A program made the position numbers and the translations under genes. A stretch of 28,851 bases of DNA, from positions 1-28,851 of the IMG/VR virus record IMGVR_UViG_3300025889_000694. One strand, given 5' to 3'. Positions 1 to 28,851 of the stretch are shown here, one piece after another; positions within the stretch are counted from its first letter, which is position 1, and the number at the start of each line of letters is the position of its first letter. The DNA is from a virus. The notes under the pieces are model-generated. The model saw only the letters and a program-made list of their open reading frames with translations. It was not told the DNA's origin and did not search any database.

Positions 1-317
1 TAGACACAATCATTATTATCCATATAACCAATCTCACTATCTCCTGTAGAAGGGTTAGTAAGGAAGAATATATGTTTAGCCTGTTCATTAATGAAGTGTG
101 TGCCTATAAGATGATAGTCTTCAGGAAAGTTTAGACATAGCTCGTTACCTGGCTCATTCTGATAGTTAACAGAGTTTGAGTCAAAGTTTTCAACAGCAGC
201 ATTCAATGCATAGGTTAATTGACCTTTAGGAATCTGATTAACAGTTCTGTCAAGGTTCAACCCTGTTTGAGCAGCAGTTCTCTCCTGAATTATATTAGTT
301 GTTCCTTCTCCAGCCAT
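1..317 (-). CDS. Large tail protein, N-terminal fragment (crAss muzzle-like candidate)
   Basis: The frame opens at an ATG (315-317) and stays open to the left edge, giving about 105 residues of a longer protein. It starts MAGEGTTNII and contains NLDRTVNQIPKGQLTYALNA, followed by a soluble beta-rich segment with no signal peptide. The start lies 23 nt inside the end of the upstream virion gene, so the two are translationally linked. Its place at the end of the tail block and the NLDRTVNQIPKG-type N-terminus fit the very large tail 'muzzle' or stem proteins of crAss-like phages. That identity is recalled family resemblance, not proven here. The product would be a distal tail component acting in adsorption or DNA ejection. 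Confidence 0.6.
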   Translation of the reverse strand, partial: MAGEGTTNIIQERTAAQTGLNLDRTVNQIPKGQLTYALNAAVENFDSNSVNYQNEPGNELCLNFPEDYHLIGTHFINEQAKHIFFLTNPSTGDSEIGYMDNNDCV

Positions 318-1269
318 ATCTACCTACTCTGTTTGGAAGTTCATACATATTAAACCTATTAAGGTCATTCTTAATTCTGCGTTGCTTAGTCCAGGCATCT
401 TGTTTCTTGATCTCGATGTCTGCCATTATGAAAGCTTCGTCAGAAAGGTTTTTATAGTAACCTAACTTCTTTTGGATTTGATCAAACGTTTCATCATTTA
501 TTTGATTTGCCAGAGTTTCAAAAACTTTATATTTAATGAATGCTTCAATATATTCCCTGATACGAAAGTTATCTGGAATCATTTGGTTATCATTACCATC
601 ATATGCTGTAGCATAGAATATAAGATGTACAACACCATTTCTAAAATTGGTAACAAATTTATTACCTCTTATGTCGAATGAATCATATCCTGCAGATCCA
701 GGAGTGAATTCGTGTAATGGTGCAGGGGCACTTACAAATTCCCAAGCATCTGTATAACTAACATCACAATTACCTCTTGCAGATATTGTTCCTGGTTTCA
801 ACAAATATGATCTTTGGAAAGATCTTGTCATTTGCTGATTTGTTTTGAACACAGCTTGAATAAGTTCAGGCATACATGTTCCATCACAACCAGGGTTTGT
901 ACAGTTTAAGTTAGTACAAGGTTGACCTCCAGAAATAACAGGACTAACCTGAATAGTGGTTTGGTCAACAGCTTGAGAATAAAAAGAGTTTGGTGTTTGG
1001 TAAGGATCCTGAGGAATCTCTGTACACATCCACGCTTCTCTTGCAGCATAGAAGTTGTCTGGAAGCCTAGCTTCAAAGTCTTCAATGTACAAGATTTGTT
1101 CGCTAATTACATAAGTTGCTCTTCCTAACTTTCTAAGACATTTGTCTAGATAAGTAGGGAACATCAAGTCATCCACTGCTCCTGTATCAAAGTAGGATTT
1201 AAGTTCCTCCTTAACAGTAGAGTAGACTGGTTCAGGGCTGATAAAATTATACTTATAGTAATTTGACAT
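295..1269 (-). CDS. Virion protein, ring/connector-like (324 aa)
   Basis: This is a 324-residue soluble protein. Residues 1-80 are rich in aromatic and acidic residues and look helical. A compact cysteine cluster follows at C118, C123, C128 and C132, which could bind a metal or form disulfides. The C-terminal third is helical and basic. It ends with TAA, lies 5 nt after the HU-like gene and overlaps the start of the large tail protein. Position between the phosphoesterase/ring genes and the large tail gene suggests a tail ring or connector subunit. I recognise the type from crAss-like tail blocks but cannot assign a precise role. Confidence 0.6.
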   Translation of the reverse strand: MSNYYKYNFISPEPVYSTVKEELKSYFDTGAVDDLMFPTYLDKCLRKLGRATYVISEQILYIEDFEARLPDNFYAAREAWMCTEIPQDPYQTPNSFYSQAVDQTTIQVSPVISGGQPCTNLNCTNPGCDGTCMPELIQAVFKTNQQMTRSFQRSYLLKPGTISARGNCDVSYTDAWEFVSAPAPLHEFTPGSAGYDSFDIRGNKFVTNFRNGVVHLIFYATAYDGNDNQMIPDNFRIREYIEAFIKYKVFETLANQINDETFDQIQKKLGYYKNLSDEAFIMADIEIKKQDAWTKQRRIKNDLNRFNMYELPNRVGRYGWRRNN

Positions 1270-1274
1270 CTATA

Positions 1275-1751
1275 TTATTTTTTCCATTCACGATAAATAT
1301 GTTGATATTTGTCGTTGGTTTTTATGTAGTGCGATAGAAGTCTGGAGGTAGTTCTTGATGGTTTGAAATACCAAAGATCTGTATGTTTGAGTCTAGCTGT
1401 TTCTTTAAACCAAACCCATCCAAAAAAGTAACCTTCTGTATGATAGTTGAAGTTGTAAATAACCTTTCCTTTCTCTTTAGTTCTTTGCCAGTCTATAGGA
1501 AGATTGACAAACTCTTTTCCATCAACACCTTTCATCTTTCTTCTCTTCTTTTTGTTGATAGAAAACTCACCAAATCCAAAAGGGAGCTTTGCTCGCTCTC
1601 CAGTTTCTAATATGTAATTTTTGAAAGACTCGTTGAATGTGTAAACAATGTTTTTCCACTCATCAAATGAAATCTTTACCTCAGGATGTTTCTTACAGAA
1701 GTTGTTATAGTTTTCTCTACTTGAACTTCTCCAGTCTATTTTTACTCTCAT
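1275..1751 (-). CDS. HU/IHF-like DNA-binding domain protein (158 aa)
   Basis: Residues 28-90 read like an HU/IHF fold. A helical N-terminus is followed by the stretch KLPFGFGEFSINKKKRRK (55-72), which matches the family's 'LPGFGTF...R..R' arm region, then a Gly-Lys-Glu turn and an NLPIDW strand. Residues 100-158 form an extra aromatic-rich tail (GYFFGWVWF) not found in HU. HU/IHF proteins bend or compact DNA; in a tail block it could instead be a virion structural part that reuses the fold. The gene overlaps the 241-aa gene by one base (TAATG). The fold call rests on motif reading only. Confidence 0.55.
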   Translation of the reverse strand: MRVKIDWRSSSRENYNNFCKKHPEVKISFDEWKNIVYTFNESFKNYILETGERAKLPFGFGEFSINKKKRRKMKGVDGKEFVNLPIDWQRTKEKGKVIYNFNYHTEGYFFGWVWFKETARLKHTDLWYFKPSRTTSRLLSHYIKTNDKYQHIYREWKK

Positions 1752-2476
1752 TAGCTAGTTGGTTTAGCATTTGGTGCTTGACCATCTACGCCATCCTGGG
1801 TCATATCTGTTTTAATTCTGAAATATGTTGCTAACAATTTTTGTGAAGTAAGTTCTAGAACTTGCTTCTCTAAGTACCCAGGAACAGCATATGGTTTATC
1901 CAATGGATTCTTGCACCATTCTTCGTTTGTATATTCTTTTCCACAATCACATTCTGGAAACATAATCTCATTAGGAACATCTTCCTCAAACAAAGCAGAA
2001 ATTCTTACTGTCTGAAGAAGTGGATTGCTAACATATAGATATCCATTCATTATCCAGTAGTAGGTTTCTCTTTTTACAATTGGAAGCTTAATCAAGTTAA
2101 CATATCTGTTCACTGTGATTTCTTTAAACTTAGTTCCTCTTCCACTCATAGCATTGATAGAATATACACCTTGGATGATGTATTGATAGTTACCTTCTGC
2201 TATACGAGGGAGTTTATACTTGCTCCTTGAGACAGTACAAGGATCAGCAAAGTCACAACATTCAGAAATAGGAACTTGCACCATTTCTAAACAAGGAATG
2301 GTGGTAAACAAAGTATCAGTAGCCCAAAGCTTCCTGAGGTTTGTTTCTCTTTTGATTAGTAAAAGAGAATTATTCTTAACTTCAGATGCAATAGCTCTAT
2401 CAGTGATAAGGTTGTCTGTTGACAACAACTTATGCATTGAGCGTACATCTGAAACTAATTTTCTTAATGTTGACAT
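1751..2476 (-). CDS. Conserved virion protein, tail ring/connector type (241 aa)
   Basis: A 241-residue soluble protein with a helical N-terminus (STLRKLVSDVRSMHKLLS) and a mixed beta core. Paired cysteines occur around residues 78-85 (CCDFADPC) and again near 180-195 (CDCGKEY...C). It sits in one-base TAATG overlaps with both neighbours, so its translation is coupled to the phosphoesterase and the HU-like protein. It resembles conserved ring or connector subunits of crAss-like tail blocks, by context and remembered resemblance. No enzymatic motif is visible. Confidence 0.55.
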   Translation of the reverse strand: MSTLRKLVSDVRSMHKLLSTDNLITDRAIASEVKNNSLLLIKRETNLRKLWATDTLFTTIPCLEMVQVPISECCDFADPCTVSRSKYKLPRIAEGNYQYIIQGVYSINAMSGRGTKFKEITVNRYVNLIKLPIVKRETYYWIMNGYLYVSNPLLQTVRISALFEEDVPNEIMFPECDCGKEYTNEEWCKNPLDKPYAVPGYLEKQVLELTSQKLLATYFRIKTDMTQDGVDGQAPNAKPTS

Positions 2477-3726
2477 TATAAATATTGTTTGAATATGTTT
2501 GTCATTCCGTTATCTTCTTCTATTAGGAATGCAGTAACTTCAGCCTTCGCACACGTGTATCCATTCTTTTCATCCCATGAACTTTTAGCACTAGAAAAAG
2601 CTGGAATTTGATAAAACTTGATTCCATTAAAATCCTGACTCAACTCATGATGTTTATCTCCTGTGAATATGTAGAAGTTGGTATGATAAGACCATTCATC
2701 TCTATATTCCATTGGAAAGATTGCAGCTAGCTTTGCTGGCTTTATTGCATCTCCATGATTGAACATTAACGCACTTTCTCCAAAGCTTATGTATTTTCTA
2801 TATCTAGGAGAACAATCAAATGTTAACCTATCAGTGTTTCTAAAGTAGGTTTGCAACCATGTTATTAGATGCCATCCTACATACTCATCATGGTTTCCTG
2901 CTACATATACAACATCTACGTTATTTGCATTCTGTAACAGGAGGGAGATCATTTGAACTTCATATTCACAGATCCTTTGGAAGGATTCATGATATGGTAG
3001 GATGTTAGTTTGTGGAGTTCCTTTTGTTGTAGTGTTTGTGAACTCACTATTAAACTCATCCGATCCAATGATGTAAATTAGTTTTTCGAGATTATTTGAC
3101 AGAGTAGCTTGGTTCAAAATTATTTCCACCTTCTCAAGTATACCACCAAATCTATCGTTTATGTTGTTATCACCATAAACATCATACTTGTTGAGATGTG
3201 AATCTTGTTTGTTAATCACAAGACAAGCTTCGCTTTTCCCAGTGATGTATTTAGGAGCAACGATATCTGGAGAACATGGTTTGTATTCATTCAAGAAATC
3301 TACAAAAGCATTTTGAAACACCTGACCTTCAGTTTTCTTACCAAGCCAAGCCTTTACTTGCCAATGTGGATTTGAACCATTTCCCCAGTAGTTCTGGACA
3401 TATTTAGTTATTTCCCACTTACTTGTATCAATCTTACACTTTTCAATAAGATCCTCCAGAGAACGAATTTCTTCTGGACTATTGAACACTATCTCACCTG
3501 TACCCTTGATTAAATCTTCCTCAAATCTTACAACAGCTTCTTCAAGCTGATCTATGTAATGTGAAACCTCTGCCTCATTTCTTACCACCTCACTCTTTCT
3601 AATTTCTTTTAATAACGCATCCACCTCATCTTCTGTAATCCCTAGTTTTTCTGCATAAAACTTTTTACTTTTCTTCCAGTTTAGCATTTGTTGCAACTGT
3701 TCTAAGAGATGCTGGTTCCCTACCAT
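2476..3726 (-). CDS. Calcineurin-like metallophosphoesterase (416 aa)
   Basis: The catalytic half holds the five-block metallophosphoesterase signature in order: D175-x-H177 (KQDSHLNK), G-x-D223 (GSDEF), GNHD(E) at 277-281, H324 in FNHGD, and GDKHH at 356-360. These would bind two metal ions and hydrolyse phosphodiester or phosphomonoester bonds. Residues 14-50 look like a helix-turn-helix (KKFYAEKLGITEDEVDALLK), and 50-100 are helical and acidic, so the enzyme may be targeted to nucleic acid. It is first in the tail block, behind its own promoter (3754-3786) and a strong upstream terminator. A nuclease in the head-tail region could trim packaged or incoming DNA; this role is inferred. Confidence 0.85.
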   Translation of the reverse strand: MVGNQHLLEQLQQMLNWKKSKKFYAEKLGITEDEVDALLKEIRKSEVVRNEAEVSHYIDQLEEAVVRFEEDLIKGTGEIVFNSPEEIRSLEDLIEKCKIDTSKWEITKYVQNYWGNGSNPHWQVKAWLGKKTEGQVFQNAFVDFLNEYKPCSPDIVAPKYITGKSEACLVINKQDSHLNKYDVYGDNNINDRFGGILEKVEIILNQATLSNNLEKLIYIIGSDEFNSEFTNTTTKGTPQTNILPYHESFQRICEYEVQMISLLLQNANNVDVVYVAGNHDEYVGWHLITWLQTYFRNTDRLTFDCSPRYRKYISFGESALMFNHGDAIKPAKLAAIFPMEYRDEWSYHTNFYIFTGDKHHELSQDFNGIKFYQIPAFSSAKSSWDEKNGYTCAKAEVTAFLIEEDNGMTNIFKQYL

Positions 3727-3753
3727 TGGACTAGATTTTAGTTAAAATTACAG

Positions 3754-3786
3754 TAAAGGTACGAACAATTTTTGAAATTCTCCAAA
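3754..3786 (-). promoter_or_regulatory. Leftward promoter of tail block (TTTG-N21-TACCTTTA)
   Basis: On the minus strand a TTTG (3786-3783) is followed after 21 bp by TACCTTTA (3761-3754), one base off the Bacteroidetes TAnnTTTG box. The expected start leaves a leader of about 20 nt before the ATG at 3726. It lies just downstream of the terminator at 3841-3868, which makes an independent tail-block promoter logical. Its -33 context (AAATAAATTTGG) is shared with the promoter at 20072-20104. Confidence 0.5.
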
Positions 3787-3792
3787 TTTATT

Positions 3793-3830
3793 TAACCAAA
3801 TAGATTATCTGTAATAACCAAATTGGTTAT
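3793..3830. promoter_or_regulatory. Operator-like repeats upstream of tail promoter
   Basis: A perfect inverted repeat with 8-bp arms and a one-base centre lies at 3814-3830 (ATAACCAA, A, TTGGTTAT). The 9-mer TAACCAAAT occurs at 3815-3823 and again at 3793-3801, 22 bp apart, about two helical turns. Both sit immediately upstream of the -33 box at 3783-3786. This spacing is typical of a dimeric activator or repressor binding cooperatively on one DNA face. The binding protein is unknown. Confidence 0.45.
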
Positions 3831-3840
3831 AATTTAAACA

Positions 3841-3868
3841 AAAACTCCCAGGGTAGAAACCCCAGGAG
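3841..3868 (-). terminator. Intrinsic terminator ending the fibre/head operon
   Basis: On the minus strand a 10-bp stem with two G-U pairs (arms 3868-3859 and 3854-3845, loop TTCT) is followed directly by a run of Ts. It lies downstream of the 109-aa fibre-like gene and upstream of the tail-block promoter. Confidence 0.75.
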
Positions 3869-3870
3869 AT

Positions 3871-3900
3871 ACCCTGTAAAACCAACAAAACAGGGTTTTT
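3871..3900. terminator. Second hairpin next to the operon terminator
   Basis: A 7-bp stem (ACCCTGT at 3871-3877, ACAGGGT at 3890-3896) encloses a 12-nt loop. On the plus strand it is followed by five Ts, so it could stop antisense transcription. On the minus strand it forms an extra 3' hairpin ahead of the main terminator. Confidence 0.4.
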
Positions 3901-3906
3901 GATAAT

Positions 3907-4236
3907 TTATGGTGCTACCGTGGTGGTAGTTGTGGTTGTGTAAGAGGCACAAAGGTTAGCTATCTCACAGAAAGCTGTAAGAAGGGAAACATTTGTTGCA
4001 ATTGTTTGTAATAATGTTTCTGCTAAGGTTACTGGATCCAACTCTGCGTCAATCTTTTCTAAAACCAGATTCAGGTTATCATTAGTATTGACACCTGTAT
4101 TTGGCAGATTTGGACCATTATAACATATTAAATTTGTTGATATTGGATAGCCAGCAAACCATCCGTTGTTACACTTCTTTGGATATACAGTGTTGACAAC
4201 CAATGGATTACATGGTGAACCTGGAGTACAAGCCAT
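3907..4236 (-). CDS. Fibre-like virion protein with Thr-rich tail (109 aa)
   Basis: A short protein with an N-terminal cysteine-rich segment (C3, C9, C22), then the pattern ICYNGPNLPNTGVNTNDNLN. That pattern mirrors the same module in the next gene upstream (Y-x-G-x-x-x-P-x-x-G-x-x-x-x-D-x-L). A helical stretch follows (about 55-98), and the protein ends in seven threonines and VAP. It is the last gene of the head/fibre transcription unit, followed by the terminator pair. The shared N-terminal module suggests both proteins attach to the same virion site. The threonine tail is shared with the 385-aa protein. Confidence 0.6.
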   Translation of the reverse strand: MACTPGSPCNPLVVNTVYPKKCNNGWFAGYPISTNLICYNGPNLPNTGVNTNDNLNLVLEKIDAELDPVTLAETLLQTIATNVSLLTAFCEIANLCASYTTTTTTTVAP

Positions 4237-4254
4237 TTATTTAGAGTTTATTTG

Positions 4255-5382
4255 TTAAGGAATGTACATAATATAATAGCAAGCAAGAACAGGTTGAATG
4301 TTGCTATGTGGGCTTCCACTTCCAGTGTTAGCAATTGAAACGCTAATATTTGAACCAGAGGCACTTGTTAAACCTAAACTTGCTCCACTCAAAGCAGATG
4401 AACGCATTGCATATTCTTCTCCTGATGTACCAAATGAGCTTTCTTTAGCAATACTTGTTGTATTTGTAGGAAGAACACCAGTTGTATCAACAGCATCTGC
4501 TAATGTAAAGTGGGTGTGTCCAGCATCAATTACAGTGACACCATGTGTATGTGAAGGAAGTTGAGAAGTGTTCAAAGACACAGTGTTTGCACCAGCTGTT
4601 CCATTGAGAGCATAGTTAGGGTTTGTAGGGGTTGCTGGATCCACTACTGGATCAAGAGCTCCACCACCTACACCAACAATAGCACCCACAGCAGCTCTAC
4701 CACGTTTGTCAGGTGTTCCATTGTTACCATTACAGAGGTAGATTTTCTCCCAGTCACCTAGTCCTGCACCTGTTACATCAAAGTTTCCTGTAAGAGGTCC
4801 GTAGTATTCAACCACTGTATAAGGAACCATCTTGGTGTAATACTTTGTACCATCAGGAGATACACTAGCAAGGTAAGCAGCAATTAATGTATTAAGATCT
4901 GCAAGCTTTACATAGTTGGTATCAACATCTAAAGCAAGAGCTGCAAGTTCTACATCTATGTCACAAAGCTTTGTAATAACTGCTTGCAACACAGCATGTG
5001 TGTCTGAAGAAGGCGTAACACCTACTAAACAGTCTACATCATAATCAGCATTCAATGTTGTGATGTCAGCAGCAAGTAAATCAACTTGTACCTGCAGATC
5101 ACAAGCAGCTTTGATGAGAGCTGTAATGTAGTCATTCAATGTAAACTCACCACAATCAGGAAGATATTGTTGAACAAGATTACAGATGATTAGAGGATCA
5201 ACAATAGGTTTGATTCCTACACCATTTAAAGTGGATGTAAGAAACTCTATTAAAGAAGATTCTACGAGTGATAGAGAATCACCTGATAGAATACCTAGAG
5301 CAGGTACATCTAATCCTGTATATCTCACACACCTATCTGAGACAATCTCAGTGCATCCGTTGTAACAGTTTGAACAAGACAT
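4255..5382 (-). CDS. Tail-collar-domain fibre protein (375 aa)
   Basis: Residues 1-20 are cysteine-rich (MSCSNCYNGC). Residues 21-45 hold the module YTGLDVPALGILSGDSLSLV, shared with the 109-aa neighbour. Residues 45-180 look helical or coiled. The C-terminal half is a classic phage tail-collar domain: WEKIYLCNGNNGTPDKRGR (211-229), a glycine-rich region, LPSHTH (275-280), GHTH (288-291) and the closing PHSNIQPVLACYYIMYI. The HxH pairs resemble metal-binding histidines of trimeric tail-fibre tips. It is probably a short fibre or receptor-contact protein, trimeric by family analogy. Confidence 0.8.
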   Translation of the reverse strand: MSCSNCYNGCTEIVSDRCVRYTGLDVPALGILSGDSLSLVESSLIEFLTSTLNGVGIKPIVDPLIICNLVQQYLPDCGEFTLNDYITALIKAACDLQVQVDLLAADITTLNADYDVDCLVGVTPSSDTHAVLQAVITKLCDIDVELAALALDVDTNYVKLADLNTLIAAYLASVSPDGTKYYTKMVPYTVVEYYGPLTGNFDVTGAGLGDWEKIYLCNGNNGTPDKRGRAAVGAIVGVGGGALDPVVDPATPTNPNYALNGTAGANTVSLNTSQLPSHTHGVTVIDAGHTHFTLADAVDTTGVLPTNTTSIAKESSFGTSGEEYAMRSSALSGASLGLTSASGSNISVSIANTGSGSPHSNIQPVLACYYIMYIP

Positions 5383-5391
5383 TTGTATAAT

Positions 5392-5658
5392 TTATTTATT
5401 GATTAATATTTTAACTCTACTAGCTATTCTTTCTATGGAATATGATCCAGCATATTCTGGGCTACAATACTTGTAAGTAAGTATTCTTTTGTAGTTGAGA
5501 AGATCCCAAATCACTGTTCCTGGAACAGGCCAGTTTAATTGAAACACAATATTGTTATATTCATTCTTAGCTAGTTCTGTAAGCTTGCAATCAATATCTG
5601 CAAGCAATGCAGGAACGCTAGAACAATCAACGCAATTTGTAAGCCTTGGATATAACAT
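5392..5658 (-). CDS. Small conserved virion-cluster protein (88 aa)
   Basis: An 88-residue protein that starts MLYPRLTNCVDCSS and has a CxxC near residue 9. A leucine/alanine helix follows, then a well-packed centre (FQLNWPVPGTVIWDLLNYKRILTY cannot be assigned to a known domain). It ends with a basic helix. The start lies 32 nt inside the end of the 47-aa Cys-rich gene, so translation is probably coupled. Function unknown; context suggests a minor head or fibre part. Confidence 0.55.
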   Translation of the reverse strand: MLYPRLTNCVDCSSVPALLADIDCKLTELAKNEYNNIVFQLNWPVPGTVIWDLLNYKRILTYKYCSPEYAGSYSIERIASRVKILINK

Positions 5659-5770
5659 TCTTTATTCTTTTAGTAGCTTGTTTAATAGCATTGTTGCAAG
5701 CTGAACATAGACCGTTTATCAATTGACAGCCACATCCAACTTTAACACCGCAGTTTCTACAGTTTGCCAT
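5627..5770 (-). CDS. Cys-rich zinc-ribbon mini-protein (47 aa)
   Basis: Only 47 residues, but the pattern is clear: CxxC at C4/C7, CxC at C13/C15 and CxxC at C22/C25, followed by a basic helix (KQATKRIKNVISK). Six cysteines in 25 residues suggest one or two zinc sites. The frame fills the space between the 187-aa and 88-aa genes, overlaps the latter by 32 nt and ends in TGA. It is one of several cysteine-rich proteins in this stretch. Role unknown; a small virion staple or a nucleic-acid-binding ribbon are both possible. Confidence 0.65.
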   Translation of the reverse strand: MANCRNCGVKVGCGCQLINGLCSACNNAIKQATKRIKNVISKAYKLR

Positions 5771-5771
5771 A

Positions 5772-6335
5772 TTAATAGAAATTGTTTACATAATTGTTAC
5801 CATAGCAATTACACCTATTTGCTATGAATTGGTTTAACATCATATTTGCTTGATTGTACAGTTTATTAGCTGTATCAATAGCACAATTATTTGCAGCAGC
5901 AATAGATCCTTGTATGAAGTAATAGATGCTGTTTAGATCAACCATCTGTTGTTTTCTAATAGCTGCATCACATTCCATCATATCAAGCTTCATGAATGCA
6001 CTATCAAACTTCTCTTGAAGTTGATCAACACGCATTATTGTTTTCTGCACAAAGTTCTGATATGCAGGAGCAACAGAGTATTTAATATAATAAACTCCAT
6101 CAGGAAGTGGTAACAGAGGATCACCAACTGAAGTTATTCCTAATGAAGCAGTAGTGTAAATGTTGAAGTCATTTATGTTAAATGGAAGGCTGACTAGACC
6201 AAATCCTGGAACATCTATCTCTATTGTAGGAGAGCTAACAGGAGGAGCTGCTGGGTAAGTTGATGCATCAGCAATACCCAACGTTTGTACGTTGTATGTA
6301 GGAATTACTAAAAAATCTAATTTCAAGTCTGCCAT
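5772..6335 (-). CDS. Virion protein with beta N-terminus and helical C-terminus (187 aa)
   Basis: Residues 1-90 are proline- and valine-rich and look like a beta sandwich. Residues 95-175 are predicted helical (QEKFDSAFMKLDMMECDAAI and on). The C-terminus is short and Cys/Asn-rich (RCNCYGNNYVNN). The opening MADLKLDFLVIPTYN resembles the opening of the neighbouring 385-aa protein (MADFSLTTLFVVPVGN). That hints at a shared attachment segment. It follows a strong hairpin terminator, so it may be made at a lower level than the 385-aa protein. Confidence 0.55.
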   Translation of the reverse strand: MADLKLDFLVIPTYNVQTLGIADASTYPAAPPVSSPTIEIDVPGFGLVSLPFNINDFNIYTTASLGITSVGDPLLPLPDGVYYIKYSVAPAYQNFVQKTIMRVDQLQEKFDSAFMKLDMMECDAAIRKQQMVDLNSIYYFIQGSIAAANNCAIDTANKLYNQANMMLNQFIANRCNCYGNNYVNNFY

Positions 6336-6350
6336 GTTCTTCTAAATAAA

Positions 6351-6392
6351 TAAGCCAGAGGATTTGAGAAGATCCTCTCACCCTCTGGCTTA
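6351..6392 (-). terminator. Strong hairpin after the 385-aa virion gene
   Basis: A perfect 11-bp inverted repeat (6351-6361 and 6382-6392, TAAGCCAGAGG type) is followed on the minus strand by a T-rich TTATTTATTT. A 6-bp alternative stem (GAGGAT/ATCCTC) shares the same left arm. It is probably a partial intrinsic terminator or 3'-end stabiliser that sets the level of the genes further left. Confidence 0.6.
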
Positions 6393-6420
6393 GGTTATAT
6401 GATATTGTTTCTACCTCTTA

Positions 6421-7578
6421 TTAAGGAACAAGAGTGGTAGTGCTTGAAGTTGTAGGCCATACAGTGGTAGTTGTAGATGTAGTGCTTACACAAGCATTAT
6501 CATCAGCAACAAGACCAAGACCAGCCTCAAGAACAGCCTGAATTGCAGCACTCAAAGCTTGAGGAGCAGCAATGATTACAGTGCTATCTTCCTTGATGTA
6601 GTCACCCCAAGAATAAGCAGATTTGTCATATTCGTTGAACTTGATGTAGAAGGTATCATAGGTAGTACCGTCAGAAACCCAAGACTCAAAGTTCTCGTTG
6701 TAACCTGCCATTCTGTAAAGATGCTTCAAGTAACCTGCTTGATAGCTATAGAAGTTCTTCTCGAGCTGCTTGATCTCATCAGAAGTACCTGAAGGATAAG
6801 AAGCACGCTGAATAACTTGAGCATCAGCAACAATGTTACAAGCATCTGCTACGATGAAGTCAGCAGTAGTAGCTGGTCCACTGTACACGAAAGTACGGAA
6901 CCACATTCTGTCATACTCCCAAGGGAATGCAGCAACGTCACAAGGCTGACCATACTTGGTAAGAGGCTTACCAGAAATACGGAGGATAGCATTTTGATCG
7001 TTACCAATTCTTTGGAATTGATAGAAATCGTTGAAGTTGATGTTGTCTGGGTTGTTACCAGGAGCCTGAAGAGTCAATTGATAGATGAACTGATCAATCA
7101 ATGCAGGTACATCAACATTAGTACAAGGGTCACCACCACACTCGCAACAAGGAGCTTGAACTGTTACAGAACGAGTGAAACCATTGAAATACAAAGTATC
7201 AAGGTAAGAAGAGTGTGCACGAAGTGTAAGTGTTACGATATCACCACACTGTACATTCCAACCAGATACATCTGTTACTTGGGTAGCAGGAAGAGGACAA
7301 CCACTTACTTTGTACCACTCAGTAACGTTAGATTTACAGCTACCATCAACGCAACCAGCGATCTTATCAGAACGCTTTGAACCTTGAAGATATGTGTTTG
7401 TTCTACCTTGAGCTAAATAGAAGTATGGTTTAGCAGCGATGTTACCAGCGTTTGCAACACTGTAATCACTCCTAAAGATACCAAATTGACCTGCGGTCAA
7501 GTCTTGCGTAGAACCAGAGCTAGGTAGAGAGTTTCCTACTGGAACTACGAAGAGCGTAGTTAATGAAAAATCAGCCAT
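6421..7578 (-). CDS. Probable abundant virion protein with Thr-rich tail (385 aa)
   Basis: A 385-residue protein with no signal peptide, starting MADFSLTTLFVVPVGN. It has a dense cysteine cluster at 144-152 (CCECGGDPC) and further pairs near 76/81 and 94. Residues 270-320 are helical and aromatic. The protein ends in STTSTTTTVWPTTSSTTT. It has a strong terminator directly downstream and a 27-nt leader resembling that of the capsid gene. These features suggest a highly expressed head decoration, head fibre or other major virion protein. The exact role cannot be read from the sequence. Confidence 0.6.
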   Translation of the reverse strand: MADFSLTTLFVVPVGNSLPSSGSTQDLTAGQFGIFRSDYSVANAGNIAAKPYFYLAQGRTNTYLQGSKRSDKIAGCVDGSCKSNVTEWYKVSGCPLPATQVTDVSGWNVQCGDIVTLTLRAHSSYLDTLYFNGFTRSVTVQAPCCECGGDPCTNVDVPALIDQFIYQLTLQAPGNNPDNINFNDFYQFQRIGNDQNAILRISGKPLTKYGQPCDVAAFPWEYDRMWFRTFVYSGPATTADFIVADACNIVADAQVIQRASYPSGTSDEIKQLEKNFYSYQAGYLKHLYRMAGYNENFESWVSDGTTYDTFYIKFNEYDKSAYSWGDYIKEDSTVIIAAPQALSAAIQAVLEAGLGLVADDNACVSTTSTTTTVWPTTSSTTTLVP

Positions 7579-7605
7579 TTTGTGCTATTTTAATGATTAA
7601 AAAAC

Positions 7606-8337
7606 TTATTCGTTTGTCTGTATCCTATAGATTGAACTCTGGACAGCAGACTGATTTTCGGTGTACATTGCAAGGTTTTGAACTGTCAAGTCTAGAAGTT
7701 CATCCTCTAGATAAGTCTCAAGTTCGCAGTCTTGATTGAATGATGGTGTACCATCAAGCATGATGTATCCCTCTTTGTTAATATACTGAGGATACCTCAT
7801 GTACATTATGTAAATTTTAGTTGGTATGAACGTACCATCTGTAAAGACACTTATCTGATCAGATGATAAGAAGTTAAAGGTTTCTTGATATTCAAAAGAT
7901 GGTTTGTAATGATCGTTATTCAAAATGAATTGCAAATCACCATGCTTTGCTAAATCTCTATTAACCCATATCACCCTGTCCTTACATCTTCCTTTATCAG
8001 CCAATATGTAACTATCTAAATAAAACATATATTTAGGAGTCAATGCATGCAATGATGCTGCATATTGGTGAACCTCTTCGTTCATTAGAGTAAGATCAAG
8101 AGGTTGATGATTATAAGATTCTACTAAACTCTGGAGATCTTCATACCTTTTCTTAAAGGCATCCAATCCCAGACCAGAAACAGTACTTATACCATCAACC
8201 TTTTGCTTTATTAATTTAATCTGAGCTTCATTCAAAGCCAAGATTTTATCTTCTAATACTATCTGCTGATGTTCGTTGGTTGATAGCTTATTTAGTTTCT
8301 GATCTATCTTGTACAACAAACTATCTACAGGTATCAT
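7606..8337 (-). CDS. Connector/adaptor-like virion protein (243 aa)
   Basis: Residues 1-75 form a helical, coiled-coil-like segment (KIDQKLNKLSTNEHQQIVLE and on). The remainder is mixed alpha/beta, ending in a helix (ELLDLTVQNLAMYTENQSAV). The start overlaps the stop of the 322-aa gene by four bases (ATGA), so the two are translated together. Its position two genes after the major capsid protein fits a head-tail adaptor or head-completion protein in crAss-like phages. No catalytic motif is seen. Confidence 0.5.
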   Translation of the reverse strand: MIPVDSLLYKIDQKLNKLSTNEHQQIVLEDKILALNEAQIKLIKQKVDGISTVSGLGLDAFKKRYEDLQSLVESYNHQPLDLTLMNEEVHQYAASLHALTPKYMFYLDSYILADKGRCKDRVIWVNRDLAKHGDLQFILNNDHYKPSFEYQETFNFLSSDQISVFTDGTFIPTKIYIMYMRYPQYINKEGYIMLDGTPSFNQDCELETYLEDELLDLTVQNLAMYTENQSAVQSSIYRIQTNE

Positions 8338-9302
8338 ACAGAAGCTAATTTTTTACTTTTTAATTTTTGTTCTAGGGTGAGTAATTCATCTTGATTATCC
8401 TCATCTGCAAGGAACTTTACCAATTCCTCTTCATCAATAGCCACTTCATATTCACCTTCGTATATTCTTCCATTAGGTTTAATTCTATAAACCGAATGTG
8501 ACAAAGCTTGCTTAACTAAGTCTTTAATATGGAGTAAGTTTTCCTTCATATCTGCAAATCTTCCAAATATCTCAACTGGATTGAGACCTTGGTATTTACC
8601 ATTCTTGAATTCTGTTTGTTTGAGAAGATTGTCCACTTGATTATACACAGCTTCTTCTTTTGTATCTTCTGTCACTGGTAAACCTAATAAACGAGCAACC
8701 TTTCTCTTTTTCTCAGGAGTCATAGAATCAAACTTAACAATAGCTTTATTGATAAGTTGTTTCTTCTTAAACATCACTGCATTTTCAATATCTTCATCAG
8801 CTACATAGAACTGTGTTTCTGCTGGAAACTCACCACGCTCCCAAGCTTGATAAGAGCTTGCAATTGTTGGGTGAACACGTAACCAAGCAAACGCTAGTTC
8901 CTGTAGAGGAACAGAAAGATCGAAATAATTATCTCCATCTACAAGTTTTACTGGTTGTACATGCAGCACGTCATCTGTAGAAGTTGAGAGTCCATAGTTC
9001 CAAAACTTAGAACGTGGTCCAAGATCAATACCACCAAGGGCATCTTGAAGCTTGTCACGAAGAGCTGTTACACGCTCAATCTCAATTTCTCTTTCAGTAG
9101 GATCACCAATTCTTCTAATGTATGCAGCTTGTGGATCTAATCCTGTTCTATACTGACCATCAAGTTCTTTGTAAGGATACTTGAATACGCCTGTACCAGG
9201 GATTCTTGTTAGACCTTTTTGAGCCAAACCGCTTTGCATTGTCTGCAACTGTGAGCTATTATACTCCTTCTTAATAGTGGAGATTTTTCCTGTCTTACCC
9301 AT
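8334..9302 (-). CDS. Conserved head-cluster protein after capsid (322 aa)
   Basis: A 322-residue soluble protein. Its basic N-terminus (GKTGKISTIKKEY) is followed by a globular middle containing a WNYGLSTSTDDVLHVQP stretch, and then a lysine-rich helical C-terminal half. It begins after a 178-nt structured spacer behind the capsid gene and ends in an ATGA overlap with the adaptor-like gene. Its leader (ACTACATATG) closely matches that of the scaffold candidate. A virion structural role is inferred from position; I do not recognise a characterised domain. Confidence 0.5.
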   Translation of the reverse strand: MGKTGKISTIKKEYNSSQLQTMQSGLAQKGLTRIPGTGVFKYPYKELDGQYRTGLDPQAAYIRRIGDPTEREIEIERVTALRDKLQDALGGIDLGPRSKFWNYGLSTSTDDVLHVQPVKLVDGDNYFDLSVPLQELAFAWLRVHPTIASSYQAWERGEFPAETQFYVADEDIENAVMFKKKQLINKAIVKFDSMTPEKKRKVARLLGLPVTEDTKEEAVYNQVDNLLKQTEFKNGKYQGLNPVEIFGRFADMKENLLHIKDLVKQALSHSVYRIKPNGRIYEGEYEVAIDEEELVKFLADEDNQDELLTLEQKLKSKKLASV

Positions 9303-9333
9303 ATGTAGTTTATTTTAACTTGGTTTTAATTTG

Positions 9334-9473
9334 CAGATGGGTCCCATCGAAGGGAATGCGACTGGGAGACACCCCAATCCATCCATCTGTAGTTTGAGGA
9401 GAGCCCTCCAAAGGTGGGAGGTAGGGAGGAGGGCTCTTCTCGGTAGGAATTGTCTAGAGATACTATCTCTAGA
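9334..9473 (-). ncRNA. Highly structured spacer downstream of the capsid gene
   Basis: This 178-bp gap is GC-richer than its surroundings and holds three strong inverted repeats. They are a perfect 10-bp palindrome at 9453-9473 (one-base centre), a perfect 10-bp stem with an 18-nt loop (9400-9409 with 9428-9437) and a 7-bp stem (9334-9340 with 9383-9389). None is followed by a clear T run on the minus strand, so they are not obvious terminators. A 3'-protecting or transcript-processing role for capsid mRNA is plausible. Short frames crossing it are not credible genes. Confidence 0.5.
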
Positions 9474-9480
9474 GAGGTTA

Positions 9481-11034
9481 TTAGAACTGTGGGATTTCCT
9501 CAATAAGAACTGTACGAGACAAATCCTCAATGAATACATCGCAACGGTCTTTCATCCAAATCTCATAACCAGGGAACTTGTTAGCAGAGCTCATACCCTG
9601 AGACTTAGCAAAGCCTAAGTGGTGACGAGTTCCATCAATATATCCCCAAGTCATTGAAGGTGCACCCTTCATTCTTACTTCACGGATGTTGTTCACCATT
9701 GAACCATCGCTCATTGGAGATACATCAAATACCATGAATACAGGAGTAGATTTCTTGTTCTGACCGAATTCAAGGTTAGATTGTGGAAGATCCAACTCTT
9801 TCAAGTGAATCAACTCAACACGACCAGTCTCACGAGTAACCATTGCATCGAATGCAAAGTTATAAGTGATGTGCTGACCTTCGCCTTGCATATAACGATT
9901 TCCAGAATCAGCCATGAAGGTAAGACCACTGTTCAAAGCGTCATTCTTCAAAGCTTGTTGGAATACGTCAAAACCAGCTTCGTTAGTGTACATTTTAACT
10001 CTACGATCTTTAACATCAACCCTTCTGTAGAACAAATCACCAAATACAGAACGAATCAAGTTAGCAGAGAATTCACCACGATTGTATTGTACCAAGTTAC
10101 CGTTGTTACGCATTCTGTGATAAACACCAGCAGAAGTACGCTTCAATTCTTGCTTGCTACCATTTGTTTTAACAGTGCCTGGCTTAGCCCAAATCATACG
10201 CTTAACTTTCAATTCAAGCATAGACTTACGCATCCAGAACTCGATGAATGGTTCCCATTTAACATCGTTTCTTGTAAGAGGAAGTTGATTCCTACGCTGT
10301 GGAGCATAAACAAGGATGTCAAGAGGCTTACCAGAAGCATCACGCATCATTTTGTCATCAGCCCACTCAGTGATCTTGTGCTCGAAACCATATGCAGAAC
10401 CTAAAGATTCAAACATAGTGATTTGCTCACCAAGACGAGGAAGACCAAGCAAATCTTGATCGAACTCACCAATAGCAGCATCTACAAGCTCAAGTTCAAT
10501 ACCATACTGCAAGAAAGTAGAAGATACGAAATCTACAGTAGGATTGTCACTGATAAGAGTGAAAGAATAAAGGAAGCCCATGTTCCAAGGAACTGGATCC
10601 TTGATAACATAGAAACGAGGACCATACTGACGAGAACCAACAGAAACGATAGCGTTCTTAGAGAACTCATTGGTATCAAGTACCAATTGGAATTCTTGAC
10701 CATCAATACCAGGCTTAGACAGCTCAGCTGTAGAAGTAGGTACATCAATGATCTTTGGGAACTTGTATGGAACTGCAACTTGCCATTTCCATGCATCACT
10801 GTTGTTGTCAATGTAATAAGGGGTTGACTTGTTGATCATGTCCAAGAAGTCATTGCTATAGAGGGAGCTCTGAGTGTAAAGGCTGATGATCTTTTTGTCA
10901 TAATCAGCTGGCTCAGTTGAGTGGAAGCTCTCCAGGTGGTTAGCATCGGTAAGCTTACCAACAGCACGCTTATCCATAGAAGCCACCCTAGCATACGTAA
11001 ATCCAGTTAAACCTGGGATTGTTTGAATTGCCAT
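9481..11034 (-). CDS. Major capsid protein (517 aa)
   Basis: A 517-residue protein, slightly larger than the ~500 residues usual for crAss-like HK97-fold capsid proteins. It lies directly after the acidic scaffold candidate and three genes after the portal, the standard head order. It has no signal or membrane segment. The N-terminal arm (about 1-60), a long central alpha/beta region and a C-terminal strand-rich domain fit the fold. It opens after a 36-nt AT-rich leader and ends in TAA just before the structured spacer. The identification rests on size, order and general resemblance, since the HK97 fold has no short sequence motif. Confidence 0.75.
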   Translation of the reverse strand: MAIQTIPGLTGFTYARVASMDKRAVGKLTDANHLESFHSTEPADYDKKIISLYTQSSLYSNDFLDMINKSTPYYIDNNSDAWKWQVAVPYKFPKIIDVPTSTAELSKPGIDGQEFQLVLDTNEFSKNAIVSVGSRQYGPRFYVIKDPVPWNMGFLYSFTLISDNPTVDFVSSTFLQYGIELELVDAAIGEFDQDLLGLPRLGEQITMFESLGSAYGFEHKITEWADDKMMRDASGKPLDILVYAPQRRNQLPLTRNDVKWEPFIEFWMRKSMLELKVKRMIWAKPGTVKTNGSKQELKRTSAGVYHRMRNNGNLVQYNRGEFSANLIRSVFGDLFYRRVDVKDRRVKMYTNEAGFDVFQQALKNDALNSGLTFMADSGNRYMQGEGQHITYNFAFDAMVTRETGRVELIHLKELDLPQSNLEFGQNKKSTPVFMVFDVSPMSDGSMVNNIREVRMKGAPSMTWGYIDGTRHHLGFAKSQGMSSANKFPGYEIWMKDRCDVFIEDLSRTVLIEEIPQF

Positions 11035-11070
11035 TTGTGTTATCTTTTAAATTAAAGGTTATAAATAAAA

Positions 11071-12327
11071 TTAAAGGAACCAAGAATTAGGCTTGCTTGA
11101 TTTACCACTGCTAGATTTCACTGAAGATTTGGAAGCTTGTCTAGCTACCTCACCAAAAAGATCATTTGATTTTTTGGTAATTCCTGTCTTCTGAATTGTG
11201 GATAGTGTTGGATCTTTCTCAATTATCTTGAGTAGAAGAGCAACCTTCACCTTCATTTCATGATTTTCAGGACGCTTCAGTTCTAGTATTGTACGGTCAA
11301 AGTCTGTGAGTGTTTCTCCAGAGGATGTCTTGTACTTATCTACTAGAAGGAAATCTTGTAGTTCGCTAGCAAGTTTTGGGTTTAGAGGAATACCATCAAA
11401 CTCTTTTTGTTTGAGCTTATCCTGTAAAACCGTTTGTACATTAGCAACGTATTGCTGTTTGTACGCTTGTTGTTGTTTTAATTGTGATTCTCTTTCCTGT
11501 TCCATTTGTTGGAGCTTTGCAGCTTCCTTCTTAACAAGCACCTTATGGTGTTTTGTAGCAACAGTTTCGAGATCACCATAGTTTTTCAGACGCTCCACTT
11601 CTGTTGTAATGTCCTCAGCATCAAAGCCTTGGTCTGCTAGAGCTTGTTTAATAACTGCCACCTGATTATTCTCTTGTGACAGATCCATTTCTGAAAAACT
11701 CTGTATTTGATTATATGTGCCGAAATAATCCTTAGGGTTAACACCCTTTACAAAGATGGCATCAAAGGCTTGTTGGTAATCTTCACCAAACTGACCAATG
11801 AAATTATTCACCACCTCAATTGCACCTTTTTTCTTTTCTAGGTTGAATCTCTCAAGAAATTCCTCAGGAGTGGATATTGGTGTATCCTCTTCCTCATCAT
11901 CTTTTGAAAAGACACCTAGTTTGAAAAGGTCTCTAGATAGAGCTGTGAATTGACTAACTTGTTCTTCTTCACCTTCTTCCTCATCTGAAGATTCTTCAGG
12001 TTTAGCTTCAGGAGTTTTCTTAACTTGTTGTTTATCAACCACTTCCTCTTCTTCCTCTTCCTCATTATCATCTCCATACAGAAAACTCTGTATGTCAACA
12101 TTCTCTTCTTCCTTCTTTTCTTCCTGAGGAGCAGAAGCAGCTTTTGCAGCTTTCTTTTCAGGAGCTGGAGGAGCAGGTTCATCAATTGTTTTAATGTCAT
12201 CAGGAGAACCTGTGGCAGTTTCAGGAGACATGAGATCGTTTAAAAGATCTGCATTACCCATTCCCATTTCCATTGTGTTCTCAATGCTAAAGTTTCCAAA
12301 TGATGGAGTATCTAGATTTTCGGCCAT
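11071..12327 (-). CDS. Acidic scaffold / capsid-assembly protein candidate (418 aa)
   Basis: A 418-residue, strongly charged protein. Residues 55-125 are Glu/Asp/Lys/Pro-rich and low in complexity (EEEEEEVV and similar). The middle and C-terminal parts are helical with a coiled-coil stretch (QQMEQERESQLKQQQAYKQQ). The tail is a basic serine-rich end (KSSVKSSSGKSSK). This composition directly before the capsid gene is the hallmark of scaffolding proteins, which bind capsid subunits through a basic C-terminal helix and leave the mature head. It begins behind its own promoter (12357-12387). Confidence 0.65.
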   Translation of the reverse strand: MAENLDTPSFGNFSIENTMEMGMGNADLLNDLMSPETATGSPDDIKTIDEPAPPAPEKKAAKAASAPQEEKKEEENVDIQSFLYGDDNEEEEEEEVVDKQQVKKTPEAKPEESSDEEEGEEEQVSQFTALSRDLFKLGVFSKDDEEEDTPISTPEEFLERFNLEKKKGAIEVVNNFIGQFGEDYQQAFDAIFVKGVNPKDYFGTYNQIQSFSEMDLSQENNQVAVIKQALADQGFDAEDITTEVERLKNYGDLETVATKHHKVLVKKEAAKLQQMEQERESQLKQQQAYKQQYVANVQTVLQDKLKQKEFDGIPLNPKLASELQDFLLVDKYKTSSGETLTDFDRTILELKRPENHEMKVKVALLLKIIEKDPTLSTIQKTGITKKSNDLFGEVARQASKSSVKSSSGKSSKPNSWFL

Positions 12328-12356
12328 ATGTAGTTCTATTTATTTGGTTTTCAGCG

Positions 12357-12387
12357 TAAAAGTATATTAGAATTAGTTATTAACAAA
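12357..12387 (-). promoter_or_regulatory. Leftward promoter of capsid block (TTTG-N19-TACTTTTA)
   Basis: On the minus strand TTTG (12387-12384) is followed after exactly 19 bp by TACTTTTA (12364-12357), which fits the Bacteroidetes TTTG/TAnnTTTG pattern apart from the last base. The predicted start leaves a leader of about 25 nt before the scaffold ATG at 12327. It lets scaffold and capsid be expressed more than terminase and portal. Confidence 0.5.
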
Positions 12388-12396
12388 GACATAGAA

Positions 12397-12426
12397 CACT
12401 ATATCACCCAATATTCGGGATAATAT
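12397..12426 (-). terminator. Weak hairpin between SPFH gene and capsid promoter
   Basis: CTATAT and ATATAG arms enclose an inner CCC/GGG pairing around AATATT. It sits in the gap after the SPFH gene and before the capsid promoter. There is no good T run, so it may be a weak terminator or an operator. Confidence 0.25.
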
Positions 12427-12445
12427 AGCATTATTATTTTTTACT

Positions 12446-12976
12446 CTAATCAAGTTTGTTTAGTATAGAGTCATTTATTATCCTGAAACTGCGTATAGGA
12501 GCTATGTCTGTAAGGGTGACTTGTTGAATGTCAACACCCCATTTTCTAGCTTCTACCCTCACCTTTTTAGTGAGGATGTTATCAATCTCAGGATCAATAC
12601 ACTGTTCTAACGGTAAGGATATTACAATGTTCTTAATGATAGACTGTGTCATGTCAGCCAAAGCATCCTGAGCATCAAACACCTCAAGAAGGAAAACCTT
12701 CACATCAGCTATCTTATACTTGATAACTCCTTTCACCACAATGTTCTGACGATCCTTTGTATAGAGCGATTGGGCTGCTAAACTCAAGGTTGTAATTACA
12801 ACGTGCTGACTTATCACCTCATCAAATATTGGAAGTTTCACGTGGAACCCTGGTTCCAGTACCTTCTTAAACTTACCATTCCTCAATAGAACTGCTTGTT
12901 CATAGCTAGGAACAATTACAGCAGGTATGATGTAATTCCACCACGAAGTGAGCAGATCTATGAGTTTATCAAACAT
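12446..12976 (-). CDS. SPFH/band-7 (stomatin-prohibitin) domain protein (176 aa)
   Basis: Residues 11-23 are hydrophobic (SWWNYIIPAVIVP) and could insert into or lie on a membrane. Residues 24-170 follow the SPFH pattern: E26QAVLLRNGKFKKVLEPGFHVKLP, the segment LYTKDRQNIVVKGVIKYKI, then DMTQSIIKNIV and EARKWGVDIQQVTLTDI. These proteins form membrane-associated ring assemblies; HflK/HflC, which modulate FtsH protease, are bacterial examples. The phage copy is shorter and lacks the long C-terminal coiled coil. It is joined to the portal gene by a one-base TAATG overlap. It may act at the host membrane during infection or be a virion part; both are inference. Confidence 0.8.
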   Translation of the reverse strand: MFDKLIDLLTSWWNYIIPAVIVPSYEQAVLLRNGKFKKVLEPGFHVKLPIFDEVISQHVVITTLSLAAQSLYTKDRQNIVVKGVIKYKIADVKVFLLEVFDAQDALADMTQSIIKNIVISLPLEQCIDPEIDNILTKKVRVEARKWGVDIQQVTLTDIAPIRSFRIINDSILNKLD

Positions 12977-15561
12977 TATTTAGATTTTTTGTTCCTACCT
13001 TTAGCATTCTCCTTAGCAATAGCTAGATCGTTTGCTTGGTTTTCTCTAGCTAGCTGTAGCTTTTCTCTTTCGAGCTGTAGCTTTTCAGCAGCAAGTCTGT
13101 TCTTATTCTGTATGTCTGACATCTTAAGTTGATAGTCTTTAGCTGCAGCAGCTTCCTCACTAGCAAACTTACTTGCCTCTAACACATCAGGAACAGCGTT
13201 TGCATTAGCATCTTCACTCTCCACTCTACCAAATCCTGTAGCTTGAATGATAGCAATCTCTTTCTTGTTGATTCTGTCAAGCTCTTTCTGGTAGTTGTCA
13301 TTTGCAATTTTCTGCTCATTAGCAAGCTGTGCTTGTTCCAATTGAGCTTGTGCAATTTGAGCTTGTTGCTCCATTTGCTGCTGTTGCTGTTGCATCTTCT
13401 GATCTTCCAACTGCTGTTGTCTATCCTTAAGCTGCTTGAATACCTTCTTCATTTGTCTCAATGAATCAGTAGAGTAAAGCTCAATGATGTCATGTAGAGA
13501 ACCACCGTTCTGAATAACAGCTTGAGACAAGCTTCTGATTTCTTCAAATGATTTCTTATCTTCAGGTCTATTAGTTGCAAACACTTTCAAATCACGGAAC
13601 TTAAGATCTGTACCATTCACTTGTACAAATGCAGACTCTCCATCTGAAGTGATATATGAAATAGTTGACTGAGGCTTCTTACTTTCTACATACAAAGAAG
13701 CATCAATGATTGCTTGGTACAATTGACCAAGAACATATTCATGTGCTACAAACAATGGTTCTGTTTGAGCATATGATTGTTGAATTGCAGCTTGTGTACC
13801 TGTAGCAGACTCACTAGCTGTAACAGAACCAAGTCTTTGTCTTGTCATACCAATCAATTCCCAACACTCATTCTTCAACTGCATAGCAAGTTGATATCTA
13901 GATTGAATCTCCTGCGTACGTGTAAGATCAATATCTCTAAACTGATTGAATGAGCTTGGGCTCTTGAGGTTCTCAGGAGAGTCATCAATAAATACCACAC
14001 CTCTATTTCTAGCTTCCATTTCCCAAATGTCAAGAGCATCTTGTGCATCACCATCCTTTGGAACAGGAACGTGTCTAATAGATGTTAGATAAACCTTACC
14101 CACTTCTTTCTCAAGGAGTTTGTAAAGCTGGTTCATACATACGTTATACAACACTTGGAAAGGTTTCATCAAGTCTACAAGACTCTTAGCCTCAGTGTTC
14201 TTCACTTCATAATTAATACCAATGATTGGACAATAGTTAAGAAGCTTGAATGGTTTGATGTGATAGATATCTGGTCCAACCTTAATTCCCTGATACCACT
14301 GATTAATCCATCCCCACTCTAAGCTTTGTTCTGTAGGAATAGTTCCACTCTTGTAGTTTTCATCTACTAATGTAGACTGTTCGTTTCCTAATTCATCCAA
14401 GTAGATAAGCTTACCTATCTTCTTCTTACTCAACCAATAACATCTCACCACTACATACTTGTATCCAAATGAAGACACATTTGATGTTAGTCCTAAGAAA
14501 TCTTTTAGACCATCATTGTTCTCCTTCATTTCACTTTCGATAATCATACGAGTTTGAAGAACTAGTGGATCATACGTATCGTATGTCACTGAATCAATGC
14601 CTGGTGTTACGTTAGGGTTACCTAGGTTGGATTCACGAACATTAATAAGTCCGTAGTCTTGGAGAGAACTTCTTAGATGGTCTATTTCTTCCTTTGTAAG
14701 ATCAGGAACACTTTCAATAATTTCAGAAAGCTCCATCACTTGCACTGTACCAGCAGCATAAGCACCTTGTGCTCTACCTGTTGGATCAGAAATGTATTTT
14801 CTATCTGGTGTTGTTAAGAACCAAGTGTTCTTAGGGTTAGCCACTTCAATGTTATATCCCACCTTTGAGTTATCCTCATAGATGTGGTAGTATTCACGAG
14901 CAGATATCAACATGTCTCTGAAGGCATCTTCAGACTTCTCTTTGATATTGAACTCAGCTTTTGTAGCTGTAAGAATGTGGTTAGCCCACTTCTCTGCTGC
15001 TGAAGTGTAAGAATCAAGTTCATCTTTCACTTCCTCAAGAGTCATCTGTTGAAGTTGTTCTTCATCTATCTCTTGTCCCTGAAGAGCAAGATTCTCTTGT
15101 ATCTTTTGTTTAGCTTGAGTGATAACGTAGTTTTGAAGAATATCTGTTTTAAATTCAAGTTCTTCAGACTGGCTGTCTTCATCAAATGCTTTAATCCTGA
15201 AACCATCAGGACGCTTTGTTATCTCTCCAACAAGCTCGTTAATTGGCGTGGTGATGATAGAGTAGTGTTTCACATATGCAGGTAACTGTAGGTCAGCTGT
15301 GAGCATATCAGTGAAGCTTCTCACTTGAGGTTCTTGATAGAAATCCTCCATACGAAGAATACCTTTTACAAGGTCATAGTTCTTTACAAACGTATCTCTA
15401 TTTTTTACATACTCAGCATAAGCTTTGTTGGCAAAATAGTCCATTGTGTTTTTAATCCAGCTCTCATCTTTTTTCTCCTTCTCAGTTTTAAATTGATCAG
15501 GAAAAATGTTCAGATAGGCGTATCTGATAGTAGCGTCTTTCGTATATCTTATTATTGCCAT
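12976..15561 (-). CDS. Portal protein (861 aa)
   Basis: A very large portal candidate of 861 residues, immediately after the terminase with a one-base TAATG overlap, as in other tailed phages. Residues 1-690 are mixed alpha/beta, with a central region typical of big crAss-like portals. Residues from about 700 are a long glutamine- and lysine-rich helix or coiled coil, with runs of Q near 725-735, an Ala-rich part, and a basic end (NAKGRNKKSK). This could form an extended barrel inside the head. The portal is the dodecameric ring through which DNA enters and leaves. The call rests on order, size and composition. Confidence 0.8.
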   Translation of the reverse strand: MAIIRYTKDATIRYAYLNIFPDQFKTEKEKKDESWIKNTMDYFANKAYAEYVKNRDTFVKNYDLVKGILRMEDFYQEPQVRSFTDMLTADLQLPAYVKHYSIITTPINELVGEITKRPDGFRIKAFDEDSQSEELEFKTDILQNYVITQAKQKIQENLALQGQEIDEEQLQQMTLEEVKDELDSYTSAAEKWANHILTATKAEFNIKEKSEDAFRDMLISAREYYHIYEDNSKVGYNIEVANPKNTWFLTTPDRKYISDPTGRAQGAYAAGTVQVMELSEIIESVPDLTKEEIDHLRSSLQDYGLINVRESNLGNPNVTPGIDSVTYDTYDPLVLQTRMIIESEMKENNDGLKDFLGLTSNVSSFGYKYVVVRCYWLSKKKIGKLIYLDELGNEQSTLVDENYKSGTIPTEQSLEWGWINQWYQGIKVGPDIYHIKPFKLLNYCPIIGINYEVKNTEAKSLVDLMKPFQVLYNVCMNQLYKLLEKEVGKVYLTSIRHVPVPKDGDAQDALDIWEMEARNRGVVFIDDSPENLKSPSSFNQFRDIDLTRTQEIQSRYQLAMQLKNECWELIGMTRQRLGSVTASESATGTQAAIQQSYAQTEPLFVAHEYVLGQLYQAIIDASLYVESKKPQSTISYITSDGESAFVQVNGTDLKFRDLKVFATNRPEDKKSFEEIRSLSQAVIQNGGSLHDIIELYSTDSLRQMKKVFKQLKDRQQQLEDQKMQQQQQQMEQQAQIAQAQLEQAQLANEQKIANDNYQKELDRINKKEIAIIQATGFGRVESEDANANAVPDVLEASKFASEEAAAAKDYQLKMSDIQNKNRLAAEKLQLEREKLQLARENQANDLAIAKENAKGRNKKSK

Positions 15562-17597
15562 TATGTAAAAAGTTTACGTTTGTATTTACTTGATCCAAAC
15601 ATTCCTGGTGATTTTGTGTCAAACAATTTTATACCACCACCTCTGTTTGTGAATAATGCTTTCACTCTTTCATCACCGCTTCCTCCAACTCTACCCATAA
15701 TTGGGTCAAGTTTGAGAGCCTGTGCTATTGCTAGTTCTGCTGCTACAATACGGTCAAAGTTTCCTTGATCATGGTATTGTATTATCTCCTCTAGAAGAAC
15801 AGGATCAAACACCTTGCTCACGCCTGTTATCTCTCTAATCAGGTTTCCATTATCGTCCTTCTCTGTGTGTATAACTTCTTCCAAATACTTCTTCAAGCAG
15901 TTGTGAAGATAGTCAATTATCTTTTGAGAACTTCTATGTATACCATATTCACGTTTAACTGTGGTGTTTGGTACAATCTCCATCAACCATTGAGGTTGTT
16001 TCTCAAGATAGTGAGCGTCTCCTTTTGCTTTCATATATTCTATGAAGGAGATATCATCATTTTCACAGAGCGTTCTAGCATTGTAATACTTGATAAGCAA
16101 TCTAGCTTGTTCTTCCCAAGTTTCCTTCTTATCAGGTCTAGCTACATACGAAGCTACGAACATATCTTGATATTTCTCACCTGTTAGGTCATGCATTCTT
16201 TTATAAATATACACAGCACCTAAAGATGAGCTATATGCAGATTGTCCTTGCCTATATGGGTCAACTCCTGCAACATACAATCCATAAGGAGGATTTGCTA
16301 CAGGGAACTCATATATTACAACAGGAGCATCCTTCAGATCGCTGTTCTTGAGAGGGAAGTTTGTAATGGGCTGTTTGTCTGAAAACTCATGCCCTATCTT
16401 CTCTCCATCAGAGAACAGAACAACAGAAGTACCTGTACGGTCATTCTGAAGAATCCTAGTCTTCTGCCTCTTGGCAGCTTCAATATCAAATATATTAGTG
16501 TCCTCGTTAAGGAATATATCATCAACTTCCAATGGGTAGTACATCTTTTCTTTAAGATATGCCACCCTATCTCCAGCCTTCTTTAATCTTTCAAGGTTGG
16601 TTGTAGTTATTTGTTTTGCTTTTTCCTCATTGCTAACCAGCATAGGGATATTGTGCAAATCGCTATCAGTTGGTTGCTCAAGAAACGCACCAAGGCTGGA
16701 GTCTTCTTTAGCTTCCATCCTATATTTGTAGGAGATGAATAGTCCATGTACTCTAGTTGTATCTTTTTCATTATTGTATGTAAGAAAGTTAAAGTTGTCT
16801 ACATCGAACATTAAGCTCTTTGCATCCATGAATTTCTTCATATCACCGCCTGTACCTGTAAGAATAGGAGAGCAACCCCATCCAAAAGGTGTGGTGAAAC
16901 CAGGCACAGCTGCCTGAAATCCTCTGAGAAAATTCCCTTTACCAATCTCATCAATAATTAGTTTTCTTGGTTTTGTACCTGCAATAGCTTCCTCATTATT
17001 ACCCTCATCAAGGTTACGTATAAGGATTTGGGAGAACGGTATCCTTTCTCCTCCCTTTGTTTTAATACCTAAAGTCACTTGGTTCTTCCAATTATCCTCA
17101 ATTCTCTGCCATCTCCAAGCTTCTGGAAGGAAGTTTAATCCCTTGTCAATCTTATCTGTAATCAGTTTTATATCTGGAGCATTCAATCCAGCAATAATAT
17201 TCTGACTGTTTTCATCAAACGTAGCTCCCCATGCTATATAACTAGCCTCAAGAACAGACTTAGCAAAACGTCTAATTCCTAGAATAACTAGCCCTTTCTT
17301 CTCCTGTTGAGCCTTATCTATTTCGTTGGTTACTATCCACTCATTATCACGAAGCAGTGGATTTGCATATTGTTGGCTGATTCTACCTCTCTCATCTATG
17401 ACATCCACTTCTGTGTGCCAGATGTTCAAGTGCCAATATAAAAAGGGGTTGATATACACCCCATTCATCATACATCCATTTAAGCACAAATCCTTATGAA
17501 AGTTAAAAAAGTCTCTAAACTCCTCACTCTCTTTGTCAGGAATGCGCTTCTGGTTAATGAACCAGTCTTTATAATCCACACTTTGAATTATGCTCAT
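15561..17597 (-). CDS. terL: Terminase large subunit (678 aa)
   Basis: The ATPase half has a deviant Walker A, GIRRFAKS (107-114), and a Walker B, LIIDEIGKG (213-221), with D216 and the catalytic E217. The RNase H-like nuclease half starts with YVAGVDPYRQG (441-451), where D446 is the first metal ligand. It continues with acidic residues in LCENDDISFIEY and near the C-terminus (FDRIVAAELAIAQAL). This enzyme cuts concatemeric DNA and pumps it through the portal. The start overlaps the previous gene by four bases (ATGA), and its stop overlaps the portal start. All key residues appear intact. Confidence 0.92.
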   Translation of the reverse strand: MSIIQSVDYKDWFINQKRIPDKESEEFRDFFNFHKDLCLNGCMMNGVYINPFLYWHLNIWHTEVDVIDERGRISQQYANPLLRDNEWIVTNEIDKAQQEKKGLVILGIRRFAKSVLEASYIAWGATFDENSQNIIAGLNAPDIKLITDKIDKGLNFLPEAWRWQRIEDNWKNQVTLGIKTKGGERIPFSQILIRNLDEGNNEEAIAGTKPRKLIIDEIGKGNFLRGFQAAVPGFTTPFGWGCSPILTGTGGDMKKFMDAKSLMFDVDNFNFLTYNNEKDTTRVHGLFISYKYRMEAKEDSSLGAFLEQPTDSDLHNIPMLVSNEEKAKQITTTNLERLKKAGDRVAYLKEKMYYPLEVDDIFLNEDTNIFDIEAAKRQKTRILQNDRTGTSVVLFSDGEKIGHEFSDKQPITNFPLKNSDLKDAPVVIYEFPVANPPYGLYVAGVDPYRQGQSAYSSSLGAVYIYKRMHDLTGEKYQDMFVASYVARPDKKETWEEQARLLIKYYNARTLCENDDISFIEYMKAKGDAHYLEKQPQWLMEIVPNTTVKREYGIHRSSQKIIDYLHNCLKKYLEEVIHTEKDDNGNLIREITGVSKVFDPVLLEEIIQYHDQGNFDRIVAAELAIAQALKLDPIMGRVGGSGDERVKALFTNRGGGIKLFDTKSPGMFGSSKYKRKLFT

Positions 17598-17932
17598 GAT
17601 CTCCTACTTTTCAGGAAATCTTCAGCCATTGAGCTAAGTTCTCCCTTTCCCCTCACTTCCACCTTAGCTTCTTCTATTTTACGTAGCTTATCAACCACCT
17701 CAAGAAGAGCTAGATAGTTCTTCATTGTCTCCTGAATGAACTTACCCTGTGCTTCAATAGAGGCTATCACCATAGGTAACATTCCTCCTTTAGCTGTAGG
17801 CTTCCATTCAATTCTGTCTTTTAGTTCATGCAAGGGATTTGCATCCACATAAGCTTTCCAGGACGTAAGCTGTTGCTCTGCCCAATCAAGCTCTGCATTA
17901 ATATATGTAGTTTTTTTAATAGCTGTCGCCAT
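17594..17932 (-). CDS. Small helical protein before terminase; small-subunit candidate (112 aa)
   Basis: A 112-residue, mostly helical protein. The region AELDWAEQQLTSWKAYVDANPLHELKDRIEWKP is followed by a long helix (SIEAQGKFIQETMKNYLALL) and a charged C-terminus. Translation is coupled to terL through an ATGA overlap, and it overlaps the preceding gene by 17 nt. The terminase small subunit is often encoded here and is small and helical, so this is the best candidate, though no clear HTH is seen. The function remains inferred from position. Confidence 0.5.
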   Translation of the reverse strand: MATAIKKTTYINAELDWAEQQLTSWKAYVDANPLHELKDRIEWKPTAKGGMLPMVIASIEAQGKFIQETMKNYLALLEVVDKLRKIEEAKVEVRGKGELSSMAEDFLKSRRS

Positions 17933-18206
17933 CTTCTTCTTCTTTAAACAGACTGTCTAAATCCATCCCCTCTCTCAGTATCTGATCAAGCTCCTCATTG
18001 TCTGCTATATGAGGAATATCTAATTCCATCCTTGTTTTATACTTCTCTAGCAGGAACACAAACTCTTTGTCTGACAATCCCCACACTTCTCCATAACCAT
18101 CTAACGCTGTGGAAAGATGCCTACCCATGTTATAATCAGGATAGGTTTTGTGCAAATCCTCCAGAAGAGTCATGATTTGCTTGTGATAGTTTGGTTTCCT
18201 TTTCAT
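17916..18206 (-). CDS. Conserved small packaging-cluster protein (96 aa)
   Basis: A 96-residue protein with a distinctive middle: YPDYNMGRHLSTALDGYGEV followed by WGLSDKEFVFLLEKY. The C-terminus is acidic (KEEEDGDSY). It lies in a chain of overlapping or nearly touching small genes upstream of terL and overlaps the next gene by 17 nt. I recognise it only as a recurring small protein of Bacteroidetes phages. There is no catalytic or metal motif. Confidence 0.5.
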   Translation of the reverse strand: MKRKPNYHKQIMTLLEDLHKTYPDYNMGRHLSTALDGYGEVWGLSDKEFVFLLEKYKTRMELDIPHIADNEELDQILREGMDLDSLFKEEEDGDSY

Positions 18207-18212
18207 AGGCCA

Positions 18213-18395
18213 TTATTTAATCAAGAGCCCTGCTTCCTTAGCTGATAGTTTTGAAAGACTTGGAGCAACAACGTCCTTTAGAAGTTTCTCAATTTGTTCG
18301 TTGGCTGCAATCTTCACTTCTTCTGACACACCTGGTGTGGCAACAAGAGCTCCTAATTTCTCAATAACAATCCATGCTTCTACTACTGGGTTCAT
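18213..18395 (-). CDS. Small helical protein (60 aa)
   Basis: A 60-residue alanine/leucine-rich helical protein (VEAWIVIEKLGALVATPGVS at the start, KLSAKEAGLLIK at the end). It is linked to the 98-aa gene by an ATGA overlap and is 6 nt from the next gene. Function unknown. The tight coupling supports it as a real gene in the packaging cluster. Confidence 0.45.
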   Translation of the reverse strand: MNPVVEAWIVIEKLGALVATPGVSEEVKIAANEQIEKLLKDVVAPSLSKLSAKEAGLLIK

Positions 18396-18688
18396 AACAG
18401 TTGGTTTAAGTCGTCATCCGACAGTTTAATATTTATTTTAGCTTTAACATTCTCATCACTACTGTCAGTTTCCTTTTTGTTTGTAGTGGGAATATTGTCA
18501 AAGTTTTCTCTTAGCTCTGTGTTCATATACTCCTTCGAGAAGGAAATACCTATGGTGTCCTGAATCTTGTCATTCAATCCTATAATGTCAACATAATCCA
18601 CCCCCTTATCATAAAGGTCGACCAGTATACCTATAAGACTGTCCAAGTGAATCTTCTTAATAGTGACTTGTTTATCCTTCGCCATCAT
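18392..18688 (-). CDS. Small packaging-cluster protein (98 aa)
   Basis: A 98-residue protein that starts MMAKDK; the second ATG is equally possible. A compact N-terminal helical half (KKIHLDSLIGILVDLYDKGV) precedes a hydrophilic linker and a short acidic C-terminal helix (KLSDDDLNQLL). It overlaps the zinc-ribbon gene by 17 nt and the next gene by 4 nt. No known domain is recognised. Confidence 0.45.
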   Translation of the reverse strand: MMAKDKQVTIKKIHLDSLIGILVDLYDKGVDYVDIIGLNDKIQDTIGISFSKEYMNTELRENFDNIPTTNKKETDSSDENVKAKINIKLSDDDLNQLL

Positions 18689-18998
18689 CTTCCCCTAGGG
18701 TGTTTCTTATTTCGTCATACTGATCATCTGTCATCAAAGCTTTCCAATATTTCATTGGGCAGTTACAAGACAGACATTTAGTCTTGGCAGCCAGTGTACA
18801 TCCACAATTTGTACAATGTACATCTGGTCTAGAGGTGGTGTATTTACCATCCTTCTTCCTGTTCTCTGAGTAGTAGTGGCACTCCTTACAGATAGCCATC
18901 CTGCTCTCACTAACAGATTTAATCTGCTCCTTCATATCTGACGCAGGGATCAAGTGATTCTTCCACCCCTCGTAGATCTGTAACAGATTGATTTTCAT
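18672..18998 (-). CDS. Zinc-ribbon protein (108 aa)
   Basis: Eight cysteines fall in ordered groups: C37xxC40, then C62xxC65xC67, then C75xxC78xC80. This gives room for two zinc sites (AICKECHYYSE... and HCTNCGCTLAAKTKCLSCNC). The N-terminus, KINLLQIYEGWKNHLIP, is a helix. Its first 80 nt lie inside the end of the HU-like gene in another frame, an unusually long overlap. A nucleic-acid-binding or assembly role is likely; the target is unknown. Confidence 0.6.
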   Translation of the reverse strand: MKINLLQIYEGWKNHLIPASDMKEQIKSVSESRMAICKECHYYSENRKKDGKYTTSRPDVHCTNCGCTLAAKTKCLSCNCPMKYWKALMTDDQYDEIRNTLGEDDGEG

Positions 18999-19344
18999 TG
19001 GTTTGTAATTTTGGTTTTAAAACTTCTATACCAGCTAGTGTGTTTGCCAGCTTCACTGCTGCCGAATTTCTTCTCTGCTCTGACAGTGACTCGTCTGCTG
19101 CCTGCTTTGCAAACAGCTCAGCCTTACTCAACATCTTCTCCATCCTCTTCTGCGCCTTCTTCTGGTTGAAATAAAACTTACCAAACCCACTGATTTCCAA
19201 GCTGTTATTCTCTTGAAGAGCTACATTGGCACTCTGAAACTGATGGTTCACAACTGCCTCAATAGTCTTCTCACTGAGCATCATCTTCACAGACATCATC
19301 CTGATGAGATAGTCCTTAACAGACATGCTTATAGGCTTATCCAT
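18919..19344 (-). CDS. HU/IHF-like protein (141 aa)
   Basis: Residues 8-70 fit an HU/IHF fold. Two helices (VKDYLIRMMSVKMMLSEKTI...) precede LEISGFGKFYFNQKKAQKR (49-67), which matches the 'v..GFGtF....r..r' arm. Residues 75-141 are an extra helical, charged tail. HU-like proteins bend DNA; beside the terminase it could shape the packaging site or regulate the operon. It overlaps the winged-helix gene by 8 nt and the zinc-ribbon gene by 80 nt. The call is from motif reading. Confidence 0.6.
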   Translation of the reverse strand: MDKPISMSVKDYLIRMMSVKMMLSEKTIEAVVNHQFQSANVALQENNSLEISGFGKFYFNQKKAQKRMEKMLSKAELFAKQAADESLSEQRRNSAAVKLANTLAGIEVLKPKLQTNENQSVTDLRGVEESLDPCVRYEGAD

Positions 19345-19699
19345 TGCTTGTAATTTTAACTTCCAACACTACATCATTCTCAAAATCAAGCGTAATTACA
19401 GGATTAACCTTTATCTTACTTCCATCCTTCACCAACACCCCCACCTTCTTCAGCTTAGAAATAATATTATTAATCGTAGGAGGAGAACTCTTATACTTCT
19501 CACAAAACTCTTCTCTTATATTACCATAAGAAATGTTTCCCTTAACAGCTGTAAAAGCTACCAACTGTAACTCCCTCTCTGTCAGATTGAGACTGTTCAC
19601 AGCAGACAGAATGGAATAATACCTCTGTGCTGCCTGAAACACATCTGTCTCAGCCTTCTTGAGCTTCTGTACAATTGTCTTTTTAACTGTTGGTTCCAT
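19337..19699 (-). CDS. Winged-helix-like DNA-binding protein, first gene of packaging operon (120 aa)
   Basis: Residues 38-100 look like a helix-turn-helix with a wing: LTERELQLVAFTAVKG, then ISYGNIREEFCEKY, the recognition-helix candidate SPPTINNIISKLKKVGV, and a beta wing (LVKDGSKIKVNPVI). It is the first gene behind a near-perfect promoter whose -33 box overlaps an inverted repeat. That makes it a strong candidate for an autoregulator of the late operon. A terminase-associated DNA-recognition protein is the other possibility. Confidence 0.6.
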   Translation of the reverse strand: MEPTVKKTIVQKLKKAETDVFQAAQRYYSILSAVNSLNLTERELQLVAFTAVKGNISYGNIREEFCEKYKSSPPTINNIISKLKKVGVLVKDGSKIKVNPVITLDFENDVVLEVKITSNG

Positions 19700-19711
19700 A
19701 CGTAATTAATA

Positions 19712-19742
19712 CAAAGGTAGGGATAAATAAAACACTGGCAAA
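19712..19742 (-). promoter_or_regulatory. Leftward promoter of packaging operon (TTTG-N19-TACCTTTG)
   Basis: On the minus strand TTTG (19742-19739) is followed by exactly 19 bp and then TACCTTTG (19719-19712), a full match to the Bacteroidetes primary sigma consensus TTTG/TAnnTTTG. Transcription would begin near 19706, only a few bases before the ATG at 19699. This suggests the host RNA polymerase reads the late operon. Confidence 0.7.
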
Positions 19743-19761
19743 TAACCATTTATGTTATTTG
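19739..19761. promoter_or_regulatory. Operator-like inverted repeat over the -33 box
   Basis: Perfect 8-bp arms, CAAATAAC (19739-19746) and GTTATTTG (19754-19761), are separated by 7 bp. One arm contains the -33 TTTG of the promoter, so a bound dimer would block or reposition RNA polymerase. The winged-helix protein encoded immediately downstream is the obvious candidate ligand. Confidence 0.55.
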
Positions 19762-19789
19762 TAAACACTAATGCTATATTATGCTCAAA

Positions 19790-20023
19790 TTAATCGTTAG
19801 GCTTCCAGAACACAAACACAATGTTAACAAAGAACAAACCAATTGTCACTTCGTCCTCAAAACTACCATCTTCCAACATGTGTCTATCAGAGAATATTCC
19901 AATCTTATAAAAGGGAGACTGAAACGTATTAATCTCTAAACCAATATCCACCTGAGAACATCCCTTAAAGCCCATGAACAAAGCTAGAAGAAGAACAAAC
20001 AAAACACCAATGATCCATACCAT
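19790..20023 (-). CDS. Small membrane protein (77 aa)
   Basis: A 77-residue protein with a strong N-terminal hydrophobic segment (residues 2-18, VWIIGVLFVLLLALFMG), then K-G-C. This could be a signal anchor or a lipoprotein signal with C22, though the lipobox is poor. A short beta-rich remainder ends in FFVNIVFVFWKPND. It is the first gene left of the divergent region, behind the promoter at 20072-20104. A host-envelope role is likely; the function is unknown. Confidence 0.5.
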   Translation of the reverse strand: MVWIIGVLFVLLLALFMGFKGCSQVDIGLEINTFQSPFYKIGIFSDRHMLEDGSFEDEVTIGLFFVNIVFVFWKPND

Positions 20024-20071
20024 AGCTATTCTATATTAAGGAGGTTAATAAACATTCCCACCCTCCGCCCT

Positions 20072-20104
20072 CAAAATTAACCCCTAGGGGATATACAAAC
20101 CAAA
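20072..20104 (-). promoter_or_regulatory. Leftward promoter with palindrome in its spacer
   Basis: On the minus strand TTTG (20104-20101) and TAATTTTG (20079-20072, a TAnnTTTG match) are 21 bp apart. The spacer contains the perfect 10-bp palindrome CCCCTAGGGG (20081-20090), placed where a repressor or MerR-like spacer regulator could act. It would drive the small membrane protein gene at 20023. The rest of 20024-20295 is an AT/GC-patchy divergent region with no credible gene. Confidence 0.5.
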
Positions 20105-20240
20105 TTTATTTTTCATGGATGTCCCAAGTTCCTCTAGAACACACTACAGACCTGCGCAAAAATTTTTTTCCAAATATGGGGGTGTACCGTATAGAAGGGA
20201 GAGAGGGCTACTCCAAGCTGCAGACCCTATGGACAAATTG

Positions 20241-20267
20241 GGAGTGGGATAGTCCCCCTACTCTTTT
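20241..20267 (+). promoter_or_regulatory. Hairpin/promoter-like element before the rightward arm
   Basis: A 7-bp stem (GAGTGGG at 20242-20248 pairing into 20257-20263, one G-U) is followed by TTTTATTATT, 29 nt before the ATG at 20296. As RNA it would be an attenuator-like leader. As DNA, ATTG and TACTCTTTT 18 bp apart could instead be a degenerate promoter. The sequence alone does not decide between the two. Confidence 0.35.
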
Positions 20268-20295
20268 ATTATTAACATTTTAAATCGAAAAGCAA

Positions 20296-20700
20296 ATGAA
20301 GAATTTTGCAATCCACAGCGGTAACTTCTCAACAGGAAAAGGTAACTTCACAGGTTACACAGCATTAGGAGAAAGACTTTTCATCCACAAGAGCCAAATG
20401 AATGGTCTTGGTTGGACAAAGCAGGAAGACGTAAAGTTTCCATTCTATGCTATTGGTGCAGTTAGACAGATTGGTCAACTTGACGCAAATGGTCAACCAA
20501 TGGTTAATGCAGACGGAACACCAGTTCTTAACGACAGACTACAAGCATTGAGCATCTTCCCAAACAAAGAAGCTCTAACATCTGCTCACGTAGACACAGC
20601 AACTCTTGACATAGAGATTAAGCAAGCAGTTAGTGCACAAGCAAAGAGTGCAGGCTTGACAGAATCTGCTATCAACAGCTTGCTTTCTGTTGCCATCTAA
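20296..20700 (+). CDS. Small OB/cold-shock-like protein, first rightward gene (134 aa)
   Basis: A 134-residue protein. Residues 8-60 contain SGNFSTGKGNFTGYTALGERLFIHKSQM, where 'FIHKSQM' after glycine-rich strands recalls the F-V-H-x-S strand of cold-shock/OB folds that bind single-stranded nucleic acid. The C-terminal part is a helix (IEIKQAVSAQAKSAGLTES). It has its own leader and its own strong terminator (20708-20739), so it is a single-gene unit. It may be an abundant nucleic-acid-binding early protein. The fold call is weak; the gene itself is solid. Confidence 0.55.
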   Translation: MKNFAIHSGNFSTGKGNFTGYTALGERLFIHKSQMNGLGWTKQEDVKFPFYAIGAVRQIGQLDANGQPMVNADGTPVLNDRLQALSIFPNKEALTSAHVDTATLDIEIKQAVSAQAKSAGLTESAINSLLSVAI

Positions 20701-20707
20701 TTCAATT

Positions 20708-20739
20708 GAACTCCTCACAACAGCGTGGGGAGTTCTTTT
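20708..20739 (+). terminator. Intrinsic terminator after the first rightward gene
   Basis: An 11-bp stem with one G-U pair (GAACTCCTCAC at 20708-20718, GTGGGGAGTTC at 20725-20735) encloses a 6-nt loop and is followed by TTTT. It starts 7 nt after the stop codon. Confidence 0.8.
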
Positions 20740-20895
20740 GTTATATATAAGGGTGGGAATCAACAGATTATGTTGAATTGGGTGGGTGAATTATGGATGT
20801 AAATAGGAGGGTGTGTCATCATCTCATGCCTATTACTACTATATTCAGACATCATCAATAACACATTATACAGACAATAGATATAGCTTTAATAT
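20740..20895. other. Non-coding leader of the RNA island
   Basis: This AT-rich stretch has no frame worth reporting. It contains a TAGCTTTA (20884-20891) resembling a -7 box but no matching -33 TTTG. It leads into the tRNA-like element. Confidence 0.4.
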
Positions 20896-20999
20896 GCAGT
20901 TGGCTCTCTACATTATGGAAATGTAAAAGATAAGGGAGAGATGCCATGTTTACATGGTTATTAACAAAGGAAATGAGGGTTCGAGTCCCTCCAGCTGCA
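20896..20999 (+). ncRNA. tRNA-like cloverleaf RNA 1 (104 nt)
   Basis: The 3' part is a textbook T-arm: GAGGG (20975-20979), TTCGAGT loop, CCCTC (20987-20991). The acceptor stem has 7 bp (GCAGTTG at 20896-20902 with CAGCTGC at 20992-20998, one G-U) and can extend to 9 bp. Between them are a 5-bp stem (CTCTC 20904-20908 with GAGAG 20936-20940) that encloses a smaller hairpin, and a 5-bp hairpin with a 4-nt loop (CCATG/CATGG, 20944-20957) where the anticodon arm should be. There is no ordinary 7-nt anticodon loop, so I call it tRNA-like rather than assign an amino acid. A terminator follows at 21022. Confidence 0.5.
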
Positions 21000-21021
21000 C
21001 AAAAATATTGCAACCGATAAC

Positions 21022-21048
21022 GCCTGACATTTCTATGTTGGGCTTTTT
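21022..21048 (+). terminator. Intrinsic terminator after tRNA-like RNA 1
   Basis: An 8-bp stem with two G-U pairs (GCCTGACA 21022-21029, TGTTGGGC 21036-21043) and a 6-nt loop is followed by TTTTT. It supports a plus-strand transcript ending just after the tRNA-like element. Confidence 0.7.
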
Positions 21049-21079
21049 AATGCACCATTTCAGCTTCCCAAGGGCTGAC

Positions 21080-21227
21080 AGATTGTAATAAGGTATGTAT
21101 AATCCTCTCATGCAGTAAGCATTGATGATTCTTTACACTATGAGAACTTATTACATTCTGAGTGCAGAGGGATTTCTGTTGCACATGGAACACATAGAGA
21201 ATACAATCTAGGCAACAGTGGGTTGTA
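21080..21227 (+). ncRNA. Structured RNA with mutually exclusive helices
   Basis: Segment 21084-21092 (TGTAATAAG) pairs perfectly with 21147-21155, closing a hairpin that also has 6-bp (21106-21111 with 21140-21145) and 4-bp inner stems. The overlapping segment 21080-21087 (AGATTGTA) pairs perfectly with 21202-21209, which excludes the first helix. A third 7-bp stem (21176-21182 with 21212-21218) and a downstream partner (21220-21227) compete as well. This is the architecture of a switching leader RNA. The strand is assumed from its neighbours. Confidence 0.35.
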
Positions 21228-21245
21228 TTTTCATTAAACTTATTT

Positions 21246-21383
21246 CCCACAGATTGGATCAGTAATAGAGCGACAGTTCTATTAAGGGAACACTAAATAG
21301 TAGAATTTAGGGGTTCTTACGTTATATATGTTTTTCTACTGACATATATGAATGTTGTGCAGGTTCGATTCCTGCTTGTGGGG
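21246..21383 (+). ncRNA. tRNA-like RNA 2 with large central insertion (138 nt)
   Basis: A perfect T-arm (GCAGG 21359-21363, TTCGATT loop, CCTGC 21371-21375) is stacked on a 7-bp acceptor stem (CCCACAG 21246-21252 with TTGTGGG 21376-21382, one G-U). An 8-bp hairpin (TAATAGAG 21263-21270, TTCTATTA 21277-21284) sits in the D-arm position. The middle holds two 7-bp helices in crossing order: 21299-21305 with 21334-21340, and 21324-21330 with 21343-21349. These are either alternative or pseudoknotted. No standard anticodon arm is visible. It ends 38 nt before the next gene. Confidence 0.45.
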
Positions 21384-21421
21384 CTCATTTATTTACACAA
21401 ACCAATTAAAACCAATTAGTT

Positions 21422-21763
21422 ATGACTGTTATTTTCGATAGATTAATGAATGGCTGTATGAGGGTGTATATTCACACGTTCTCAGCTGTTGACCAAGCTA
21501 AGTTCACTAATAAACTTTATTCACATTCTGAATACGATACAAATTGGTCTCGTAAGATTTCTGAATGGATTGATAAGTCATATTGTAAGGATTATATTAA
21601 GGAGGATATGATTGGTCATGATACATGTATTACAGTTCTTACGTTCATTGATATATCATCCACCACTGATTTCATACAAGAGCTTAATGGCTATTTTTAT
21701 GATAATGAAGATAGTTCTTATGCACATATGGTTAAATTTCAATCTATTAGCAAAACTAGCTAG
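21422..21763 (+). CDS. Hypothetical early protein (113 aa)
   Basis: A 113-residue protein of mixed composition (MTVIFDRLMNGCMRVYIHTF at the start), with a run of aromatic and acidic residues near the C-terminus (ELNGYFYDNEDSS). It has no membrane segment and no recognised motif. It starts after the leader AAACCAATTAGTT-ATG, nearly identical to that of the 166-aa gene, and ends in TAG, one of few genes here using that stop. Its function is unknown. Confidence 0.5.
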   Translation: MTVIFDRLMNGCMRVYIHTFSAVDQAKFTNKLYSHSEYDTNWSRKISEWIDKSYCKDYIKEDMIGHDTCITVLTFIDISSTTDFIQELNGYFYDNEDSSYAHMVKFQSISKTS

Positions 21764-21914
21764 CACATATAGAGCTCAATCATTCTATTCACAGGCTTTA
21801 TGTGTTAATAACAACCGAACCACGCGTATGGTCTACGGATCAGGTAGTGGGGAATAGATGCTTCAACCAGCACAACGGTACAGAGAGGGTAATCAGTCCT
21901 CTCAATTCTTTTTT
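21764..21914 (+). ncRNA. Structured spacer ending in a terminator-like hairpin
   Basis: The spacer starts with CACATA that can pair with TATGTG about 35 nt later. It ends in a 6-bp hairpin (GAGAGG 21883-21888, CCTCTC 21898-21903) followed within 5 nt by six Ts (21909-21914). A TATCTTTG box (21918-21925), like a -7 element, follows directly before the next gene, but no -33 TTTG is seen at the right distance. Confidence 0.35.
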
Positions 21915-21942
21915 CCTTATCTTTGTGCTAAAACCTATTAAC

Positions 21943-22143
21943 ATGAAAAATACCAACCAGTCTTTATTAGTTTACAGCGTTATTATGTTCTTCTTGACAA
22001 CCACTATTCTTATGCTTATTATTCTTAAGGATAATAGACCTATGTATGTTGAAGAAGCTTATGTTCTTAGTATTCTTGTATTTGCAGGATATGGGAGTTC
22101 GTTTCTCTCATATATGACATGGAAAGAGTCTAAATCATTATAA
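21943..22143 (+). CDS. Small two-helix membrane protein (66 aa)
   Basis: The ATG at 21943 gives a 66-residue protein with two hydrophobic segments: residues 8-28 (LLVYSVIMFFLTTTILMLIIL) and residues 40-60 (YVLSILVFAGYGSSFLSYMTW) approximately. A short charged loop (KDNRPMYVEE) joins them. An upstream in-frame extension runs through the structured spacer and is unlikely to be translated. Its own terminator follows. A role at the host inner membrane, such as exclusion or lysis timing, is possible but unproven. Confidence 0.55.
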   Translation: MKNTNQSLLVYSVIMFFLTTTILMLIILKDNRPMYVEEAYVLSILVFAGYGSSFLSYMTWKESKSL

Positions 22144-22172
22144 GTCAGTCAGTTGAGTTTTAAGAGTTATTC

Positions 22173-22202
22173 GCCCTGTATGTCCATATGGGGCTCTTTT
22201 TT
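22173..22202 (+). terminator. Intrinsic terminator
   Basis: A GC-rich hairpin (GCCCTGTATG with CATATGGGGC, two G-U pairs, 22173-22194, inner pairs open to form a loop) is followed by TCTTTTTT. It ends the unit of the 66-aa membrane protein. Confidence 0.7.
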
Positions 22203-22248
22203 GTTCCAACATTAATATAGCATTATTAACCATTTCAATTATAATCAA

Positions 22249-22386
22249 ATGAAAACCATTTCACTTACACCAACAGAGTTTTATTCCTTTAAACAAGTAG
22301 CACATTTCTTCTTTGATATGTATGTCAAGAGTGGATTTGTACATGTTACAGCTAATGTTGATCATTTAGACAGTATTGGCTATTAA
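22249..22386 (+). CDS. Mini-protein (45 aa)
   Basis: A 45-residue frame starting MKTISLTPTEFYSFKQVAHF and continuing FFDMYVKSGFVHVTANV, then DHLDSIGY and TAA. The aromatic N-terminal helix followed by a beta-like stretch looks like a folded mini-protein rather than chance. It starts behind an A-rich leader, after a terminator, so it probably opens a new unit. Its function is unknown. Confidence 0.5.
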   Translation: MKTISLTPTEFYSFKQVAHFFFDMYVKSGFVHVTANVDHLDSIGY

Positions 22387-22396
22387 TAATAGGCTT

Positions 22397-22477
22397 ATGA
22401 AAAAGATATTGAAGTTCTTAACATGGCTTGAGCAATATAGGCTCAAGCTCATGGAAAGAGCAGGCAGAGGTTATTAG
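22397..22477 (+). CDS. Cationic micro-peptide (26 aa)
   Basis: A frame 10 nt after the previous stop encodes 26 residues (MKKILKFLTWLEQYRLKLM followed by ERAGRGY) and ends in TAG. It is an amphipathic, basic helix with a tryptophan. At this length chance is possible. The tight spacing, sensible composition and basic/aromatic pattern argue for a real peptide. Confidence 0.35.
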   Translation: MKKILKFLTWLEQYRLKLMERAGRGY

Positions 22478-22670
22478 TTCGACTATTGAAAAGGGGGAGT
22501 TCACATTCCCTTGTACCCTTGCACCAGGGTTGGGTTAGACATAGATTAGATGGCTTATTCTTTCCCCTTTACCATTCTCGGTGGTTTTGAATTTGGAATT
22601 AATCTAATCAGGTGGGAGGCTACTGCCAGAGTGTAGCAAAACTTTTTAAAACCATATAAACCAATCAGTT
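22478..22670 (+). ncRNA. Structured untranslated stretch before the acidic-tail gene
   Basis: Hairpins are AAGGG.../...CCCTT (22491 onward), ACCCT/AGGGT (around 22515-22530), GATTAGAT/ATCTAATC (about 22534 and 22600), and GCTAC/GTAGC (about 22619-22636). A 7-bp long-range pair (22490-22496 with 22564-22570) competes with the first. There is no credible frame. It may be a 5' leader of the following gene. Confidence 0.3.
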
Positions 22671-23171
22671 ATGTTTATTGAAGCACTAATGGTGTTCAAG
22701 AGCTACAAACCTCTCAAGCTTGAGAAGGGAATGTTGTTCATTGTACAGCAACCAAGGTATAAAGAAATAGTTAAGCTAGACAGAGTTCCTGCTAATGAGG
22801 AGGAATATGTTAAAATCAATGGCTATCCTGTAGAGCCATATATAATTGATCTTGTCAATCCTAATTTACCACAAAATGAGGTGATTCTTGCCACACCAGA
22901 GCAAATAGGCTGGTTTGATGAGGGTGAATGGTGTGATGAGTTATGTGATATTGAGGTGAGACATTTCAATAGGATAATAGAGGGCTATGATGGGTATGTT
23001 CTTATTGAGGTGGATTATCATGAGGATGAGGATGATGAGAACATGTTGTCACCAGTATTATACAATAACAAGGTGACCATATCATATGCTGATCTAGAGG
23101 ATGAATATGACGAGGATGATGATGATGATGAAGAAGAATATGATACACACACAGAAGACAGTTTTGACTAA
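22671..23171 (+). CDS. Acidic-tailed early protein (166 aa)
   Basis: A 166-residue protein with a compact N-terminal domain (YKPLKLEKGMLFIVQQPRYK, GYPVEPYIIDLVNPNLP, IGWFDEGEW). A strongly acidic end from about residue 138 holds runs of Asp and Glu (EDEYDEDDDDDEEEY). Acidic tails of this kind can mimic DNA or bind basic proteins such as polymerase subunits. The start has the leader AAACCAATCAGTT-ATG, matching the 113-aa gene. A related family occurs in Bacteroidetes phages as far as I recall, without known function. Confidence 0.55.
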   Translation: MFIEALMVFKSYKPLKLEKGMLFIVQQPRYKEIVKLDRVPANEEEYVKINGYPVEPYIIDLVNPNLPQNEVILATPEQIGWFDEGEWCDELCDIEVRHFNRIIEGYDGYVLIEVDYHEDEDDENMLSPVLYNNKVTISYADLEDEYDEDDDDDEEEYDTHTEDSFD

Positions 23172-23187
23172 TTAAATCAATTAAACA

Positions 23188-23358
23188 ATGAAAGCAATTC
23201 TAATCTATTTAGGTTTGGCTGATGAGCCTATGCCTAAACAACAACATATTCAAAGATTTCGTACAACGCTTCCTGAGGAGCAACTATCATTCCAAGAATG
23301 GTGTGATACATTACGTGTTTCTATGCTCCATGGAAGACAAGCAACATATTTTGGTTAA
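23188..23358 (+). CDS. Mini-protein (56 aa)
   Basis: A 56-residue frame starting MKAILIYLGLADEPMPKQQH and ending HGRQATYFG. It begins 16 nt after the acidic-tail gene and is followed by a strong terminator 27 nt after its stop, so it is the last gene of that unit. The composition is plausible for a folded mini-protein. No motif is recognised. Confidence 0.5.
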   Translation: MKAILIYLGLADEPMPKQQHIQRFRTTLPEEQLSFQEWCDTLRVSMLHGRQATYFG

Positions 23359-23384
23359 CAATTGGTGGTTTAATGGTGGAAAAC

Positions 23385-23413
23385 AGCCTCAGGAGTGATT
23401 CCTGGGGCTTTTT
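23385..23413 (+). terminator. Intrinsic terminator
   Basis: A 10-bp stem with one G-U pair (AGCCTCAGGA 23385-23394, TCCTGGGGCT 23400-23409), loop GTGAT, is followed by TTTTT. Confidence 0.8.
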
Positions 23414-23445
23414 CTTTTCTTTAAACAGCTTAAAATCAATTACTT

Positions 23446-23749
23446 ATGTGTATATTTTGCGAAGCAACTGAAGATCAAATAAAAGAATACGGAGAAATAT
23501 TTGGATATCCAGACTGTTGTATAACAAGAATATTTATCAGACATTAAGATAATGTATGAGACAGGAGAAGATGTGCGTAATGATGATCAAATTAGTATTG
23601 CAAGAACAACAGCAGGCTTTGTACCATGTAAAATGCATGCAAAGCTTATTGTAAATAATGAGATTTCTCCTGAAGAATTAGTTATAAAACGTAGAAACAT
23701 CAAGAAAGCAAAGAAGTTAAATAAAAGAGTTTTATCTTCTCACATTTAA
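23446..23749 (+). pseudogene. Cys-Cys motif protein split by a +1 frame change
   Basis: The first frame (23446-23547, 33 aa) reads MCIFCEATEDQIKEY...GYPDCCITRIF and stops at TAA. The second frame (opening at 23525, ATG at 23552, ending 23749) reads EYLSDIKIMYETGEDVRND and then GFVPCKMHAKLI. Removing one A near 23527 (ACA-A-GAA) joins them into about 100 residues with an N-terminal CxxC, a GYP-CC motif and a C-x-x-H motif. This looks like a single metal-binding protein. The break may be a real mutation, an assembly error in a short A-rich stretch, or a programmed +1 shift. Each half is too short to carry the full motif set. Confidence 0.6.
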
Positions 23750-23760
23750 ACATTGAAAGC

Positions 23761-24309
23761 ATGGCAAAGAAAAAAGAAACTTACTTAGAAGCAGCTAAGA
23801 AAATAGCTGTAAGAGAATTTTTATTCAGTCATTTTAAATTCAATAATATTGTAGGACTAGCTGGTCCAGATATTAATGAGTATTTAGCTAAATGTAAAGA
23901 GAATGGCTTTAAGAACATCATTGTATATGAAAGAGATTTAGAGACAGCTGTTAAACAAATGCAAATTGTTGACAATCATAACTTTCAGTACAAAATTGGT
24001 GACATATTACACGCTAATCCAGATTTGGATGATACTCTATATGATTTAGATTATTGCGTAACAGCACGTTATATGAAGGAGCATATTGCTAAGTTTAAAA
24101 AGAACTTCATTATGACATTCTCTAGACGTATTAAAGATATAGAATCACTAGCTACATTCTTTAAAACACGTGGTGAGAAAGTAATTAAAGAAATTCAGTC
24201 ACAGCATCCTATTTTACACACTGTGTATGAAACACACAATGGAGGAGTATATATTTATACACCTTACAGAGACACATCAAACATGTTTTGTATAGCTAAA
24301 ATTAAATAA
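23761..24309 (+). CDS. Rossmann/methyltransferase-like protein (182 aa)
   Basis: The order of elements is that of a class I SAM-dependent methyltransferase. A hydrophobic strand, NIVGLAGPDINEYL (29-42), replaces GxGxG. It is followed by a strand ending in an acidic residue, IIVYERD (53-59), then YKIGDIL (77-83) and a strand YDLDYCVTA (94-102). The nucleotide loop is unusual (G-L-A-G-P-D), so the fold is inferred and activity uncertain. The C-terminal half has Lys/Arg-rich helices. It lies 2 nt before an HTH-like gene; together they may act on nucleic acid. Confidence 0.5.
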   Translation: MAKKKETYLEAAKKIAVREFLFSHFKFNNIVGLAGPDINEYLAKCKENGFKNIIVYERDLETAVKQMQIVDNHNFQYKIGDILHANPDLDDTLYDLDYCVTARYMKEHIAKFKKNFIMTFSRRIKDIESLATFFKTRGEKVIKEIQSQHPILHTVYETHNGGVYIYTPYRDTSNMFCIAKIK

Positions 24310-24310
24310 A

Positions 24311-24592
24311 ATGAAAAGAAAAATCAATTTTTACACAGACCTTCAGAATCAGACACTAGTTAAGGAATTGCACAAAGGAGTATCAGTTAGTGAAATAGCT
24401 AAGAAATATTCTAGTTTGTGGAATAGACCAAAAGCATCTCTTTACATAAAGGTTATGAAAATGAGAGACAACCCAACATCTACACGTGTAGCTAAAAAGG
24501 GAATAGAACTTCCTAAAGGTTGGTCATTTGACATAGCTAATGTTAAAAGAGTAGTTTTACATAACAATAACAGTGTCACATTATACTTCTAA
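24311..24592 (+). CDS. Small HTH-like protein (93 aa)
   Basis: A basic 93-residue protein. Residues 10-52 could form a helix-turn-helix (LVKELHKGVSVSEIAKKYSS, then RPKASLYIKVMKM), followed by a beta-rich end (VKRVVLHNNNSVTLYF). Only one base separates it from the methyltransferase-like gene, so the two are one unit. A DNA-binding regulator is likely; the target is unknown. Confidence 0.5.
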   Translation: MKRKINFYTDLQNQTLVKELHKGVSVSEIAKKYSSLWNRPKASLYIKVMKMRDNPTSTRVAKKGIELPKGWSFDIANVKRVVLHNNNSVTLYF

Positions 24593-24594
24593 TC

Positions 24595-24753
24595 ATGAGA
24601 GAATTACTAATCGATTCTATTCTTGACTTATCAGGAGATGAGTATGAGACAGTTAATGATGTAATAGAGCTAGCCAAAGAGAACGAATTACAGCTTGTTG
24701 AAAGACTAATAGCTGTAGCTTGTTTCTATAGGGACCAGCTCGCTGACTGTTAA
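24595..24753 (+). CDS. Small acidic helical protein (52 aa)
   Basis: A 52-residue frame that begins 2 nt after the HTH-like gene (MRELLIDSILDLSGDEYETV and on, ending FYRDQLADC). It is acidic and helical. Tight spacing and sensible composition support it. Its function is unknown; an anti-host or partner protein of the basic neighbour is possible. Confidence 0.45.
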   Translation: MRELLIDSILDLSGDEYETVNDVIELAKENELQLVERLIAVACFYRDQLADC

Positions 24754-24776
24754 TAGTCACCAATAAATCCATATAT

Positions 24777-24980
24777 ATGTCAACACTATCAGTTTATTCC
24801 AAAGAGCACAATTACTCACCAATTGAGAGAAAACATTTTGTTTTAGCCAGTAAGTTAATTGATGCTATTTTCAGTGAAAAGAAAGCACAGAGGAAGTTGG
24901 TAGTTGAGAGAGACAGATTCATCTATGTTCCTTCAGATGGAACTAGAAAGATGGTCATTAGACTAAAACGTCTCTCCTAA
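24777..24980 (+). CDS. Small basic protein (67 aa)
   Basis: A 67-residue basic protein (KHFVLASKLIDAIFSEKKAQ in the middle, MVIRLKRLS at the end). It is last in its unit, followed 9 nt later by a strong two-way terminator. It may bind nucleic acid through its many Lys/Arg residues. No family is recognised. Confidence 0.45.
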   Translation: MSTLSVYSKEHNYSPIERKHFVLASKLIDAIFSEKKAQRKLVVERDRFIYVPSDGTRKMVIRLKRLS

Positions 24981-24989
24981 AAGCAAAAA

Positions 24990-25021
24990 GGGAGCATGTA
25001 ATGTGCTCCCTTATTGTTTTT
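24990..25021. terminator. Bidirectional terminator between convergent genes
   Basis: A perfect 7-bp stem (GGGAGCA 24990-24996, TGCTCCC 25004-25010) has Ts on both sides: TTATTGTTTTT on the plus strand and TTTTT on the minus strand. It separates the plus-strand 67-aa gene from the minus-strand holin-like gene. Confidence 0.75.
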
Positions 25022-25034
25022 CATAGATTGTGGA

Positions 25035-25193
25035 TTATTTCTTAGACAGTACAGACCACACACCACCAATAAGGGTGAGTAGTGCACCAGACAATTCTAC
25101 ATAAAGAGATTCATCAATGTAGCCTTTAGCTATAACAAGACCACCAATAAATGTAAAAGCGTGTCTAAGAATACCTAATACTTTTTCTTGCAT
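25035..25193 (-). CDS. Holin-like small membrane protein (52 aa)
   Basis: A 52-residue minus-strand protein. It opens MQEKVLGILRHAFTFIGGL, continues VIAKGYIDESLYVELSG, and has a second hydrophobic stretch (ALLTLIGGVWSVL) ending in SKK. The R-H-x(3)-G-G...A-K-G-x-I-D...G-x(6)-G-x-x-W-S pattern matches small phage holins of the Pam3-gp28 type. Two membrane helices fit a pore-forming lysis protein. It is the only minus-strand gene in the right arm. TTTG and TATATTG boxes 20 bp apart (25212-25243) may be its promoter, and a strong terminator follows. Confidence 0.6.
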   Translation of the reverse strand: MQEKVLGILRHAFTFIGGLVIAKGYIDESLYVELSGALLTLIGGVWSVLSKK

Positions 25194-25251
25194 AATTAAA
25201 CATTTAGGCGTGCAATATAGACAAATTAAACCAAACCACCAAATTTAAGCC

Positions 25252-25404
25252 ATGAAAAGACTAATTAAGTTAATTAGATGCAAATTATTAGGCCATAAAT
25301 GGAGAATTATGTATGTTTACAGTATAAAAGCTCACGTAAAATGTGATAGATGTGAGGCTACCAAGGATGATTATATTGATGAATTCATAAAGTTTGAGCT
25401 ATGA
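25252..25404 (+). CDS. Zinc-ribbon mini-protein, DUF1660-like (50 aa)
   Basis: A 50-residue protein with C10, the motif GHKW (14-17), and C31xxC34 (AHVKCDRCEATK). The C...GHKW...CxRC pattern is that of the small DUF1660-type phage proteins with a single zinc site. Its TGA overlaps the ATG of the next gene (ATGATG region), so the two are coupled. Role unknown. Confidence 0.55.
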   Translation: MKRLIKLIRCKLLGHKWRIMYVYSIKAHVKCDRCEATKDDYIDEFIKFEL

Positions 25405-25625
25405 TGTACCAAACTATACACGAGGTAATGAATCCTTTTGATGTAGAAACACCATTAGGATATGGTGTAGTGCTATTTATGATAGCAGGATCTATTCATT
25501 CCAATCCACAGTTTATTGTCAGATTGTACAATACAGGAGATGTTAGAACAGTGGATCAGAATGATATAAAGATATATGGTAATCCTACAGCAGGTGAATC
25601 ATTATTGCCAAAATCAGTAGTATAA
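25401..25625 (+). CDS. Small SH3-like protein (74 aa)
   Basis: A 74-residue, beta-rich protein: ETPLGYGVVLFMIAGSIHSN, then QFIVRLYNTGDVRTVDQNDI and a short tail. The pattern 'TP.G.G.V' followed by 'Y.TG.....V...DI' resembles small SH3/KOW barrels found in many phages. There is a choice of two adjacent ATGs; the first overlaps the upstream stop. Function unknown. Confidence 0.5.
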   Translation: MMYQTIHEVMNPFDVETPLGYGVVLFMIAGSIHSNPQFIVRLYNTGDVRTVDQNDIKIYGNPTAGESLLPKSVV

Positions 25626-25644
25626 TTCGGATTTATTTCGAATT
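25624..25644. promoter_or_regulatory. Inverted repeat at the start of the GIY-YIG/HTH gene
   Basis: AATTCGGA (25624-25631) and TTCGAATT (25637-25644) form 8-bp arms with one G-U mismatch around TTTAT. The repeat ends two bases before the ATG at 25647. An autorepressor could bind here, and the gene itself carries an HTH. CGGATTT from this element recurs downstream at 26256-26262. Confidence 0.45.
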
Positions 25645-25646
25645 AC

Positions 25647-26231
25647 ATGTATATTTGTAACATGAATCAGTGCTTAATATATGGGCTCAGGTGTCCTAAG
25701 ACAGATGATTACAGATATATAGGTAAGAGTAGTTCTGGTATGTCAAGAGCTAAAACTCATTTAACATTCTCACACAACGAGTCTGTTAATCTTTGGGTTA
25801 TGGAGCTAAGGGAACAAGGTTTGTGTCCATTGATAGATGTTCTTGAGGAATGTAACGAGGGTGATTTACTAGCAAAAGAGAAGTTTTGGATTCAGTTTTA
25901 TGAGAGTGCTGGTTGTAATCTATTTAATGTTACTAGATATGAAGGTGCTGCTATTAAAAAGTTACAGCAAGAGATACTTGAAGAACAACAGAAACTAAAT
26001 GACATTCTACAGGGTGTAAAAAATGAGGTGAATGAGTTGTCCAATTTACACACATTTGTAAGAAATAGGAGAAAGAACCTAAAGATAACACAAGAAGATT
26101 TAGCAGAACTGGTTGGTGTATCAGAAAAGACAATACACCAAATTGAGAAAGGAGAAGGGAATCCTTTACATTCCACTGTTCTAAAAGTGTTAGATGTATT
26201 AGGATTCAAACTTGTCCCTAAACTTAAATAA
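25647..26231 (+). CDS. GIY-YIG endonuclease fused to an XRE/HipB-type HTH (194 aa)
   Basis: Residues 9-96 form a GIY-YIG nuclease: LIYGL (10-14), YRYIGKSSS (22-30), R34 with H38, catalytic E78 in KEKFWIQFY, and NLFNV (91-95). Residues 103-135 are a coiled-coil linker (KKLQQEILEEQQKLNDI). Residues 138-186 are an XRE-type helix-turn-helix (RKNLKITQEDLAELVGVSEK, then TIHQIEKGEGNPLHSTVLKV) closest to HipB-like antitoxins. The nuclease cuts DNA and the HTH likely targets or represses. The start may be 25647 or 25662. The combination is unusual for homing nucleases, which use other DNA-binding tails. Confidence 0.8.
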   Translation: MYICNMNQCLIYGLRCPKTDDYRYIGKSSSGMSRAKTHLTFSHNESVNLWVMELREQGLCPLIDVLEECNEGDLLAKEKFWIQFYESAGCNLFNVTRYEGAAIKKLQQEILEEQQKLNDILQGVKNEVNELSNLHTFVRNRRKNLKITQEDLAELVGVSEKTIHQIEKGEGNPLHSTVLKVLDVLGFKLVPKLK

Positions 26232-26282
26232 AGTATCATAAAAGGTAATATAATACGGATTTTGTCCTTTAAATAACACATT

Positions 26283-26477
26283 ATGGATAAAGAACAACAA
26301 AAGAAACTACTAACAGAAGTAATGAATGATGATGCTAAGGATGGACTATATGAAACATGGGAGGATATAGAGAAAGAGTATTTGAAGGAAGAGTATCCAG
26401 TGTTTGGTGGTCCTTTTAATGCAATGTCACCATTTGAATGGTTAAAGAAATACTATTATTCACCAAAAAGAAAATGA
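26283..26477 (+). CDS. Small acidic protein (64 aa)
   Basis: A 64-residue protein, acidic and helical at the N-terminus (KEQQKKLLTEVMNDDAKDGL), with an aromatic C-terminus (SPFEWLKKYYYSPKRK). It begins after a spacer that contains the CGGATTT repeat and ends 3 nt before the next start. No motif is recognised. Confidence 0.5.
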   Translation: MDKEQQKKLLTEVMNDDAKDGLYETWEDIEKEYLKEEYPVFGGPFNAMSPFEWLKKYYYSPKRK

Positions 26478-26480
26478 AAC

Positions 26481-26735
26481 ATGGAAAACAATCCAATAGA
26501 AAGATGTATATTGTGTGACAAGGAAACACAATACAGATTCAATGATCACATTGATTATAGAATAGGTTATGTTGAAGGTGCTGGACAGCTTTGTTTACAT
26601 TGCTTTAATAACGACAGGCAAAATGAAATGAAGGTTGTTATACATATAGATGAAGATACAATACTAAACACTCCTAATGATATGGAGCTTGGTGGTATGG
26701 TTAGAAATTCATATTACAAAACAAAAGGATTATAA
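26481..26735 (+). CDS. Zinc-finger protein with IDYRIGYVEGAGQL motif (84 aa)
   Basis: C9xxC12 and C38xxC41 flank the stretch HIDYRIGYVEGAGQLC. This makes a four-cysteine zinc ribbon of a type I recall from other Bacteroidetes phages and prophages. It ends one base before the next gene. It is likely a nucleic-acid or protein adaptor; the function is unknown. Confidence 0.6.
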   Translation: MENNPIERCILCDKETQYRFNDHIDYRIGYVEGAGQLCLHCFNNDRQNEMKVVIHIDEDTILNTPNDMELGGMVRNSYYKTKGL

Positions 26736-26736
26736 C

Positions 26737-26979
26737 ATGGCAAAGGCTAAAAAGAAGGGGCACATCACAATGAAGGTTTATGATGATTACAATGTACATT
26801 TTGTAATAGATGGACCTGATAATTGGTTAGCAGCAGGACTTGCTGCTGGATTAGAAGATAATAGACTTTCTACCCTTGTTGTTACAGCAGCTGAGGCTTT
26901 GTTAGTAGCACATAATGAAAGAAAAGAAAAGAAAGCAAAAAAGAAAGCAGCTCTTAAAAAGAAAGCAGTAAAGAAATGA
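26737..26979 (+). CDS. Small basic Ala/Lys-rich protein before polymerase (80 aa)
   Basis: The better start is the ATG at 26737, right after the upstream stop; the longer in-frame start at 26677 would overlap the zinc-finger gene. It has a beta/alpha core (MKVYDDYNVHFVIDGPDNWL, then VVTAAEALLVAHNE). A strongly basic tail follows (KEKKAKKKAALKKKAVKK). The stop overlaps the polymerase start (ATGA), so it is translated with the polymerase. A DNA-binding accessory protein of replication is possible. Confidence 0.55.
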   Translation: MAKAKKKGHITMKVYDDYNVHFVIDGPDNWLAAGLAAGLEDNRLSTLVVTAAEALLVAHNERKEKKAKKKAALKKKAVKK

Positions 26980-28851
26980 ATGTAATAATTTACGATATAG
27001 AAACACTGAAAGAATACTTCTTGGTTGTTTGTCTCATTCCTCAGGAGCCATACAGAGTGTTTAAGGTGAATAGTGAACAGAATGATTTAGATGCATTTGT
27101 TAGATTCACAGAACAACATCAAGACTATTACTGGGTGGGTTATAACAACTTACGTTTTGATAGTCAAGTGGTTGAGTGGGTGCTTAGGAACTATGAGCAT
27201 TGGCATGAGCTGAGCAATCTAGAAATAACATCTAGAATAGCACAGAAAGCTGCTGATGTTATTCATGATGCTAATTATGATGTGTTTCCTGAATATCGTG
27301 AATCAGACTTGACACTCAAACAGATAGATCTGTTTAAGATACACCACTTTGACAATAAGAACAGACGTGTTAGTCTTAAGAGACTAGAATTTGAAATGGA
27401 TCTTGAGAACATTGAAGAGATGCCTATTCATCATTCTAAAGAAGGAATGACACATGATGATATTGTAACTACAACAGGATATTGTCTTAATGATGTCTGG
27501 GCTACATATCAGTTCTATCTTGTCACTATTGGTGAGACAAATCATCCTCTGTACAAAGGGAACAACCAAATAGAGCTGAGGCTAGATATTGAATCAGAGT
27601 TTGGTATTCCATGTCTTAACTATTCAGATAGTAAGATTGGTGATGAGATGATCAAGAAGTATTATTGTGAGGAAAAGAGAATTGATTACAAAGAACTTCC
27701 CAAAAAGGGAACTTTTAGAAAGAATATAGCTGTAAAAAGCTGTATTGCTGACTATGTACAGTTCCAAACACCTGCATTACAAGAGTTCCTCAAGAAGATC
27801 AAGAAGATGCATCTTGGTATCCAGGATGACTTTAAAGAGGAAATACATTTCTACAACAATGTATATTCATTCATGAAAGGCGGATTACACACAGAGAACA
27901 AACCTGAGGTGTTTGAAGCTGATGATGAATATGAGATTATTGATTGGGATGTAAGCTCTTATTATCCTGCTATTATTATTAACAATGGTCGTTATCCTGC
28001 ACACTTGGGTAAACAGTTTCTTTCTGGATATAGAAAGATGTTTGAAAAGCGTCTTGAGCTAAAACCACTAGCAAAAACTGATAAGCGTATTAAAGGTATC
28101 GTTGGTGCCCTAAAGCTTGCAGTAAATAGTGTTTATGGTAAAAGTTCAGACATGCAGAACTGGATTTATGATAGGCAACTAACTATGTTCACCACTATTA
28201 CGGGTGAGCTTAGCTTGATGATGCTTATTGAGGCATATGAACTTAAAGGTATACATGTTATATCAGCTAATACAGATGGCGTAACTATTCTGATTAAGAA
28301 AGACCAACTTGATGTAATGAATTCAATTAATGCATGGTGGTCCACTCTCACTCAGTATGAACTAGAACGCACTGATTACAAGAAGATTATATTCTCAACA
28401 GTTAATGACTATCTAGCAATTAAAACAGATGGAGAAGTTAAAAAGAAAGGGGATTTCCTCACGGATTTTGAATTACATAAGAACAAATCAGCCAGGATTG
28501 TGCCTTTGGCTCTCGAACAATATTATGTTCATAATATACCTATTGAGCATACTATTGTCAATCATAGCAATATCTTTGACTTCTGCTTAAGACAGAAAGC
28601 CAGTAAAGACTTTCATTATGAGGGACTAAATAGAGCTAAAGGTGAGAAAACCATATACAATAAGCTGATTAGGTATTATGTATCCAACACAGGAGAGAAG
28701 CTGCTCAAGGTGAAGAATGATGATAGTGATAGTGGTGCAGCAGATGTTTCTCAAGTGGAGGCTGGTGAATGGGTTTGTACAGTTTGTAATAATCTACCAA
28801 AGACTACTGATGTAGCTACAGCAGGAATCAACTATGATTATTATATAGAAC
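26976..28851 (+). CDS. polB: DNA polymerase family B, N-terminal 625 residues (cut by window edge)
   Basis: The 3'-5' exonuclease has Exo I DIET (D7, E9), Exo II YNNLRFD (56-62) and Exo III YCLND (169-173). The polymerase has motif A DVSSYYPAIII (D325), motif B KLAVNSVYG (380-388) and motif C NTDG (432-435). In motif C the usual first Asp is Asn, while the catalytic D434 is kept. It copies the phage genome with proofreading. The start overlaps the 80-aa gene (ATGA). The frame is open at the right edge; the thumb and C-terminus are missing from the window. Phage enzymes of this type can be protein-primed or primase-dependent; this cannot be decided here. Confidence 0.93.
   Translation, partial: MNVIIYDIETLKEYFLVVCLIPQEPYRVFKVNSEQNDLDAFVRFTEQHQDYYWVGYNNLRFDSQVVEWVLRNYEHWHELSNLEITSRIAQKAADVIHDANYDVFPEYRESDLTLKQIDLFKIHHFDNKNRRVSLKRLEFEMDLENIEEMPIHHSKEGMTHDDIVTTTGYCLNDVWATYQFYLVTIGETNHPLYKGNNQIELRLDIESEFGIPCLNYSDSKIGDEMIKKYYCEEKRIDYKELPKKGTFRKNIAVKSCIADYVQFQTPALQEFLKKIKKMHLGIQDDFKEEIHFYNNVYSFMKGGLHTENKPEVFEADDEYEIIDWDVSSYYPAIIINNGRYPAHLGKQFLSGYRKMFEKRLELKPLAKTDKRIKGIVGALKLAVNSVYGKSSDMQNWIYDRQLTMFTTITGELSLMMLIEAYELKGIHVISANTDGVTILIKKDQLDVMNSINAWWSTLTQYELERTDYKKIIFSTVNDYLAIKTDGEVKKKGDFLTDFELHKNKSARIVPLALEQYYVHNIPIEHTIVNHSNIFDFCLRQKASKDFHYEGLNRAKGEKTIYNKLIRYYVSNTGEKLLKVKNDDSDSGAADVSQVEAGEWVCTVCNNLPKTTDVATAGINYDYYIE

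Follow-up and report, generated by a model that had tools for sequence, protein, structure and literature searches.

The nearest known object in plan to the element analysed here, TL1, is RNA C of phage T4 (species 1 RNA, rnaC; 139 nt), a late RNA of unknown function that has been confirmed by Northern blotting (PMC9697503). It is a stable phage RNA from a tRNA locus, as TL1 would be, and combines a perfect T-arm (CCGGG-TTCGAAT-CCCGG) with long hairpins replacing the D- and anticodon arms, but its acceptor forms about five of seven pairs and its body, host and phage are different. Phage genes annotated as tRNA-OTHER or tRNA-Undet share tRNA ends and a non-standard anticodon loop with TL1. In Erwinia phage phiEa21-4, ARAGORN assigns an undetermined two-base anticodon to such a “tRNA-OTHER” gene (EU710883, 21823–21895; L303), so that a gene of the non-decoding tRNA-like kind may be present in a cultured phage. 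The 3′ part of this gene is among the INPHARED matches to TL1; unlike TL1, however, it is a near-normal cloverleaf of 73 nt that ARAGORN calls and that has no large body. The tRNA-OTHER gene of Escherichia phage Antha, a tRNA whose anticodon arm looks normal and which lacks a D-arm, falls outside the class of elements described below. tmRNA (RF00023, RF04321) likewise has a tRNA-like acceptor/T domain, an insert and no anticodon arm, but TL1 is far too short and matches its models in the T-arm only. Lastly, anti-defence phage tRNAs (tRNA-Tyr against retron-Eco7, tRNA-Lys against PrrC) are comparable to TL1 in their tRNA locus, strong promoter and possible counter-defence role, but they are decoding tRNAs, and the effect of tRNA-Tyr on retron-Eco7 is abolished by an anticodon change (PMC11555353).

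TL1 lies in a noncoding gap of a 28,851-base IMG/VR virus record (IMGVR_UViG_3300025889_000694), which was analysed over its whole length and is referred to as the window. Terminase, portal and major head protein of the window match PHROG profiles, and a 73.9-kb contig (L001) is 99.86% identical to it across the 10.4 kb compared. Gene order and head proteins mark the source as a putative crAss-like phage, and the hosts are probably Bacteroidota, as judged from the phage group and two Bacteroidetes MAG matches. From the elements located, the gap reads, in order, promoter-like motif, TL1, terminator, pseudoknot scaffold RNA, second pseudoknot, TL2 and next gene (Table 1).

Table 1. Elements of the noncoding gap, in window coordinates.
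Feature	Position	Strand	Description
Promoter-like motif TATAGCTTTAA (TATAGCWTTAA)	20882–20892	+	Equivalent place in the examined relatives, downstream of a conserved 134-aa gene
TL1, candidate non-decoding tRNA-like RNA	20896–20999	+	7-bp acceptor, T-arm of 5 bp with TTCGAGT, A73, C74; without 5-bp/7-nt anticodon arm
TL1 acceptor	20896–20902/20992–20998	+	GCAGTTG pairs with CAGCTGC, 7 bp; 8 bp counting T20895–A20999
TL1 arm in D position	20904–20940	+	CTCTC/GAGAG (20904–20908/20936–20940) enclosing inner hairpin 20909–20925
TL1 hairpin at anticodon position	20943–20958	+	GCCATG-UUUA-CAUGGU, 6 bp and 4-nt loop
TL1 T-arm	20975–20991	+	GAGGG-TTCGAGT-CCCTC, perfect
Intrinsic terminator	21022–21048	+	8-bp stem, then TTTTT; read from sequence
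Pseudoknotted scaffold RNA with variable insert	21049–21172	+	Separate element; 25 distinct versions in relatives
Second pseudoknot-like element	21177–21232	+	TGTTGC/GCAACA and GAATACAA/TTGTATTTTC; read by eye
TL2, second candidate non-decoding tRNA-like RNA	21246–21382	+	137 nt; 7-bp acceptor and perfect T-arm; discriminator G21383

Of the features of the tRNA family (RF00005), TL1 has the 7-bp acceptor, the TTCRANY T-loop and the discriminator, whereas the anticodon arm (5-bp stem, 7-nt loop, U33) is absent; because it has no anticodon loop, TL1 cannot read codons. A sequence-only reading of this DNA had described an intact T-arm and an intact acceptor of 7–9 bp, and both stems are indeed intact, the acceptor having seven and at most eight but not nine pairs. 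The hairpin at the anticodon position has the 4-nt loop that was claimed, but on a stem of six instead of five base pairs, and an unpaired stretch separates it from the T-arm. The arm in the D position contains an unpaired conserved core, TATGGAAATGTAAAAGATAAG. The 5-bp/7-nt geometry without U33 that had been noted for its inner hairpin is present in the window, but the hairpin is broken in L095, the sole other TL1 version, and its TGG should not be taken for an anticodon loop. With a fold z of −3.1, TL1 was matched in stability by none of 200 shuffles. ARAGORN found no tRNA in the window, none in 20801–21500 when introns of up to 200 nt were allowed, which rejects an ordinary or intron-containing tRNA, and no tmRNA at TL1. 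At the gathering threshold, Rfam returned no family for TL1; with ARAGORN and Rfam calling no tRNA, the view that TL1 has no usable anticodon arm was borne out. Matches at E ≤ 10 were confined to T-arm fragments of tmRNA models, and the tag reading frame, pseudoknots and SmpB-type tRNA domain of tmRNA were not found.

The accessory locus is an exchange hotspot among relatives. In those examined (L002, L004–L007, L012, L013, L052 and L095), it starts with the motif TATAGCWTTAA, which is likely a phage promoter. TL1 begins 14 nt past the first base of the motif in the window and 24 nt past it in L095. The terminase was used to fetch 80 loci, among which TL1 was found behind this motif in one phage type (L095; also L096, L268, L274 and L277), and a scan with the TL1 core gave no versions besides these two. 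The window and L095 versions align with 95 identities, seven substitutions and one 2-nt gap. In BLAST, TL1 forms an isolated 109-nt island of 91.7% identity, compared to 76% for the two longest shared gene stretches, and alignment is poor in the flanking noncoding DNA. The two versions have about 40 nt of the body in common, and the D-position arm differs at three bases only (around 20911–20913). Pairing is kept where the acceptor changes from G-U in the window to G-C in L095 and the anticodon-position hairpin from U-A to U-G. As just two sequence versions are known, there is no two-sided covariation within TL1; covariation of the stems, which the sequence-only reading had named as decisive, thus amounts to consistent one-sided changes in TL1 itself and two-sided compensation in sister elements. 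In L095, the 1.4 kb downstream of TL1 contain neither the pseudoknot scaffold nor TL2, so that TL1 is an independent unit.

A strict scan, requiring a T-arm with five Watson–Crick pairs and a 7-bp acceptor, found two elements in the window and none in 300 shuffled windows, and a chance origin of the tRNA-like elements was rejected on these counts. TL2 and the structured RNA separating it from TL1 had been overlooked in the sequence-only reading. TL2 lies 250 nt downstream of TL1 and differs from it, with acceptor CCCACAG/TTGTGGG and T-arm GCAGG-TTCGATT-CCTGC. Its fold z is −4.0 (0/200 shuffles as stable), and it scores 17.5 bits against the tRNA model (RF00005), below the gathering threshold of 29. 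In both elements, position −1 is T and position 74 is C. Matches in a scan with the TL2 acceptor were confined to 133–134-nt elements with a different body and a regular D-arm, leaving TL2 without a close relative except in the near-identical contig. These 133–134-nt tRNA-likes (L283–L286), from contigs 28–419 kb long, have a long conserved body and no evident anticodon arm. The whole noncoding gap had no significant match in the phage collection and hence none to T4 rnaC; for TL1 and TL2 at E ≤ 10, T4 was not among the matches listed.

At the same locus, relatives carry other tRNA-likes without an anticodon arm of the usual kind. In L052, a 72-nt cloverleaf has a 3-bp D-arm and a 7-bp anticodon arm closed by UUUA; L049/L032 have two elements, of which one has a 9-nt loop on a 7-bp stem and the other is cUUCGg-capped with an extra variable arm. 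The L052 element and both L049/L032 elements have a common acceptor, AGTCAGG/CCTGACT. With TL2 nearby, TL1 a conserved island and relatives carrying such elements, TL1 is not a lone decayed tRNA.

A collection scan found the AGTCAGG/CCTGACT acceptor with a free body in at least 120 viral contigs, and the first reading of this class comprised 114 distinct elements of 60–89 nt. For class statistics, 121 loci were fetched by one pattern and then scanned regardless of acceptor; an anticodon arm was called canonical by a simple rule (at least four of five stem pairs, 7-nt loop, U33, purine 37) that misplaces some elements. By this rule, 178 of 193 distinct AGTCAGG elements were without a canonical anticodon arm and 15 had one, whereas neighbouring elements with other acceptors were mostly canonical (224 of 270; 46 non-canonical). 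Because fetching by pattern biases selection, elements that fitted the pattern were left out, after which 86 non-canonical and two canonical AGTCAGG elements stood against 46 and 222 others (p = 1.5e-45). The control acceptor GCCCAGG occurred in four elements in the whole collection, all with an ordinary tRNA-Leu anticodon loop. Up to nine AGTCAGG elements were found in one 14-kb locus, amid ordinary tRNA genes. The class T-stem is ACAGG/CCTGT; TL1 (GCAGTTG/CAGCTGC, GAGGG) and TL2 (CCCACAG/TTGTGGG, GCAGG) differ from the class in acceptor and T-stem. TL1 was therefore kept out of the class, and as the acceptor is not shared, the kinship of TL1 and TL2 with it is architectural, consisting in the intact upper half, the lack of an anticodon arm, and U at −1 together with C74.

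Among about 85,000 cellular genomes, the AGTCAGG acceptor gave two matches, both in Bacteroidetes MAG contigs, a number on which host mimicry by acceptor sequence was rejected; in 247 Bacteroidota genomes, the sole tRNA-looking match among those listed was the one previously found. Rfam, applied to eight other loci, labelled some AGTCAGG elements as generic tRNA, missed others and reported no other family. A class representative had no significant match in cultured phages, and at E ≤ 10 the matches were partial and mostly to ordinary tRNA genes. Since phage tRNA-counting programs demand an anticodon, RNAs with tRNA ends but no anticodon are dropped or mislabelled. We found no description of such an RNA class in the open-licence PMC literature, and the AGTCAGG-type RNAs across uncultured phages are apparently an undescribed set. 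A conserved protein partner was not found either (best cluster in six loci), so no accompanying protein family hints at function.

The ends of the class resemble those of tRNA genes. U stands at −1 in 85% of AGTCAGG elements and in 70% of canonical tRNA genes in the same loci (background 28%), and the discriminator, A73 in 90% of the class, is followed by C74 in 180 of 180 AGTCAGG elements and 243 of 243 canonical tRNAs (background 17%). If both kinds of gene were matured by RNase P and tRNase Z, selection would favour this pattern, and from it we infer such maturation. The bodies are highly diverse, about 10 to 100 nt long, and slightly more stable than mononucleotide shuffles (mean fold z −0.97). 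At least ten body families recur in at least three loci, one of the ten consisting of mis-paired ordinary tRNAs. One family has covarying, compensatory pairs in the anticodon-position hairpin, and another keeps its body while its acceptor is GACCGGG in one contig instead of the AGTCAGG of the three others. In a 76-nt family of only three sequences (L164:4325−, L165:1337+ and L178:4595−), all seven acceptor pairs show two-sided changes. This family also has a conserved 7-nt loop, CTTATAC, which sits on a short hairpin within the first arm.

On balance, TL1 is probably a discrete non-decoding RNA that is matured by host tRNA enzymes and whose tRNA ends scaffold a variable body. Host RNase P, tRNase Z and CCA-adding enzyme would trim and cap its transcript like a pre-tRNA, and this maturation would yield a stable RNA. 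The tRNA ends would serve as a natural scaffold, and the function would lie in the body, which would bind a host protein or RNA. Though this is a guess, the body most plausibly acts as a decoy or regulator in the conflict with host defence; we base the guess on the hypervariable bodies, the accessory locus and the known RNA-based strategies of phages. TL2 and the AGTCAGG-type RNAs would follow the same plan with other bodies. Both a discrete RNA and a non-decoding tRNA mimic had been proposed from the letters of TL1, with a terminator behind it; the terminator is there, and together with conservation in relatives, a tRNA-gene-like 5′ and 3′ processing context and the upstream promoter-like motif it argues for both proposals.

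The intact upper half could instead be what matters, TL1 and its analogues being non-decoding tRNAs with a Leu-like D-arm that are charged for a role outside translation, or titrating synthetase, EF-Tu or tRNA-targeting toxins. The AGTCAGG-class D-arm is closest to that of canonical tRNA-Leu from the same phages, LeuRS can do without the anticodon, and the prevalence of A73 also fits. We nevertheless regard this as unlikely, as the D region of TL1 is not tRNA-Leu-like, hypervariable bodies would be needless if the upper half alone mattered, and there is no partner gene.

It is quite improbable that the tRNA-like ends are mainly signals in cis, marking a site of processing or recombination within the accessory hotspot, on an RNA without function in trans: exchange among relatives and a GIY-YIG-like ORF at the locus in L008 and L012 would agree with such a role, but TL1, with its conserved body, lies between promoter motif and terminator where there is no gene to process. 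Decay, which the sequence-only reading had kept as an alternative, would make TL1 an ordinary phage tRNA gene that lost its anticodon arm. Phages readily lose tRNAs, and the tRNA-Leu D-arm of the AGTCAGG class and a body without decoding loop would be in keeping with such an origin. Acceptor and T-arm of TL1 are perfect, however, and its body is better conserved than the neighbouring coding genes, which largely refutes decay for TL1; more than 170 analogous elements with perfect ends and C74, as well as the recurrent body families, further make decay very improbable. An unusual functional tRNA, for example intron-containing or edited, that decodes after processing is hardly credible, for although 104 nt leave space for a short insertion and the window has the inner hairpin of 5-bp/7-nt geometry, ARAGORN finds none with introns allowed, that hairpin, which is broken in L095, has no U33, and class members down to 60 nt are too short for an anticodon arm.

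The discrete, host-matured RNA that we favour for TL1 and the similar plan of the other elements suggest that tRNA ends serve phages as a wrapper around other RNA cargo. Tentatively, and as a possibility short of a probable one, these probably Bacteroidota-infecting phages may make use of a large repertoire of exchangeable tRNA-scaffold RNAs, many per genome, in which phage-specific ends, acceptor and T-arm (mostly AGTCAGG/CCTGACT), are the processing and stability module and the hypervariable bodies are payloads that neutralise or regulate host factors, like anti-defence genes. If the RNAs are real, phages carry a whole unread class of stable small RNAs, of which T4 RNA C may be a cultured example, and natural scaffolding by tRNA ends becomes open to testing; should the bodies target defence systems, they would be the RNA equivalent of anti-defence proteins.

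The scaffold RNA between TL1 and TL2 (21049–21172) has no Rfam match. Its plan is AATGYACCATTTC-NNN-TTCCCAAGG-NNN-GACAGATGTA, then a phage-variable insert, then TACATCTGAGTRCAGAGGGA, and it is present in one copy per genome where it occurs. P1, P2 and P3 covary and the pseudoknot UCCC/GGGA is invariant; 97.6% of cells pair, eight pairs are changed on both sides, and the covariation score was reached by none of 500 shuffles. In L008 and L012, the scaffold RNA is split by an ORF that, judged by eye, resembles a GIY-YIG homing endonuclease. The second pseudoknot, which precedes the next gene, keeps its layout with changed letters in L004, L036, L038, L041 and L042 (by eye), and the letters of its second helix co-vary in step across phages.
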